Assembly: GCA_002010075.1 (NCBI GenBank)
Contig: MTMG01000005.1
Span: forward strand, 1-64,000
From: Methanomicrobia archaeon JdFR-19
GTDB taxonomy: Archaea; Halobacteriota; Methanosarcinia; DSM-18856; Methermicoccaceae
Direction of reading: 5' to 3'
DNA: 64,000 nucleotides
Part shown: positions 1-64,000 of the stretch, in pieces
How positions within the stretch are numbered: position 1 is the stretch's first letter
Layout of the letters: every line of letters starts with the position of its first letter
The notes under the pieces: generated by a model
The model's input: only the letters and a program-made list of their open reading frames with translations
What the model was told of the DNA's origin: nothing
The model's database searches: none
Translations under genes and position numbers: made by a program

Positions 1-282
1 CTGGTAGAGCTGAGGAGTGCACACGAGAAGGGAATGGTGACTGCTGGGCTCGATGTGTATACAGGTGAAGTAGTTGATATGTGGGAGATGGGAGTGGTGG
101 AACCACTCAAAGTGAAGACACAAGCGATTGCATCCGCAACCGAGGCTGCGGTGATGATTCTGAGGATAGACGACGTACTGGCATCCAAACCACCCGAGGA
201 GGAGGAAAAAGAAGAGGAAGAAGAGAAGCCACCTTCCTTCACTGGTGAAGAGTTTGGGGGAGGAGACTTCGGAGGATTCTAA
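1..282 (+). CDS. Thermosome subunit, C-terminal fragment
   Basis: The reading frame is open from the first base and ends at TAA (280-282), so only about the last 93 residues are seen. The fragment covers the end of the equatorial domain ([15 protein letters not shown]), then a run of Glu and Lys, then the glycine-rich tail GGGDFGGF that is typical of archaeal group II chaperonin subunits. These form double-ring ATP-dependent protein-folding complexes in the cytoplasm. The 5' end lies outside the window, so the paralogue cannot be named. Family assignment is from the tail and equatorial residues only. Confidence 0.9.
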
Positions 283-348
283 GTCTGAGGGGGACTCCTC
301 CTCACCCCTCACAATCTATCAAAAAAGATAATTAGGTGTGTTCTTTAA

Positions 349-2199
349 GTGGTGGTAATGGAGAGCTATTTTGGACAGGAGTACTACATTGGCGTATTGG
401 CTCTGATACTCATTATAGGCGTTGGGGCACAGATTGTTGGCAAACATTTCAGGATTCCGAGCATACTATTTCTGCTCATAACAGGACTTTTGCTTGGGCC
501 TCTTGGACTTGGATACGTAAGACCTGAATTTTTTGAGGGGGCTATCCGACCAATCGTTGAAGCCGCAGTGATAATCATCGTATTTGAAGGTAGTATCGGC
601 ATTGACTTGAAGACCATAAAAAAGATTTCAAGAGAGGCAACAATGTTGGTTTCGGTTGGAGGAGTGATAACATTCCTCGGAGTTTCTCTTGGAGCAAGGT
701 ACATCGTTGGAATGGAATGGATGACTGCCATGCTGGTGGGAGGAATCCTGATGGCAACTGGGCCAACCGTTATTGCACCACTTGTGAGGCATATGAAGGT
801 CAAGAGAAAGGTTGGAAAGATACTCGAACTCGAAGGGGTGCTAAACGATGCGATTGCTGTGATAGTCTCTGCAACTATATTCGAACTGATTATTGCAGAT
901 GTTGGGCTGGGAGAAGGAATTGAAGTGATAGGAATCGAAGTGATTCTTCAAAAAATAGTGACCGGGTTCCTGATTGGCATGTTTGGTGGATATCTCATGA
1001 ACCATGCTCTGTCATTGAGTAAGATAGGAAGACAGACTGCACGCTTGCTCGCACTTGCCTTCGTGATGGGACTCTATATGATGTCCAATACGATGGCAAA
1101 TGCATCTGGTTTGTTTGCAGTTGCCTCTTGCGGACTCGTTATGGGCACCTTTGGCTCAAGATATATCGAGGATATACGAGAGTTCAAGGAGGACCTTTCG
1201 GTTATCTTGTTATCGGTCATCTTCATACTGCTGGCCGCTTACTTCAACCCAGATGACATTATAAACCTCGGATTCAGAGGCATTGGGCTGATTATAATTT
1301 TAATGTTTGTTATAAGGCCGATTTCTGTGTTTTTGTCCACTTCAATCTCAAAAAGTCTGACAAAAAAAGAAAAACTTTTCATATCTATGATGGGTCCAAA
1401 GGGTGTTGTTCCAGCATCTCTCGCTGTCTTCTACACACTGCAAATAGGTGAACAAGGATTAATCATAGGACTCATATTTATTGCAGTGATACTTACTGTA
1501 TTCTTCTCAGGAATATATGGAAGGGTTCTAGTAAAAAAACTGGGGTTGGTATCGATGAACATAATCATAGTGGGAGGAGGAAATATAGGAAGAGTACTTG
1601 CAGAGAGATTTTCAAAGAGGGGAGAAAGTGTTAGCATTATTGAGGCCAACGAGGGGGTATGTGAAAGTCTGAGAAAACTCGATGTAGAAGTTATCTGTGG
1701 TGATGCAACCGATCCTGGAACTTTGAAAAGAGCAGGAATAGAGAACACAAATTATTTGCTTATTACAACTGGCGATGATGCTGTGAATCTCCTGGTGTCT
1801 CAAATCGCTATCAGCAAATTCGACTTGCCCCCCCAAAAAATCATTGCGAAGGTGAATAACCCTGAAAACTTAAAGGTTTTCGAAGACCTTGGAATCAAAG
1901 CAATGAGTCCATCGTTCTCAACCGCCCTCATAATGGAGGACATAGTAGGCACACCAGACCTCTTCTCAATAGAAGTTGGAATGGAAGGAGACTTAGTCGA
2001 GTGTGAAGTAAAGAATCCAGATGTAATAGGTAAAAAACTTTCAGAAATATCTCTCCCCAAAGATAGCATAGTTATACTCGTAAAGAGGGGAGACAAATCA
2101 TACATACCAGATGGGAGCTTCGTCTTTGAGAAAGGAGACCGTGTTACAATACTTGGTGGGGGGGATCATGCACGGAAAGCCATGAAAGTGTTTACCTGA
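349..2199 (+). CDS. Cation/proton antiporter (CPA family) with C-terminal TrkA domains
   Basis: This 616-residue membrane protein has about a dozen hydrophobic segments in residues 1-395. A Rossmann-type TrkA-N domain follows (it opens with IIIVGGGNIGRVLAE, near residue 402), then a TrkA-C domain to the end. The family exchanges Na+ or K+ for H+ across the membrane, with the TrkA part sensing NAD(H) or another nucleotide. The transported ion cannot be read from the sequence. A GTG at 349 is used here; an ATG at 358 is equally possible. The gene runs convergently into its neighbour, with an 8-base overlap, and ends TGA. Confidence 0.88.
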   Translation: MVVMESYFGQEYYIGVLALILIIGVGAQIVGKHFRIPSILFLLITGLLLGPLGLGYVRPEFFEGAIRPIVEAAVIIIVFEGSIGIDLKTIKKISREATMLVSVGGVITFLGVSLGARYIVGMEWMTAMLVGGILMATGPTVIAPLVRHMKVKRKVGKILELEGVLNDAIAVIVSATIFELIIADVGLGEGIEVIGIEVILQKIVTGFLIGMFGGYLMNHALSLSKIGRQTARLLALAFVMGLYMMSNTMANASGLFAVASCGLVMGTFGSRYIEDIREFKEDLSVILLSVIFILLAAYFNPDDIINLGFRGIGLIIILMFVIRPISVFLSTSISKSLTKKEKLFISMMGPKGVVPASLAVFYTLQIGEQGLIIGLIFIAVILTVFFSGIYGRVLVKKLGLVSMNIIIVGGGNIGRVLAERFSKRGESVSIIEANEGVCESLRKLDVEVICGDATDPGTLKRAGIENTNYLLITTGDDAVNLLVSQIAISKFDLPPQKIIAKVNNPENLKVFEDLGIKAMSPSFSTALIMEDIVGTPDLFSIEVGMEGDLVECEVKNPDVIGKKLSEISLPKDSIVILVKRGDKSYIPDGSFVFEKGDRVTILGGGDHARKAMKVFT

Positions 2200-2764
2200 G
2201 TCTATAGTAAATAAGCACCAAGACTGCCAAACCAAATATCAACCCAAATCCGGGTGATTTTTCAACTTTTGTACTCTCGACCTCTTGGACATCAAGTCCA
2301 TTTACTTTCAACTCCTCCTCAGATATTCCCGTCACCTTCTCAACTTCAAAATCCTCAGGAGAGAGCTCTTTCTTTGGTACTACGTTCACGAGGAGAGGAG
2401 TGGATGTCGATACATCTGGGGGGGATGAAATCTCCACGATATTAACAGAATAACTCCCCGTAGGGGTGATGTTTGTGGTGGTGATGATGAGTGTGAGCAA
2501 TGTAGAGGATGATGGTGGGATGGTGTGTGAGGTAACTACAAACGAAGCCCCTTTGGGCAGACCTTCAAGTCTCACCGTAGCCTCATAACTCTCATTCGGA
2601 TTCGTATTCAAAAGCTCCACTGTTAAGGTGTATGCATCCCCAACAACAATATCAACCTCTTTCTGATACTCCCCAAAAATAACCCAGTCTTGTTGAGCAT
2701 GTGCCGTAGTAAGGAGGGTAAAAAAAACTAAAATCAAGCTGATGATTTTGATAATGTCTCTCAC
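2192..2764 (-). CDS. Secreted or membrane-anchored protein with a COG1470-like beta domain
   Basis: The 190-residue protein has an N-terminal signal peptide (IIKIISLILVFFTLL, then AHAQ). A single beta-sandwich-like extracellular domain follows at about residues 30-130, with the pattern LEGLPKGASF and a Ser/Thr-rich stretch. A C-terminal membrane helix (about 172-188) ends in YYRLR. The middle resembles the NPCBM-associated or alpha-galactosidase-like repeat found in archaeal cell-surface proteins. It is probably anchored in the cytoplasmic membrane facing outward. No catalytic residues are visible and its function is unknown. It ends TAA. Confidence 0.6.
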   Translation of the reverse strand: MRDIIKIISLILVFFTLLTTAHAQQDWVIFGEYQKEVDIVVGDAYTLTVELLNTNPNESYEATVRLEGLPKGASFVVTSHTIPPSSSTLLTLIITTTNITPTGSYSVNIVEISSPPDVSTSTPLLVNVVPKKELSPEDFEVEKVTGISEEELKVNGLDVQEVESTKVEKSPGFGLIFGLAVLVLIYYRLR

Positions 2765-2802
2765 AACACTCCCTTTATCATCCTCTTATAAATTTCTTTA
2801 GT

Positions 2803-3636
2803 TCAGAGAGGAAGACCGATCCACTCGAAGATTCCCAACATCTTCAATGCCATATACACCATCACAACTATGAACACGAACTTGAGCTTCTTTGCCGGCA
2901 ATTTATGGGCAACCTTTACTCCCACTTGAGCCATGGGGATACTCGTTCCTGCAAGAAGCACCCATTGGAGCATATTGACATACCCAATTGAATAGGAAGG
3001 GAGACCCTCAAGACCAAATCCATTTATAGCATAAGCAAAAGCCCCAGCCATTGATGTGAATATCATAACTGCTGTTGAAGTGCCGACTGCCTCATGCATT
3101 TTAAAATGAAGGGCAAGTACCATAATAGGAACCATCAGAACCCCTCCTCCTATTCCTATGAGGCCACAACAGAAGCCAATCAATATACCCCAAAGTGCAT
3201 ACACGACTGAATTCGTAGGTGGCTCTTTTTCAATCTTCGGAGGTTTTGCTGTCAGCATTCGAACCGCACCGATGAGGATGGCAATCCCAAACACACTTTT
3301 CAGCACGATGCCTGAAAGGTTTGATGCAACCACAGCACCAGCCACCGCACCAATCGCACCAATCAATCCCATGATTATCGCAGGGTTCCATCTAACAACT
3401 CCCTTTCTTGTGTGTCCAAATGCACCACTTATGGCGGTTGGAAGAACAACAAGAAGATTTGTGCCAAACGCAACTCTGATTGCAATTGTGGGGTCGATTC
3501 CCATTGTAGTGAGAACCCAATACTGCACAGGAACCATTATGAAACAACCACCAACACCCAACAACCCTGATGCAAAACCAACACCTATACCCGTTATTAA
3601 AAGTGCCATGATGTAGATTAGCTCCATTAAATCCAC
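2803..3636 (-). CDS. TSUP-family (TauE/SafE) anion transporter
   Basis: The 277-residue integral membrane protein has two homologous halves. Each starts with a glycine-rich loop (GLLGVGGCFIMVP near residue 24; GLIGIGGGVLMVP near residue 160), which is the hallmark of the TauE/SafE family. Members move sulfite, sulfoacetate, sulfonates or similar organic anions across the cytoplasmic membrane. The substrate here is unknown, since the neighbours (a surface protein and hisH) give no clue. Length is normal for the family and the stop is TGA. Confidence 0.85.
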   Translation of the reverse strand: MDLMELIYIMALLITGIGVGFASGLLGVGGCFIMVPVQYWVLTTMGIDPTIAIRVAFGTNLLVVLPTAISGAFGHTRKGVVRWNPAIIMGLIGAIGAVAGAVVASNLSGIVLKSVFGIAILIGAVRMLTAKPPKIEKEPPTNSVVYALWGILIGFCCGLIGIGGGVLMVPIMVLALHFKMHEAVGTSTAVMIFTSMAGAFAYAINGFGLEGLPSYSIGYVNMLQWVLLAGTSIPMAQVGVKVAHKLPAKKLKFVFIVVMVYMALKMLGIFEWIGLPL

Positions 3637-3677
3637 CTTACAATACTATCATCTTAGAATATTTTAATTTTTCCATT

Positions 3678-4292
3678 TTATCTTCTGCACTCCCTTACGA
3701 AATTATGGAGAATTCTCAACCCGGTATCCCCACTTTTCTCAGGGTGGAACTGCGTCCCAACTACATTCTTGGTTGCTATTACGGCAGAGAAATCAGTTAT
3801 GTATGTACAACTCGCCACTTCGTAGGAGGATGCCACCCTTGCATAATAAGAATGGACAAAATAGAAGTACGAATTGTCTTCAACCCCATCCAAAATCCAA
3901 TGGTTCTCTTTTATTTTTATAGAATTCCATCCCATATGCGGTATTTTATTGTCTCTGTTATTTCCTTTACTTTCGAATCTGACAACCTTCCCTGGGATTA
4001 TATCAAGCCCCTCGTAAACACCGCCCTCTTCACTCTCGGTGAGGAGCATTTGCATGCCGAGACATATTCCCAAGAGTGGTTTTCCGTGTTCAGCTTCCCT
4101 CTTTATGCACTCAGATAACTCTGAAAGGTTTTCCATGCCATCCCTGAAAGCACCAACTCCCGGAAGCACTATACCATCAGCCATTTCAAGCATGGACGGT
4201 TCACTCGATATCACTACTTCAGCCCCGGCTTTTTCAAGTGCCTTCTTTACACTCCTCAGATTTCCAAGCCCATAATCAACCACTACAAGCAT
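3678..4292 (-). CDS. hisH: Imidazole glycerol phosphate synthase, glutaminase subunit HisH
   Basis: The 204-residue class I glutamine amidotransferase supplies ammonia to HisF in histidine biosynthesis. The nucleophilic cysteine lies in LLGICLGMQMLL, and the His-Glu pair of the triad in GTQFHPEKSG. The N-terminal YGLGNLRSV and the oxyanion-loop region GVGAFRDGM are also standard. It stands alone, with no other his gene adjacent; hisI and a HisA-like gene occur far away in this window. The length is standard and the stop is TAA. Confidence 0.95.
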   Translation of the reverse strand: MLVVVDYGLGNLRSVKKALEKAGAEVVISSEPSMLEMADGIVLPGVGAFRDGMENLSELSECIKREAEHGKPLLGICLGMQMLLTESEEGGVYEGLDIIPGKVVRFESKGNNRDNKIPHMGWNSIKIKENHWILDGVEDNSYFYFVHSYYARVASSYEVASCTYITDFSAVIATKNVVGTQFHPEKSGDTGLRILHNFVRECRR

Positions 4293-4347
4293 CTTACAAA
4301 GATAACTATGCTAAATTTATAAACATCGTGGTAAAACAAAGAATTGG

Positions 4348-6105
4348 ATGCTCAGTAAACTACACAAGTGCTTGTTATGTGGACTGGAAAAATGGATGGT
4401 GTTGAGTGTCATTGTGGGAGGGTTGTGCGGGATAGTGAGTGTGCTCGTGTATTGGCTCTTCAACATCGGATTTTCAATCTTTCTTGATGGTATCATGAGT
4501 GATTGTTTTGAGACGTCCAACCTCACATTCTTTCAGATGCTCAAGCTGTGTATGATACCCGCGATGGGTGGGCTTGTGGTGTGCATAATAGCTAAATGGG
4601 TTCCAGAGGTAATGCATGCTGGGACTGAATCATACATAAGAGCATATCATCTTGAAAGGGTGATAAGAGGAATAGTCATTCCTTCGAAAATCGTTGCCTC
4701 CATATTCACAATAACAACTGGTGGAAGTGCGGGTAGAATAGGTGTAATGGCTCATGTGGGTGCGGGAATTGGTTCCATTGTTTCCTCAATTCTCAAAACA
4801 GATGTTAAGACTCGCAGGCTCCTTTTACTGTGTGGTACAGCAGGTAGTGTTGCAGCAATCTTCAGGGCTCCATTTTCCGGTGCTTTATTTGCAACTGAGG
4901 TTCTTTACAAAAGGGATATAGAAAGTAGTGCAATTCTTCCTGCATTTGTATCATCCATCACAGCATACTCAGTCTTCTACGGAGTATACAGACTGGGGCC
5001 CGTATTCGAGACCACACCATACCATTTACAAACCGTATCAGAACTCTTGCTGTTCGCAGGACTTGGAATATTCATATCCGTCTCAGGAAGCATATATGTG
5101 AAAATGTATCGTTTTGTAAGCAATGCATTCAAAAGGATGAGAACAAAGAAAAAATACTCTCCAATGCCTTTAACTCCCGCACTTGGGGGGTTGCTTGTTG
5201 GACTGCTTGCCCTCTTGCTCCAAGAGACCTTTGGTTTGGGTTATACCATCCTCGGAATCGGATGGGAAGTTGTTCAGACTCTGTTCTCCCAGTCTATCCC
5301 ACTTCAAATTGCACTTGCAGTCCTATTTTGTAAGATGCTTGCGACAAGTATCACACTTGAATCTGGAGGAAGTGGGGGGCTGTTTGCTCCTACTCTCGTG
5401 ATAGGCGCGATTAGTGGGGCTCTTTTCAGAGATATTCTGATGATTTTTGAACCAGTTCCAATACATCAGACCGCCTTTGTGATTGTAGGAATGGCTGCAA
5501 TGTTGACATGTGCCTTCAAAGTACCCCTTACATCCATTCTGATAGTCGCAGAGCTTACAGGAAGCTATACTCTTCTTCCAGGGATTATGATTGCGACAAC
5601 AATAGTCAGCATAGTGAGTACACGAGACAGTCTCTTCGAGAGTCAGATAAAAGACAGACTTCACTCTCCAGCCAACATAAACGAGATGGTAGTGAGCATA
5701 CTTGAAAGCATGAAAGTGGGAGATGCTATGAGGAGGTACGTGAGAGTGTTCAGACCACATGACAGAGTACAAGATGTACTCGATGCTGTGTGGAGAACAG
5801 GATACCGAGGATTCCCAGTTGTGGATAATGTTGGCAGACTGGTTGGAATAGTTACATTCCGTGATGCAGAAGGAGTGCCCACAGAAGAGAGAGGAAAACC
5901 TATACGAGATATTATGAGTACAAGTCTCATCACGACCACACCTGATGAGACACTCGCAGTTGCACTTCAAAAACTGATAAAGAATGACATCTCAATGCTC
6001 CCTGTCGTGGATATGGTTGATAAAACAAAGTTGGTGGGTATTCTCTCAGAAAGAGACATAATGTCTGCATATGCAAAGGCAAGCTCTGAAATTGGAAAGC
6101 GATAA
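4348..6105 (+). CDS. ClC-type chloride channel with C-terminal CBS pair
   Basis: The 585-residue protein has a ClC membrane domain (about residues 15-430) and two CBS domains (about 450-580) that usually bind adenine nucleotides. The chloride-site loops are recognisable as GSAGRIG and GGSGGLFAP. At the position where the proton-coupled antiporters have the gating glutamate (GREGP in E. coli), this protein reads GRIGV. That suggests a channel-like rather than a Cl-/H+ exchange mechanism; this is inferred by eye. It stands alone on the plus strand and ends TAA. Confidence 0.88.
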   Translation: MLSKLHKCLLCGLEKWMVLSVIVGGLCGIVSVLVYWLFNIGFSIFLDGIMSDCFETSNLTFFQMLKLCMIPAMGGLVVCIIAKWVPEVMHAGTESYIRAYHLERVIRGIVIPSKIVASIFTITTGGSAGRIGVMAHVGAGIGSIVSSILKTDVKTRRLLLLCGTAGSVAAIFRAPFSGALFATEVLYKRDIESSAILPAFVSSITAYSVFYGVYRLGPVFETTPYHLQTVSELLLFAGLGIFISVSGSIYVKMYRFVSNAFKRMRTKKKYSPMPLTPALGGLLVGLLALLLQETFGLGYTILGIGWEVVQTLFSQSIPLQIALAVLFCKMLATSITLESGGSGGLFAPTLVIGAISGALFRDILMIFEPVPIHQTAFVIVGMAAMLTCAFKVPLTSILIVAELTGSYTLLPGIMIATTIVSIVSTRDSLFESQIKDRLHSPANINEMVVSILESMKVGDAMRRYVRVFRPHDRVQDVLDAVWRTGYRGFPVVDNVGRLVGIVTFRDAEGVPTEERGKPIRDIMSTSLITTTPDETLAVALQKLIKNDISMLPVVDMVDKTKLVGILSERDIMSAYAKASSEIGKR

Positions 6106-6175
6106 AAATATTAAGAATGAGAGTGGAGAGGGTAAATGATGCAAAATAAAGTTTGTGAGGGAGCGTAGTACTTCA

Positions 6176-7246
6176 ATGCATAGTAGTTCAGTGGAGACAA
6201 AGCTATCAAATATTTTGGAAAAGGCACTGTCTGAGCAGTCGCTCTCTCAGAAAGATGTTGAGCTGGTTCTTTCAGTAAGGAATATGGAAGATGTCTTTTC
6301 TGTTCTCGATGTTGCAAGAGAATTGAGGGAGAGACACTTTGGAAAAGAGGTCTTCGCCTATGGTTTTGTATATTATGATACGATGTGCAGAAACGACTGT
6401 CTTTTCTGTTATTATAGGAGGTCAAACAAAAAACCGCCCCGATACAAAAAGGATTTTGAAGAGGTTATCGAGCTTTCACATCTTCTCAAGAAATCTGGCG
6501 TGCATCTCATTGACCTGACACTTGGGGAGGACCCAGCTATCCACGACAAAGAAAAATTTGAGGAGATCATATCGCTGGCATCGACAATAAAAACAGATGT
6601 TGATATACCTGTGATGGTCTCACCCGGTGTAGTCCCAGAATGGGTAATAAAGGAGTTTTCTGAGGAGGGGATAGACTGGTACGCCTGCTATCAGGAAACT
6701 CACAATCCCGTGCTGTTCAGCAAATTGAGAATCAAACAGGACTACGACACAAGACTCAACGTTAAATTGAAGGCAAAGGAGTATGGCATGCTCATAGAAG
6801 ATGGTATGTTGCTTGGTGTTGGTGAGAGTATCTCAGACAGAGCACATTCAATTCTGGAAATGAAAAGGATAGGTGTTAATCAAGCAAGGTCGATGTGTTT
6901 TGTACCACAAGAGGGGACTCCGATGGAACATGTCCCTCCTCCATCTGTGCTTGAACAGATGCTGGCGATAGCAGCAACTCGTCTCGTCCATCCAGACAGA
7001 CTCATACCTGCATCACTCGATGTGTTTGGTGTCAACGGCCTCCAGCCGATGCTCTTGAGTGGTGCAAATGTTGTCACATCTCTTGTCTATCCAGAGACTG
7101 GACTGGCTGGAGTTGCAAACGCAACTCTGGATGTTGAGGAAGGGAGGAGGACACTCGAAGGAATTTCCCACTATATCCACGAACTTGGTCTGAAGATTGC
7201 AACAAGAAAAAGCTATGATAGATGGATGAAGAAGGAGAGAGAATGA
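6176..7246 (+). CDS. pylB: 3-methylornithine synthase PylB
   Basis: PylB is the radical SAM mutase that converts lysine to (3R)-3-methyl-D-ornithine, the first step of pyrrolysine biosynthesis. The iron-sulfur motif CRNDCLFCYYR is near residue 70. Family blocks follow in order: VDLTLGEDP-like (IDLTLGEDP), SPGVVPEWV, YQETHNPVLF, EDGMLLGVGE, FVPQEGTPME and RLIPASLDV. The ATG at 6176 gives 356 residues, close to the Methanosarcina protein; an in-frame GTG lies at 6155. The stop TGA overlaps the pylC start as ATGA, so the two are translationally coupled. Confidence 0.95.
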   Translation: MHSSSVETKLSNILEKALSEQSLSQKDVELVLSVRNMEDVFSVLDVARELRERHFGKEVFAYGFVYYDTMCRNDCLFCYYRRSNKKPPRYKKDFEEVIELSHLLKKSGVHLIDLTLGEDPAIHDKEKFEEIISLASTIKTDVDIPVMVSPGVVPEWVIKEFSEEGIDWYACYQETHNPVLFSKLRIKQDYDTRLNVKLKAKEYGMLIEDGMLLGVGESISDRAHSILEMKRIGVNQARSMCFVPQEGTPMEHVPPPSVLEQMLAIAATRLVHPDRLIPASLDVFGVNGLQPMLLSGANVVTSLVYPETGLAGVANATLDVEEGRRTLEGISHYIHELGLKIATRKSYDRWMKKERE

Positions 7247-8355
7247 GAGTCTGTGTGGTTGGCGGAAAACTTCAGGGAATAGAAGCACTCTATCTATCAA
7301 AAAAAGCTGGGTTTGAGAGTGTCTTGATAGACCGTTCATCAGATGTGCCAGGGAAATCACTTGCAGATGAGTTTGTATGCATGGATGCTTTGAAAGCATC
7401 AGACACAATCAGAAGTTGTGATGTAGTGGTTCCGGCATTTGAAGACCTGCAAGGGCTTATCAATCTCTCACACCTGTGTGAGCAGATGGGAGTGCCGATG
7501 TTATTTGATGAAAAATCTTACAGAATATCCTCGTCGAAAATAGAGTCAAATAAGTTCTTTGACACGATTGAAGTGCCCACGCCAAAATGGATTTTCAATA
7601 CGAAGCAAAAAAACAGTCTAAAATTTCCCGTGATTCTAAAGCCATCTGAGGGTAGTGGTAGTGAGGATGTGGTGGTTGCACATACTCCAGAAGAGTTCGA
7701 CTCATTGTACTGCAATGGAACGATTGCCCAAGAGTTCGTATCTGGACCATCTCTTTCGCTTGAACTGATAGGTGATGGGGAGGAGGTTGAGGGACTCGTC
7801 GTTACTCAGCTCGAGTTTGATGAAAACTATGACTGCAAAAGAGTATTTGCCCCTCATGAACTGCCAGAATACACAGAGGAATTGTTCTTTGAGTATTCTA
7901 TCAGGATTGGGAAAGAGCTCGGATTAAGAGGAGTGATGGATGTAGAAGCAATGATAAGGGGAAAGAAGCCTGAGATAATAGAGATAGATGCAAGGCTTCC
8001 AAGCCAGACTCCCACAGCTGTTCTCCACTGTTCAGATGTGAACATACTGGAAGAAACAATAACCACGTGGATAGATGGTAAGTTGAGCTTTAAAAGACCA
8101 AGGGTGAAGAGGGCGGTCATCTATGAACACGTGATTGTGGGAGATGGGGGGATGAAAAGTGTGGGAGAGCATGTCCTCGCAAGTGCAAGAAACCTGCAGA
8201 TTGTTGATAAGTTTCATGGAGCAGAGGAAGCAATCGTTGGAGAGGTACCAGAGGGATTGATAATAACGCTCATACTGGTTGGCAATGACCTCACCAAATT
8301 ATGGAAGAAAAGAGAGCAAGCAATTGATAGCATAATAAATAAATATGTTAGTTGA
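7243..8355 (+). CDS. pylC: 3-methylornithine-L-lysine ligase PylC
   Basis: PylC is an ATP-grasp ligase that joins 3-methylornithine to the epsilon-amino group of a second lysine, the second step of pyrrolysine synthesis. The N-terminal Rossmann-like part begins RVCVVGGKLQGIEALYLSKK. The ATP-grasp core carries PVILKPSEGSGSEDV, and the metal-binding region is DVEAMIRGKKPEIIEIDARL. The ATG at 7243 (370 residues) overlaps the pylB stop. The third biosynthesis gene, pylD, does not follow; the next genes are a small heat-shock protein and a phosphatase-like protein, so pylD must lie elsewhere. Confidence 0.94.
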   Translation: MRVCVVGGKLQGIEALYLSKKAGFESVLIDRSSDVPGKSLADEFVCMDALKASDTIRSCDVVVPAFEDLQGLINLSHLCEQMGVPMLFDEKSYRISSSKIESNKFFDTIEVPTPKWIFNTKQKNSLKFPVILKPSEGSGSEDVVVAHTPEEFDSLYCNGTIAQEFVSGPSLSLELIGDGEEVEGLVVTQLEFDENYDCKRVFAPHELPEYTEELFFEYSIRIGKELGLRGVMDVEAMIRGKKPEIIEIDARLPSQTPTAVLHCSDVNILEETITTWIDGKLSFKRPRVKRAVIYEHVIVGDGGMKSVGEHVLASARNLQIVDKFHGAEEAIVGEVPEGLIITLILVGNDLTKLWKKREQAIDSIINKYVS

Positions 8356-8368
8356 GGAACTATTTTTG

Positions 8369-8830
8369 ATGAATGAATTCGACGACATAATCGATGACCT
8401 CAACAGAATTATCAGGGAAATACTGAGAAGTATGATGGATGGAGAAGGGTTGCCAGCGATATATGGGTTCTCAGTAGTCAGAGAACCGGGAGAGGAGCCA
8501 AAGATAGTGAGGATAGACAAAGACCCTGAGGAGCTTTTGAGTGGTTTCTTTGGAATGTTGCGAATACAAGAGCCTCCAATAGAGCCAGTTGTTGAGCTAT
8601 TCGAAGATGAGGATAAAGTGTATGTGAATGCAGAGGTGCCAGATATTAAAGAAGATAGCATAATCTTGAACTTTGAAGGAGACATTCTGCGCATCCACGG
8701 ATTCGGAAAAGCTTCAAAGGGAATTTACACGATAACAACAAAACTTCCATGTAAAGTCGATAAATCAGATATCGATATTAGTGTTAAACATGGTATTCTT
8801 GAAGTTGTATTAAGGAAACAAAGTGAATGA
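8369..8830 (+). CDS. Hsp20/alpha-crystallin-like small heat-shock protein
   Basis: The protein is 153 residues from the ATG at 8369; an alternative ATG at 8345 overlaps the pylC stop. Residues about 70-150 form the alpha-crystallin beta-sandwich pattern: PVVELFEDEDKVYVNAEVP, then GDILRIHGFG, and a C-terminal HGILEVVLRK. The acidic N-terminal half carries a Met/Arg-rich helix (IIREILRSMMDG). Family members are ATP-independent holdases for unfolding proteins. Its place behind pylBC suggests co-transcription, but there is no evident role in Pyl synthesis. Confidence 0.75.
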   Translation: MNEFDDIIDDLNRIIREILRSMMDGEGLPAIYGFSVVREPGEEPKIVRIDKDPEELLSGFFGMLRIQEPPIEPVVELFEDEDKVYVNAEVPDIKEDSIILNFEGDILRIHGFGKASKGIYTITTKLPCKVDKSDIDISVKHGILEVVLRKQSE

Positions 8831-8831
8831 T

Positions 8832-9566
8832 ATGCCCCGCTCACTCATAGACATAGCACCTACTCTTGCCCACAGACTTGGAACACCTCTTCCTTGGGCA
8901 CAAGGTCTTCCCATTCCAGATATGCTGAACATAAAGGGTGATAAGACTGTTTTGCTCATCGTGGATAGTCTCTGCTCAAACGTGTATGACCACCCGAAGA
9001 TGCCATTGTTCAATCTCAGAGAAATCGCAGATAAAGGACATATCGAGCGCCTCCTCCATGTATCAACCAAGACAACACCTGCAATAGCATCCATACTGTG
9101 TGGCACATATCCCGAAGTCCACAAAGTTTTCGTCACAAACGATGTAAAGAAACCGGGTGTGAAGTCGGTCCTTGAGGTTGCCCACGAAAGTGGAATTCCA
9201 TGTGGAATGATTACCGAACGCGAGGGGGCTGAAGCATTTAAACACAAAATCACATACTCAGTAGGTATTGAGGATTCTGATGATATGATATCGTATGACG
9301 AAAATGTTATCAAAGAAACAAGACGTTTACTTCAAAAGGGATGTTCTGTTGTTTGCTCTCACATCAGAACGCTCGACAGAGTTGCCCACTTGACAGAGGA
9401 TGTCGAAGAGTTGAAAGATGCTTGTCTATTTGTTGATTCGCTGATAGAGGAAGTGGCTGAATGGGGAGTCGTGTTGTTTGTGTGCGGTGATCATGTAATT
9501 CATTCCAAGATTTAGATTGGAGCCCAAACAACCATACCATTCATAGGATTTCCCCCATCAACATAA
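8832..9566 (+). CDS. Alkaline-phosphatase-superfamily protein; in-frame TAG near the C-terminus
   Basis: The gene encodes 244 residues if TAG (9513-9515, residue 228) is read as an amino acid, ending at TAA 9564-9566; otherwise it stops at 227. Visible superfamily signs are KTVLLIVDSLCSNVYD (metal/nucleophile start), a Thr-rich STKTTPAIASILCGTYP segment, and the metal-binding CGDHVIHSK near the end. The 16 residues after TAG include TTIPFIGFPPS, which resembles the 'vPl' strand that usually follows the H-x-x-H region, so readthrough looks genuine. The substrate is unknown. The end overlaps argF convergently by 26 bases. Confidence 0.7.
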
Positions 9567-10464
9567 TCAGTAGTGCCTTCTGAGTGTGGAGTCTGTTCTC
9601 AGCTTGCTCGAACACAACCGATTTCTCTCCTTCGATGACGCTATCTGTTATCTCCTCTCCCCGATGTGCAGGTAGGCAGTGCATCACAACACAATCTTCA
9701 CGAGCCTTTTCAAGCAACTGTTCGTTGAGTTGGAAATCCTTGAATACCTTCATCCTCCTCTCCCGCTCATCTTCTTGACCCATTGAGACCCAAACATCTG
9801 TATAAACAACATCAGCATTTCTAACCGCTTCATGGGGGTCATGCACCACTTCAACCTTGCCCGTGAACGATTTTGCGAGTTTGATAATATCTTTGTTAGG
9901 CTCATAATTAGGGGGGGTTGCAACCACAACATCTGTTCCCAACATCGCACACCCAAGAACCAATGAATTGCATACGTTGTTTCCATCACCTACCCACGCA
10001 ACCTTCACACCATCCCATTTCCCCTTGAGCTCTCGTATTGTCATTAAGTCTGCAATTGCCTGACACGGATGTTCCAAATCAGAAAGAGCGTTTATTACTG
10101 GAACTGTCGAATATCTATCGAGTTGTATGAGGGAATCGTGAGAATTTACTCTGGCAACGATGCAATGGACGTATCTTGACAGAACTCTGGCGGTATCACA
10201 AAGGGGTTCTCCTCTCCCAAGTTGAAGCTCATTGAACCCCAGATACAGCGGATGTCCTCCCAACTCATACACTGCAACTTCGAAAGATACTCTTGTTCGG
10301 GTAGAAGGTTTTTCAAAAAGAAGTGCAACACTCTTCCCAGCGAGTTTGTCTGAGGTTTCCCTAGCCTCCTTTAACTCAATCGCAAGCTCAATTACTTCCT
10401 TCAGCTCCTCTGGACTCAAATCTGCAAGAGATATCAAACTCCTATGCGTCTTCCTATGCTTCAT
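9541..10464 (-). CDS. argF: Ornithine carbamoyltransferase
   Basis: The 307-residue enzyme transfers carbamoyl from carbamoyl phosphate to ornithine, giving citrulline in arginine biosynthesis. The carbamoyl-phosphate loop FEKPSTRTRVSFE, the motif EHPCQAIAD and the ornithine-binding HCLPAHRG are intact. Length is standard. It lies one base downstream of ilvC on the same strand, which suggests a shared amino-acid-biosynthesis transcript. The stop is TGA. Confidence 0.96.
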   Translation of the reverse strand: MKHRKTHRSLISLADLSPEELKEVIELAIELKEARETSDKLAGKSVALLFEKPSTRTRVSFEVAVYELGGHPLYLGFNELQLGRGEPLCDTARVLSRYVHCIVARVNSHDSLIQLDRYSTVPVINALSDLEHPCQAIADLMTIRELKGKWDGVKVAWVGDGNNVCNSLVLGCAMLGTDVVVATPPNYEPNKDIIKLAKSFTGKVEVVHDPHEAVRNADVVYTDVWVSMGQEDERERRMKVFKDFQLNEQLLEKAREDCVVMHCLPAHRGEEITDSVIEGEKSVVFEQAENRLHTQKALLIMLMGEIL

Positions 10465-10465
10465 C

Positions 10466-11461
10466 TCATTTCTCCTTCAACCATGGCATCATCGCCCTAA
10501 GTCTTCTGCCAACCTCCTCTATTGGATGGGAGAACTCCTTTCTCTCAAGAGCTCTCATAACTGGCTTATTTGCTGCGTTTTCAAGTATGAACTCCCTTGC
10601 AAACTCGCCATTCTGAATTCTTTTCAGTGCTTCTTTCATGGCATTTCGGGACTGTTCATTTATAATTTTGTCCCCGACCGTAAGTCCGCCGTACTCTGCG
10701 GTATTTGACACAGAACGCCACATGTTGGCAAGCCCACCCTCATAAATCAAATCAACTATTAGTTTAAGTTCGTGCAATGTTTCAAAGTATGCGATCTCTG
10801 GCTGATAACCCGCCTCAACCAGTGTCTCAAAAGATGCTTTTATCAAGGATGTTACACCACCACATAAATCGACCTGCTCCCCAAACAAATCTGTCTCTGT
10901 CTCTTCTCTGAATGTTGTTTCGAGGACTCCGGCTCTTGTTGCCCCGATTCCCTTCGCAAATGCAAGAGCTATGTTGAGGGCATTTTTTGTGTAATCCTGA
11001 TGTATCGCAACGAGTGCTGGAACGCCCATGCCCTCCAAAAACATTCTTCTGACAAGATGTCCCGGGCCCTTCGGTGCAACCATAAACACATCCACAGTCT
11101 CTGGAGGCACTATCTGTCCGTAGTGTATGTTGAAACCATGTGAGAACGAAATTGCATTTCCTTCATCAAGATGTGATGCCACGTCTCTCGAATACACTCT
11201 TGGCTGATACTCATCTGGTATGAGCATGTGAACAATATCTGCACTCTCGACCGCTTTTTGTACTGGCAGAACCTCAAACCCATCCTTCACCGCAACCTTC
11301 CAAGATGCTCCTCCTTCCCTCAGTCCCACAACAACATCCACACCCGAGTCCCTCAGATTCTGGGCTTGTGCATGACCCTGACTACCATATCCTATTACAG
11401 CGACCTTTCTGTTCTTCAACCATTTCATATCCGCATCTGAATCGTAATACACTTTCACCAT
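10466..11461 (-). CDS. ilvC: Ketol-acid reductoisomerase
   Basis: The 331-residue enzyme catalyses the Mg2+ and NADPH-dependent isomeroreduction step of valine, leucine and isoleucine synthesis. The nucleotide-binding site is [17 protein letters not shown]. The knotted all-helical domain holds [12 protein letters not shown], with the metal-binding Asp/Glu, and the [16 protein letters not shown] block. This is the short class I form usual in archaea. It directly abuts the upstream methylthiotransferase gene. The stop is TGA. Confidence 0.97.
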
Positions 11462-12760
11462 TCAACCACCATGCCAAGAACAAACTTCTTCATTTATTGT
11501 TTTATCGTTTTTCAGTGTTCCAACGAATTCATTCAGAGGTATTGCATCAAGTGGCTCTGCAATCAGATACATGGGATGATATCCAACAACCTCAACCTCA
11601 AGAGCGCTCCATATTGGGAATTCTCCCTTAACAACCACATTCGTGTATTTCGGGTCTCTTGCCACCACACTGTCCTTCTTAACCCTCTCTGTAACAAGGA
11701 CTCTCATCCTCTTACCAACCATCTTTCTGTTTCTTTTCTCACAAATCGAAAAATACATCTTTGTAATAAGTCTTGACCTCTCCTTCTTAATCTCTCCATC
11801 CGAACTTGTTCCCCAATACTTTGTGTGTGGTCTGGGGGAGAATCTTGTGATGTTCAGCTTGTCAGGTTTTATTCTATTGATTAATTGAAGTGTATCTTCA
11901 AAATCCTCCTCTTCCTCACCTGGAAAACCAACTATCACATCCGTGCATATTGAAAAACCATGTTTCTGGAAGGTCGAGACAATCCTCTCAAAATCCTTTA
12001 CAGTGTATCCTCTCCCCATCAGTTCAAGCACCTTATCAGAGCCAGATTGCACCGGTACATGGGCAAATCTGTACACCTTCCCCCTCATGCTCTCAACAGT
12101 TCTCTCAAGAATGGGCATAAGCGTCTTTGGATTCATCATCCCTACTCTCAGAACATAATCCCCCTCAAGAGCTGTCACCTTATGTAAGAGGTCTGGAAGA
12201 CGGAGACCTATGTCAATTCCATAGGCACTCATATCCTGTGAGGTAAGGTAAAATTCCCTCACACCGCCCCTCACACCCTTTCTGATTTCGTCCACTATAT
12301 CTGATGGTGACACACTTTGAATCTCGCCTCTTGCTCTCTTGACAATACAGTATGTGCATTCTCCGACGCATCCTCTACCAACATTTATTATCCTTGGTTG
12401 CCTTGGACTGACAATCTCCCTAACTTCCACCTTCCTTCCCTTCGCCCACCTCTCCACGATACCCACTATCTCACCAAGATTTGATGGAGTTATCACACCA
12501 ACCGGGGAGAGATTCCCAAGAAGCTCGGGTCTTGCAGCGGGAAGGCATCCTGCAACCACATAATCTCTTTTTTCTTTCTCAAGCTCAAACAACCGCTTCA
12601 ATACTTTCTTCTCGGTATATGATGTGACAACGCAGGTATTGACTATGGTAAGCACATCTTTCCCATCCCCCTCTGCATAACCATGCGAGCATAACAGCTC
12701 AGCGATTACCTGAGAGTCTGCTTTATTCGATGAGCATCCATATGTTTCGATTCTGAACAT
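11462..12760 (-). CDS. tRNA N6-threonylcarbamoyladenosine (t6A37) methylthiotransferase, e-MtaB/CDKAL1 type
   Basis: The 432-residue radical SAM protein converts t6A37 to ms2t6A in tRNAs reading ANN codons. The N-terminal cluster-binding domain has cysteines in YGCSSNKADS, NTCVVTS and VAGCLPA. The radical SAM motif is GCVGECTYCIVKRARG, and a TRAM-like RNA-binding tail ends the protein. It is co-directional with trmJ, six bases downstream, making a tRNA-modification pair. The KEOPS subunit gene pcc1, needed to make its t6A substrate, also lies in this window. Confidence 0.93.
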   Translation of the reverse strand: MFRIETYGCSSNKADSQVIAELLCSHGYAEGDGKDVLTIVNTCVVTSYTEKKVLKRLFELEKEKRDYVVAGCLPAARPELLGNLSPVGVITPSNLGEIVGIVERWAKGRKVEVREIVSPRQPRIINVGRGCVGECTYCIVKRARGEIQSVSPSDIVDEIRKGVRGGVREFYLTSQDMSAYGIDIGLRLPDLLHKVTALEGDYVLRVGMMNPKTLMPILERTVESMRGKVYRFAHVPVQSGSDKVLELMGRGYTVKDFERIVSTFQKHGFSICTDVIVGFPGEEEEDFEDTLQLINRIKPDKLNITRFSPRPHTKYWGTSSDGEIKKERSRLITKMYFSICEKRNRKMVGKRMRVLVTERVKKDSVVARDPKYTNVVVKGEFPIWSALEVEVVGYHPMYLIAEPLDAIPLNEFVGTLKNDKTINEEVCSWHGG

Positions 12761-12766
12761 ATGATT

Positions 12767-13471
12767 TTATTTTCTGTCAAGAGAATTCTTAATTCTTCTC
12801 ACTATGCCATACAATGTCCTGAGTTCATAAGATGTCGGCTAAGCTCTACCTATGACCCTCCTCAAAACAAGCATTGTTTTTTCAATTTTATGCGAAGGAT
12901 AATCAATATCCAGCAACATCTCATGCACCTTTTCAAAGAACAGATTTCTGTCTTTGAACGTTGACAGGGTTCTCCTCAACCCCCCGCCCCAACCTGCCAT
13001 TTCGTACAAAGTTATGGCAACCGCATGTGAGAGATTCATTGAAGGATACTCAGGGGAGGTAGGGATTGTAGCGATAATATCACACATCCCAAGTTCATTG
13101 GCTGTTAATCCATTATCTTCTCTGCCAAAAACAATTCCAATCTTTCCATCCACATCGTGTAGAATGTATGGAAGTTGGTCTATTGTGTACATGGGATGTC
13201 TCAAATGCTCTTTCTCACTCGTTGGAAGTATGCCTGTTGTCCCAACAACAACCACACACTCCATTACAGCATCCTTGAAGGACTCGTAAATACTCGCCTT
13301 TTCCACAATATCCCAAGCATGCATAGCAAACATTTTCATTTCATCGTCTTTGGGAGGAGGATTCACAAGGGCAAGTTCATAGAATCCAAAGTTCATCATA
13401 ACTCTCGCTACAGCGCCAACATTCCCTCCTTTTTTTGGCTCAACCAAAACTATCCTCAATCTATCAGACAT
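12767..13471 (-). CDS. trmJ: tRNA 2'-O-methyltransferase TrmJ (SPOUT), with one in-frame TAG
   Basis: TrmJ methylates the 2'-hydroxyl of nucleotide 32 in tRNA. SPOUT-fold motifs are VEPKKGGNVGAVARVM, GIVFGREDNGL and the knot-forming PSMNLSHAVAITLYE. An in-frame TAG lies at 12839-12841 (residue 211 of 234). Reading through gives O-PTSYELRTLYGIVRRI and a TAA at 12767-12769. The segment after TAG is the conserved C-terminal helix of the family (pattern E.RTL.GI.RRI), so stopping at TAG would remove a normal part of the protein. The start ATG at 13471 overlaps the upstream CBS gene. Confidence 0.92.
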
Positions 13472-14385
13472 TTTATCAGGTCTTTGTCGCATAGCATCCC
13501 ATAGAGCCTATTACTCGCGGTGACAACAGGAACTTGTTCGATATCTTTTCTTCTCATAAGTCTCGCCACCTCGCTCACATAAGCCCCATTCAGACTGACT
13601 GTGGGTGTTTCCTTCATTGCATCCTTCACAGGAATATCCTGAAGCTTTATTCGTGAAACACTGTAATACAGCTTGAGAGTATCTCTCATACTTTCCCATG
13701 TCCATTCATCTTCATCAGATGCACTGGACATATCTGAGTGATGAAGACTATCCTCTACCACACTGTACATTATCAGGTCTTTGTCTCTCACAACTCCTGC
13801 AAGCTCAAGCTCGCTTGTCAGTACCGGACATGCCTTCACATCAGCTAGCTCCATTATCATCCCCACAACAGGAAGGGGGGTCTCGCTCCAGACCGCAACA
13901 ACCCTTGATGCGAGATATTTATTCACCTCTTCCATTATGTCAAGTTCTGCGATTGCCTTTATGATATCACGAACCGTGATTATCCCCACAAGTTTTCCAT
14001 CCTCCACAACTGGGAGTCTCTGAATGTTGTGTTCAACCATCAGCATTGCTGCATTTTCAATTGTTGCATCTGGTGTTACTGAAATCGGATTCCTCGTCAT
14101 GAGCATTGCTATCTGATTCTCGGAAGGATTTCTTAGAAGGTCACTCCTCGTGATGATTCCAACTAATTTTCCATCCTTCACCACTGGTACACCAGATATC
14201 TGTTTCTCCCTTAAAATCTCCAACACCTGCTCACGATCCCCTGGTATAGCAACGTATGCAACGTCTCTGGTCATAATGTCTCCGACTTTAACATTGGTCT
14301 GCAAGTACATCCCTCCTATAAGGTTGATAACGGCACCTCTCTTGTAGATAAGTTTTTCCCCGCCCTCATCTCCCACACCAACCAT
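13456..14385 (-). CDS. Four-CBS-domain protein
   Basis: The 309-residue cytoplasmic protein is built from two CBS pairs: about residues 30-145 with VGDIMTRDV and ISVTPDATIENAA, and 150-305 ending in DIEQVPVVTASNRLYGML. CBS pairs usually bind AMP, ATP or SAM and regulate a partner. There is no fused enzyme domain, so the target is unknown. The ATG overlaps the polB stop (TGATG on the minus strand), so it is probably translated together with the polymerase. The stop is TGA. Confidence 0.85.
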   Translation of the reverse strand: MVGVGDEGGEKLIYKRGAVINLIGGMYLQTNVKVGDIMTRDVAYVAIPGDREQVLEILREKQISGVPVVKDGKLVGIITRSDLLRNPSENQIAMLMTRNPISVTPDATIENAAMLMVEHNIQRLPVVEDGKLVGIITVRDIIKAIAELDIMEEVNKYLASRVVAVWSETPLPVVGMIMELADVKACPVLTSELELAGVVRDKDLIMYSVVEDSLHHSDMSSASDEDEWTWESMRDTLKLYYSVSRIKLQDIPVKDAMKETPTVSLNGAYVSEVARLMRRKDIEQVPVVTASNRLYGMLCDKDLIKCLID

Positions 14386-16970
14386 CACATGAAATCAGTG
14401 AGGCTCATCTGTTTCTTGTCTTCTTTTGCTTCAGCTTCCACACCAGCCAGCCCCCTTATCGCATTCTCATCTATCGAGAACATCTCAAGAATCCTCAAGA
14501 CCGGTGGAAGAATTTGTTTGTTGATATAATAATCAGTATCGATCGGAAGGTTGTGTCCTCTTGCATAATCTGGGTCTTCAGCCCTTTCAACCAAAAGCCC
14601 TTTGCCGGCGACTATAACGAACGGTATTCTATCCCCTATCTTGTACTTTTTTGTTCCCCTCTTCTCCATCTTCTCAACAACCGTTATGTGGGGCTGTTTG
14701 TTCTTGTATTTCTTCGCCTGCTTCGTATATCTTCGCGTGAGGATGAGTTGTTCAAAGAGTTCTGGATCATGTGAGGGGTCAAGACCTTTCAACATCCTTA
14801 TGACTTGACGCACATATTCCACAGCCCCGTTTATATCCCCCTCCTTCAACACAAGCTCTATGACTCTATTCACAACGTTGGAAGTCAACTCACACCAGTC
14901 TCTCCTGATGGTCTCCATCCCTTTAACGACCAATTCTTCCACGAAGTCCTCTCCCCTCTCTCTGAACGCCCAGAGTGCATATCTCTTCTTCGCAATAAAC
15001 AACGCCCGTTTTGCAATTGCCTCAAGCTTTAACTCCATTGGCGGGGGGAGCTTTGAGCTCACAGTCTCGGAAAGCCACACTCCAATCCTCTCAAGCTCCT
15101 CAAGTGATAGCTCCCCATCACCGACAATTTTCACAAAAACGCTGTCAGTATCTCCGTAAACCACTTTTAATCTGTACTCACCACCATCCAGTCTAACCTT
15201 TCCAATCTCATCTTCGATCATGTGCCTTGTCCTGAGGATATTCTCCCTCCCAAAACTTGTAACAGCTGCCGCTATATCTGGAACATACAACCTCGCCATT
15301 GGATGTCCATAGTAACCATAAAAGCTGTTTAGAAGAATCTTCAATGCATTCTGCTTTGCATTCAACAAATTGTACTCTTTGTTATCTGAAACCTCCTGCA
15401 TCAGCTCCCTCACTTTATCACGTTCTTCAAGAAGTCCTTCCAACAACCTCGGCACTATTCCTCTCTTCACAGAAGACACCACAAACTTAACGCCATTTGG
15501 TGCTTCTATACACTCTACTCCCTCCCCACCTGTCAAAAGTGTGGAATAACATATGTTGTGTGCCATTATGATGCTGGGATAGAGCGAGCGATAGTCAAGC
15601 ACCACTACATTTTCATGCAAGCCCTTCACAGGGTCAAGCACGGCAGCCCCCTCAAATCCCTCATCAAGCCTACCCTCAAGTTCTTCCTCCTCGGGCTTTG
15701 AGTGCATCACTCTTCCATCTTCCATGAACGCCCTGAGTAAAAGACGCTCGACCATTACTGTCTGCCCACGCTCTATCACATCCTGGGGAAGTATCCCGCT
15801 TACCCTCGAAAGTGCAAAATATTTGTCAATCAGCCCAAGGACTATCTTCATAGCTAGTTCTGCATCCCTCAAACAATAGTCTGTAAATTCTTTCAGTCTT
15901 TCCGAGTCATTCCATGCCTTTTCCATATCCTCAGGAGGCAGATCAAGTTTCTCAATGTCAAGAAGCTCTTTTGCCACCTCCCTTAATGTATATTGTTTCA
16001 ATGCGTAGTCCCTTCTGACCATGTGAAGCCCATCTGCTATTACCCTCCCCACCACATTCACCGTGGTCATATAACCGAACCTTCTGTGCAAGGTGTCTTT
16101 TGTGGAATCTCTGCCTATCCGAAAGTGAATGTCTTCTCTGTATTTCTTTCTGAGATACTTCATCCTATCAAGTATGTACGGGATGTCAAAATCGTTCGAG
16201 TTGTATCCCATCAACACATCAGGGTCATAAGAATTCACCACATCCACAAACTTCTTCAGCATGTCCACCTCATCATCACATTCCACGACATGTCCCTCTC
16301 CCAATGAGGCTTTCTTTGATAAAAGTATCAGCTTTGAGTTCCCATTCATGGGTGGGTCAAAGCACATCCCAATCATGATGATTGGGGACTTCTCTGGAGA
16401 TGGCATCGCACCATCAGATGGAAGACATTCTATGTCAAAAGACATGAACTTCAATGGAGCATTTTTATGGTCCGCCAGTCTCCTCACTCTTTTTGAAACC
16501 AAAACTCTGCCTCTGATTCCATCTGTGAATTCTCTGGCAATATTCTGAACGTCGTCCTGAGGTTCTACTTCAACCCAGTCCATACCCCTGAGGTCGTTGT
16601 CAATCATGAAACGATATCTGAATAAGATGTCAGTCTCATATGTCTCCACTATACCCTCCACATCTTTGAGATGCTCTCTCAGTTGAGGGACGTTCTTAGG
16701 TTCGAAGGTATATACTTTGAGCATATTTGTTTTTGATTTTTGATATCCAATGGGCTTGTACCTCTCAACAACCTCAACCCTCTTCACATACTGCATTTTT
16801 TCTATCCTGCCCTTCAGCCCCTCGACATCATCCACCTCAACATAGAAATACGGCTCAAATCCAAAAACCAGACAGCATACGCTCTCCCCACTTTCAGACC
16901 TTCCAAATAATCTGATTACGGGAGACCCTTCATGCACAACATAATCACAATCGATGAGTTGGAATCTCAT
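14385..16970 (-). CDS. polB: Replicative DNA polymerase, family B
   Basis: The 861-residue polymerase has an intact 3'-5' exonuclease domain (Exo I FDIECLPS, Exo II GYNSNDFDIPYI, Exo III YCLRDAELAMK). The polymerase motifs are also intact: A in LDYRSLYPSIIMAHN, B in KILLNSFYGYYGH, and C in VYGDTDSVF. The C-terminus ends QMSLTDFM, a PIP box (Q-x-x-L-x-x-F) for binding the PCNA sliding clamp. There is no intein at motifs A, B or C. The stop is TGA, overlapping the CBS gene. Confidence 0.97.
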   Translation of the reverse strand: MRFQLIDCDYVVHEGSPVIRLFGRSESGESVCCLVFGFEPYFYVEVDDVEGLKGRIEKMQYVKRVEVVERYKPIGYQKSKTNMLKVYTFEPKNVPQLREHLKDVEGIVETYETDILFRYRFMIDNDLRGMDWVEVEPQDDVQNIAREFTDGIRGRVLVSKRVRRLADHKNAPLKFMSFDIECLPSDGAMPSPEKSPIIMIGMCFDPPMNGNSKLILLSKKASLGEGHVVECDDEVDMLKKFVDVVNSYDPDVLMGYNSNDFDIPYILDRMKYLRKKYREDIHFRIGRDSTKDTLHRRFGYMTTVNVVGRVIADGLHMVRRDYALKQYTLREVAKELLDIEKLDLPPEDMEKAWNDSERLKEFTDYCLRDAELAMKIVLGLIDKYFALSRVSGILPQDVIERGQTVMVERLLLRAFMEDGRVMHSKPEEEELEGRLDEGFEGAAVLDPVKGLHENVVVLDYRSLYPSIIMAHNICYSTLLTGGEGVECIEAPNGVKFVVSSVKRGIVPRLLEGLLEERDKVRELMQEVSDNKEYNLLNAKQNALKILLNSFYGYYGHPMARLYVPDIAAAVTSFGRENILRTRHMIEDEIGKVRLDGGEYRLKVVYGDTDSVFVKIVGDGELSLEELERIGVWLSETVSSKLPPPMELKLEAIAKRALFIAKKRYALWAFRERGEDFVEELVVKGMETIRRDWCELTSNVVNRVIELVLKEGDINGAVEYVRQVIRMLKGLDPSHDPELFEQLILTRRYTKQAKKYKNKQPHITVVEKMEKRGTKKYKIGDRIPFVIVAGKGLLVERAEDPDYARGHNLPIDTDYYINKQILPPVLRILEMFSIDENAIRGLAGVEAEAKEDKKQMSLTDFM

Positions 16971-17055
16971 ATTCAGATATCTGCTTTCTATCGTACTTCT
17001 AATTTACTGAAGAATTACAAAAAAGAAAAATACTTCCTCACCATACCCATGGACA

Positions 17056-17811
17056 ATGGATATAGAGATAAAAGTTAGAGACCTCAATCTCTGGTATGGT
17101 CCTCAACACACACTCAAAAACATCAACATGGACATACCAAAGAACAAGATAACCGCAATAATAGGGCCAAGCGGTTGTGGAAAATCAACATTCATCAGAT
17201 GTCTGAACAGAATGAACGACCTGATAGCAGATTGTAAGGTCGAAGGTGTAATAGAATTTGAAGGGAGAAACATCAACTCCCCCGACACAGATGTTGTGGA
17301 ACTCAGAAGAAAAATCGGCATGGTATTTCAAAAACCGAATCCTTTTCCGATGAGTATCTGGGAAAACGTTGCATATGGTCCCAAGATACATGGCGAGAGA
17401 AACAAGAAAAGACTGAACGAAATCGTTGAGAGAAGTCTGAAAGAAGCTGCATTGTGGGACGAGGTTGCGGATAGGCTCCATGAAAATGCATTTGGTCTCT
17501 CTGGCGGACAGCAACAAAGACTGTGCATAGCAAGAGCGTTGGCAGTTGACCCAAAGGTGATACTGTTCGACGAGCCGTGCAGTGCACTTGATCCCATATC
17601 CACAACCAAGATAGAGGAGCTACTCACAGAGCTAAAACACTCACACACCATCGTGATTGTCACCCACAATATGCAACAGGCTGCAAGGGTTTCTGATTAC
17701 ACAGCATTCTTACTCATGGGCGAATTGATAGAATTCGACAAAACTGATATAATATTTGAAAGACCAAAGAGAAAGGAAACTGAGAATTACATAACTGGAA
17801 GGTTTGGATGA
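17056..17811 (+). CDS. pstB: Phosphate ABC transporter ATP-binding protein PstB
   Basis: The 251-residue ATPase powers high-affinity phosphate import. The Walker A motif is GPSGCGKST, the Q-loop [12 protein letters not shown] is PstB-typical, the signature is LSGGQQQRL and Walker B is VILFDEP. The usual pstS, pstC and pstA genes are not next to it: polB lies divergently upstream and only phoU follows. The binding protein and permease must therefore be elsewhere. The stop TGA overlaps the phoU start. Confidence 0.95.
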
Positions 17812-18461
17812 TGTCAAAAGTCTTCATACATGAATTAGAGGAACTTAAAGAAGAAATAGCCCATATAGGTGAGCTTACAGCTCTGAACATAAAGGAGTGT
17901 GTTGCTGCACTCAAAGACCATGACAAAGAGAAAGCAGAGAAAGTATTTGATAGGGACAAAATAATCGACAGAACATCCCATCAGGTTGAATCGAGGGCTG
18001 CAACCCTTCTCGCACTCTATCAGCCGATGGCGAGAGATTTGAGAGAGTTAATTGCCTGCATAAGAATAAACATCGACCTCGAGAGAATGAGTGATATGGC
18101 AGTATCAATAGCAGGAATAGCAATAAAGACCTTGAACGAAGAACATGTAAAACCACTGGTGGATATTCCAAAGATGGCTGAAATATCGGTGGAGATGTTA
18201 ACCGATGCTCTCAAACACTTCAAAAATGGAGATGCAGATGAGGTTATAAAGATTGCAAGGAGAGACGATGAGATAGACCAACTCTATGACCAAGTTAGGC
18301 GAGAGCTGATAACATATATGATAGAAGACCCGAAGACAATAAAGAATGCTTCTGACCTTCTGTTTGCAGCAAAACGCCTTGAAAGAGTGGGAGACCATAT
18401 AACAAACATATGTGAGAGTATAGTGTATGCAATTGATGGGCGTAGAGTTGAGCTTAACTAA
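17808..18461 (+). CDS. phoU: Phosphate transport regulator PhoU
   Basis: The 217-residue all-helical protein is made of two PhoU repeats, with metal-binding acidic motifs around residues 85-95 ([11 protein letters not shown]) and 185-195 ([13 protein letters not shown]). PhoU restrains phosphate uptake through PstB and, where present, phosphate-responsive kinases. The ATG overlaps the pstB stop, so they form a two-gene operon. The stop is TAA, about 30 bases before a tRNA gene. Confidence 0.93.
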
Positions 18462-18475
18462 ATTTTATTAATCCG
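18461..18475 (+). promoter_or_regulatory. Probable TATA box for tRNA-Leu
   Basis: The AT-rich string AAATTTTATTAAT begins at the phoU stop and sits about 25-30 bases before the mature tRNA 5' end, the usual spacing for an archaeal TATA element. This rests on composition and spacing only. Confidence 0.4.
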
Positions 18476-18493
18476 CCCATAATACTATATTGG

Positions 18494-18576
<83 letters not shown>

Positions 18577-18604
18577 TGAGTCTGAGTTGGAATTAATCGG
18601 TGTT

Positions 18605-20581
18605 TTAACTAACTGCATCCATTTTAATAGAAAATTTTGTCCATTTTCCCTCTTCTGACTCTACTTCAACCCTCCCTCCATGAGACTCCACTATGTTCAT
18701 AACAACCGAGAGACCGAGTCCGGTTCCTGTTTTCTTGGCTGTGAAGAAGGGCTCAAATATGTGTTTTCTCACTTCCTCTGGCATCCCAACACCCTAATCA
18801 CACACAGAAATAACTGCATTTTCGTTTTCTTTCCAAGCTCTCAATACAATGCGTTTGTTATCATCAGGCTCCGAATATTTTTCATTTAAAGCATCTATCG
18901 CATTGATGAGTAGATTTGTCAGAAGCTGTATCATCTGAGTCCTGTTCGCCCTCACCCTCACATCCTCAACATGCTTTTCAACAAATACGTTGCTCTTTCT
19001 AAGTGGATAGGCAACCATGGTTAGAGTGGTGTCCACCGAATCTTTTACTCTAACACTCTCTTTCTCCTCCTTCCTTCGGACAAAATCCATGAGGCCATCA
19101 ACGATGTTCTTTATCTGCACAACCGCTGTTTGTATATCCTCTACTATCTCCACCCTTTCAGGCAATTTCTTGATAACCTCCTCGATTTTCATGTCTTTCC
19201 CGAACATTTCCTCTGATTCGTCCAGAAGAAGCTCTGTGTTCATGAGGGCTACGCTCAGTGGATTCCTTATCTCATGCATTATCCCACCGAGCAACGTGCC
19301 TGCTGTGGTTAATCTTTCAAGATGCAGAAGTTTAACACTCACATCCTCGAGTTCATTGATTGTACGCAACATCGACAAGCCAAGTGCAACTACATCACCA
19401 ATCTCCAAGAAATACTGGTTGAAAGCATATGGGTCTGACGAATATATGTTCAATATGCCAATTACTTCATCCCTATATATTAATGGAATCGCAATAGAAG
19501 AACGATATCCTCGCTTTAGGGCTTCTTCTCTCCAAGGCTCGAATGAAGGGTCTGCCGCTGTATCTCTGACAATCTGAGTTCTTCCTGTTCTGAGAGCTCT
19601 GCCCGTGGGTCCTTCCATCCTCTTCACATCTCCCAAACTCAGCTTCAGTGTGTCAAGATAACCATCTTCATGTCCATGATAAACAAACGGCACTATTTCC
19701 TTATCCTTAAGATAACCAACCCATGCAAGTCTGTACCCACCAACCTCCACAATCGCTTTACATATCTCACTGAGAAATGTCCGTTCATCTGTTGCACTCA
19801 CCGCCAAACGACTACACCTTGAGAGAAGTTGTAGAAACGTGTGCTTTTTTCTCTCTTTCGTTATATCCCGCGCAATCTTGGAGAATCCCCTGAAGACACT
19901 ACTCTCAATACGATATATTGTGATTTCTGCCAAGAAACTGGAGCCATCCTTCCTGATGCGCCATCCTTCACCCTTATACTTTCCTTTTGTCCTTGCTTCT
20001 TCAAGCTCTTTCTCAAGCACACCTCTCTCCAGGCCCCCTTCAGTATAGAACATGGAAAGATGCTCACCAATGACCTCTCCCATGCTGTATCCATATACTC
20101 TTTCTGCGCCCCTGTTCCAGTCCACAATCCTCCCGTTATCCTCGAGCATGAATATCGCATATTCTTCGACTGAATCAACAAGCATACGTAACTGCTCTTC
20201 ACTCTCATTCAATGCTTGCTCAAGCATCACCTTCTTTGTGATGTCAACGACCGTGCCAACAAGTGCCCCCTCAACCTGTGCGGAAGATGTCTCCACCCAC
20301 ACAACAGTCCCATCCTTTGCCAGTACACGAAACACACACGAACCAATGGGAACACTCGCATTATTCAGTCTCTTTTTTATAACGTCCCTGACCTTGTCTC
20401 TGTCATCTGGATGGATGAATTCAAGAAACTCTCTGCCAGTCAGCTCTTTCTCAGAACCCTTCACAAGATTACAAAGCCATGGGTTAACATGTTTCACAAC
20501 GCCATCCTTTATAACAAAAACACCAACATCCCACTCATTAGCCATCCATAAAAACAAATCTACCCATTTCGACTCGCTCAT
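18605..20581 (-). CDS. PAS-PAS-GAF sensor histidine kinase, with one in-frame TAG
   Basis: The 658-residue kinase has two PAS domains (about 15-125 and 130-245), a GAF domain (about 250-400), a HisKA domain with [11 protein letters not shown] carrying the phospho-accepting His, and a HATPase domain. No membrane segment is seen, so it should be cytoplasmic. TAG at 18794-18796 is residue 596. Reading through restores the ATP-binding boxes in order: D-O-GVGM, then [16 protein letters not shown], with the stop TAA at 18605-18607. Pyl would occupy the second place of the D-x-G-x-G motif. Ending at TAG would delete half the ATP-binding site. No response regulator is adjacent. Confidence 0.9.
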
Positions 20582-20628
20582 CCTTCCACTCTCGTAAATG
20601 CTCCATAATGATTACCTATGCCTACATT

Positions 20629-20640
20629 TCATATATAAAG
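20629..20640 (+). promoter_or_regulatory. TATA box of the rpl37ae-rpoP operon
   Basis: CATATATAAAG lies about 50 bases before the rpl37ae start in the intergenic region after the divergently transcribed histidine kinase. Its match to the archaeal TATA consensus and its position suggest the operon promoter. Confidence 0.5.
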
Positions 20641-20689
20641 AAAGTGCTATCAAAAATCTTAAATCAAATGGAGCTTAGAGGGAAGACAG

Positions 20690-20968
20690 ATGACAAAGAA
20701 GTACACAAAAAAGGGAAGGAAAACAAAATCAGCTGGCAGGTTTGGACCAAGATACGGGAGGAAAGTGAGAAAACTCGTTGCAAACATAGAGGAAAAAATG
20801 CGTTCTCCACACAAATGTCCTTCTTGCGGTCATTTAAGTGTTAAAAGAATTGGCACAGGCATATGGAAGTGTAAAAAATGTGATTATACGTTTGCAGGGG
20901 GAACATATATCCCACAAACTCCTACAATGAAGTCTCTTCTTCGCTCGCTCGGGGGTGAAGAGAAATGA
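20690..20968 (+). CDS. Ribosomal protein L37Ae (eL43)
   Basis: The 92-residue basic large-subunit protein has the zinc ribbon CPSCG and CKKC around residues 43-65, flanked by [15 protein letters not shown]. It heads an operon with rpoP, a Brix protein, pcc1, prefoldin beta and a phosphoesterase, a conserved archaeal order. The stop TGA overlaps the rpoP start as ATGA. Confidence 0.95.
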
Positions 20969-21099
20969 GCATTTACAAATGTATACGGTGTGGCAGGGTG
21001 ATAGACATCGAAGAAACTGGGATGAGATGCCCAGAATGCTCGAGTCGTATATTCATCAAAGAGAAGCCAGCCAGAATAAAGAAAGTAAAGGCAATATGA
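20965..21099 (+). CDS. rpoP: DNA-directed RNA polymerase subunit P (Rpo12/RpoP)
   Basis: The 44-residue protein starts at the ATG overlapping the L37Ae stop and ends TGA at 21097-21099. The zinc-binding pattern is YKCIRCGR and CPECSSRIF, typical of the archaeal RpoP/eukaryotic Rpb12 subunit that stabilises the Rpo3-Rpo10 assembly of RNA polymerase. Such short genes are easily missed. Its stop overlaps the next ATG. Confidence 0.93.
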
Positions 21100-21548
21100 T
21101 AATAACAACATCAAGAAAACCATCTCGAAGGACCAGATCTTTTTCAAAAGCCCTTTCAGCGTATCTTGGAGCGAAGTATATAACAAGAGGGAAACGCAGT
21201 TTCCACAGTATTTTACAGGATGCACTGATGGATGATGGACACCTTATCGTGGTCTCTGAGAGACATGCCAATCCTTCAAAACTAACCTTTTTCAGAGAGG
21301 AAGAGGAGATTTTCTGGATCAGTTTTACAACCTCAAATCCTCCAAAACTTTATGAGGCACATTATGGGGAGATTGCTGTCCATGGCTCGAATGAACTTGC
21401 AAGAGACTTGTCGTTGTTTCTTCATGCCACCCCCGAAAGGACAAGAAAAACAATAGAGGTAGGACAGGACACCATAAAAATGAGACTCGACGATGAACCC
21501 GTTATTGTTCTTTATTTGAGAGGATACAAAAACGTGGAAAGAGAGTGA
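21096..21548 (+). CDS. Brix-domain ribosome biogenesis protein (IMP4-like)
   Basis: The 150-residue protein starts at the ATG overlapping the rpoP stop. The opening ITTSRKPSRRTRSFSKAL is the classic start of archaeal Brix/IMP4 proteins. The domain continues with HANPSKLTFFR and ends in YLRGYKNVERE. Relatives bind pre-rRNA during ribosome assembly. The position between rpoP and pcc1 fits the conserved archaeal operon. The stop is TGA. Confidence 0.85.
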   Translation: MIITTSRKPSRRTRSFSKALSAYLGAKYITRGKRSFHSILQDALMDDGHLIVVSERHANPSKLTFFREEEEIFWISFTTSNPPKLYEAHYGEIAVHGSNELARDLSLFLHATPERTRKTIEVGQDTIKMRLDDEPVIVLYLRGYKNVERE

Positions 21549-21555
21549 GAATAAG

Positions 21556-21780
21556 ATGAGATGCATCATAGAGGTGAAGGTATAGCACGCCGATGAGATA
21601 TACAATGCCCTGAGGATTGAAAGTACTGGCGAGAAAGAATGTGTCAGACTTGATGGAGATTTCATAGTGTTCGAGTTTGAAACAGAAGATGTCTCATCGT
21701 TAAGAGCTTCTGTAAATACGTGGCTGAGACTTCTGAAAGTGTGTATAGAGACATCTAAAACTATTGACAAAGATATTTAA
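21556..21780 (+). CDS. pcc1: KEOPS complex subunit Pcc1, with one in-frame TAG at codon 10
   Basis: The 74-residue protein dimerises at the centre of the KEOPS complex, which makes the t6A37 modification of tRNA. Family signs are YNALRIESTG, a beta strand DGDFIVFEFETED, and the signature LRASVNTWLRLLKV. TAG at 21583-21585 is residue 10, in the first beta strand (IIEVKV-O-HADEIYNAL). No usable start lies between TAG and the conserved core, so ordinary decoding would leave no gene. It sits in its conserved place between the Brix gene and prefoldin beta. The stop is TAA. Confidence 0.9.
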
Positions 21781-21815
21781 GGATTGAAGCACCTTCAACT
21801 CACAGGGTGATATGT

Positions 21816-22181
21816 ATGGGTTCTGAGATACCACCACAGCTGCAAAATCAGATTGCTCAACTTCAACAGGTTCAGCAACAACTCCAAGCACTCAGCTCTC
21901 AGAAAGTGCAAGTTGAGATGATGCTCAAAGAAACAGAGAATGCACTCGAAGAGCTGTCAAAACTCCCAGAGGGTGCTGTCGTGTATAAGGGTGTTGGCGA
22001 GTTGTTAATAAAGACTGACAAGGAAAGGGCTGAGGCCGAACTATCTGAAAAGAAAGAAACACTTGAAGTGAGAATAAAGGCAATCGAACGACAGGTAGAA
22101 AGACTTCAGGAAAGATTTCAGCAACTTCAGGAACAGGTCAGAAGTGCCATAGGTGCTTTCCAGTCTTCACAAGCTGAATGA
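21816..22181 (+). CDS. pfdB: Prefoldin subunit beta
   Basis: The 121-residue protein has the prefoldin beta layout: an N-terminal coiled coil (PQLQNQIAQLQQVQQQLQAL), the beta-hairpin region with VYKGVGELLIKTD, and a second Gln-rich coiled coil. The alpha2-beta4 jellyfish-shaped hexamer hands unfolded proteins to the thermosome. The ATG at 21816 is chosen over a GTG at 21807. The stop is TGA. Confidence 0.94.
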   Translation: MGSEIPPQLQNQIAQLQQVQQQLQALSSQKVQVEMMLKETENALEELSKLPEGAVVYKGVGELLIKTDKERAEAELSEKKETLEVRIKAIERQVERLQERFQQLQEQVRSAIGAFQSSQAE

Positions 22182-22184
22182 AGC

Positions 22185-22571
22185 ATGTGTCCGATTTTTG
22201 TTGTACAAAAACACGAGGCTTCACATCTCCACTGGGATTTCAGGCTTGAAATGGATGGTGTGCTAAAGAGCTGGGCGGTTCCAAAGGAGCCCCCTCTGAA
22301 ACCAGGGGAGAGAAGGCTTGCGATTCAGGTTGATGACCATGATGTATCGTACGCAAACTTTGAAGGAATCATACCGGAAGGACACTATGGGGCTGGAAAG
22401 GTCAGCATATATGACAAAGGTACCTATGAGTTAATAAAAAGAGAGAAGGATAAAATAAAAGTCCATCTCAATGGAAATAAACTCAAAGGAGATTATGTTC
22501 TTCTCAAATTCCCAAAAGCTGGAAAGGATGCTTGGCTACTTCTAAAAGCAAAAAGACAGTTAAAAAAATAA
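22185..22571 (+). CDS. Stand-alone DNA 3'-phosphoesterase (LigD PE-like)
   Basis: The 128-residue protein equals the PE domain of bacterial ligase D, which trims 3'-phosphates and ribonucleotides at DNA ends. The metal-binding residues are in [16 protein letters not shown] and in [12 protein letters not shown], followed by IPEGHYGAG. No ligase or polymerase domain is fused, as in other archaeal PE proteins. It begins three bases after prefoldin beta, so it is probably the last gene of that operon. The stop is TAA. Confidence 0.9.
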
Positions 22572-22607
22572 CAGATGAAAGTTTGATGTGAATCTTGTTT
22601 CCTTTTT

Positions 22608-22787
22608 TCACTCTTCCCTCATAGATATTGCTTCGGCTGGACAGACATCTATGCAAGCCTCGCACTCTGTACAAAGTTCTGGGTCAACAACAGCGACTTC
22701 TCCTTCCATGCGAATTGCCTCAACAGGGCATTCATCCACACAAGTTTCACATCCTGTACAAAGTTCTGGGTCAACATATGCTGGCAT
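22608..22787 (-). CDS. Two-cluster ferredoxin (2[4Fe-4S])
   Basis: The 59-residue protein has two CxxCxxCxxxCP motifs: CTGCETCVDECP and CTECEACIDVCP. The ATG at 22787 is preceded by a strong GGAGGG ribosome-binding site, which decides this start over a longer frame. It lies about 50 bases downstream of a radical SAM gene on the same strand and could supply electrons to it; that link is inferred from position only. The stop is at the end of the acidic AISMREE tail. Confidence 0.93.
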   Translation of the reverse strand: MPAYVDPELCTGCETCVDECPVEAIRMEGEVAVVDPELCTECEACIDVCPAEAISMREE

Positions 22788-22839
22788 TCTATTTCCCTCC
22801 TCTGCTTGCTCACACAACCACATATATAAACTTTGTTTT

Positions 22840-23853
22840 TTATGTGTAGAGATATCTGAGTTTCTTTGCATACTTCAATGCTTCAAGCATCTCATCCCCG
22901 CTCAGTCTTCTTGCAATCTCTGGATAGTCGAATGCATTGTATTCTGGTCTGTACTGAAACATGAGGTTGAACAGCACGTCTGGAATGTTCTCATGCACCC
23001 ACTCTATCACATGTCTCGTGCAACACCCCACATGATTCGGTAATACCAAATGCCTCAGTATTATCTCAGCATCTTCATATGCGGTCAGAAAGTTTCTTTT
23101 CACAATCTCGCTGTAATTTCTGACGTTCGAAAGTCTCTCTGCACACTCATCACTTCTGTATTTGAAGTCCCCAAGATACACATCAACAACGCCTTTCAGC
23201 AATTCAGCAACCTCGCTTGAATGATACATATTCGAATTCCACACCACAGGGATGTTCTCGTTGACATCCATCAGTATCTCAATGACAGTATGCACGTGAG
23301 GTGTGGGCGTGACGAAATTCACATTCCTCGAGCCTTGTCTGTATCTGATGTCCACTTTACCAGCCAGCTCCTTTGGTTTGACTGGAAAGCCAACCAACGG
23401 ATATTGAGATATGTCCCAGTTCTGACAGTACACGCATCTGAACACACACCCACTCAAGAATATGGTATGAGAGGGTATCAAAACCTCTTCCTCACCCATA
23501 TGAAGAAATTCAGATGAATAGTAAGATGTGGATGGGATTCTGCACCACCCGGTCTTCACAGTCCTATCGACCTTACATCTTCTCTCACAGAACTCGCATC
23601 TCCTTAGAATTTTTCTTGCAATTGCAAGCTTTAAACCAAGAAAATTTTTTACATCATCCTCTTTTGTTTCCTTTATCCTCTCCTCTTTCAATTCATACAT
23701 CTCAGGCAGAATCTTCTCATGCATTTTCCATAACTTTTTCAAATCGTCCTCTGGGTCAAAATCGACATATATGCTTTTTGAAACCTTGAAGACTGGGAAA
23801 AATCTCCCTTCAAGAATACCAAAATATCTTGAAAGAGGTTCTCTCCCTATCAC
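22840..23853 (-). CDS. Radical SAM protein, PflX/COG1313-like
   Basis: The 337-residue protein has an N-terminal cysteine cluster (CEFCERRCKVDRTVKTGWC), then the radical SAM motif CVFRCVYCQNWDISQ, and later NVNFVTPTPHVHTVIEIL. This pattern is that of the PflX/AmmeMemoRadiSam-type activases. The substrate is unknown. A MEMO-family gene, often linked with such activases, also occurs in the window but 38 kb away. The start GTG overlaps the upstream HisA-like stop (GTGA). The stop is TAA. Confidence 0.85.
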   Translation of the reverse strand: MIGREPLSRYFGILEGRFFPVFKVSKSIYVDFDPEDDLKKLWKMHEKILPEMYELKEERIKETKEDDVKNFLGLKLAIARKILRRCEFCERRCKVDRTVKTGWCRIPSTSYYSSEFLHMGEEEVLIPSHTIFLSGCVFRCVYCQNWDISQYPLVGFPVKPKELAGKVDIRYRQGSRNVNFVTPTPHVHTVIEILMDVNENIPVVWNSNMYHSSEVAELLKGVVDVYLGDFKYRSDECAERLSNVRNYSEIVKRNFLTAYEDAEIILRHLVLPNHVGCCTRHVIEWVHENIPDVLFNLMFQYRPEYNAFDYPEIARRLSGDEMLEALKYAKKLRYLYT

Positions 23854-24539
23854 CAATGCCCACCTCTCACAACATCCAGAGGAATGTGTCCAAGATGGAC
23901 TGCTGTTGATATCAAGACACCATCCACCCCAATCTCCCTCAGTCTCTCAATATCCTCCATACTCCTGACTCCCCCTCCGTACAACAGCTGGGAGTCCAGT
24001 ACATCCATGACATCATACACGAGTTTTTCATTGATGCCTCTATGCGTCCCAACCATGGATATGTCAAGCAAGATGCAACACTTGACTCCAAGAGAGGACA
24101 AAAAATCACACATCTCTCTCACACACATATCTGATTGCGAGAGCAAATTGCCATTACGAGTGTCTATGCTCACAACGAAATCATGGTCAGTCAACTCTTC
24201 AAACAAATGAAGGGGGGCTGTCTCTGTTCCCACCACAACATGCTCCACCCTCTGATAAACCTCCTTGAAGTCATCAACAGAACGAACCCCATAATCAAGC
24301 ATAACAGGGACAGGGATAAGAGATATCAAGGAAAGATTATCTGAAGGTCGGTTCATAATCCTGTCCAAATCAGCAACATAGACTTCCCTTGGCTTTACTG
24401 TCTCAAAAACATCAAGAATACCAGAAGATGAACAAATCCTGCTGAATTTTTCAACAGGCTCATACCTGTGCCTCTCTCCCTTGATTGCATGAACTACCAC
24501 ACCATCCATCACATCGAGAACGAACAATATTCGAAACAT
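23850..24539 (-). CDS. HisA/HisF-like TIM-barrel protein (COG1411)
   Basis: The 229-residue protein resembles phosphoribosylformimino-AICAR isomerase. It starts FVLDVMDGVVVHAIKGERHRY and has barrel strands ending MLDYGVRS, VVSIDTRNG and LYGGGVRS. This archaeal subgroup is distinct from true HisA and its reaction is not established. It stands divergently next to mfnB, which suggests, without proving, a link to methanofuran synthesis. The stop is TGA. Confidence 0.75.
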   Translation of the reverse strand: MFRILFVLDVMDGVVVHAIKGERHRYEPVEKFSRICSSSGILDVFETVKPREVYVADLDRIMNRPSDNLSLISLIPVPVMLDYGVRSVDDFKEVYQRVEHVVVGTETAPLHLFEELTDHDFVVSIDTRNGNLLSQSDMCVREMCDFLSSLGVKCCILLDISMVGTHRGINEKLVYDVMDVLDSQLLYGGGVRSMEDIERLREIGVDGVLISTAVHLGHIPLDVVRGGHW

Positions 24540-24591
24540 CTATATTCTATACACGAACTGGACTAAATAAAAGTAGTGGAGGGAGGACTCT

Positions 24592-25293
24592 GTGAAACTT
24601 CTCGTTAGCCCGTTAAGTGTGGAGGAAGCGATTGAGGCTTTGGATGGGGGGGCAGACATAATAGACGTTAAAAATCCCGATGAGGGGTCGCTTGGTGCAA
24701 ACTTCCCATGGGTCATACAGTCTGTAAAAACTGCCGTGGGCAAAAAAGTGCCAGTGAGTGCGACCATAGGAGACATGGAATTCAAACCGGGAACAGCAGC
24801 ACTTGCTGCACTTGGGGCTGCACTCGCTGGTGCGGACTACATAAAGGTCGGATTGTTTGGTGTCAAGAACGAGGAGCAGGCATTCAGAATGATGAAAAAA
24901 GTTTCAAAAGCTGTGAAAGATTACAATCCAGACAAAAAGGTTGTTGCTGCTGGCTATGCTGATTACACCAGAATAAACTCGGTATCTCCTTTCGTACTTC
25001 CGTCTGTGTGTGAGAAGGCTGATGTGGATATTGTCATGGTTGATACCGGTATCAAGGATGGAAAAAGTAGTTTTGAGTTCATGGGAGAAGACGGTCTCTC
25101 AGAGTTTGTCGAGCTTGCTCATTCATGTGGCCTTGAGTGTGCCCTTGCAGGAACTCTGAAGTTTGAGAATGTTGATGCACTCAAACGGATAAAGCCAGAT
25201 ATAGTTGGTGTGAGGGGGGTTGTGTGTGGGGGAGACAGAAAAAGTTCGATAAAAAAAGAGCTTGTCAAGAAATTTAAAGAGAGTCTTATGTGA
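24592..25293 (+). CDS. mfnB: 4-HFC-P synthase MfnB (methanofuran biosynthesis)
   Basis: The 233-residue TIM-barrel enzyme condenses two glyceraldehyde-3-phosphates into 4-(hydroxymethyl)-2-furancarboxaldehyde phosphate, the furan precursor of methanofuran. It starts with GTG and shows KLLVSPLSVEEAIEALDGG, DIIDVKNPDEGSLGANFPW, VSATIGDMEF and the catalytic-lysine strand DYIKVGLFG. Its presence marks an organism with the tetrahydromethanopterin/methanofuran C1 pathway. It converges on the flippase-like gene with an 8-base overlap and ends TGA. Confidence 0.93.
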   Translation: MKLLVSPLSVEEAIEALDGGADIIDVKNPDEGSLGANFPWVIQSVKTAVGKKVPVSATIGDMEFKPGTAALAALGAALAGADYIKVGLFGVKNEEQAFRMMKKVSKAVKDYNPDKKVVAAGYADYTRINSVSPFVLPSVCEKADVDIVMVDTGIKDGKSSFEFMGEDGLSEFVELAHSCGLECALAGTLKFENVDALKRIKPDIVGVRGVVCGGDRKSSIKKELVKKFKESLM

Positions 25294-26332
25294 ACTTCTG
25301 TGAATTGAAGAAATTCCTGATTTTTATGAAGTTTATCATCCCTCCAACGAATAAATCAAGATAGTAATGGATGAGACGCCAACTCAAAACCACAATTCCA
25401 AGCATGGAGTAAGGAACAATGTACGAAAATAATGCGAAAGCACCAAACTCAGCAACACCACTTGATCCAGGTGTAAGGGGTAGGGCAAGCAATATTGTCA
25501 GGGCAACTTGTATTCCTATCAAATGTGGCAGTATGCTGATCGGTTCCACATGTATCAGTCCGAGTACTATGAAAAGCAGAACTGAATACTGAAAGAACCA
25601 ATATGCAATGGTCGTGATAAAACCAAGAACAACGTATCTCCTCTCAATCGCAAGTTGGTCGATTCCTCTTGTGAATAAACTACATTCCCTCTCAATACTC
25701 TCATAAGAAATAGAGCTTTTAATCCATCCCTTCCCGAGTATTCTTTCAAAAAATCTTACCACCTTGCTCAGGATGTCTGCAACTCTTTTGGGTTTTTTTG
25801 CAACGCGCCTTGTTCCTATTACAATCACGAGAAGGAGAAAACCAACCGCACCGAGGAAAATCGAAAGTTCTGAACTTCCTGACTTCACAAGTGCCATCAC
25901 AGATACAGGAATCATACTCAGTATGAACAACAAATCAAGCACCCTCTCTCCAAAGATGACTGCACATGATAACCCATATGGAAGGCCACTTCTGCTCAGC
26001 ATGTGTATTCTCACTGGTTCCCCACCAGCCATTGAGGGGGTGATGGCGGAGAGTAGTAGGTTGTTGAATACCACGCTTAAGCATCTCATGAAGGGGACGG
26101 TGTGCCCTACCCCTTTACACAGCACCTTTATTCTCACTCCCCATACAACATATGCAAAATAATGCAGGAGTATCGCAGTAATCAGATACTCAGGTCTTAT
26201 CCTCAAAAGGTCCATAACATTTCTCTCAATTGTGAGGAGGAGAACAACACCCAAAGAAACAACACTCAGCAAAAGTGCAACTATAAAAAGCCTGTAAAAG
26301 TGTGCATATCTGTCTACACTATACCTGCTCAC
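25286..26332 (-). CDS. Lysylphosphatidylglycerol-synthase-TM / UPF0104 membrane protein
   Basis: The 348-residue protein has about eight transmembrane segments. It carries the UPF0104 family signatures SAITPSMAGGEPVRIHMLSR (residues about 95-115) and LPLTPGSSGVAEFGAFALF near the C-terminus. Relatives are flippase-like membrane proteins, and some archaeal members (AglD group) act in cell-surface glycosylation. The substrate is unknown. It begins with GTG five bases after the infB stop, so the two may be co-transcribed. The stop is TAA. Confidence 0.85.
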   Translation of the reverse strand: MSRYSVDRYAHFYRLFIVALLLSVVSLGVVLLLTIERNVMDLLRIRPEYLITAILLHYFAYVVWGVRIKVLCKGVGHTVPFMRCLSVVFNNLLLSAITPSMAGGEPVRIHMLSRSGLPYGLSCAVIFGERVLDLLFILSMIPVSVMALVKSGSSELSIFLGAVGFLLLVIVIGTRRVAKKPKRVADILSKVVRFFERILGKGWIKSSISYESIERECSLFTRGIDQLAIERRYVVLGFITTIAYWFFQYSVLLFIVLGLIHVEPISILPHLIGIQVALTILLALPLTPGSSGVAEFGAFALFSYIVPYSMLGIVVLSWRLIHYYLDLFVGGMINFIKIRNFFNSQKFT

Positions 26333-26336
26333 GATA

Positions 26337-28130
26337 TCATCTTCCCCAGAAAGGATTTTCCTTTCTCTTTATTTCAAGTATCTCCTCCAGTGCATCCTTT
26401 TCATCTTCTCGGAGAAGCTGAATCATATCCTGTTCAAGGACTTTTGCATGATTCTCTGGTATGTCAACGTAAAGCACATCTCCCTCTTTTATCTGTCTCC
26501 CAACTGTCACTCCCTCAATAGCGATTGCCAGCTCGTCCCCTATTCTTGCCTCATGTACGTTCTCGCCCCGTATCTGCATACCTTTCATATTCCCTACCCT
26601 CACCCCATCCTGTCTCATCAAGGGAACATTACTCCTGAGAGTTCCTTTGAGAACCCGCACACCAACAATCGCTGGCTTGCTTTGCCTGAACACACAGTCT
26701 GGGAGAATCTGAACTTTTGCTGGCTTTATAACTGCCTCAGCAACTCTCTTCTCAAGGGACTGTCTCTGCTCCTTCACCCAATTCTGATAATCTTCCACCA
26801 ACTTGTATATCACATCTCCACAAAATAATGTGACGTCTCTCTTCTCTGCCTCTTCCCTTGCATCTGGCAGTATGCGGACATTGAAGCCAAGAACAACCCT
26901 ATGAAACGGATCGTCAGATACCTCTGCCTCGACAACATCTCTCTTCGATATATCTCCCACATCTGCATATCTGATTGGTATATCTTCTCTCTTCAACTCA
27001 TTTGCAACCGCCTCAAGAGAACCAAGAACATCTGCCTTCACCACCACACCCGATGGCTCTGTGGGTATCTCAACACTCTCAGCTTCCTTTTTAATTTCCA
27101 GTATGGCATTTTCAAGCTCTTCTTGTGTACGCACAACCCTCAAAGTGGAGCCTGCTACAACATTTTCCAAGTCAGGCGCAACAACCTTCACACCCGAAGC
27201 TGCCACAACTCTCTTCACACCCACAAATCTGTCCTCAACCCTCAACTCATGGAGGGGCTTGGGTTTGAGAAGTGCCCTTACCTTTGTTATCACTGGCTCA
27301 TATTTTCCGCCTACCACCACCTTATCTCCCACTGCTATCGTGCCATCGTAAAGAATCACATCCACTGTGACTCCAAATCCTCTCTCCTCTCTAACCTCAA
27401 GAACGGTACCCACACCCGAGCCACTCACAGTTATCCTCAAAGAATCCTCAAGATACTTCTGGGCAAGACCTATCAACACCATCAGAACATCAGGTATCCC
27501 TTCACCGGTCCTCGCACTCATTGGAACTATACACACATTTCTTTTGAAGTCCTTTATCCTGTCGTATCTCTCCGCACTAAAACCTTGCTCATACAACTCC
27601 CCCACTATCTTGTACAATCTCTCATCAAGCTGACTTTTTGCCCTCTCTGACTGCTTTTCATACGACACCACGAAAGGTTCATCTGGGTATGGAATCCATC
27701 CTTCGACCTTATCTATCTTGTTCAGAGCTACGACAAACGGAGTCTTATACTGTCTGAGTATGTTCAAGGACTCAATTGTCTGTGGTCTGAACCCCTCGAT
27801 TATGTCAACGATGAGAAGGGCAAGGTCTGCAAGAGCGCCTCCCCTTTTTCTCAACGTCGTGAATGCATGATGTCCGGGCGTATCTATGAAAAGTAAGCCA
27901 GGTAATTTGAACTTCATGGATGCTGGAGCTATGCTCTTACACATATCTTCTATGACGCTTTTCGGAATCTCAGTTGCACCTATATGTTGTGTTATCGCAC
28001 CTGCCTCTTTTGTTGCGATGTTGGTGCCCCTTATTCTGTCAAGGAATGTGGTCTTTCCGTGGTCAACATGTCCAAGCACACACACAATAGGTGTTCTGAG
28101 TTCTCCCCTGTCTCTCTCATCACGCCCCAT
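26337..28130 (-). CDS. infB: Translation initiation factor aIF5B
   Basis: The 597-residue GTPase joins the ribosomal subunits and helps place initiator tRNA. The G motifs are GHVDHGKTTF (G1), FIDTPGHHAFTTL (G3) and ALNKIDKV (G4). Beta-barrel domains II and IV flank domain III. It is the short archaeal/eukaryotic-type core with no intein. It is the downstream gene of the L7Ae-S28e-L24e-ndk cluster. The stop is TGA. Confidence 0.96.
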   Translation of the reverse strand: MGRDERDRGELRTPIVCVLGHVDHGKTTFLDRIRGTNIATKEAGAITQHIGATEIPKSVIEDMCKSIAPASMKFKLPGLLFIDTPGHHAFTTLRKRGGALADLALLIVDIIEGFRPQTIESLNILRQYKTPFVVALNKIDKVEGWIPYPDEPFVVSYEKQSERAKSQLDERLYKIVGELYEQGFSAERYDRIKDFKRNVCIVPMSARTGEGIPDVLMVLIGLAQKYLEDSLRITVSGSGVGTVLEVREERGFGVTVDVILYDGTIAVGDKVVVGGKYEPVITKVRALLKPKPLHELRVEDRFVGVKRVVAASGVKVVAPDLENVVAGSTLRVVRTQEELENAILEIKKEAESVEIPTEPSGVVVKADVLGSLEAVANELKREDIPIRYADVGDISKRDVVEAEVSDDPFHRVVLGFNVRILPDAREEAEKRDVTLFCGDVIYKLVEDYQNWVKEQRQSLEKRVAEAVIKPAKVQILPDCVFRQSKPAIVGVRVLKGTLRSNVPLMRQDGVRVGNMKGMQIRGENVHEARIGDELAIAIEGVTVGRQIKEGDVLYVDIPENHAKVLEQDMIQLLREDEKDALEEILEIKRKENPFWGR

Positions 28131-28139
28131 CTTGCCTCC

Positions 28140-28562
28140 TCAATAATCAATAATCTCCTCATTAGAAAAGTGAATCGATATTTCCTTTTCAGCAGAATGT
28201 GGTGAGTCTGAAGCATGCACTATATTCTCACCTATATCGAGCCCAAAGTCCCCTCTTATTGTCCCTGGTGGAGACTCGATAGGGTTCGTTGCCCCACACA
28301 ACCTCCTCATAACCTCAATAGCACTATTCCCCTCAACCACCATACTAACAACAGGACCGCTCGTGATGAACTCAACAAGTGATGGGAAAAATGGCTTGTT
28401 CACATGCTCTGCATAATGTTCCTTAGCAGTTTCTTCGGAAAGGCGAACCATTTTCATGGCAACTATCTTCAAACCCTTCTGCTCGATCCTCTTTATCACC
28501 TCCCCGACTAAACCTCTCCTAACACCATCTGGCTTTACCATCACAAACGTCCTTTCAGTCAT
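28140..28562 (-). CDS. ndk: Nucleoside diphosphate kinase
   Basis: The 140-residue enzyme equalises NTP pools by phosphate transfer through a phosphohistidine. It opens [14 protein letters not shown], and the catalytic His lies in the signature [15 protein letters not shown]. Length is standard. Its place between L24e and infB is common in euryarchaea. The stop is TGA. Confidence 0.97.
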
Positions 28563-28577
28563 GAGAACCCTCCGAAA

Positions 28578-28757
28578 TTACTTTCTTGCTCTCCAAGCTT
28601 CTGTCCATCTGACCTTCCTTGGAATCCTCTTGAGAGCATGATTCTTCTCACACTTTGAACTGCAGTAAAAATAAATTGTTCCATCTCTTTTGACGAACAT
28701 CTTTCCTGTCCCCGGCTCAATCTTCCTCCCACAGAACGAGCATGTCTTATTCTCCAT
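28578..28757 (-). CDS. Ribosomal protein L24e
   Basis: The 59-residue large-subunit protein starts [18 protein letters not shown] and has a second cysteine pair ([10 protein letters not shown]) completing the zinc site. It then has the basic tail [15 protein letters not shown]. The stop is TAA at 28578-28580. It lies five bases downstream of S28e in the conserved L7Ae-S28e-L24e-ndk order. Confidence 0.95.
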
Positions 28758-28762
28758 TCAAA

Positions 28763-28969
28763 TCACCTTGTGAGTTTCTTGGCTTCTCTGGATGTCTCAC
28801 GTAACACCACGATGTCACCCACCTTAACAGGACCCATGATATTCCTTGTTATTATTCTCCCCTTATCCCTGCCCTCCAGTATTCTGACCTGCACCTGCCT
28901 GACCTCTCCATGCATTCCTGTGATTCCTACTACCTCTATAACCTCTGCAGCGTATCCCTCATCTGCCAT
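28763..28969 (-). CDS. Ribosomal protein S28e
   Basis: The 68-residue small-subunit protein starts at the ATG at 28969 ([10 protein letters not shown]). It contains [19 protein letters not shown] and the C-terminal family signature [12 protein letters not shown]. It sits ten bases after L7Ae and ends TGA. Confidence 0.95.
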
Positions 28970-28979
28970 CAAAAACACC

Positions 28980-29345
28980 TCACTTCAGAGAGGCAATCTT
29001 CTCAACAAGCTCATTGAGGGAGTCCTTTGCTTTTCCGGGGTCTATGATTGCAGCAGAGGCTGCTTTCACACTCAAACCACATGCAGCACCTAACTCGTTC
29101 TGACTCTTCACATACACATAGGGCACATTCTTCTCCTCACACAGAAGTGGCAAATGTGCCACTATCTCAGGTGGATTTACATCCTCGCTTATGAACACAA
29201 GTTTCGCAATCCCTCTTTCAACAGCCTTTGTAACCTCGTTCGTTCCCTTCCTTATCTTGCCTGTGTCTCTCGCTAACTCTAACGTCTCAAGAGCTTTGTT
29301 TTGTATCTCGGGTGGTACTTCAAACCTAACATAAATTTGTGCCAT
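28980..29345 (-). CDS. Ribosomal protein L7Ae (K-turn binding)
   Basis: The 121-residue protein binds kink-turn RNAs in the 50S subunit, box C/D and H/ACA sRNPs and archaeal RNase P. The RNA-binding core is [20 protein letters not shown], followed by [18 protein letters not shown] and the C-terminal [13 protein letters not shown]. The ATG at 29345 follows a GGAGGGATTGAAA ribosome-binding site, which rejects a longer frame. The stop is TGA. Confidence 0.96.
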
Positions 29346-29451
29346 TTTCAATCCCTCCTTCCGGGCATTTATAAAGCCCATCATCATTCATTGTCTGGCT
29401 GTTTTGATGAAGAGTATTTTCTATATAATGGTTTCTCTAATATTATTATCG

Positions 29452-31038
29452 ATGGAAGCGTACACTTGGATAGCCAGCAAACTGAAGGAGAATCCACAAC
29501 TGGATATAGAGGCACTGAAGATAGAAGCTGCAAGATAGTTTGGACTGCGCAAGATTCCAAAGAACTCAGAGTTAATACCATATCTCAAAGACGTCGTGAA
29601 TATCGTAAAGAAGCCTACTAAGACCTCTTCAGGAGTTGCAGTTGTTGCTGTGATGTCGTCTCCAGCCCAGTGCCCACATGGGAGATGCGTACCATGCCCT
29701 GGGGGACCAGAATCCATTTTTGAATCTCCCCAAAGCTACACGGGTCTTGAGCCTGCTGCACGCAGAGGCAGAGAAAGTGGATTTGACCCATATGTGCAGT
29801 GTGTTAGGAGACTATCTCAGCTTGAAAAAATGGGACACCCAATTACAAAGGTGAAGCTCATAGTAATGGGTGGTACATTCACTGCAAGGCCCATCGAATA
29901 CCAGAGATGGTTTGTTGGTGAGGCTCTCAGAGCCATGAACGAGTATGTTGTGAACGATGGAGAGCAAAAGATCAATACCCAACCCAGGTCTCAGGGCGCT
30001 ATGAGTGAGAGTGAGTTGGAGAGAATAAAAAACGAGAATGCAGATGCAGAAGTCAGATGTGTTGGAATCACACTTGAAACAAGACCAGACTGGGCAGATG
30101 AAAGAAGGATTGACGACATACTCTCACTCGGAACAACAAAAGTGGAGATAGGAGTACAATCGATATATGAGGATGTGCTTGCAAGAATCAAAAGAGGGCA
30201 TGGTGTGAAAGAGACTATCGAGGCAAACAGAGCTTTGAGAGATAGCTGTTTGAAGGTTGGATTCCACATAATGCCCGGGCTTCCCGGCTCGTCTCTCGAC
30301 AGAGATATCGAGATGATGAAAGAGCTGTTTTCGTCAGAGGACTTTCGACCAGACCATCTAAAAATATACCCCACTCTTGTACTCGAGGACACTGAACTGT
30401 ATGGGTGGTGGAAGAAAGGAGAATACAAGCCGTTTGATATTGAAGAGGGGATAGAATTTCTTTGTGCTGTTAAGCAGATACTTCCTCCATGGGTTAGAAT
30501 CTCAAGAATCCAAAGAGATATCCCATCCAACCTTGTGGTGGCTGGCATCAAGAAGAGTAATCTCAGACAGATTGTAAAGGAGGAAATGAAAAAGAGGGGG
30601 ATCAGATGCAGATGTATAAGATGTCGTGAGGTTGGGTATTATGGTGGAAAAGTGAGTCCAGAGCTGAGAGTGGAAAGTTATGAGGTGTGTGGTGGTGTTG
30701 AGAACTTCATATCATACGAGGATGTTGAAAAGGATGTGCTTGTTGGATTTCTCAGATTGAGATACCCTTGTTCCCCTCATCGACCAGAACTAAAGAACTC
30801 TGCACTTGTCAGAGAACTTCATGTGTACGGTAGAATGGTCGATGTCGGAAAGTTCCCCTCAGATAAAGAATGGCAACATCGTGGAGCAGGTGCAATGTTG
30901 CTTGAGAGAGCGGAGATGATGGCAGAGGATGAAGGTTTCAAAAGAATAGCTGTTATGAGCGGGGTGGGTGTGAGAAGATACTATGAATCGCTTGGATACA
31001 GAAGAGAGGGTCCTTACATGGTGAAGAATCTCAGATGA
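29452..31038 (+). CDS. elp3: Elongator-like protein Elp3 (tRNA cm5U34 synthase), with one in-frame TAG
   Basis: The 528-residue enzyme uses a radical SAM domain and a C-terminal GNAT acetyltransferase domain to make carboxymethyl-type modifications at wobble uridine 34. The cluster motif is CPHGRCVPCPGGP, and the acetyl-CoA site is near WQHRGAGAMLLERAE. TAG at 29536-29538 is residue 29, in the N-terminal tRNA-binding helix (ALKIEAAR-O-FGLRKIPKNSELI). That helix is a conserved part of archaeal Elp3, so a start after TAG (GTG at 29596) would truncate it. An alternative ATG lies at 29428. The stop is TGA. Confidence 0.93.
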
Positions 31039-31040
31039 TT

Positions 31041-32033
31041 TTATCTGCCCAAATTTTCAAGAGAGTTCAAGAGTACTTCATATCTTTCCACAATGTCTTG
31101 AAGCGTATTTTGATTTGCTGGTATCTTTATGTCTGCTTTCACCTTCATATCATCTGGCGCAATCTTCACACCCCTATCTGAGATTTCGAATCCCAGCTCT
31201 TTGACGATTGCTCTTACCATTGGACTCATTGGCTTCACTCTGATACCTATTCTTTCGGCTCTTTTGAGCATTGCTCTCTTTAACCTCTCAATCTCCTTCC
31301 TCACCTCCCTGAACTTTCTTTTGCTCCCATACACAGAGAGGTTCTCGAGGGAGTTGAGCAGGGAGTCGAAAGTCTCGCACGAAATCATCACCACATTTCC
31401 CTCATCCTCAAAATGAGAACCAAAAGAAGAGTGAGCAACAAATACCTCACAATCCTCTGGACTCTCACAAACAACATAATCATCGATTCCAACCAGTTTC
31501 AGAAATGATTCCACCGAGGGTGTACATCCTATGGCAGGTCTTCCCATCATCTTCCTGAGTGTGTCCTTGATATCCTCTTCCTCTATTCCAAAGTACTCTG
31601 AAAACTTGGTTGTTGTGGTTAGGATTTTTGTCCTTCCAGACTTCTCGCCTCTCACAAACCCCATCTTTTCCAGCTCTCTCACATGAGAATACACAACATT
31701 GCCTCTTATCCTCACCAACTCGCTCTGAGAAATGGGCTGATGGTATGCTATGGTGGCAAGTGTTTTCAACACCGGCTTCGGCAGTTCCATAGGGGCAAAC
31801 GAACTCAAAAGATCTGAATACTCTGCTTTCACCTGCATGACATAGCCAACTCCAGCCTTAACAACCTCAATCGCCCCATCCCTCTCCCTATACATTTCTT
31901 CAACCCTATCAAGCAATCTTCTACACTCGGACTCTGGGAGGTTCAGAACCCTCTGTATGTCTCTTGGTGTGACTACGCCACCACGCACAAATAGGATTGC
32001 TTCCGCAATTTTCACATCATCCTCAAGCACCAT
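31041..32033 (-). CDS. scpB: Segregation and condensation protein ScpB, long archaeal form
   Basis: The 330-residue protein has the two winged-helix ScpB domain in residues 1-175: ILFVRGGVVTPRDIQRVL, then TLATIAYHQPISQSELVRIRG. A further 155 residues (about 175-330) do not resemble ordinary ScpB and end in a predicted helix around DIVERYEVLLNSLENL. ScpB bridges the kleisin ScpA with SMC. The extra C-terminal domain has an unclear role. The start overlaps the scpA stop region and the stop is TAA. Confidence 0.85.
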   Translation of the reverse strand: MVLEDDVKIAEAILFVRGGVVTPRDIQRVLNLPESECRRLLDRVEEMYRERDGAIEVVKAGVGYVMQVKAEYSDLLSSFAPMELPKPVLKTLATIAYHQPISQSELVRIRGNVVYSHVRELEKMGFVRGEKSGRTKILTTTTKFSEYFGIEEEDIKDTLRKMMGRPAIGCTPSVESFLKLVGIDDYVVCESPEDCEVFVAHSSFGSHFEDEGNVVMISCETFDSLLNSLENLSVYGSKRKFREVRKEIERLKRAMLKRAERIGIRVKPMSPMVRAIVKELGFEISDRGVKIAPDDMKVKADIKIPANQNTLQDIVERYEVLLNSLENLGR

Positions 32034-32729
32034 TCACATCACCTTGACGATGTGCAATTCCCCAAAAAGTCTTCTCTGTCGAAGCACTATCTTTCCATCT
32101 GTTGCAAGAAACAATAACGAGACATACACCAGAACCCTTGAGATATCTCCCACCTCATTCAAGAACTCACTGAATGATATTTTGTTAACTGGTATATTTA
32201 CAAGTGTATGTTCAACCCTCTCAACCACCTTTCTTATGTCGTCTTCATACGCAAGCTCTATGACCCTATACGCATCTTCTCCACCTTTTCCCCTCCTCCC
32301 TTTCCTCATCTCCACTTCCCTCACACCACTCTCCCTCACAACCTCACAACCCTCTGCCTCAACCTTCCTCAACTCTTCTATCAGTTCATCCAAGGTCACT
32401 TTTCTCTTACTCATCCTCCTGAGTGGTATCTTGGGGACTGGATAATCATCGAGCATTGGAGTCTCTGGTATGTTCATCAAATCTGTGCCTGTCAAGTCTG
32501 TTTCATCTGCATCAGAAAAATCATCGTACGCAAGGATGTCTGACTTCATCTTTACAAGCATTGATGCATAAAGTAGAGTTCTTGCAGATACCCTCAAATT
32601 GAGTATTCTCATTCTCTCAAGCTCTTTCAGAAATTTGTCAGTTACCTCTACTATATCAATGTCCCATGGATTTATCTTCCCTTTTTTTGCCATATCAAGT
32701 AATATCTCCACAGGATCCTGGAACAACAT
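32034..32729 (-). CDS. scpA: Segregation and condensation protein ScpA (kleisin)
   Basis: The 231-residue kleisin has the N-terminal SMC-neck-binding region with EILLDMAKKGKINPWDIDIVEVTDKFL. A variable charged middle follows, then a C-terminal winged helix (ISFSEFLNEV, FLATDGKIVLRQ). It closes the SMC ring in chromosome condensation. No smc gene is in the window. It overlaps scpB and lies six bases downstream of pth2. The stop is TGA. Confidence 0.9.
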   Translation of the reverse strand: MLFQDPVEILLDMAKKGKINPWDIDIVEVTDKFLKELERMRILNLRVSARTLLYASMLVKMKSDILAYDDFSDADETDLTGTDLMNIPETPMLDDYPVPKIPLRRMSKRKVTLDELIEELRKVEAEGCEVVRESGVREVEMRKGRRGKGGEDAYRVIELAYEDDIRKVVERVEHTLVNIPVNKISFSEFLNEVGDISRVLVYVSLLFLATDGKIVLRQRRLFGELHIVKVM

Positions 32730-32735
32730 CCCACC

Positions 32736-33077
32736 TCAAAGGAGTTTTAGATTTCCCGCAACCTTTTCAAGTTTATCCTCTTCATCAGGCCCGAGACCGA
32801 GTGAAGTTTTTGTGGAGGGGGGGAGCTGAGTGTATCCTGCATCCTCCACCAGAAACGCAGGTATTTTCATCTCCCTCGCTTTTTTGAAGATTTCCAAAAG
32901 CTCTCGTTCGGAAGATACTTTAACTACTATCTTCTTCTGCCCCTCATCAAGCCATTTCTATCTAACATCACGCGGTGCCACCAACATCGCAGATATAGAT
33001 GCATGTGCAACCTGTGCAGCAAGCTTTCCCTTTCCCATCCTGAGGTCACTCCTCACCGCTATGTACTGCTTGTACAT
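32736..33077 (-). CDS. pth2: Peptidyl-tRNA hydrolase Pth2, with one in-frame TAG
   Basis: Pth2 (113 residues) releases peptides from prematurely dropped peptidyl-tRNA. Family signs are [22 protein letters not shown], then [16 protein letters not shown] and [17 protein letters not shown], ending GNLKLL. TAG at 32958-32960 is residue 40, between the first helix and KWLDEGQKK (DVR-O-KWLDEG). Both halves are needed for the fold and no ordinary frame joins them. The ATG at 33077 has a GAGAGAGG ribosome-binding site. The stop is TGA. It is the first gene of a pth2-scpA-scpB run. Confidence 0.92.
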
Positions 33078-33088
33078 ACTACCCTCTC

Positions 33089-34543
33089 TCAGGAATTCCA
33101 TTTCTTAATTATATCTGGTATATATCCTATCACATCTGTAGCGAGTAATGAAATCCCCTTCCTCTCGAATGCCATATCTCCTGCCAAACCGCATACAAAC
33201 GCTGATGCACACGCTACCTTCATCGGCTCATCTCTCACAAGAAAAGCACCAACAATGCCTGCAAGCACATCTCCAGTCCCGCCTACGGTCATCCCAACGT
33301 TCCCTGTGAGGTTAAATCTCTCGTTCTCGCCATCAGAAACCACATCCACCTTTCCCTTTGTGAGTACAACACATCCAGTAGAGTTTGCAACTTTCTTTGT
33401 AAGTTCAATCCTCCTATCAAGAGTGTCTGACTCTGTGACTGATAGAATTCTCAAAAGCTCCCCAAAGTGGGGGGTCAATACAAACTCTCCCTCGACCTCT
33501 TCCAACTCAACCGCTCTTAGTCCATCTGCATCAACAACACACCTCTTCACAGACTCTATTATCTGGCGAACTGCCTCCACTGTTTCGTCGTTATCTCCGA
33601 GGCCGTTGCCAATCACAACAACATGATGTCTCTTTGCAAGTTCAATAACCTCATCCACATGCTCTGTTTTCAGTATTTCCCCATCGAGAGGATGTACTAT
33701 TAAGTTAGGGGAGAAAGAAGCAACCACATCTGAAACTGATGAAGGTACTGCAACACTCACAACATCCACTCCACAAGAAAGAGCAGAAAGACCCACAAGT
33801 GCTGGAGCGCCCGTATATGGGCCACCTCCCACAACCAGCACCTTACCGCCGTCTCCCTTGTGTTTTCTCACTCGCTTTTTGAGAGTTGTGAGGTCACCGG
33901 GACCTATCAGTCGCTCGAAGTCTGGTGGGACTCCTATGCCTGCAACAACAACCTTCCCAGCCCTTTCGCCTTCCGGCTCATAAAAAATAGGCTTTGGTGC
34001 ATGAAGCGTCACTGTTATGGTTGCCCTGACACTCTTATCGCACACCCCCCCATCTGGATTGAGGCCACTCGGAACATCCACTGCAACAACATCGCCACCA
34101 AACGAATTTATCAGATCTATGGCACTCGATACCGGCTCCCTGATTTTTCCCCTCACACCAGTCCCGAGCAGGCCATCCACGACCACATCGTAATCTGAGA
34201 TGTCTATGTCGTCCAAGTCAGAGGGGTCTTTTATATGAAACACCCTTACTCTTGAGATCTCATTCAATAGAGGTTCAAGATTCTAACGCATCTCATCACT
34301 CATCTCACCTGTGCCGACTAAAAAGACATCAACATCAAATGGGATGTGTCTCGCTGCAACAAGGGCATCTCCACCATTGTTCCCATACCCCGCAAACACT
34401 GCCACCTTCCCCCCTCCACACACATCCTTAACAGCATCTGCAACAGCCCTTCCAGCGTTCTCCATGAGTCTCAAAGTATCTATTCCGAAGAACTTACAGT
34501 TTTCATCCAGTCTTCTCATATCCTCTGAACTCATGACTCTCAT
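33089..34543 (-). CDS. nnr: Bifunctional NAD(P)H-hydrate epimerase/dehydratase, with one in-frame TAG
   Basis: The 484-residue protein repairs damaged NADHX and NADPHX. The N-terminal epimerase (YjeF-N) shows [12 protein letters not shown] and [18 protein letters not shown]. The C-terminal dehydratase (YjeF-C, ribokinase-like fold) shows [25 protein letters not shown] and [20 protein letters not shown] at 34283-34285 is residue 87, inside the epimerase ([16 protein letters not shown]). The epimerase then continues with [16 protein letters not shown], so TAG falls in the middle of one domain. The stop is TGA. Confidence 0.92.
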
Positions 34544-34594
34544 ACACACCAATCTAAAACATCATATATATAAGAAAGCATCAAATATCTGAAG

Positions 34595-35440
34595 ATGGAA
34601 AATGACCTAACTCGTGTAGAACTCTCGCTAAAAGAGATTATCAGAGAGGCTCCCGTTCACATAAGAGATGTTGTTTCATATGCTCTCGAAGGTTCTGGAA
34701 AGAGAATTCGCCCATTGTTGGTAATGCTCAGTGGGAAGTTGTTTGGAGCTTCCGCTCACACTCTTGTCAATGCCGCAGTTGCGGTCGAACTCATGCACAT
34801 AGCATCCCTCGTACATGATGACATAATCGATGAGGGTGTGTTGAGGAGGGGAGGTGAAAGCCTTCATATCAGATTTGGTTTTCCAGCTGCAATCCTGTGT
34901 GGGGATTACTTACTGTGCAAGAGTCTCAACCTACTAAAAGGATACAACGAAGAGGTGATGAAAAAATTCACAAGAGCAGGGATGCTCATGGCAGATGGAG
35001 AGATGATGGACATCAACATCTCAATGAATAATTATTTCGAGTGCATAGGCAGAAAGACCGCTGTTTTATTTGAAGCATCTACGGGAATGGGAGCGGTCAT
35101 TGGTGGAGCCAAACATTCCGATGTACTGAACATAGAACGTTTTGGTTGGCATCTCGGCATAGCATATCAGCTGACAGACGACCTTCTTGACTACCTTGGA
35201 CTGTGGAAAGACAAACAATCGGTTAGAAAGGGTGCAACGTTTCCGAGATTGATTGAGAGGTGTGAAGAAGGGAAAAAGGATGTTGCAGATTTAACACTAC
35301 ATCTCATACACCGACATCGCTCTTTGTCTTGTGGATTTCTCAAAAAGATCAATTCGAATGGAGAAGAAAAAGATATGCTGGTAAAACTCACAAGAGATAT
35401 CACTTTGGGAATAATAAAAAAGATTTAGAGGCCCCATTGA
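34595..35440 (+). CDS. Polyprenyl synthetase-like protein; TAG four codons before TGA
   Basis: The all-helical trans-prenyltransferase-like protein has the first aspartate-rich motif LVHDDIIDEGVLRRG and a second, QLTDDLLDYLG, as well as GSGKRIRPLLV. It is shorter than the second prenyl synthase in this window (idsA), particularly after the second motif, so the product chain length is unclear. The frame meets TAG at 35426-35428 (residue 278), then AGG CCC CAT and TGA at 35438-35440. It therefore ends either at TAG or four codons later. In this genome the longer form (281 residues) is expected. Confidence 0.8.
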
Positions 35441-35450
35441 TCACTGGGGC
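35412..35450 (-). terminator. Hairpin with T-run after mtd
   Basis: GCCCCA (35431-35436) and TGGGGC (35445-35450) form a six-base-pair stem around an eight-base loop that contains the mtd stop. On the minus strand it is followed by TCTAAATCTTTTTTATTATT-like T-rich sequence. This fits termination of mtd where it meets the convergent prenyl synthase gene. Confidence 0.5.
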
Positions 35451-36265
35451 TTCTCGAACAGCTTCACCTTCTTTAGAAGCTCTCCACTCTTTGCATGTGG
35501 CTCTCTGTAAATAGTGTCTCCCGACTTTTCAAGCTCTCTTGCCTCATCAGCAAGTTTTGCTGCAACCCTCAGAGCCTCGTGTCCAGCAGCAGCTGTGAGT
35601 GCGATGTCAGCAACATCCTTGAGAATAAAGCATGCCTTGAAGTTGATTTCTGCAACCTTGCTTGCTATATGTCCTGCTGCAATCGCCTTGGCTTTCGCAT
35701 AGGGGTTTGAGAAGTTCATTCTCTCAACACATTTTTCTGGTGTCGCAAGTATGTGTGGCAACTCAAGTTCTTTCTTGCCTTCATTGACTTGGTCTATGAG
35801 CTTGTCTATTTCCTGTTTTACGAGTCTGGAAGCACCTATGTTCGCAAGAACCTTCTGGGCGTCCGAGTTGAACAGAATCATCTCTGTTGCATCAAGGAAC
35901 TCCCTCTTCGCCCCTATCAACGGATCAACTGGAAGGATTATATAACCAAATCCAGCCTCTTCAAGAGCTTTTCTGTCATCCTTCTTTGTCGGACCATCTG
36001 ATATCACAACAGTGGGAACGTCCTTCCATAACTCCCTCGCCTTTGTCGGTCCCGGTGCTGATGCATTCGGACTCACTATCACAACAAAATCTGGTCCCCA
36101 GTTCTTCAGCTCAACACTTGCCTCTGCCTCGCTCGGACTCATCTTCGCCCCACTACCAAATACTCTTACTTCGATTCCTTCCCTCTGTGCAATCTCATCC
36201 AACAGTAGCTCTATTCCCTGAGATATGCCGAGGTTTCCGAGTTTCACAAACCCTATTTTGACCAT
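35441..36265 (-). CDS. mtd: F420-dependent methylene-tetrahydromethanopterin dehydrogenase
   Basis: The 274-residue enzyme interconverts methenyl- and methylene-H4MPT with coenzyme F420 in methanogenesis or its reverse. The N-terminus MVKIGFVKLGNLGISQ, the middle VIVSPNASAPGPTKAREL and VISDGPTKKDDRKAL are Mtd hallmarks. The family has no close paralogues, so this is a firm metabolic marker. The ATG at 36265 is chosen over one four codons upstream. The stop is TGA. Confidence 0.97.
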   Translation of the reverse strand: MVKIGFVKLGNLGISQGIELLLDEIAQREGIEVRVFGSGAKMSPSEAEASVELKNWGPDFVVIVSPNASAPGPTKARELWKDVPTVVISDGPTKKDDRKALEEAGFGYIILPVDPLIGAKREFLDATEMILFNSDAQKVLANIGASRLVKQEIDKLIDQVNEGKKELELPHILATPEKCVERMNFSNPYAKAKAIAAGHIASKVAEINFKACFILKDVADIALTAAAGHEALRVAAKLADEARELEKSGDTIYREPHAKSGELLKKVKLFEKPQ

Positions 36266-36326
36266 ATCAATCCCCACCCTACATTACAACATTAGCATTT
36301 ATTTCTTTTGATGTTTATCTACGTGT

Positions 36327-36620
36327 ATGATATATCTCAAGAAATACAAGTGCGGAGAAATAACGCTGATTGCTGCATGTGATGAAGAGATAGTGGGCAT
36401 GGAGTTTAGAGAGGAGCGGTTAAGATTGTATGTTGATGAGAAATTCTATGTTGGTGAACTTGTTGACGAGGAGAAACTGATAGAGGAAATAAAGAAAGCA
36501 GACATATCGAATCTTGTTGGCAGGAGAACTGTGGAGTGTGCTATCAAGACAGGTGAGGTACTGAGAGAGAATGTGTTGTATATTCAGGGAGTTCCTCATG
36601 CACAGACACTCAAGCTGTGA
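36327..36620 (+). CDS. DUF424 (COG2412) archaeal protein
   Basis: The 97-residue protein begins IYLKKYKCGEITLIAACDEE and ends in VLYIQGVPHAQTLKL. The middle LVGRRTVECAIKTGEV is the family signature. DUF424 is widespread in archaea and often found near translation genes, but no activity is established. It is divergent from mtd and stands alone. The stop is TGA. Confidence 0.85.
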   Translation: MIYLKKYKCGEITLIAACDEEIVGMEFREERLRLYVDEKFYVGELVDEEKLIEEIKKADISNLVGRRTVECAIKTGEVLRENVLYIQGVPHAQTLKL

Positions 36621-36687
36621 GAAAATACCACAAAGCTCATATCTCTTATCCACTTATCCTTAGACATCAATCCAGAAGGTTGTCTGT

Positions 36688-37371
36688 ATGGAAGAAGAAA
36701 TAGAGGCTTGCTTACAGCGTGAGATGAAGGGCATACCCAATGTAGTGTTCTCCAAGGATTAGTTGCTCAGAAGAATAGTAGAGAAACACAGAGACCTCAT
36801 TAAAAAATTCCAAGAAGAAATAGAGAGCACGAACCATGAAATTGAAAAGGTGGAGAGAGAGATTCAGGAGAGAAAAGAGGTCATAGAAAGAGAGAAAACA
36901 ATGATATCTGTCCTGAACGAGAAACCAAAGCAACTGTGCCATCAGATATCCACCATAAGGAAAAAACTCATGGAAAAGTTTCCAGACTACGAAAATGATG
37001 AACTAAAAGAAATCATGTTCAGGTTGGAAGAGTACGAAAAACATATTGCACTCCATGTTGTAAAGCCTGAAGAAGGAGTGAGACTCACAAAGGAAGTAAT
37101 ACCACTCTACAAAAAGATGGGGGAGATGATAGGGGGGGTGGAGAAAAATATTGCGATTGAAGCGATGATGCGCAGGCTTGACGATATTGTGAACTCGTAT
37201 GAGATGCTGATGAACAGGAAAGAGAGTGGAGACGAGCCAACAAATCTGGAAGATGAACTGAACGAACTGAAAAAACATCTCTCTTGGGCTTCCAATAGAC
37301 TGAAAAGTCATCAAAACGCCCTTGAATACTGGATGAACAAGGCACGCTCGGAGGGTTTGGAGATTGATTGA
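36688..37371 (+). CDS. Coiled-coil protein of unknown function, with one in-frame TAG
   Basis: The 227-residue protein is mostly a long coiled coil: heptad-rich KFQEEIESTNHEIEKVEREI at about residues 38-75, and a second helical region near the C-terminus. TAG at 36760-36762 is residue 25 (IPNVVFSKD-O-LLRRIVEKH). Reading from the ATG at 36688 joins an acidic N-terminal segment to the coil. Without readthrough, a TTG start immediately after TAG would be needed. It overlaps the region just before the next coiled-coil gene, a likely partner. The function is unknown and the stop is TGA. Confidence 0.65.
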
Positions 37372-37381
37372 AGAGGAAGTG

Positions 37382-38314
37382 ATGAAGGAATTGAAAACTC
37401 AGGCAACGAACATGAGTGAGGGTGAACTGAAAAAGAAGATAAACGAGATCAGAAGCATCATAACCTCAAAAGAGAAGCAACTCAGAAGCTACTTTGACGA
37501 AATGAAGATTCACAGAAGAACCATTGATGAGTTGAAGAGCAAGAGGGATGAATTGAACTCAAAGGCTTCAGAGTTGTTTGAGAATGGGAATGAGCTGAGA
37601 GACAAGAGAGACGAGATAAACTCAAAAATATCATCTTTAAAAGAAGAGAAGAACAAACTGATAGACAAAATAAAATCCATATCTGATAAGATTTCCACTT
37701 TCAGAAGTGTGAGAGACAAGTACAACAATATTTCGGGTGGAAAACTCGGAACGCTTTCATAGGAATATCTCAAAGAATTGGATGTTTTTTTGAATGCTGA
37801 TATACCGCTTGAGCATGAAATAAACATTTATCAAAGACTTCTATCGCTATCTGAGAGAATAGAAGCCGCAAAGAGAGCAGAATGTGCCCATGCTTAGATT
37901 TTAAAACTGTATGAAGAGAGAAATGGCATCGTGCCGAGGCTCAACGAACTGCGAGATGAGATAAAGAGATTGTCAGAGGAATCACAGAAATACCACACAC
38001 AGATGCTCGAGTTCTACAAGAAGGCAAGAGAGGTCAGAAAAGAGGCAGATACTTATCATGAAAGATTGAAGGAAAAATATGCACTGCTGTCTCCCCTCCA
38101 AAATAGCATAACATCTGCCAAAAAGGAAATAAAGAAACTCAGGTCAGAAATATCTGTCTTCCTTGATAGATATGACGAGATTCAGAGAGAGAAAAATAGA
38201 GAGAAAGAAATAAAGAAACTTGAGAAGGCAAAGAAAAAACTGAGGGAGACAGGAAAACTGACGCTTGACGATTTGAAGGTGTTGCTTGAAGAAGGGGGAC
38301 TTGAACTAAAATGA
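37382..38314 (+). CDS. Archaeal coiled-coil protein (COG1340-like), with two in-frame TAGs
   Basis: The 310-residue protein has nearly continuous Lys/Glu/Arg heptads, for example IDELKSKRDELNSKASELF and RDKRDEINSKISSLKEEK. It ends in KLTLDDLKVLLEEGG, as in the COG1340 family of about 300 residues, sometimes mislabelled phosphoserine phosphatase. TAG codons at 37760-37762 (residue 127) and 37895-37897 (residue 172) separate what would otherwise be three fragments. All share one frame and together match the family length. Upstream GAGGAAGTG is the ribosome-binding site for the ATG at 37382. The stop is TGA. Confidence 0.8.
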
Positions 38315-38326
38315 TGAAGGTTATAC

Positions 38327-39454
38327 ATGTCCTCACAATCAATGTCCAGAAAACTCGGAATAATCTGTTTTCTCGTATTTCTTGATGCAATCGGGTACGG
38401 TGTTGTGATACCATCGCTCCCGCTTCTTGCACCCGATGTATCTGTTCTCATGCTTGGTCTTCTGTTTGGCTTCTATGCAATCACGTCACTTGTATTCCTA
38501 CTGCCAATTGGATGGCTGTGTGATAACGTTGGAAGGAAGAGTGTGATAATATTTGGTACGGTATGCTACACACTTGCATCTGTTTCATTCGTATTTGCGG
38601 ACTCGCTCACAACACTCTTTATCGCAAGAGGTCTCCAAGGGATAGGCGGTGCTTCCCTCTGGACAGGGGCACTTGCCATGGTTTCTGACATGATGGGGAT
38701 GGGAAAGGCGGGAAGAATGACAAGTTATGTGATGTTCTCGTTTGGTCTGGGTGCGATTCTTGGACCGGGAATTGGGACACTCGGCTCTTTGAGGTTTCCA
38801 TTTGTTCTCCTTACAATATTTGGTATATCCTCCATACTCATGAGTCTCTGGATTACCGATGACCACAGAAAACGTGTGCAGTGGAGACCAACCGTCCACA
38901 AAGAAAAAATAGTCCTCGTTCTGCTCCTAAACGTTCTGATAGTTGCAATCGTTTTTGGCGCGATGGAGGGGCACATTCCAAAGTTCCTCTACATCGAGGG
39001 TCTCGAAAGGAGAATAGTTGGTATTGTGTTCATGGTCATGGGAATCGTTCACACATTTGTACAGCTACCTGTCGGAGTCCTGATAGACAAGTTTGGTGAG
39101 AGGCGGGTGATAATAACCGGATTTTGCATAAGCATCGCTTTTCTACTCCCCATACCGCTTGTGGGAATCTGGTGGCTGATTGTACTGCTGATCTGTGCGG
39201 GTGCTACTCTTACGATGGTGATGACACCGACAACTTCCGCTCTTGGAAAACATGCTCCGCCCTCTCAGAGAGGACTATCGATGAGTATGTACAACGCATC
39301 TTGGTCAATGGGTTATGTTCTCGGACCTCTCATGGGAGGGGTGGTTATTGAGACGATCTCGTATCCCGCACTCTTTTACATGTGTGCATCTGTCCTCTTG
39401 GTTTCAGCAATCGTATTTATTGTGGAGTACAGAAATAAGAATGGAAGTAAATGA
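38327..39454 (+). CDS. Major facilitator superfamily transporter
   Basis: The 375-residue protein has twelve predicted membrane helices. The MFS loop between helices 2 and 3 is GWLCDNVGRKSVI, and a related loop in the second half is GVLIDKFGERRVI. The start LDAIGYGVVIPSLPLL resembles drug:H+ antiporters. The substrate is unknown. It begins twelve bases after the coiled-coil gene, with no functional link visible. The stop is TGA. Confidence 0.87.
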   Translation: MSSQSMSRKLGIICFLVFLDAIGYGVVIPSLPLLAPDVSVLMLGLLFGFYAITSLVFLLPIGWLCDNVGRKSVIIFGTVCYTLASVSFVFADSLTTLFIARGLQGIGGASLWTGALAMVSDMMGMGKAGRMTSYVMFSFGLGAILGPGIGTLGSLRFPFVLLTIFGISSILMSLWITDDHRKRVQWRPTVHKEKIVLVLLLNVLIVAIVFGAMEGHIPKFLYIEGLERRIVGIVFMVMGIVHTFVQLPVGVLIDKFGERRVIITGFCISIAFLLPIPLVGIWWLIVLLICAGATLTMVMTPTTSALGKHAPPSQRGLSMSMYNASWSMGYVLGPLMGGVVIETISYPALFYMCASVLLVSAIVFIVEYRNKNGSK

Positions 39455-39490
39455 GAGGAGAGATGAGAAGTAAGGGGTGATGATAGAACG

Positions 39491-40222
39491 ATGGGGTCAA
39501 ACATACCGCCAGACCATCCAAGATACGAATCTCTGGTGATAAGAGAGAGGCTCGTTGAGGCATGGAAATAGGGAATTGTTAGCACCCATGGACTGATAGC
39601 ACATGGAAGAGGGGAGGCTTTTGACTACCTGCTTGGAGAGAGAACCACAGATGTAGCACGAAAGGCAGAAATTGCAGCATGTGCCTTGCTGTTGATTGCA
39701 GAGAAGCCAGTGATATCGGTCAATGGAAATACTGTGGCACTTGTCGGTGAAGAGATTGTGAAGCTCTCAAACACCCTCAACATACCTATCGAAGTGAACC
39801 TGTTCCACAGAACAGAAGACCGAGTCAGAAAGATAGAGAATCTTCTCAGAAATATGGGATGCAAGTGGTTGATTTCAGATGCAGACACTGAGATACCAGA
39901 CCTTGCATCAGACAGAAGAATTGTATCTAGAAGAGGGATATATTCTGCTGATGTGGTATTTGTTCCCCTCGAAGATGGGGACAGATGTGAGAAGCTGATA
40001 AAAATGGGAAAGAAGGTTATCACAGTTGATTTGAATCCGCTGTCAAGAACAGCTCAGTATGCAACAATAACCATAGTCGATAACATTGTGAGAGCAATTC
40101 CAAACATGCTCAGAATTGTGGATGAGTTACTATCAAAAGAAAAAGACAAACTTCTTGATATCGTATCCTCGTTCAACAACGAAGAAAATCTGAAGCAATC
40201 CCTTCAGCTCATGCATATATGA
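39491..40222 (+). CDS. 4-phosphopantoate-beta-alanine ligase, with one in-frame TAG
   Basis: The 243-residue archaeal enzyme (COG1701) joins 4-phosphopantoate with beta-alanine in coenzyme A synthesis. Family blocks are [63 protein letters not shown] and KVITVDLNPLSRTAQYATI. TAG at 39569-39571 is residue 27, between the first two blocks ([14 protein letters not shown]), where relatives usually have a basic residue. A start after TAG would lose the GRGEAFDYL region. The stop is TGA. Confidence 0.92.
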
Positions 40223-40225
40223 ACT

Positions 40226-40468
40226 TCACCTTTCTCTTATCATGTTTTCAATTTCAATTCCGAGCTTTGTTATCCTGTACCCTCCTTGCTCACGAGACAC
40301 GAGTCCCTTTTCTTCCAACTCGTCAAGAGTCTTAACGCACACCGAGTGCACAATACGTCCTTTTCTCGCAATTGTCTCCCCATCAAGTACATGCCCTTTC
40401 GCAAGAATTAACAGAACCCTCTCCCTTGCTTTACTCCCAAGAACAAAACCTTCAAGCTCCTTTTTCAT
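40226..40468 (-). CDS. Small winged-helix DNA-binding protein
   Basis: The 80-residue protein has a single winged helix: GSKARERVLLILAKGHVLDG, then VCVKTLDELEEKGLVSRE and the wing QGGYRITKLGIEIENMI. It resembles archaeal MarR/ArsR-like regulators without a ligand domain. It is divergent from the SRP RNA gene and its targets are unknown. The stop is TGA. Confidence 0.75.
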   Translation of the reverse strand: MKKELEGFVLGSKARERVLLILAKGHVLDGETIARKGRIVHSVCVKTLDELEEKGLVSREQGGYRITKLGIEIENMIRER

Positions 40469-40498
40469 CTGATCACCATCCCAGCTCTACCACACCAA

Positions 40499-40510
40499 CC
40501 TATTTATATC
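40499..40510 (+). promoter_or_regulatory. TATA box of the SRP RNA gene
   Basis: TATTTATATC lies about 25 bases before the predicted 5' end of the 7S RNA, the spacing expected for an archaeal TBP site. Confidence 0.55.
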
Positions 40511-40530
40511 AATTCCTACCAAATAATAAT

Positions 40531-40846
40531 GGGTGGGCTAGTCCGGGCAGCTCGGCGTTGCCTGTAACCCGAAATCGTCGATATGCGGGGGACGAAGGCC
40601 TGCGGGAGGCACAGGCTCTTTTCGCAACAGCCCATGCATCTGACTGAGAAGTCCCGTCCCATGGGGATGGTGCTGTCATAGGGGCTTGCCGGAGGGCATG
40701 TCTCTATGGCTTAACCATGGGAAACGGCTCAGGCCCGGAAGGGAGCAGGCTTACCATGGGCAACCATCGCTCATGGGGTTGCGGGATGGAGGAAGATGCA
40801 TGGTGTCTGGGCGGAGAGAGTGGTGTCGACTGCAGGATGCCCACCC
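40531..40846 (+). ncRNA. ffs: Signal recognition particle 7S RNA
   Basis: The 5' end GGGTGGGC pairs with GCCCACCC at the 3' end (helix 1). The Alu-domain part is near the 5' end, with the GCTCGGCGTTGCCTGTAACC region. The conserved S-domain helix 8 core is present as GGCCCGGAAGGGAGCAGG preceded by GGAAACGGCTCA. The length of about 316 bases fits archaeal SRP RNA. It is the scaffold for SRP19 and SRP54 in co-translational membrane targeting. No protein gene overlaps it. Confidence 0.95.
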
Positions 40847-40865
40847 ACTCCCCATCATGCTCATT

Positions 40866-42572
40866 TCATTTATGGGCAAAATATGCTACAACTTCCTCTT
40901 CCGCAACACAATCAATTCTGGCAAATCCAACTCTCTCAAACTGAACAACTTCATCCACATGATTGGCAACTTCTCTCTCACACACCCCTCTGTAATCACC
41001 CTCTGGGGCCCTTAACAAACAGCCCAGCCCATCCTCAGGTGCCCAGTGTATCACTTTTATCTTCTTCTTTTTGAGTTCTCCCCTGACAAACTCACTTTTG
41101 ACATGATAGAAACAATCTCCCTCTTTTCTGACAATATACAAATTTTTCAGTCTTATTGTTCTCCCATCAGGCAATTGCTCGAACTCGTCTTTCTCGACAT
41201 AAACTCTCGCAACGCCTTCTACCGCCCTGACCTCAATCTTCCGTCTTTCTGTCCTCTTTGGATGTACGAGCGGATTCGCAACAGTGCTCTCCGCCCCCCT
41301 CACCTCGACGAGCAGAGGATTCTTGACCATGAAAAACCTCCTTGCACGTGGGTCTATGAGCTTTCTGTTCTCTGCATACAGATTCTCAAGGCTCACACTG
41401 ATATCGCTCTCATCGACACCAAGACTGAGATAGAATCTCCTTATTGCTTCAGCTTGAATGCCTCTCCTCCTGAATGCCATAACACTCGGGACTCTGGGGT
41501 CATCCCATCCTCCATAGACTCCTTCCTCGATAGCTTTTGCAAGTGAGCTTGTCGATAACCTACCAAACTCATGAATCTTTATCCTTCCCCAATGAACAAC
41601 AACAGGATACTCCCATCCAAGATACGAATATATGAACTTCTGTCTCTTCTCTGAGTCTGACAGCTCCTTCCCCCGCAGTATATGGGTGATTCCAAGCATG
41701 TGGTCTTCAACAGCACTCTCAAAATCAAGGAGAGGCCACACTCTGTATTTATCACCCACTCTCGGATGGGGGACATCCACAATCCTGAATGCTCCAAAAT
41801 CTCTAAGAGCTGGATCTGGATGTGTAATGTCTGTCTTTATTCTCAATACCGCACTGCCTGCTGAAAGTTCTCCGTCAAGAGCTGATCTCCACCATTCCAT
41901 ATTCTCCTTCGGAGAGGTGTCTCTGTGTGGGCATGCTTTCTTGGATGCTTTCAGAGTTCTGAATTCTTCGCTTGAACAGAAACACATGTAAGCATGTCCC
42001 TTCCTTATCAGCTCCTCTGCAATTTCATAGTATAGTTCAAGTCTGTCTGAGGCGTACACAACCTCATCTGGTTCAGCCCCGAGCCAGATACAATCTTTAA
42101 TGTACCACTCGTAAGCCTCGGGAATGGGGCGCTTATTCACAGGGTCAGTATCATCAAACCTGAGTATGAACTTTCCTTCATACATTTTTGCATATTCGGA
42201 ATTTAGAATTATCCCTCTCGCACTCCCAAGTGTCGGTGGGCCGTTCGGGTTTGGTGCAAACCTCATCACAACCTTTCCCTTCACAGCATTTGGGAGTTCT
42301 TTCAAGCCTTTTTTTGGTTTTTTTTCTTTTCTATACTCAAGCATCTCAGGAGCTATCTCTTCCAATCTTTTTTTCCATCCCTCATATGTCTGGTTTGAAA
42401 GAGTTTTTACAACCTCCTCCACTACCTCTTTCACATGTTTTACATCTTTTCTAAGCTCAGGATGCTCTGATAGAATCTTCCCGAGTACAGACTCGGTGCG
42501 GGGAGGAGAACGATATTTCACGGCATTGTATAAGGCATACTTCTCTGCCAACTTTTTGAGAGTATCATCCAT
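40866..42572 (-). CDS. gltX: Glutamyl-tRNA synthetase, archaeal type
   Basis: The 568-residue class I synthetase charges tRNA-Glu; in organisms without GlnRS it also misacylates tRNA-Gln for amidation. The ATP-site region is RFAPNPNGPPTLGSARG, a divergent form of HIGH. The tRNA/Glu pocket includes FILRFDDTDP, and the signature-loop region is GRLSTSSLAKAI. The C-terminal half is the beta-barrel anticodon domain found in archaeal and eukaryotic enzymes. The stop is TGA. Confidence 0.95.
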   Translation of the reverse strand: MDDTLKKLAEKYALYNAVKYRSPPRTESVLGKILSEHPELRKDVKHVKEVVEEVVKTLSNQTYEGWKKRLEEIAPEMLEYRKEKKPKKGLKELPNAVKGKVVMRFAPNPNGPPTLGSARGIILNSEYAKMYEGKFILRFDDTDPVNKRPIPEAYEWYIKDCIWLGAEPDEVVYASDRLELYYEIAEELIRKGHAYMCFCSSEEFRTLKASKKACPHRDTSPKENMEWWRSALDGELSAGSAVLRIKTDITHPDPALRDFGAFRIVDVPHPRVGDKYRVWPLLDFESAVEDHMLGITHILRGKELSDSEKRQKFIYSYLGWEYPVVVHWGRIKIHEFGRLSTSSLAKAIEEGVYGGWDDPRVPSVMAFRRRGIQAEAIRRFYLSLGVDESDISVSLENLYAENRKLIDPRARRFFMVKNPLLVEVRGAESTVANPLVHPKRTERRKIEVRAVEGVARVYVEKDEFEQLPDGRTIRLKNLYIVRKEGDCFYHVKSEFVRGELKKKKIKVIHWAPEDGLGCLLRAPEGDYRGVCEREVANHVDEVVQFERVGFARIDCVAEEEVVAYFAHK

Positions 42573-42592
42573 ATAATCCCCTCAAAAGACTA

Positions 42593-42608
42593 ACTTATAT
42601 ATATTATT
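42593..42608. promoter_or_regulatory. Shared AT-rich promoter between gltX and the coiled-coil gene
   Basis: ACTTATATATATTATTTC sits in the 74-base gap between two divergent genes. The TATA-like core could serve either strand. Position and composition are the only support. Confidence 0.4.
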
Positions 42609-42646
42609 TCAAAAAAATTAGTACATAGTCTCTGGAGGCTTTATTA

Positions 42647-43183
42647 ATGGTGCTCTCAAAGGAAGAAAGGGAAGCTCTTGAGAGAAAGATAAGAATGAAG
42701 ATGCGTGAAAGACTTAAAGGTAATGTGAATACCTCTGGTCTTCCATGGATTTCCCAGCAACCCGAATCAAAACAAAAATCTTCAGAAGAACAAGATTCAT
42801 CAGAGATCTCCCCAGAAATTGAGGAGCTGAAAAACGAGGTCGAAAAACTCAGAAAAGAGAATGAAGAGCTCAAAAAGAGAGTGGCAGAGGCGGAAGCTGA
42901 ATCAGAGAGTAAGGACAGTGAGAAGCTCTCACAGATACTCGAACTTCTGAAGAAGGGCACAACAACTGATGAGTCTCTGTTAACAGAGCTCAACGTACTC
43001 AGAGAGAAGCTGGAGGAATACGAAAGAGACAAGAACTTCCTGATGCAACAGGTTGAGACCCTCTCCATCACTCTGAAAAACCTGACAGACTCCCTCAAAA
43101 ATACAAAAGAAGAGAAAGAAGAGGAGGAAACAAAGAAGGAGCAAAAGGTTAAGAAGAAGAGATGGTGGATATTATGGAGATGA
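42647..43183 (+). CDS. Coiled-coil protein with a Trp-rich basic tail
   Basis: The 178-residue protein has a Lys/Arg-rich start (SKEEREALERKIRMKMRERL), a Ser/Glu-rich linker, and two long coiled-coil segments (about 55-95 and 115-165). The basic tail ends KKKRWWILWR, which may touch a membrane or nucleic acid. I do not recognise a family. GGAGG lies before the ATG. It overlaps the start of the fructose-bisphosphatase gene, suggesting one transcript. The stop is TGA. Confidence 0.65.
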   Translation: MVLSKEEREALERKIRMKMRERLKGNVNTSGLPWISQQPESKQKSSEEQDSSEISPEIEELKNEVEKLRKENEELKKRVAEAEAESESKDSEKLSQILELLKKGTTTDESLLTELNVLREKLEEYERDKNFLMQQVETLSITLKNLTDSLKNTKEEKEEEETKKEQKVKKKRWWILWR

Positions 43184-44139
43184 TGATTGGGGAGGGTGAG
43201 GAGAAGGTAATCACACTTGAAGAACATGTATCTGAACTCGATGAAGAACTTGCGAGAGTGATACTCAAGATTGCAGAACTGTCAAAAATTGTCAGGAGAG
43301 AACTTCCCCACAGACTTGGAAAGGCAAGCACCTGGAACGTTTCTGGAGAGGAACAGACAAAAATAGATGTGTGGGCAAATGAGTTATTCACAGAAGGGCT
43401 GATGTCCACCGGCTTGATAAACCAGCTGGCTTCTGAAGAGACACCTGAAGCGATAGAGAACAAAGAGGGTACTGGTGCATTCAACATAACTCTTGACCCC
43501 CTCGATGGCTCGAGCAACATAGAGAGCAACAACCTGTTTGGTGTGATATGTGGGATATATGATGCAAGACATGAGTTGCCTGCCATGGGCAGAAACTTGA
43601 GGGCAGCACTCACAATCTTATATGGCCCTTTAACGACGATGGTGTATTGTGCAAGGAGGGGCGTACATGAGTTTGTGAAGGGTAGGAAGGACAGATTTGA
43701 AGATGTTTATGCCCTCATCAACGAGAACTTGAAGATACCCTCAAAAGGAAAGGTGTATGGAGTCCCAAGCAACAGAGAGATGTGGCTTCCAGAATTCAGA
43801 CACTTCATTGCACTACTTGAAAGAGAGAATTATGCGTTGAGGTATGGAGGGTCGTTTATAGGAGATGTGAATCAGGTACTTCACAAGGGAGGTTTCTTCG
43901 CCTATCCTGCATACCTCGATAGACCCCATGGAAAATTGAGACTACAATTTGAGGCAAACCCCATGTCGTTTATAATAGAGGGGGCTGGTGGAAAATCTTC
44001 TGTGGGAAGAGGGTCAATACTCGATGTAAAACCAACCGCACTGCATCAGAGGATCCCTGTGTACCTCGGTAGCAAAGAACTCATAGACCAGATGGAAACT
44101 CTGTTTGCCAAGTGCAGAGATGCCAGATTGTATTACTGA
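43180..44139 (+). CDS. fbp: Fructose-1,6-bisphosphatase, class I
   Basis: The enzyme (about 319 residues) hydrolyses fructose-1,6-bisphosphate in gluconeogenesis. The metal and substrate site is in ITLDPLDGSSNIESNN. LRYGGSFIGDVNQVLHKGG and AGGKSSVGRGSILD follow, as in class I enzymes. This class is less common in archaea than the bifunctional aldolase/phosphatase. Several ATGs (43174, 43180, 43183) overlap the preceding stop, so the exact start is uncertain. The stop is TGA. Confidence 0.93.
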   Translation: MMIGEGEEKVITLEEHVSELDEELARVILKIAELSKIVRRELPHRLGKASTWNVSGEEQTKIDVWANELFTEGLMSTGLINQLASEETPEAIENKEGTGAFNITLDPLDGSSNIESNNLFGVICGIYDARHELPAMGRNLRAALTILYGPLTTMVYCARRGVHEFVKGRKDRFEDVYALINENLKIPSKGKVYGVPSNREMWLPEFRHFIALLERENYALRYGGSFIGDVNQVLHKGGFFAYPAYLDRPHGKLRLQFEANPMSFIIEGAGGKSSVGRGSILDVKPTALHQRIPVYLGSKELIDQMETLFAKCRDARLYY

Positions 44140-44159
44140 TTTCTAATTGATGATTCAGA

Positions 44160-44603
44160 TTATGTCTCTCCTCTGACCACCATCACAGGAACTTTCGATG
44201 TTCTAATCACCCTCTCTGCCACACTTCCAAGAAGAATTCTCTCAAGGCCACCTCTTCCAAGGGTGCCCATTACAATCAAATCTATCTCGTTCTCCTCTGC
44301 AAACTTCACGATTTCGCTTGCAGGTTTCCCTTCACGAACAACACATTCAACCTCAACACCTATCTTCTCACCTCTTTCTCTCACCTCAGATGTTGCTTCC
44401 ATGCACTCATTCTTTATAAGCTCGAGAACAGGTCTCAACGAACCCTCGAGAGGAACTGAAAGAGCGGGGGCGATATCTGCAACACACAACGCATACACCT
44501 TTGCACCCAATAATTTTGCCAGCGATAACCCATATTCAATAGCCTTTTCCGTGTATTCAGAGCCGTCAGTTGCTATCAATATCTTCTCTATTTTGTATTC
44601 CAT
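44160..44603 (-). CDS. Universal stress protein (UspA family)
   Basis: The 147-residue protein has the UspA fold: ILIATDGSEYTEKAIEYGL at the start and the ATP-binding signature GTLGRGGLERILLGSVAERV near the end, followed by VPVMVVRG. Such proteins bind ATP and respond to stress, with a partner rarely known. The ATG at 44603 has a GGGAG site. It converges on fbp and ends TAA. Confidence 0.9.
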   Translation of the reverse strand: MEYKIEKILIATDGSEYTEKAIEYGLSLAKLLGAKVYALCVADIAPALSVPLEGSLRPVLELIKNECMEATSEVRERGEKIGVEVECVVREGKPASEIVKFAEENEIDLIVMGTLGRGGLERILLGSVAERVIRTSKVPVMVVRGET

Positions 44604-44632
44604 CGATTTCAACTCCCATAATACTTTTATCC

Positions 44633-44650
44633 AATTTATCTATATATTTA
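44633..44650 (+). promoter_or_regulatory. TATA-like element before the surface-protein operon
   Basis: TTTATCTATATATTTATTG lies about 35-45 bases before the TTG start of the surface protein and between divergent genes. It is the strongest TATA-like sequence in this gap. Confidence 0.45.
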
Positions 44651-44679
44651 TTGCTTAAATCAGAATAATCAAAATTGAG

Positions 44680-46227
44680 TTGAGATTTGTGACTGAAAAC
44701 GGGGTGAGAACGGGAATTCTGATAACTGTACTGATGATTGCACTATACATGGGGGTGAGTTCAGCTCAGGCTAACCTCCCCTCAAGCACAGACCCCCAGT
44801 ACGAAAACCTGTGGGTAAAGGTATGGGATGGAACTCTCAAAAGTGGAGAGAGCATCACAAGTGGTGATTATCTATTCAGGGTTATCTGTGGTGAGGAAGT
44901 AGAGGTCGACGTATATATGAAGAAGGACTTCATCGGAAGAATTCCTCTTGCTCCCGGCGAGAGTAGGAAGATAGGAAATATGATGATACTGCTTGATGAT
45001 GTTTATGATGACTCATCATGTAGGATGGAAATCATGAAATATGAGAGAGTGAGGCTATGGTCTCCCACATCAATGATTAACGTGAAGGAAGGAGAGAATG
45101 TTTGGGGTGATATCGTTGTGGAAGGGGTGAATCAGAATGAAGTCGTCCTCCGTCTCCATTACGACACATACAACGTCTCAGTTGGTGAGTTTGTAGAACT
45201 CGAGTCAAAGAGGGTGTATCTTGACAGTATCAATAACGGAATTGCCACCCTCATAGTGTACGAGAGGTCTAGACCAGATTTAATGCTGGAACTCAATATC
45301 ACCACAGAAATGGTGTGCGAAGGTATCGTCAAGAATGTGGGCGGAGCAGATGCAATAAACATAAGCATAACATATTGGATAGAAGACAAGGAAAAAACTG
45401 AAATAATGAACGTTTTTGAGCCGGAGCAAATGTTTGAGTTCGAAGAGTTTATTCCTCACGTCCAAAAACCATATCCTCAGGAGGTTCAGGTCGGATTGTA
45501 CGTAAAAGGGTATGACCCATACGGGGAGGCCATTGAAAAATCTGTTGTGAAAAGTGCCGAAATTCCTGCATCGCTCTCGCTGAAAAAGAGAGTTGAATAC
45601 AAGAACGGTGTGCTCAATGTTGTGATAGAACTGGAAGACAAGAAAGAGACTGTTGAAGGGAAACTCGTAGATGTTCCTGCCCCTTCGTTCTATCCTGAAA
45701 GATTCGAGAGATATTTGAAGGTGGATGGAGATGTGACAGTGCAGTATCAGGCATACCCGACGTCAGAAACCGTTCCAAAAACATATGTCTCACCGCCCGC
45801 ACAATTCATTATCGATGGAACGCACATCGTATCAAGCAATGAGTGTGAGTTTACGGTATGGGGTGCCATGCTTACCGCACATCTGAGTGTAGTCGGAAAA
45901 GAAATTGTTTTGAAGATCGAAAACATAGGAAACAAGGAAGCAAAAAATGTCTTGATAAAAGACAGTCTGACTGGGAGAAGTTGGGAGTTCGATGAAGTGA
46001 GAGACAGTGTGATTCTTCGGTATGGTGTGCCTTGGGGGGTGTATGAGATACCGCCCGTAGAGGTGTATTACGAAGATGGGTCAATGAAAAAGACTTTATC
46101 GAATTCTCTGAGACTCAAAGAAAAAGTGGTTCCAGATATCACAGAACCCATCAGTTATATTATTATGTTCGTACTCATGTTCCTTATCCCGATTGTTGTA
46201 AGCGTGTGGGAGGTCAAAAGAAAATGA
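44680..46227 (+). CDS. Large secreted protein with C-terminal membrane anchor
   Basis: The 515-residue protein has an N-terminal hydrophobic signal (GILITVLMIALYMGV then SSAQA), a long beta-rich extracellular region, and a C-terminal membrane helix (about 488-508) followed by WEVKRK. The region near residues 30-130 (WDGTLKSGESITSGDYLF) resembles the S-layer-associated or COG1361-type repeats of methanogen surface proteins. There is no enzymatic motif. It starts with TTG. It is followed, overlapping, by a small membrane protein that probably works with it. The stop is TGA. Confidence 0.65.
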   Translation: MRFVTENGVRTGILITVLMIALYMGVSSAQANLPSSTDPQYENLWVKVWDGTLKSGESITSGDYLFRVICGEEVEVDVYMKKDFIGRIPLAPGESRKIGNMMILLDDVYDDSSCRMEIMKYERVRLWSPTSMINVKEGENVWGDIVVEGVNQNEVVLRLHYDTYNVSVGEFVELESKRVYLDSINNGIATLIVYERSRPDLMLELNITTEMVCEGIVKNVGGADAINISITYWIEDKEKTEIMNVFEPEQMFEFEEFIPHVQKPYPQEVQVGLYVKGYDPYGEAIEKSVVKSAEIPASLSLKKRVEYKNGVLNVVIELEDKKETVEGKLVDVPAPSFYPERFERYLKVDGDVTVQYQAYPTSETVPKTYVSPPAQFIIDGTHIVSSNECEFTVWGAMLTAHLSVVGKEIVLKIENIGNKEAKNVLIKDSLTGRSWEFDEVRDSVILRYGVPWGVYEIPPVEVYYEDGSMKKTLSNSLRLKEKVVPDITEPISYIIMFVLMFLIPIVVSVWEVKRK

Positions 46228-46514
46228 TTGTATCGCTCATTCTCTTCGCAATATTTGTTCTGTGTGTATTCCTCATAATGTTCTTCATATCATCCTACAT
46301 AGCCCTTGCATTCCTGATAGCACTGCCAATTGCAATAGTCTATATGATGCCCGCACAAGCGTACGTTTTCATCAACCAGCCGTTTGGAAAACTGTGGGGC
46401 GTTGATGTACTTAATTTGCATATACTCTTGGCAGTATGGTGCTCACTCATAGCTCTCATACTTTACTCTGAATTTCTCGCTTGGTACATTCACAATCAAA
46501 AATTTAAAGAATAA
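46224..46514 (+). CDS. Small membrane protein of unknown function
   Basis: The 96-residue protein has three predicted membrane helices: at the start (IVSLILFAIFVLCVFLIMFF), in the middle, and near the C-terminus. Its ATG overlaps the stop of the surface protein (ATGA), implying a coupled pair. I recognise no family. The stop is TAA. Confidence 0.65.
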   Translation: MIVSLILFAIFVLCVFLIMFFISSYIALAFLIALPIAIVYMMPAQAYVFINQPFGKLWGVDVLNLHILLAVWCSLIALILYSEFLAWYIHNQKFKE

Positions 46515-46539
46515 AGTCAGTCAAAGAGTAGGGTGGAAC

Positions 46540-47163
46540 ATGACAAAAATACTGATAGTCGATGATGACCCAGATATCGTTGAGTTAATTGGAGAAATCC
46601 TTTCGATGGCTGGATATGAGACAATTGCAGCTTTCAGTGGTGAGGAGGGGCTTGAAAGACTGAAAGAAAAGCCAGACATGATTTTGCTTGACATTATGAT
46701 GCCGATAATGGACGGTTGGGAGACTCTTGAAAAAATACGGGAAATCGATAAGGATGTGCCAGTGATTATGGTCACTGCAAAACAACCAACATTCACAATC
46801 GTAAAGGGGGATGCAAACAAGATAGACGGGTATCTCGTAAAGCCATTTACACATGCAGCACTTCTCAACATCGTTTCTGATGTATTCGAGTTCAGAGAGA
46901 ACATGCAGTCCTACATAGAAGAGGCAAAAGCCAAAGGGGTTAGTGAAGAGCTCTTGGAAGAGTATGCAAGGAGACTATCAGAAGTATCATCACACCATCA
47001 GCTCTGGACACTTCTCAAACAAGTGTATCCGGAAAGAAGAATTGAGAGTGATGAGAGTCTGAAGAATGCCATGCTCTCAATCCAGAGATACATAGATATA
47101 CAGAGAGAAAGAATAAGACAACTTAGAGAGAAGATAGAAAAGAAGATGGTAGGTCTCGATTAA
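46540..47163 (+). CDS. Response regulator with REC domain and helical C-terminus
   Basis: The 207-residue protein has a receiver domain (residues 1-120) with acidic pocket DDDPD, phospho-acceptor Asp in ILLDIMMPIMDGWE, the switch Thr in VTAKQ and the conserved Lys in LVKPFTH. Residues 125-207 are helical with no DNA-binding fold, so it probably acts through protein contacts. A histidine kinase exists 26 kb away, but pairing cannot be inferred. The stop is TAA. Confidence 0.88.
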   Translation: MTKILIVDDDPDIVELIGEILSMAGYETIAAFSGEEGLERLKEKPDMILLDIMMPIMDGWETLEKIREIDKDVPVIMVTAKQPTFTIVKGDANKIDGYLVKPFTHAALLNIVSDVFEFRENMQSYIEEAKAKGVSEELLEEYARRLSEVSSHHQLWTLLKQVYPERRIESDESLKNAMLSIQRYIDIQRERIRQLREKIEKKMVGLD

Positions 47164-47177
47164 AAGGGGGAGTCAAT

Positions 47178-47396
47178 TTGTTTCCGAAAAAAGCAGTTCA
47201 ATCGCTGGTAGGGAATAAAGTTCAGATTGAAATGAAAGGAGATAATGCTGTGCTCGAAGGGATGCTTAAAAGTGTTGATGACTACATGAACATACATCTT
47301 GAAAACACAGTTGAAATAGTGAACGGCGAAAAGAAGAGGGTGCTTGGCTCAGTGGTTCTCAGAGGGAACAACATCATAATAATAAATCCAGTATGA
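47178..47396 (+). CDS. Sm-like archaeal RNA-binding protein (Lsm)
   Basis: The 72-residue protein has the Sm1 motif (LVGNKVQIEMKGDNAVLEGMLKSVD, with YMNIHLEN) and Sm2 (LGSVVLRGNNIIII). Archaeal Lsm proteins form hexa- or heptameric rings binding U-rich RNA. It starts with TTG after a GGGGGAG site. It lies between the response regulator and an HTH gene. The stop is TGA. Confidence 0.93.
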   Translation: MFPKKAVQSLVGNKVQIEMKGDNAVLEGMLKSVDDYMNIHLENTVEIVNGEKKRVLGSVVLRGNNIIIINPV

Positions 47397-47407
47397 GGTG
47401 AAATGGA

Positions 47408-47746
47408 ATGGAAGACGAGATCTTGAACATCATAAAGGAGCGTGGCTCGGTCTTCCAGAATGAGCTTTGGAAAACGCTCGGAATAGATTGCAGAAAATGT
47501 TCAAGAATCGTTGCAAGACTGCTTAGGAAGGGCATGATTGAGAGGGAACTCGTGAAGACAAATGGAACGAGGACGTATCTCATAAAGATGGCGGACAACA
47601 AAAAAAATGTGGAGGTTATGAGAGACTTCGACTACAGTGTCCTCCTTTCAGACAACAACCTTGCACCGTGTGCAGGGTGCAACGAAGAATGTGAGCCTGA
47701 ATTTTGTAATTCTCTGACAGAATGGATACACGAACTGTTGAGATGA
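47408..47746 (+). CDS. Helix-turn-helix regulator with Cys-rich C-terminus
   Basis: The 112-residue protein starts with a winged helix (ILNIIKERGSVFQNELWKTL, then CSRIVARLLRKGMIEREL). It ends with a cysteine cluster, CAGCNEECEPEFC, that could bind a metal or an iron-sulfur cluster. This resembles a small archaeal HTH family often near Lsm genes. It overlaps the following amidohydrolase. The targets are unknown. The stop is TGA. Confidence 0.75.
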   Translation: MEDEILNIIKERGSVFQNELWKTLGIDCRKCSRIVARLLRKGMIERELVKTNGTRTYLIKMADNKKNVEVMRDFDYSVLLSDNNLAPCAGCNEECEPEFCNSLTEWIHELLR

Positions 47747-48783
47747 GGATCGGTGGAATAATTCTGCTCGGTGAGGAGCTGGAACCAGTTGAAGGATACC
47801 TGTGTATTAGAGATAATATCATAGAGTCGATTGAAGAAGAAAGATGTAAGGAGGAGAATCTGATACTTCCTTCTTTCTTCAATGCACACACACATCTCGG
47901 TGATTCCATCATAAAAGACCCGCCAAGTATCGGGCTTGATGAACTTGTAAAGCCACCGAACGGTCTGAAACATCGGGCATTGAAAAGTGTGCCGAGAAAA
48001 AAGTTGGTAGGAGCCATAAAAGACTCGATGGAGTCCATGATTGCGTGGGGATGTGGAGGATTTGCAGACTTCAGAGAGGGAGGAGTGGGGGGCGTGCTGG
48101 TGTTGAGAGAAGCTCTTGAATGGGTCAACGGAGGAGGTAAAAACTTAGTTCCCATTATCCTCGGCAGACCACTCGCAGACGAGGTAGAGGATGTTCTGAG
48201 GGTGTGTGATGGCCTCGGTATCTCGGGTTATAACGACACTCCTGGGGTGGAGGGATGGAGTGAGACTTGCAGAAAGATGGGGAAAATTCTCAGTATTCAT
48301 GCTGGAGAGAAAGACCGTTCGGATATCGATGGAGCTTTATCACTCGAGCCTGATGTTATGGTGCATATGGTTCATGCAACCGATTCTCATCTCAGAACGT
48401 GTGCGGATGAAGGGATAAATGTGGTTGTATGTCCCAGATCAAATATGGCAACTGGTGTGGGTCTGCCCCCCATAAAAAGGATGATCGAAATGGGTATTGA
48501 TGTTTGCATAGGAACGGACAACGTTATGCTGTCCTCTCCAAGCTTACTTGACGAGTTGAGTTTTTGTTGGTACAATCTACATATAGACGAAAGAGAACTT
48601 TTGAAGATGGCAACATGGAAGGGGAGAAGGGCATTTGGTCTTGATGGGGGGGTGATAGAAGAAGGGGGAAAGGCTGACGTGGTGGTGGTGAATCTCGACA
48701 CCAAGAATATGAGGAACACGACAGACCCAATACGTTCTGTTGTGAGGAGATGTAAGCCAGAGGATTTGAGGTGTGTATTATGA
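47743..48783 (+). CDS. Amidohydrolase-family metal-dependent hydrolase
   Basis: The 346-residue protein belongs to the ATZ/TRZ-type amidohydrolases. The metal-binding HxH is in [11 protein letters not shown] later His is in [11 protein letters not shown] and the catalytic Asp region is CIGTDNVML. It resembles methylthioadenosine/S-adenosylhomocysteine deaminase-like enzymes but is short and the substrate is unclear. The ATG at 47743 overlaps the HTH stop, and its own stop overlaps hisI. The stop is TGA. Confidence 0.82.
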
Positions 48784-49145
48784 AGATAAAATTCGATGAA
48801 AGAGGTCTTGTTCCCGTAGTCGTTCAGGATGTGAATACAAAGGAGGTTTTGATGGTCGCATGGGCGAATGAAGAGGCAATCAAACTCACCAAAGAAACTG
48901 GTCTTGCTCACTACTTCTCAAGAAGTCGAAGGAAACTGTGGAGGAAAGGAGAGAATTCGGGCAATGTTCAAAAGGTGAGAAGAATACTGGTGGACTGTGA
49001 TGAGGACACGTTGCTCTATGAGGTAGAACAGACTGGTGGAGCATGCCATACTGGTTTTCGCTCTTGTTTCTACCGTACAATAGAAGGAGAGGTTGTTGGA
49101 GTGAAGGTCTTTGATCCAAAGGAGGTATATGATGAAAGAGGATGA
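48780..49145 (+). CDS. hisI: Phosphoribosyl-AMP cyclohydrolase
   Basis: The 121-residue zinc enzyme opens the purine ring of phosphoribosyl-AMP in histidine biosynthesis. Motifs are [32 protein letters not shown] with substrate-binding residues, and the metal-binding [17 protein letters not shown]. It is the stand-alone HisI form, not fused to HisE. It overlaps the amidohydrolase start-to-stop and leads into rpiA. The stop is TGA. Confidence 0.96.
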
Positions 49146-49815
49146 CAAAAAAAAGAGGGTTGCAAAAAAAGCCACAGAGATGGTCAAGGATGGAATGCGC
49201 ATAGGACTTGGGACTGGTTCAACTGTGAAGTTCTTTTTATACGAGCTTCGGAAACTGAAGGATGAAGGAATAGAATTCGTGTGTGTCCCAACCTCGCATT
49301 TCACACAGCTCTTGTGTTTCGAAGTGGATTTGCCGGTTGTAAATCCGAATGCTTGCCCCAAACTCGACATAACATTCGATGGGGCAGACCAAGTGGACAA
49401 CGAGCTGAATGTGATAAAAGGGAGGGGGGGAGCCCATACCCGTGAAAAAATAGTATCGCTCTCTTCAGAAAAATTTGTCATAATGGTTGATGATACCAAG
49501 CTCTCTGATAAACTGAACATACCAGTTCCCATCGAGATACTCCCAGAATCACTCAAACTTGTTGAGAGAGAGATATCTGCACTTGGTGGCACGTCAGAGT
49601 TGAGAATGGGTAGGATGAAGGATGGACCAGTTATCACAGACAATGGAATGTGGATACTGGATGCAAACTTTGGGGAAATCAAAAATCCAACTGAGCTATC
49701 AACAAAGATAAAATCCATAGTTGGAGTTGTAGAGCATGGAATATTCACAAATGTGGATGTGGTGATAGTTGGGACGGGGGATGGGACAAGAGTAATCGAA
49801 AAATCTCAACTTTAA
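49129..49815 (+). CDS. rpiA: Ribose-5-phosphate isomerase A
   Basis: The 228-residue enzyme interconverts ribose-5-phosphate and ribulose-5-phosphate. Motifs are [11 protein letters not shown], the substrate loop [13 protein letters not shown] and [14 protein letters not shown], where most relatives read KGGGGA. GGAGG at about 49121 selects the ATG at 49129. The start overlaps the hisI end; the link is metabolic (PRPP supply). The stop is TAA, followed by a T-rich stretch. Confidence 0.95.
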
Positions 49816-49839
49816 CTTTGTCCTGATATGCCCCTGTTT

Positions 49840-50550
49840 TTATCCTCTGTTTTTTGGTACCAACTCAACACCAGATATCCCAATTGATGCTTTTTGAATG
49901 ACTTTTTTGGGTGTTTCACTCAGAATTTCCCTGACTTCATGCCTATCAAGAGAGAGAAGAGACCCAATACTCTCAAACTCCTGTGGGGTTCTGAGCTCAT
50001 ATACGTTGGTGGCACCACTGCCAAGCAATAGCGGAAAACCAAATTTCCTCCACAATTTTATACACATTCTGTAGTCTGAAATGACCTCGGCTCTATGCAA
50101 GCCCTTTGTTCTCAACAACGTTGTCGAGGTGAGTGCAACAGCAACACTGTTCTTCTTTGCAGTTCTTGCAAGCACGTGATTCATTTTTGGTTCTATGAGT
50201 ATATCAACCCCTCTGGACTCTAGGGCAGCCCTACTCACTTTTGGATTCGTTCCCTTCACTGCTACCAGTCCTTTGGACCTCATGATGGTGGGACGAAGCA
50301 TTCTCAAAATCTTGTGCATTTCTGAAACGGTATCGGTCTCTATGAGGATTCCAAAATTGACATTCGCACTTGCTGACCTCATTGACTCAAATTCCATACT
50401 CTCAAATTCATCGACTTTCAGAAGCACACCCACCCTTGCAAACCCCATCTCAATCGCATCATCGATGAGGTCAGATGACATCAAACACAGGTCTGCAAAC
50501 CCGTTGAATTTTGTGCTGGAGCTTTGCATTTCTGTCATCTCTTCTATCAT
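49840..50550 (-). CDS. rnp3: RNase P protein component 3 (Rpp30)
   Basis: The 236-residue TIM-barrel protein is the archaeal Rpp30 homologue that supports RNase P RNA in 5' tRNA maturation. Visible blocks are FADLCLMSSDLIDDAIEMG, VDILIEPKMNHVLARTAKK, VAVALTSTTLLRTKG and the C-terminal GATNVYELRTPQEFESIGSLL. The ATG overlaps the stop of the upstream exosome-associated gene. This L15e-exosome-Rpp30 order is conserved in archaea. The stop is TAA. Confidence 0.93.
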   Translation of the reverse strand: MIEEMTEMQSSSTKFNGFADLCLMSSDLIDDAIEMGFARVGVLLKVDEFESMEFESMRSASANVNFGILIETDTVSEMHKILRMLRPTIMRSKGLVAVKGTNPKVSRAALESRGVDILIEPKMNHVLARTAKKNSVAVALTSTTLLRTKGLHRAEVISDYRMCIKLWRKFGFPLLLGSGATNVYELRTPQEFESIGSLLSLDRHEVREILSETPKKVIQKASIGISGVELVPKNRG

Positions 50551-50999
50551 CTCCTCAACCTACAGAATATCTCTTTCGCTCTCCTCAACGACCCCTCTTT
50601 ACTTTGCGGATAGGATGGAATCTTCATCTTAATGACGATCGAGTCTGCACCTCTCGTTAATGAAACATTTCCGAGATATGCTTCCTGCTTTCCGATTCTT
50701 ATGTGAAGTACACCAAACTCATCCATTCTCTCATCGAGTTCGGAACAAAGTAAATCCAAGTCCTCTTCTGACAAACTTCTCACAAAACTCTCGATAAATT
50801 CCTTTATTTGTTTCTTTTTGACAAGCTCAATCTCTATCACATGAATGGGATTTCCATGGTATCCTTCGTACTTCCTCATCTCACACTGTGTATCTTCTGG
50901 AAGAATTAGCTGAAGTGCTTTCTACACCTTTTCAACACTCTCTGTAGCTTGGACCGTTGTAAGAATTGTTACCTTCCCAAACTCTTGCCCGCCACTCAC
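50547..50999 (-). CDS. Predicted exosome-associated RNA-binding protein (COG1325), with one in-frame TAG
   Basis: The 150-residue protein starts with GTG overlapping the L15e stop (GTGA). Family blocks are TILTTVQATESVEKV, then YEGYHGNPIHVIEIELV, LDERMDEFGVLHIRIGKQEAYLG and a C-terminal helix. TAG at 50922-50924 is residue 26 (ESVEKV-O-KALQLILPED), in the first helix. Without readthrough the start would fall just before GYHGNP and the N-terminal strand and helix would be lost. A role in RNA processing is presumed from context only. The stop is TGA. Confidence 0.88.
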
Positions 51000-51581
51000 T
51001 CACTTCCCTCTACCATGGTGTGCTCTTATAGAAGGTCTTATTTTTTCGGTTCCCTTTCCCCTCTTGAGTAAGCCTCTCGACCTTCTACCCGCACAAGTTC
51101 TCCCTCTAAAAACTCTTCCTCTGTCATTTATTATCCAGTTCAGGTCTTTATCAGCCATTATTGAGGGATGGTGGGGGTCTACCAAAATAACCTCATACCA
51201 CTTATACCTTCCATCCTCACCTACCCAGTAAGAATTGAGGACTTCCAAGTTCCTGTACTTTCTTGCAGCCCTTTCTTCAGCAATCCACTGAAGACTCTTT
51301 CCTCCATATATCTTGTGCATTCCCATTCTCTTTGTCCTTCTGCCCCTCACATACCTTGACTTTCTTCTTCCGCCCCTTCTTACTCTCACCCTCACCACTA
51401 CGATTCCTTGCTTTGCTTTATATCCCAACGCCCTTGCTCTGTCTATTCGCGTTGGTCTCTCTATCCTCACAACACTGCCTTCCCTTCTCCAGACCTGAAG
51501 CCTATGCCATCTAAGTGTTCTGAGATAGCCTTCTTTTGGCCTCTTCCATGCCTCCCTGACATATGAATACATCGACCTCAT
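51000..51581 (-). CDS. Ribosomal protein L15e
   Basis: The 193-residue basic large-subunit protein starts [15 protein letters not shown]. It contains [20 protein letters not shown] and [13 protein letters not shown], and ends in a Gly/Arg-rich tail. GGGAG lies five bases before the first ATG. It leads the minus-strand run L15e-exosome protein-Rpp30. The stop is TGA. Confidence 0.96.
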
Positions 51582-51607
51582 CTCAACTCCCTTTTAAGTC
51601 ATTACTT

Positions 51608-52543
51608 TTAAAGCTTTTCTTCTAATTTCTCAACAATGCGCTCTGAAGGGACAGCATTCTGATGCAAACCAGCATCGTAATTCAATGAGAGAGCAATGAA
51701 CTGGGAAATGTGGAGTACTGGTATCTCAATATTCATTCCCTCCTTCCGCAAGATTGCCTGCCCTTGGTCAAGCTGTAGATGACAGAATGGGCACGAATTC
51801 ACAACACAATCAACATCCGCATCCTTCAGACTCTCAAGCTTTCTCCTTGTGAAGGTGAGAGCAAGCTCCTTGGAAGATGAACGGACGCCGCCCCCTGCAC
51901 CACAACACAGCATCTTGTCATCATACTCAACACTCTCAGCTCCAACCACCTCAACGATTTCGTCCAGCATTCTCGGATTCTCTGGAGAATCCACCCTCAA
52001 TATCGAGCTTGGTCTTGTCAGATGACACCCGTAGTGAACACCCACTCTAAGTCTCAACCTCCTCTCCATCACCTCCTTTATCCTATCAAGCGAGGAGTAG
52101 AGTATCTCAACGAGATGTTTGACTTCAACATCTCCCCTGTATTCCCTTCCAATCGCTTTGAGGTGTTGGTTGATATTGTCCCTGACTTCATGATTCTTGA
52201 GTATCACGCTCGCCTCCTTCAACGTTGAGAAACACCCATTGCAAATCGTAATTATTTCCCTGCCCTCTGCAAGAGACAAGTTCCTTGCTGAGAGTGTGAG
52301 CCATGTGAGTTCATCAAACGACCTGACGATGCCAGGGGGTGGACAACAGGAAGCTTCTTCCATGACTTCATAGCCTATGCCCAACTTATCAAGTACGAGT
52401 TCGGTACACGACTCGATTGCAGGGTATCTATTTGGGGCAATACATCCAAGAAAGAGAGAGAACTCGGGGTCAGATGATTGGGATGTGGGAGATGTCAGAT
52501 CAGACGATTTTGACTTATGTGATTTCGAATCAGATGATTTCAA
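51608..52543 (-). CDS. hdrB: Heterodisulfide reductase subunit B (HdrB) with a Ser-rich N-terminal extension
   Basis: The 311-residue protein carries the two CCG-type cysteine motifs that hold noncubane [4Fe-4S] clusters for splitting CoM-S-S-CoB: CNGCFSTL with CCPPPG, and MLCCGAGGGVR with CPFCHLQLD. The usual start pattern FLGCIAPNRYPAIE appears only after about 27 Ser/Lys/Asp-rich residues. These are encoded by imperfect repeats of TCATCTGA and begin with TTG. No better start is visible. It lies two bases after hdrC. The stop is TAA. Confidence 0.92.
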   Translation of the reverse strand: MKSSDSKSHKSKSSDLTSPTSQSSDPEFSLFLGCIAPNRYPAIESCTELVLDKLGIGYEVMEEASCCPPPGIVRSFDELTWLTLSARNLSLAEGREIITICNGCFSTLKEASVILKNHEVRDNINQHLKAIGREYRGDVEVKHLVEILYSSLDRIKEVMERRLRLRVGVHYGCHLTRPSSILRVDSPENPRMLDEIVEVVGAESVEYDDKMLCCGAGGGVRSSSKELALTFTRRKLESLKDADVDCVVNSCPFCHLQLDQGQAILRKEGMNIEIPVLHISQFIALSLNYDAGLHQNAVPSERIVEKLEEKL

Positions 52544-52545
52544 TC

Positions 52546-52953
52546 TTACCCACCCCCGATAAGAGACTCGAATCCAGTGAGTTTCAGAAGGGTTTTGACT
52601 TCCTCAGCACACTTCTCTCTCTTTCTTGGAAGCCCGAGTTCCTCTCTGAGTTCTCCACTCTTTTCATTCCATGGAACAATTCTACCACTCTCGATGAGTT
52701 TCAGAGCAGCCTCCCTGTGCGACTCAAATATTTTCCCTTCTCTGACAAGTTCGTTCCTTATTTCTATTATACGCTCAACCACCTTTATCTCCCTTGGACA
52801 TCTCTCTTCACACTGATAGCACGTTACACATGCCCATACATCCTCCATTGTATTGACTTCTCCACCAACCACCCTTCTTGTAACAAGTGGTGTGTACCAT
52901 CCAGAAGGACATGAAGCAGTACAAATTCCACAGTGTATGCACACATCGTTCAT
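52546..52953 (-). CDS. hdrC: Heterodisulfide reductase subunit C (HdrC)
   Basis: The 135-residue protein has two [4Fe-4S] motifs, CIHCGICTASCP and CVTCYQCEERCP. It passes electrons to HdrB during reduction of the CoM-S-S-CoB heterodisulfide. It is short at the N-terminus compared with many HdrC proteins, beginning directly at the first cluster. The hdrA subunit is not in the window. It is divergent from pylT and ends TAA. Confidence 0.93.
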   Translation of the reverse strand: MNDVCIHCGICTASCPSGWYTPLVTRRVVGGEVNTMEDVWACVTCYQCEERCPREIKVVERIIEIRNELVREGKIFESHREAALKLIESGRIVPWNEKSGELREELGLPRKREKCAEEVKTLLKLTGFESLIGGG

Positions 52954-52958
52954 GTAAA

Positions 52959-52998
52959 CTTTTATATTCAGAGTGCCTTTATATAACGGTTGTCAAGA
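52959..52998 (+). promoter_or_regulatory. Probable promoter of the pylT-pylSn-pylSc unit
   Basis: Two TATA-like strings, CTTTTATATTCAG (about 52959-52971) and CTTTATATAACGG (about 52976-52988), lie between the divergent hdrC start and the mature tRNA-Pyl 5' end at 52999. The first has the more usual spacing to the tRNA. The choice between them is open. Confidence 0.45.
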
Positions 52999-53067
52999 GG
53001 AGGGTCGGTCGGGAAGACCACACGGACTCTAACTCCGTGCAGCCGGGTTTGACTCCCGGACCCTTCG
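52999..53067 (+). tRNA. pylT: tRNA-Pyl (anticodon CTA)
   Basis: The 69-base RNA has the odd features known for tRNA-Pyl. The acceptor GGAGGGT pairs with ACCCTTC (one G-T pair), and a single base precedes the D stem. The D arm is GGTC-GGGAA-GACC with a five-base loop. A single base precedes a six-base-pair anticodon stem, CACGGA-CTCTAAC-TCCGTG, with CTA in the loop. The variable loop is the three bases CAG. The T arm CCGGG-TTTGACT-CCCGG lacks the usual TTC. The discriminator is G. It decodes UAG and is charged by PylSn/PylSc, encoded next to it. Confidence 0.96.
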
Positions 53068-53087
53068 CCTTTTGGAAAGGTGATGAT

Positions 53088-53366
53088 GTGAAAGAGGATT
53101 ATGAAACACCATTCAAACTTGCAAAGAAATACATGGTATGGGTTTCGAGGTCAGGACTACTCCATGAACTCACCAGTATCGAGCTTAAAGGCAGAACTGT
53201 GATCATGCATTCAAAATGCGGGCAGATTCTCAAAGCCAGCAACTCAAGAAGGTCAAGGGCAGCAAGATGGCTCAGACACAAATGGTACTACAAACCATGT
53301 AAAAGATGCAAGATACCTGACGAAAGGTTGAAGTCATTTGGTGGAAGGATGTTGAGAAAGGTATGA
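53088..53366 (+). CDS. pylSn: PylSn, tRNA-binding N-terminal domain of pyrrolysyl-tRNA synthetase, as a separate gene
   Basis: The 92-residue protein matches the N-terminal domain of Methanosarcina PylS: LHELTSIELKGRTVIMHSKCG, then NSRRSRAARWLRHKWYYKPC and CKRCKIPDERL. These carry the zinc-binding Cys residues and the basic surface that grips the T and variable arms of tRNA-Pyl. The GTG start at 53088 follows AAAGGTGATG. It lies about 20 bases after pylT and ends TGA 13 bases before the TTG alternative start of pylSc. A separate PylSn is the arrangement best known from bacteria; Methanosarcina has one fused protein. Confidence 0.95.
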   Translation: MKEDYETPFKLAKKYMVWVSRSGLLHELTSIELKGRTVIMHSKCGQILKASNSRRSRAARWLRHKWYYKPCKRCKIPDERLKSFGGRMLRKV

Positions 53367-53400
53367 GGAGGTCTGATTTTTGGAAGAGCATTCAGAAACG

Positions 53401-54225
53401 ATGGAATTCACACATACCCAGAAACAAAGGTTGGTTGAGTTGGGCGCTGATGATTTCATATCCATGAGATTCAAATCAAAAGATGAAAGAAACAAAAAAT
53501 TCGAGGAAATTGTGAAGAAAGTTGTGGCTGATACAAAAAGAAATCTTGAAATCATCAGAAGAATATCAAAAAGACCTTATTTAAAGATAATAGAGGACGA
53601 GATATCAAAGAAATTGAGGAAAAATGGGTTTATTGAGGTGAGTACTCCGATACTCATTAGAAAAGAAGCTCTGCAAAAGATGGGCATAGACGATGAGCAT
53701 CCGCTGATGAACCAGATTTTCTGGGTTGATGGGAATACATGCCTGAGACCGATGCTTGCTCCCAATCTCTACACGCTCTGGTCAAGGTTGAGAAACATAT
53801 GGAAACCACCGATATCCATATTTGAAGTCGGACCTTGTTTCAGAAGAGAATCCAAAGGCACACATCACACTCAAGAATTCACGATGCTGAACATAGCAGA
53901 ACTTTCTCCAGAAAAATCAGCTGAAGAGAGGCTCGTGGAGATTGCAAAACTCGTCATGGATGTGGTGGGGGTGGAGTACGAACTTGTGTGGGAGGAGTCC
54001 GAAGTCTATGGAGAAAGTCTGGATGTTGTTGTGAATGGTATTGAGGTGGCATCTGGTGCATTTGGTCCTCACAAACTCGATGAGAACTGGAACATCACAG
54101 AACCGTGGGCTGGAATCGGCTTCGGCCTTGAAAGACTTGTGCTTGCATGTGAAGGGGGGGCAAACATAACAAGGTTTTCAAGAAGTCTGATGTACCTCGA
54201 TGGATGGAGACTGGACATCAAATAA
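53401..54225 (+). CDS. pylSc: PylSc, catalytic domain of pyrrolysyl-tRNA synthetase, as a separate gene
   Basis: The 274-residue class II synthetase attaches pyrrolysine to tRNA-Pyl. Motif 2 is IFEVGPCFRRES, motif 3 is EPWAGIGFGLERL, and CLRPMLAPNLY is present. Compared with M. mazei PylRS, pocket residues equivalent to L305, Y306, N346 (MLNIAEL), Y384 (VYGESLDV) and W417 are kept. L309 is Trp and C348 is Ala here. The ATG at 53401 is preferred; a TTG at 53380 would add seven residues. The stop is TAA. Together with pylSn it replaces the fused PylS. Confidence 0.96.
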   Translation: MEFTHTQKQRLVELGADDFISMRFKSKDERNKKFEEIVKKVVADTKRNLEIIRRISKRPYLKIIEDEISKKLRKNGFIEVSTPILIRKEALQKMGIDDEHPLMNQIFWVDGNTCLRPMLAPNLYTLWSRLRNIWKPPISIFEVGPCFRRESKGTHHTQEFTMLNIAELSPEKSAEERLVEIAKLVMDVVGVEYELVWEESEVYGESLDVVVNGIEVASGAFGPHKLDENWNITEPWAGIGFGLERLVLACEGGANITRFSRSLMYLDGWRLDIK

Positions 54226-54239
54226 ATTGGGAGTCGTAA

Positions 54240-56015
54240 TCATGATGCTCGCTCATTCCAGTGGAGACCTACAATGGCAGCATCGGTTATATTGACCCAA
54301 TTGTCATTGTTCAGGTCAGCTCTATCATCATAATCTGCCTCTCCCCCACGAGCATTCCAGTGGAGACCCATCAAAGAGATGTCCAGTATGTTCACTCTGC
54401 CATCGCCATTTGCATCTCCTAACATGTATATCGTGATTTCGTACACAGTGGTATTGATGGCTCTGTTGTTATCGCATACGGTTAATGTGAGCGTGTAGGG
54501 CAAATACGTCCCATTAACACTATCCCAGCGGTATGAATCATACGTGTGGCTCACAACCTCGCCACTTGCTGTGTTGCCATCTCCGAAGTCCCACTCACAT
54601 GAAACATGTCCTCTGTCTCCTATCACAAGTATGCTCTGGTCAGGCTCTTTGATTACCACAGAACTCACCAGCCCCCCGTCCTGATAGTCCTCGAATTTGT
54701 AATCCCTCACGACCACCTAACCGCACTGGAAGAAATCTATTATGGTATATCCTTCATCTCCACCCCAATTTCCGCCCATATTTCTCGTATTTATGTACCA
54801 TATGGTGTTGTTTGTGCGGGTCTGTGCCACCCAATTGTGGTCTTGTGCCATGAACACTGCCAACACATTGGTACTCTCAAAAATCTCCCTCGCCTCTGAT
54901 GCATTTATATCCTAAATACTTTTGTGAGGCGAATCTATGTTGCCCGACATGAAAACAAGTATGGGGGTGTGGATGTTGCCAAATGTGTCGTTGAACCATT
55001 GCAGGTGACTTTCAAGAAGTTTGGAGTCAAAGAACACGAATATGTAATCTGGTGTACCATCTCCTTGGAGGTCGAGATAGTCCGTAAACGGATATTGACT
55101 CGAGTTCATAACATCCTCGTGAGTATCAGCCCATTCATCAAAACGAGGTTCTGTCCAGATTCCGATATGCGGGAACTCATGGTCACCTCTGGCGTACCAT
55201 CTATCACCACCGAAAGACGAGAAGTTGTCATACCATAAGTCTGCATAATAGGTGTGATTGGGTATATTATCATGTGGTACTGTCCATTCAAACGCATCTC
55301 CCAGAGCCACAAGCCCATCACACTCCATGCTTCTGAAGATTTGTAGAGCGTGTGGAAAACGAGACCAATTTCCTTGGGTTGAGCCGATGTGGATGTCAGC
55401 TACCAGTCCTATGCGGTAGGCAAGCGTTTCTGGGTCGTAGGAATCAGATGTGAATGTGATTGGGGCTCCCACATTGTTTACGGTGTGGTCAATATGGAAC
55501 AACGCAACCGGTGGAATGTTCAGATGTACAGTTGCATTCTGGAACGTGAGACTTAACTCGTCAGTTGTTGAGTTCAAAACCAGCGTGTGTTCTGGATCAA
55601 AAACAATGTGATACACGGTATCGGGATTTCCATTTTTCATGTAGAACGTAATATTGGTTATGATGCCCTCCCCCGAGATGCCAGTGGTTGTGTTAATCCT
55701 TGTTATCCCATAGTCAATTGTTCCGTTGATGTTATCGTATTCCTATGCCATCTCCTATGTTGTGTTGCCATCTGAGGAGAGGTATGTTGTATTGTTTAGG
55801 GATTTAACTTCAAAAACAGATGGGTCAAAGAGAATGCGATACTGAACTGCATATATATCCGTCCCATTAACAATGACTGAGAGGTTGAATTCAGAATTCT
55901 TTGAGACAACAAGTTCAGAAGGTTCGAGCTTTAATTCCTCACCATAACCAGTGGATGCCAGTATAATTGCAGAAAGCGCCAAGAGCATGACTGTAAGTTT
56001 CATCATCTTCCACAT
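54240..56015 (-). CDS. Secreted cohesin-PKD-metallophosphoesterase-dockerin protein, with four in-frame TAGs
   Basis: The 591-residue protein has a signal peptide (MMKLTVMLLALSAIILASTG). A cohesin-like domain follows (about 30-165, with YAVQYRILFDPSVFEVKSL). A calcineurin-like phosphoesterase is next (about 200-430: GLVADIHIG, VALGDAFEW, ARGDHE, MAQDHNW). Then comes a PKD half (CEWDFGDGNTASGEVVSHTY) and a C-terminal dockerin pair (GDANGDGRVNILDISLMGLH and ADLNNDNWVNITDAAIVGLH). TAGs lie at 55755-55757 (residue 87), 55743-55745 (91), 54909-54911 (369) and 54717-54719 (433), all in one frame. Only joined together do the cohesin and phosphoesterase folds become complete. Probably extracellular. 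The stop is TGA. Confidence 0.85.
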
Positions 56016-56082
56016 AACTAAGTGCAAAGAGGTGTACTTAACTCTTGTTGTGAAGATAGCATAAATAACCGAATCTATGAAG

Positions 56083-56967
56083 TCAATCAACTTTAGGTGC
56101 TTCCATCACCCTCGAATAGTACGGAAGGGATGCAACTGCCCCAATCACCCCATCGCCTTCAATGGGAAATCTCACACCGTTGTTTCTCAGCTCAAGAGCC
56201 TCCTCCAGCTCCACCCAACCATGCCTTGCTCTCCTTGAAAAATCGATGAGGTGGGAACAATCAAAACCAACCCACACCGCAACCCCTGTTTCATCAGACA
56301 ACGTATGTTCAAGTACAAGCTCACAAAATCTCCCCACCAGCTCATCTTCTTTTCCCCTAACACAGCCAAACTCAACCACTGTCGCTGTACAATTCTGTGT
56401 TTTTTTGGACACAGGATACAACTGAACGATTGCGTGGGAGAGGTACACAACATCCGAATTCTCCACAGCCTTGGCAATATTGTGTGCAAGAGCCCAAGTC
56501 GCACCCCTATCCTTGGAATCTGTGTTGTCAACACCTATCACAACCCTTCTCCTACCAACCAGCTCAAGCACACCTTCCGCATATTTCTCACCACCCGATG
56601 GGCTCAGCTTATGGGACACAACACCCTTTGCAAGAGCCCTGCATAGGGTCGCACCGACCCCGCCCCCACCAAGTCCACCATACGTGATAAAAACTCTATC
56701 ACTAACAACATCCACCTCCACAATTCCAGCAGCCTTATCTGGACTTCTGAACTCCTCCTCACATCTTCCCACTCTGACAAGGTATCTGAAAGAGTTGCCA
56801 CACTGCCTTGCCTCAATGACATTCTGACGTTTTGAATAGTGATGAATCGCCCACCCTCCACCGCCAAAACATGATGGGACTTCTATTAGCTCAACCAGTT
56901 CTTGATTCTCATGCACGATTGCGTGTATCTCTTGATACGGAACCACATATGGGTTCGGCATCATCAT
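56083..56967 (-). CDS. Methanogenesis marker protein 11
   Basis: The 294-residue protein is recognised from NPYVVPYQEIHAIVHENQELVELIE, the Gly-rich FGGGGWAIHHYS, and GVDNTDSKDRGATWALAHNIA. The last resembles the nucleotide site of tRNA-Ile agmatinyltransferase. The family is nearly confined to methanogens and relatives, and its reaction is unknown. It overlaps idsA at its own start and ends TGA 67 bases before the secreted-protein gene. Confidence 0.88.
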   Translation of the reverse strand: MMMPNPYVVPYQEIHAIVHENQELVELIEVPSCFGGGGWAIHHYSKRQNVIEARQCGNSFRYLVRVGRCEEEFRSPDKAAGIVEVDVVSDRVFITYGGLGGGGVGATLCRALAKGVVSHKLSPSGGEKYAEGVLELVGRRRVVIGVDNTDSKDRGATWALAHNIAKAVENSDVVYLSHAIVQLYPVSKKTQNCTATVVEFGCVRGKEDELVGRFCELVLEHTLSDETGVAVWVGFDCSHLIDFSRRARHGWVELEEALELRNNGVRFPIEGDGVIGAVASLPYYSRVMEAPKVD

Positions 56968-57926
56968 CAGAAGCCCCTGTTCACCAAATAATCGGCAAGC
57001 TCAAGCAGAACTTTCTTCTCATAACATTCATCAAATATATCGAGCATGTTCTTTCCTCTGGTCACGAAATCGATGGCTTTTTTCCTAGAATACTCGATTG
57101 ACTCACTAAGTAATTCAACTGCACTTTCTATGTCCTCGGGGGTTGCGTTCGGATTTCCAAAACCGGGAATTTCAATTCCATTTGACATCGCATGAATGAC
57201 TATGAGGGTTTTCTTGCCTTCGACTATGTCGCTTCCCCTATCCTTCCCGATCACCTTTTCATCAGCAACAATGTCCAGAATATCATCCTGAATCTGAAAA
57301 CCAATTCCACACAGCTTTCCATACTCATACAAGGCTTTTCTCTGCTGGGGAGTTGCTCCCCCAACTATCCCACCGATTTCTGCAGCTGCACCATAAAGCA
57401 CAGCAGTCTTCTTTGTTATCATTTCGAGATACTCCTTCTCACTGACGACATCCTTTTTCTCAAACTCTATGTCCATCCACTGACCTTCGCATATCAAAGA
57501 ACAGGTCTCAGCCAATATCCCTATACATTCCGAGTTTATTCCCTTGGACTCGATTTTTGTGATGATTTCAAACGCCTTCGAGTATAGAGTGTCTCCCGCA
57601 AGTATCGCCCCTTCCTCCCCCCATATGGTATGGACGGTCGGAACCCCCCTCCTAAGAGAGTCCTTGTCCATGATGTCATCGTGTATCAGAGTGAAGTTGT
57701 GGATCATCTCAATGGCAACAGCATACGGAACAGCCTCATTCTCTTCACCACCAACGAGACCGCACGTGAGCAAAGCAAGACATGGTCTCAATCTCTTCCC
57801 GCCTGCAACAAGATAATGCCTGCACGCCTTATAAAGCTCCAAAGGTGGTTTGAGGGGTATGTATCTCTCAATGGCCTCATCGATGATTTTTGCTCTCCTA
57901 TCGATCTCAGCTCTTACATCCATCAT
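56967..57926 (-). CDS. idsA: Geranylgeranyl/farnesyl diphosphate synthase
   Basis: The 319-residue trans-prenyltransferase has the first Asp-rich motif TLIHDDIMDKDSLRRG, the second QIQDDILDIVAD, and GGKRLRPCLALL. It builds the C20 chains of archaeal ether lipids from IPP and DMAPP. The start at 57926 avoids a longer frame overlapping RNase J. It lies in the minus-strand lipid operon with fni, ipk and mvk. The stop is TGA. Confidence 0.95.
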   Translation of the reverse strand: MMDVRAEIDRRAKIIDEAIERYIPLKPPLELYKACRHYLVAGGKRLRPCLALLTCGLVGGEENEAVPYAVAIEMIHNFTLIHDDIMDKDSLRRGVPTVHTIWGEEGAILAGDTLYSKAFEIITKIESKGINSECIGILAETCSLICEGQWMDIEFEKKDVVSEKEYLEMITKKTAVLYGAAAEIGGIVGGATPQQRKALYEYGKLCGIGFQIQDDILDIVADEKVIGKDRGSDIVEGKKTLIVIHAMSNGIEIPGFGNPNATPEDIESAVELLSESIEYSRKKAIDFVTRGKNMLDIFDECYEKKVLLELADYLVNRGF

Positions 57927-57936
57927 GACCCTCTCT

Positions 57937-59280
57937 TTAAATCTCAAGTATCAACTCATCTCCATTTCTCATCAAATGTACCGTATCACCAAGTTCGTAT
58001 CCGGTCTCTTCTGCCATCTCTATGTATGGTATGTGCATTCCCAGTTCACCATGGGATGGAATCACGTGCTGTGGCTTCAGCAATCTGAGAAGTTCCCAGT
58101 GGTCTTCCCTTGATGCATGTCCAGAAACATGCACATCTTCATATATTCTTGCCCCTTGCATCTTGAGTTTTGTCTCAAGTGCATACCGATTGGCGAGTGT
58201 CATAGGATTTGGTATCTTGTTTGCCGAAAATATAATCTTATCACCATGCTGAATCCGATAATCAGTCTCTTTGCTTGCTATCTTGGTAAGAACCGCATCT
58301 GGCTCCCCTTGATGACCCGTCACAATCAGAAGGTAGTTCTCTCTTCCCTCCTCGCTTATCCTCCTGAGAGCATTTGCAATTGCTCTGCTTGATGAATAAA
58401 CTTCGATATTCTCTGGGAAATCTATTATCCCCATTTCCTTTGCTGTGACAACATACTTCTTCATAGACCTCCCAAGCAATACGGGGATTCTCCCCATCTT
58501 CTCCGATGCCTCGATGATTGAGGATATCCGTGCTATGTGAGATGAAAAGGTTGTGACTATCACACCAGAATTTGTTTCCTCTGTACCGAGCAGAACATCG
58601 TGAACAAGGTCTTTTGCAACTCTCTCAGATGGTGTTTTCCCTGGTCTCGAGGAATTCGTACTCTCAACAATCAACATGGCAACTCCGTCCTTGCTGAGTT
58701 CTTTCAGCCTTTTGAAGTCTGGGGGAGAGTCAAGTGTGGGGGTTCTGTCAAGTTTGAAGTCGTTGGCATACACAACCGCACCCGCCGGCGTATGCAAAAC
58801 AGCGATCACACTCTCTGGAATGCTGTGTGTGATATTCACGAATTCCACCGATATGTTTCTCGATATCTCATACACCTCCCCTGCTGTCAATGGAAGGAAC
58901 TTGTTCTCCACTTCGAACCTTCTTTCCCCCTTCACCAAGTCCCTTATCACAGCAAGAGTGTACGGAGTACTCACAATTGGTGCATCGTACCGATGTGCCA
59001 GCTTGGGTATGGCTCCTATATGGTCAAGATGCCCATGAGTACATACTATCGCTCTCACCTTATCTATGATACTACCGAGTTTTGTATCATCTGGTATTGC
59101 ACCCATCTCTATGAGGTCAAGAGAGTGCATCTTTTCTATCTCTATGTCCTCATGAATCTGTATCCTATCAAGTCTGAGGCCCATATCAAACACAACAGCC
59201 TCATCATCAAACATTATAACCGTCATATTCCTTCCCATCTCGTTGTATCCGCCAACCGCAATGACTCTTATTTCATCCAT
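57937..59280 (-). CDS. Archaeal RNase J (beta-CASP metallo-beta-lactamase ribonuclease)
   Basis: The 447-residue enzyme is a 5'-3' exoribonuclease of the aRNase J group. The metal site is in CTHGHLDHIGAIPKL, with further His in NITHSIPES. The beta-CASP region is IVTTFSSHIARISSI and the C-terminal His is in HVSGHASREDHWELL and VIPSHGE. It lies between fni and idsA in the common euryarchaeal cluster. The stop is TAA. Confidence 0.95.
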   Translation of the reverse strand: MDEIRVIAVGGYNEMGRNMTVIMFDDEAVVFDMGLRLDRIQIHEDIEIEKMHSLDLIEMGAIPDDTKLGSIIDKVRAIVCTHGHLDHIGAIPKLAHRYDAPIVSTPYTLAVIRDLVKGERRFEVENKFLPLTAGEVYEISRNISVEFVNITHSIPESVIAVLHTPAGAVVYANDFKLDRTPTLDSPPDFKRLKELSKDGVAMLIVESTNSSRPGKTPSERVAKDLVHDVLLGTEETNSGVIVTTFSSHIARISSIIEASEKMGRIPVLLGRSMKKYVVTAKEMGIIDFPENIEVYSSSRAIANALRRISEEGRENYLLIVTGHQGEPDAVLTKIASKETDYRIQHGDKIIFSANKIPNPMTLANRYALETKLKMQGARIYEDVHVSGHASREDHWELLRLLKPQHVIPSHGELGMHIPYIEMAEETGYELGDTVHLMRNGDELILEI

Positions 59281-59284
59281 TTAC

Positions 59285-60409
59285 TCACCTCTCTGCTCGT
59301 CTCTTAACAAATCCGCCTGTGATATGCCCTCTCTCCTCAAGCATCTCTCTTGTTGGGCCTGTTATTAGAATATCCACCTTTTTGAGTTCTTTGATGTTCA
59401 TACTTCCGGTCAGAAACATGGAGATTCTGAGCTGGTCAATTATCTCACGCAAATAATTCTCTGCTGATTCTGCACTCTCGAATCCCCTCTTCAGCAGAGG
59501 GAGGGCAAGAGCACACACATCAGCCCCAAGAGCTATACACTTCGCACAGTCAATCCCACTTCTTATACCGCCCGACGCTATCAAAGGAATGCCCACCCCA
59601 CACTCTACAATGCTCACTGCAGTGGGTATCCCCCACTCCCAGAAAACCTTTCCAGTATCGTTTTCAGATCTGAACCACTCAACACCAGCCCATGACGTTC
59701 CACCGAATCCTGCAACATCTATGGCAGACGCTCCCGCATCTCTTATCCTTATGGCTTCCTCTCTCTTGATGCCACATCCAGTCTCCTTAACAATTATCGG
59801 TATCCCACATGAGCAAATCTCTTCTATTCTTTTCAGAACGCCTCTTGCATCGGTGTCTCCCTCTGGCTGTATCGCCTCTTGCAAAAAATTGAGATGGATT
59901 GCCATGGCATCAGCATCTATCATCTCCACCGCCTTCAGCACACCATCCACCCCATACTTACCAAGCTGAGCTGCCCCAAGATTTCCATACACAAATGCAT
60001 CTGGTGCCATTTCCCTGACGACAGAATAGGTTGAGACAAGAGAGGGGTCTTCGAGAGCTGCTCTCTGACTTCCCACCCCTATGCCAATTCCAAGATTCTG
60101 TGCGGCAATTGCCAGATTTTTGTTGATTTCGAACGTGGAAGGATGTCCACCTGTCATCGAGGAAATGAGAACCGGTGCCTTCAGGTGTTTCCCAAGAAAC
60201 TCACACGATACATCTATGTGAGACATGTCGAGTTCAGGCATTGCATTGTGGAGGATAAGAATGTCATCCAGCCCGCTCACACGCCTTCCATCCCATCTCA
60301 AACCAGCTTCAACATCCTTGTTCATGCAAATATCAACATGCTCAATCTTCCGTTTTGATGTATTTATGTCTAATCCCTCCTGTGATGCATGTCCCCTGTG
60401 GTTCTCCAT
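59285..60409 (-). CDS. fni: Isopentenyl diphosphate isomerase type 2
   Basis: The 374-residue FMN enzyme interconverts IPP and DMAPP. Motifs are TSKRKIEHVDICMNKDVEAG, LISSMTGGHPSTFEINKNLA, HLNFLQEAIQPEGD, IVKETGCGI and ASGGIRSGIDCAK. The only ATG (60409) starts 15 residues before the family's usual beginning and overlaps ipk by 68 bases. The stop is TGA. Confidence 0.96.
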   Translation of the reverse strand: MENHRGHASQEGLDINTSKRKIEHVDICMNKDVEAGLRWDGRRVSGLDDILILHNAMPELDMSHIDVSCEFLGKHLKAPVLISSMTGGHPSTFEINKNLAIAAQNLGIGIGVGSQRAALEDPSLVSTYSVVREMAPDAFVYGNLGAAQLGKYGVDGVLKAVEMIDADAMAIHLNFLQEAIQPEGDTDARGVLKRIEEICSCGIPIIVKETGCGIKREEAIRIRDAGASAIDVAGFGGTSWAGVEWFRSENDTGKVFWEWGIPTAVSIVECGVGIPLIASGGIRSGIDCAKCIALGADVCALALPLLKRGFESAESAENYLREIIDQLRISMFLTGSMNIKELKKVDILITGPTREMLEERGHITGGFVKRRAER

Positions 60410-61145
60410 TAAGAAACGCTCTTATATTATTCCTTTCCAGACCTGAAAATATCCACGAATTTATACCTTCTGATGCCAGTGAGAGCAACTCAATGACCTT
60501 CCCCTTCATACCTCCAGTCATATCCTCGATTTCGTGGAACATATTCTCATCAAAGTTTTCAGGAGTTATTAAAGGAATTGTATTCTTGTCTCTGTCAAGC
60601 ACACCATGGGAAAGGGTTGCAAAGCCCAACAGCACATTACCAACCTCTCTCGCAAGATATGTTGCAATCTGGTCTCCAGATATCACACTCACCCCTTTCT
60701 CGACATCAAGCACAACATCCCCATGAAGCACTGGAATAACACCCATCTCTGTGAGTCCCATGATGATGTTCATATCCAACCTCGAAATTCTTTCGCTTGT
60801 TGCAATACAGCATGAGAGGGGTGGAATACCAACCGCACTCACCCCCTCATTCCTGAGTGCTGAGACCACCTCCCTATTCAAGAGGGATACGGTATGATGT
60901 GTGAGGGATAGCCCCTCTGCATTGAATCCATTTCTGTATAAAGAGGCTTCATAATGTCCAAACGAACCTGCTCCATGAATCAATATCAGATTCTCTGGGC
61001 TCTGTGATATCTCGGTTGCAATCATCTTCAGAACCTTCCTTCTTATCCTCTTTCTCATGGATTTCTTCTCGGTAAGAACACTCCCGCCTATCTTCAGAAT
61101 CTTGAACTCAGGTTTGAAATCAGACTCATAGAACGAGTCCTTCAT
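60342..61145 (-). CDS. Isopentenyl phosphate kinase
   Basis: The 267-residue amino-acid-kinase-fold enzyme phosphorylates isopentenyl phosphate to IPP in the archaeal mevalonate pathway. The start KILKIGGSVLTEK, the nucleotide/substrate loop LILIHGAGSFGH with the conserved His, and VISGDQIATYLAREVG are typical. It overlaps both mvk (20 bases) and fni (68 bases), so translation of the three is probably coupled. The stop is TGA. Confidence 0.94.
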   Translation of the reverse strand: MKDSFYESDFKPEFKILKIGGSVLTEKKSMRKRIRRKVLKMIATEISQSPENLILIHGAGSFGHYEASLYRNGFNAEGLSLTHHTVSLLNREVVSALRNEGVSAVGIPPLSCCIATSERISRLDMNIIMGLTEMGVIPVLHGDVVLDVEKGVSVISGDQIATYLAREVGNVLLGFATLSHGVLDRDKNTIPLITPENFDENMFHEIEDMTGGMKGKVIELLSLASEGINSWIFSGLERNNIRAFLNGEPQGTCITGGIRHKYIKTED

Positions 61146-62031
61146 CGGTTGGATGTACTACGTAAGCCCTCCCTCCACATCTTTTGATTCTATCAGATAT
61201 CTCATCCACTCTATCCTCGCATGTTATCGATATGATGCACCCTCCTCCTCCAGCACCCGTAAGCTTTGCCCCATATGCTCCTCCCTCCATAGCAGCATCC
61301 ACCAGCTTTCGCAACTTTCTTGACCCCACACCGAGTACCTCAAGAAGAGAATGATTCATCAGCATCAACTCCCCTATCCTCTCAACGTCTCCCTTTACAA
61401 AATATCTTTCCCCTTCTCTGCACAACTCGCCTATCGCATTTATTATGTTATCAACAAACCCATATCTCTGTCTGAGATTTGCAACATGCTCAACCAATTC
61501 CTTCGTACTCGATGATGTCTTCGTGTCTCCTATCACAAAAGTCAGTTGAGGTGTTGGCAATCTTACCTTGTCCGGCATCCTGTACACCCCACCAAACGTT
61601 GAGATGTAGGTGTCTGTTGGCGAAGCCCTGCCCTGGACATTCTTCTCAACCTCATGCCCTATCGAAGCTATGTGTTCTCTTGAAATGTTCAGACCAAACT
61701 CTTCAGATATCGCACCGATGGTTGCAATTACCAATGCAGCACTTGAACCGAGACCTGAAGCTTTTGGTAGTGTGGATTTGATAATCAAACGAAATCCAGA
61801 GAGTGGTATATCGTAATTCTCAGATAGAATTTTCAAAGTCTCGTGGATGTACGGAGACCTCTGAATGTGAATTTTTTTTCGATTACTCACGAAATACACA
61901 CTATCGTCTCTCGAAGATTTCACCCCAACATTGGTTCTCAGGTCTATTGCACATGCTATGGCTGGTTTGCCATATACAACTGCGTGTTCCCCAAAGAAGT
62001 ACACTTTCCCAGGGGCGGATGCCTGTGTCAT
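61126..62031 (-). CDS. mvk: Mevalonate kinase
   Basis: The 301-residue GHMP kinase phosphorylates mevalonate. Motifs are SAPGKVYFFGEHAVVYGKPA, the ATP loop LPKASGLGSSAALVIA and the C-terminal GAKLTGAGGGGC. The ATG at 62031 overlaps the MEMO stop; a much longer frame is rejected because it runs through MEMO. With ipk, fni and idsA it gives a nearly complete path from mevalonate to C20 chains. The stop is TGA. Confidence 0.96.
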   Translation of the reverse strand: MTQASAPGKVYFFGEHAVVYGKPAIACAIDLRTNVGVKSSRDDSVYFVSNRKKIHIQRSPYIHETLKILSENYDIPLSGFRLIIKSTLPKASGLGSSAALVIATIGAISEEFGLNISREHIASIGHEVEKNVQGRASPTDTYISTFGGVYRMPDKVRLPTPQLTFVIGDTKTSSSTKELVEHVANLRQRYGFVDNIINAIGELCREGERYFVKGDVERIGELMLMNHSLLEVLGVGSRKLRKLVDAAMEGGAYGAKLTGAGGGGCIISITCEDRVDEISDRIKRCGGRAYVVHPTDEGLVL

Positions 62032-62822
62032 TTTCTCACAACTATGGATGCATAACCAACAACGCTTCTGTAATCTCCTGTTATGTCTCCGCTCGTGGAG
62101 TAATCGAGGAGTTCTGCTCTGCCATCTCCGACTGTATAAACCATCGAAGCAATTGCTCCATACCCGCACACACTTGCCCCAGTCTCTCCGAGCCTCCGAT
62201 AGAACTCATCGGGGTCGAGATTCAGTATCGCCTCTATCACATACAAGTCGTTCTTCTTTGCAACTTCGTGTGGCATATAGTGTGTGAAATCACTCGAAGC
62301 TATCACCACCACTCTTCTCCCGGTTGTCTCAATAGCTTCTCTGATTTCCATGCCGACCTCTGAAGCGGTTTCTTGGTCTTGAAGCCCAAGACATATGGGA
62401 ACTATCTTGAAACCTCCTCCAAATCTGTATTGAAGGAAGGGGAGTTGGACTTCCAGAGAGTGTTCATAGAGATGTGCAACCTCATCCAAGTCTATGATAC
62501 GCTTGGGAAGAGCATCTACAAACTCCACATCAACTTCCAATCTGCCGAGTGGTGTGAGCCAGGTATCTATGGAGAGTGAGACAGCAGAGCCATAACCTGT
62601 GTGGTTCGGACAGAGTATCACATACGTCTCCACATGTGGTATCACAGCATATGAATGGGCAGCAGTCCTTCCAGAATACACATAACCGGCGTGCGGGCAT
62701 ACCGCTCCAACAACAGATTTGTCCTCTTTGATTTTAAGTCCCTCGAAGCAGTTCTCAAGCTCAAGTTTCAGCCTCTCTGGACTCGATGGATAGAACTGCC
62801 CAGCAACAGCAGGTTTTCTCAT
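62028..62822 (-). CDS. MEMO-family protein
   Basis: The 264-residue protein resembles a nonheme iron dioxygenase fold. It starts RKPAVAGQFYPSSPERL and contains VCPHAGYVYSGRTAAHSY, ILCPNHTGYG, EHSLEVQLPFLQY and SSDFTHYMPHE. It is a conserved member of the rpsB-memo-mvk cluster in euryarchaea. The role is unknown; one branch is called AmmeMemoRadiSam system protein B. The stop is TGA. Confidence 0.92.
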   Translation of the reverse strand: MRKPAVAGQFYPSSPERLKLELENCFEGLKIKEDKSVVGAVCPHAGYVYSGRTAAHSYAVIPHVETYVILCPNHTGYGSAVSLSIDTWLTPLGRLEVDVEFVDALPKRIIDLDEVAHLYEHSLEVQLPFLQYRFGGGFKIVPICLGLQDQETASEVGMEIREAIETTGRRVVVIASSDFTHYMPHEVAKKNDLYVIEAILNLDPDEFYRRLGETGASVCGYGAIASMVYTVGDGRAELLDYSTSGDITGDYRSVVGYASIVVRK

Positions 62823-62836
62823 AATAATGGCTTACC

Positions 62837-62852
62837 TTTAATATATAATATG
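62837..62852 (-). promoter_or_regulatory. TATA-like element before the MEMO-mvk operon
   Basis: On the minus strand CATATTATATATTAAA lies about 20-25 bases before the MEMO ATG in the 88-base gap after rpsB. A start of transcription near the ATG would give a nearly leaderless message. Composition and spacing are the only support. Confidence 0.4.
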
Positions 62853-62910
62853 TTCACTCTAAAATACTCACTCTGAGATTAACGGCTCTCATTGATACTC
62901 CGTGATCTGT

Positions 62911-63528
62911 TCATACCTCTGGTTCAAAATCTTCTGGTCTGTGAGAAAAAGGAATCCCTCTTTCTTTCGCAACCTCTCTTGCAAGAAGCCAGTATATAAG
63001 TGCAAGTGCCTTTCTTCCCTTGTTGTTTGTTGGTATTACCAAGTCCACATTCGATACCAAGTTATTTGTATCACATAGTGCAACAACAGGTATTCCTACA
63101 TCCACTGCTTCGGATATCGCCTGAGAGTCCCCTGCAGGGTCGGTTGCAACAAGTATGTCTGGCTCCATATAGTTCTCGAATTCTGGATTTGTCAGCGTGC
63201 CGGGCATGAATCTCCCAACAATTGCTCTTGCTCCAATAACCTTGGCAAACATCCTAACAGGATGGTGACCATACTGTCTCACAGAAACAACCAATATCGA
63301 AGAGGGTTCGTATCTGGCAAGCAACTTAGCTGCAGCTCTTATTCTTGTGTCTGTCGCCTGAACATCAAGCACATAAAGACCGTCCGTTCTCACTCTGTAT
63401 ATGAACGGTAACATGTCCTTTGTCTTCTGCTGTGTGCCTATATGCACCCCTGCTGCCAGATATTCCTCAAGGGGTATCAACGGTTCGTACTCAGGTTCGA
63501 ATTCGCCTTCTTCCAAAACCATGTTCAC
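62911..63528 (-). CDS. rpsB: Ribosomal protein S2
   Basis: The 205-residue protein has the archaeal S2 blocks [55 protein letters not shown] and [25 protein letters not shown] at 63528 overlaps the rpoK stop; an ATG at 63522 is also possible. It belongs to the rpoN-rpoK-rpsB cluster, here without an enolase gene between rpoK and rpsB. The stop is TGA. Confidence 0.96.
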
Positions 63529-63716
63529 ACCTTCCTGTCTCTCTTAACAGTTATGGGTATCACACCTGCTTTTAGCTCGTTCAGAGCTATCTCGATCGGG
63601 TTTGAGCCAGCATTTTCGAGTAGCACAGGAGCTCCCATGGCTATCTGAATCGCCCTTGCCCCGACTATTCTTGCCCGCTCAAACCTTGTGTATTTCTTAT
63701 AATCGATCTTGTTCAA
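63525..63716 (-). CDS. rpoK: DNA-directed RNA polymerase subunit K (Rpo6)
   Basis: The 63-residue protein has the omega/Rpb6 core [20 protein letters not shown] followed by [19 protein letters not shown]. It starts with TTG after GAGGTGATTGC. It overlaps rpsB by four bases. The stop is TGA. Confidence 0.95.
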
Positions 63717-63738
63717 GCAATCACCTCGAATTAAATGA

Positions 63739-63814
63739 TGGGGTTGCTGAGATTCGAACTCAGGTCACGGCGTCCCGAACGCCGTAGGATCGTCCAGGCT
63801 ACCCCACAACCCCA
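63739..63814 (-). tRNA. tRNA-Pro (anticodon CGG)
   Basis: The acceptor TGGGGTT pairs with AACCCCA. The anticodon arm is CGGCG-TTCGGGA-CGCCG with CGG. The T arm is CTGAG-TTCGAAT-CTCAG. There is no intron. Its 5' end directly follows the rpoN stop codon and its 3' end lies 22 bases before rpoK, all on one strand, so it is probably cut from an mRNA. Confidence 0.95.
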
Positions 63815-64000
63815 TCACCCATATGGCGAGAACTTATCTATTAGTTTTACGTGTGAAAGGAGCATTCTCCTACAGCAATATCTCTCAACACCCAAATCGT
63901 CCAATACTTTTTCAGGGGATTCTCCCTCCCTCACTCTTCTGGAGTACTCCTCCCACAGACTTCCTATCACCTTTCCACATGTGAAACATCTAACCGGTAT
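63815..64000 (-). CDS. rpoN: DNA-directed RNA polymerase subunit N (Rpo10), lacking only the start codon
   Basis: The 61 visible residues begin [19 protein letters not shown] and include the second zinc pair in [16 protein letters not shown]. This is the full RpoN except the initial methionine, which lies just beyond the window. The stop TGA (63815-63817) touches tRNA-Pro. Confidence 0.95.

Follow-up and report, generated by a model that had tools for sequence, protein, structure and literature searches.

The archaeon JdFR-19, a relative of Methanosarcinales from Juan de Fuca fluids, is represented by a published genome of 1,289 kb in 27 contigs (PMC5369317). As Guo et al. (2022) are cited in PMC9499178, separate pylSn and pylSc genes are present in seven archaeal genomes, with JdFR-19 and Ca. 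Hydrothermarchaeum profundi given by name; in the same account PylSc of these archaea is described as bacterial-like, and the fusion of both domains is placed in an ancestor of Methanosarcinaceae. The “Methanomicrobia archaeon” of Methanosarcinales is likewise assigned to the PylSn+PylSc class where PMC11764691 cites Guo 2022, while by the count of another study two archaeal PylRS have a separately encoded N domain (PMC7615293). The split PylRS of JdFR-19 and the later fusion in Methanosarcinaceae are thus already in print. Since the split enzyme of this organism has been published, the view of the initial annotation that a split archaeal pair is a new rarity had to be abandoned: as far as these secondary accounts go (PMC9499178, PMC11764691), the PylSn+PylSc class has been published with JdFR-19 as one of its examples, the same organism with the same split. 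To this published case the present analysis adds conservation in a second species, a corrected start site, the dispersed location of pylBC and pylD and a placement by five genes, along with evidence that the departure from the Methanosarcinaceae type extends beyond PylSc to the whole pyl set.

The pylT-pylSn-pylSc unit of JdFR-19

The analysed window is a stretch of 64,000 nucleotides of the JdFR-19 genome, in which pylT, pylSn and pylSc follow each other head to tail:

52999..53069, forward strand: pylT, tRNA-Pyl(CUA), called by ARAGORN and identical in the genus-mate locus L035
53088..53366, forward strand: pylSn, tRNA-binding subunit of 92 aa with GTG start and TGA stop (TIGR03912; N-terminal domain of PDB 5ud5; dN/dS data)
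~53368..53373, forward strand: GGAGGT, Shine-Dalgarno-like, 6 nt before TTG 53380 (sequence)
53380..54225, forward strand: pylSc, class II catalytic subunit of 281 aa with preferred start TTG 53380 (TIGR02367; PDB; dN/dS)

The pylSn frame matched TIGR03912 (PylS_Nterm) with 94.4 bits against a cut-off of 51.15, and its product aligned without gaps to the N-terminal domain of the Methanosarcina mazei enzyme (PDB 5ud5, E=4e-14). His26, Cys44, Cys73 and Cys76 of PylSn fall on positions of 5ud5 which we take to be the zinc ligands of the M. mazei protein. The pylSc frame covered the full TIGR02367 (PylS_Cterm) profile, 1-242 of 242, with 297.9 bits (cut-off 178.15); the nearest solved structure by sequence was PylSc of Desulfitobacterium hafniense (E ~1e-84), with that of M. 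mazei next behind. Profile searches across the whole JdFR-19 genome (1,288,683 bases, 27 contigs) returned one PylSn and one PylSc, both at the pylT locus, and no second copy of either over the cut-off. PylSn and PylSc lie in separate frames; the former is closed by the TGA at 53364-53366, and no reading frame runs through both. Separate genes for the two domains behind their tRNA, as initially annotated, are therefore confirmed by ARAGORN, both profiles and the lack of a joining frame, as is the position of pylSn by its profile score.

The same arrangement was found in a genus-mate genome (G001, locus L035), with both subunits intact in both genomes. PylSn differed between them by 12 nucleotide changes, all silent, and no residue (dN 0, dS 0.25), and PylSc showed 57 nucleotide and 15 residue differences (dN 0.024, dS 0.28, dN/dS ~0.08); both subunits are conserved under selection. 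Regarding PylSc, which had been placed at 53401-54225, the catalytic frame and its end at 54225 hold and the start does not. ATG 53401 is ATT in G001, whereas TTG 53380 is kept there behind GGAGGT/GGGGGT; TTG 53380 is therefore the better candidate and probably the true start.

The tRNA-Pyl has an acceptor stem of 7 bp, one nucleotide ahead of the D-stem, a D-loop of 5 nt, an unbroken anticodon stem of 6 bp, a variable loop of 3 nt (CAG) and G73. The unbroken 6-bp anticodon stem would suit a tRNA that depends on the N domain, and not one of the delta-N kind.

Taken as a whole, the locus very probably encodes a working pyrrolysine aminoacylation unit, one that belongs to the already known PylSn+PylSc class of archaea. 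Its tRNA and both proteins probably share a transcript that starts in the short gap ahead of pylT. By analogy with characterised homologues, from which tRNA binding, charging and UAG decoding are deduced, the zinc domain of PylSn would hold tRNA-Pyl on the side of its T-arm and variable loop and so raise affinity, and the 3-nt variable loop may suit such binding. PylB, PylC and PylD would make pyrrolysine, a PylSc dimer would charge tRNA-Pyl with it, and the charged tRNA would decode UAG in MtmB, MttB and, in JdFR-19, also in ordinary genes.

Upstream, HdrB/HdrC-like heterodisulfide reductase genes (window 51608-52953, reverse strand) are divergent from pylT across a gap of ~45 nt, which contains the TATA-like stretches TTTATATT and TTTATATA. 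Next to the downstream end of pylSc, the opposite strand encodes a large secreted protein of cohesin/PKD/dockerin type (54240-56090, reverse strand) with four in-frame TAG codons. An archaeal SRP RNA was identified elsewhere in the window (40531-40846, forward strand; Rfam RF01857, 236.5 bits).

Comparison with fused, split and truncated enzymes

Within the class, a profile search returned PylS over the cut-off in 103 of 238 genomes. Both domains were located in one frame in 36 of the 37 such loci inspected from other genera, the single exception (L039) being a truncated partial gene. Neither JdFR-19 nor its genus-mate has both domains in one open frame, the mark of a fused PylS; the marks of a split PylRS were found, namely PylSn with its own stop codon, a full-length separate PylSc and a cognate CUA tRNA-Pyl. 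The fused PylS of Methanosarcinaceae shares with the JdFR-19 pair the two domains, their order and the taxonomic class, but is a single polypeptide with a linker, has a catalytic domain only ~40% identical to PylSc and forms a separate clade. It should be added that one fused PylS of Methanosarcinaceae type (L036) lies in a genome of another family (G019, family f3), whose relatives lack it, and is close to L039 of family f6; it may represent a transfer or a misbinned contig.

Gene order was surveyed at 80 named loci from public genomes. Among these, pylSn was directly upstream of pylSc in Hydrothermarchaeum (L072), in a Bathyarchaeota genome (L103) and in several Bacillota and Actinomycetota (L049-L053, L064, L066, L078), with pylT preceding pylSn in these adjacent units; the order pylT-pylSn-pylSc is therefore common to archaea and bacteria. 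Ca. Hydrothermarchaeum profundi JdFR-18 (L072) resembles JdFR-19 in this order, in a near-identical tRNA architecture and in carrying the closest PylB and PylC, although it belongs to another phylum and its PylSc is 52% identical. The bacterial split PylRS (D. hafniense; UBA2595, Thermincola) are similarly made of two polypeptides, with PylSc ~50% identical, and in some of them pylSn is directly upstream of pylSc; in many others, unlike in JdFR-19, it is downstream of pylSc, typically 3-4 kb off. Bacterial tRNA-Pyl genes, furthermore, have CCA encoded and differ from that of JdFR-19 in the D-arm and anticodon loop. The delta-PylSn enzymes of Methanomassiliicoccales have a related catalytic part (46-50%), but PylSn was not found in the loci examined, and their tRNA has a broken anticodon stem, in contrast to the unbroken one of JdFR-19.

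One Thermoleophilia locus (L106) was considered as a fused bacterial PylS and rejected: a G-run in its pylSn marks a change of frame that breaks the gene (4480-5000 of L106, on a 4.6-Mb contig), and a normal stop precedes PylSc.

Identities of PylSc were ~40% to fused enzymes and ~50-54% to split ones, the best database matches being bacterial (UBA2595, 54%), whereas PylB and PylC had their best matches in Hydrothermarchaeum. The tRNA-Pyl was 85% identical to that of Hydrothermarchaeum, 79% to that of one Methanomassiliicoccus, 75-78% to those of bacteria with the same gene order and 68% to that of Methanosarcina.

Origin of the split pair

Three tree sets were analysed, comprising 101 rows for PylSc, 58 rows for PylSn+PylSc and 57 rows with 1327 columns for five genes. 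The fused enzymes formed one clade without JdFR-19, with support of 100/100, in both the PylSc and the PylSn+PylSc trees. PylSn by itself, with few columns and weak support, placed JdFR-19 between the fused clade and Hydrothermarchaeum, outside the bacterial group. The five-gene tree joined JdFR-19, Hydrothermarchaeum and Methanomassiliicoccales (90/99), the pair of JdFR-19 and Hydrothermarchaeum receiving 74/21. Together with the tRNA identities, this tree lends the overall pyl set an archaeal and not a bacterial appearance, a refinement of the statement that PylSc is bacterial-like. The phylogenies that had been proposed as a check thus set JdFR-19 apart from the fused enzymes, yet AU tests did not reject it as the sister of the fused clade (p 0.35 for PylSc, 0.30 for two genes and 0.16 for five genes). 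Monophyly of the archaeal enzymes with separate PylSn (p 0.38) and, for the two-gene set, archaea against bacteria as single clades (p 0.35) were not rejected either.

The pair had also been expected to be informative about the origin of the fused enzyme. This is so in kind, given the position of JdFR-19 outside the fused clade; the trees alone, which leave room for more than one root and more than one placement of JdFR-19, do not establish the split state as ancestral. One reading, with a probability slightly short of even, takes as ancestral the unfused adjacent pylT-pylSn-pylSc found in JdFR-19, Hydrothermarchaeum, the Bathyarchaeota genome and several deep lineages of bacteria. Neighbouring genes would then have been joined once to give the Methanosarcinaceae enzyme, and JdFR-19 would either keep an older archaeal-type pyl set or owe its set to a Hydrothermarchaeum-like donor. 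The JdFR-19 unit would thereby fix the architecture before fusion in the vicinity of Methanosarcinaceae.

The second of these routes, by which the pyl set was transferred from a Hydrothermarchaeum-like archaeon and not inherited vertically with Methanosarcinaceae, concerns origin only and is compatible with the functional assignment. The best matches of PylB and PylC, the higher tRNA identity to Hydrothermarchaeum than to Methanosarcina and the five-gene grouping point to it, and the same Juan de Fuca fluids yielded both genomes (PMC5369317). On the other hand, kinship with the fused clade was not rejected by the AU tests with any of the three sets, the pair of JdFR-19 and Hydrothermarchaeum received only 74/21, and a fast-evolving fused clade would look alike. 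Such a transfer is accordingly a serious possibility, though somewhat on the doubtful side.

Acquisition of the system from bacteria, likewise a matter of origin only, appears unlikely: the bacterial best matches of PylSc and the occurrence of the same gene order in bacteria speak for it, but both the five-gene set and the tRNA stand closer to archaea, and PylSn groups, if weakly, beside Hydrothermarchaeum and the fused clade. Even less credible is that the JdFR-19 pair arose when the fused enzyme of Methanosarcinaceae was recently split. JdFR-19 belongs to the same class and its gene order equals the domain order, but its exclusion from the fused clade at 100/100 means that its pair is not a lately divided Methanosarcina enzyme, in concordance with the lower identity of PylSc to fused than to split enzymes; the trees thus rule this origin out.

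An assembly or sequencing frameshift hiding a real fused PylS, suggested by the short spacer (13 nt from stop to TTG) with its T-run, has a negligible chance and is ruled out by the genus-mate genome, where the same TGA ends PylSn and the spacer is longer by 2 nt (two T's), so that the two genomes differ in relative frame (+1 in the window, 0 in G001); moreover, a ribosome-binding-like site precedes pylSc and the Methanosarcina-type linker is lacking. With these different relative frames and TGA in both genomes, no one correction gives a fused frame in both, and the error between 53366 and 53401 that the initial annotation had named as fatal to the split does not hold in G001.

Remaining pyl genes and in-frame TAG codons

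Further genes of the system and genes with in-frame TAG codons were located as follows:

6140..7246 (stop-to-stop frame; profile match 6197-7228), forward strand: pylB, radical SAM methylornithine synthase (TIGR03910, 417.6 bits)
7222..8355 (profile match 7246-8343), forward strand: pylC, ligase (TIGR03909, 334.6 bits)
50547..50999, reverse strand: PF01877 RNA-binding protein, in-frame TAG at codon 26, the codon also TAG in G001
32736..33101, reverse strand: peptidyl-tRNA hydrolase PTH2, TAG in frame at codon 48, which falls within the domain match
29404-31038, 32736-33101 and 33089-34552 of the window, and 3231-5853 of L047: housekeeping genes (ELP3-like, PTH2, NAD(P)HX repair, ArgDC, CofH) with in-frame TAG

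A profile search located pylD outside the window, on contig 18 (222.4 bits), and the JdFR-19 genome therefore contains pylB, pylC and pylD, with the pyl genes at three places: pylT-pylSn-pylSc, pylBC in the same window (~6.1-8.4 kb), which the initial annotation had left unmentioned, and pylD on the other contig.

An in-frame TAG occupies the conserved site of MttB and of one MtmB, in the latter within the motif MAIOAPETP. Furthermore, TAG was found inside the domain matches of PTH2, NAD(P)HX epimerase/dehydratase (YjeF_N), the PF01877 RNA-binding protein, CofH, pyruvoyl-dependent arginine decarboxylase (ArgDC) and an ELP3-like radical SAM protein. The occurrence of TAG in methyltransferases and several housekeeping genes indicates that TAG is read as sense, and on sequence grounds the code of JdFR-19 is a general TAG-sense one. 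This agrees with what had been proposed for the organism, TAG being placed inside conserved domains of unrelated genes and kept in PF01877 of G001; a complete split pair in an archaeon of Methanosarcinia that reads TAG as sense is likewise borne out by the profiles, the tRNA call and the in-frame codons. The residue inserted at TAG would be pyrrolysine, judging by the complete pyl set together with the CUA tRNA that the window encodes. As its host reads TAG widely as sense, the JdFR-19 pair may be useful as a natural PylRS/tRNA pair. Our literature search found no paper on a whole-genome Pyl code; an archaeal “Pyl code” was reportedly described in 2025.

Two MtmB-family proteins of JdFR-19 are encoded without in-frame TAG, one on contig 14 (L132, 15182-16522 of that contig) and one on contig 9 (38669-39991 of that contig), the former with Met at the pyrrolysine site. 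By comparison with MtgB in the MttB family, these may represent non-pyrrolysine MtmB.
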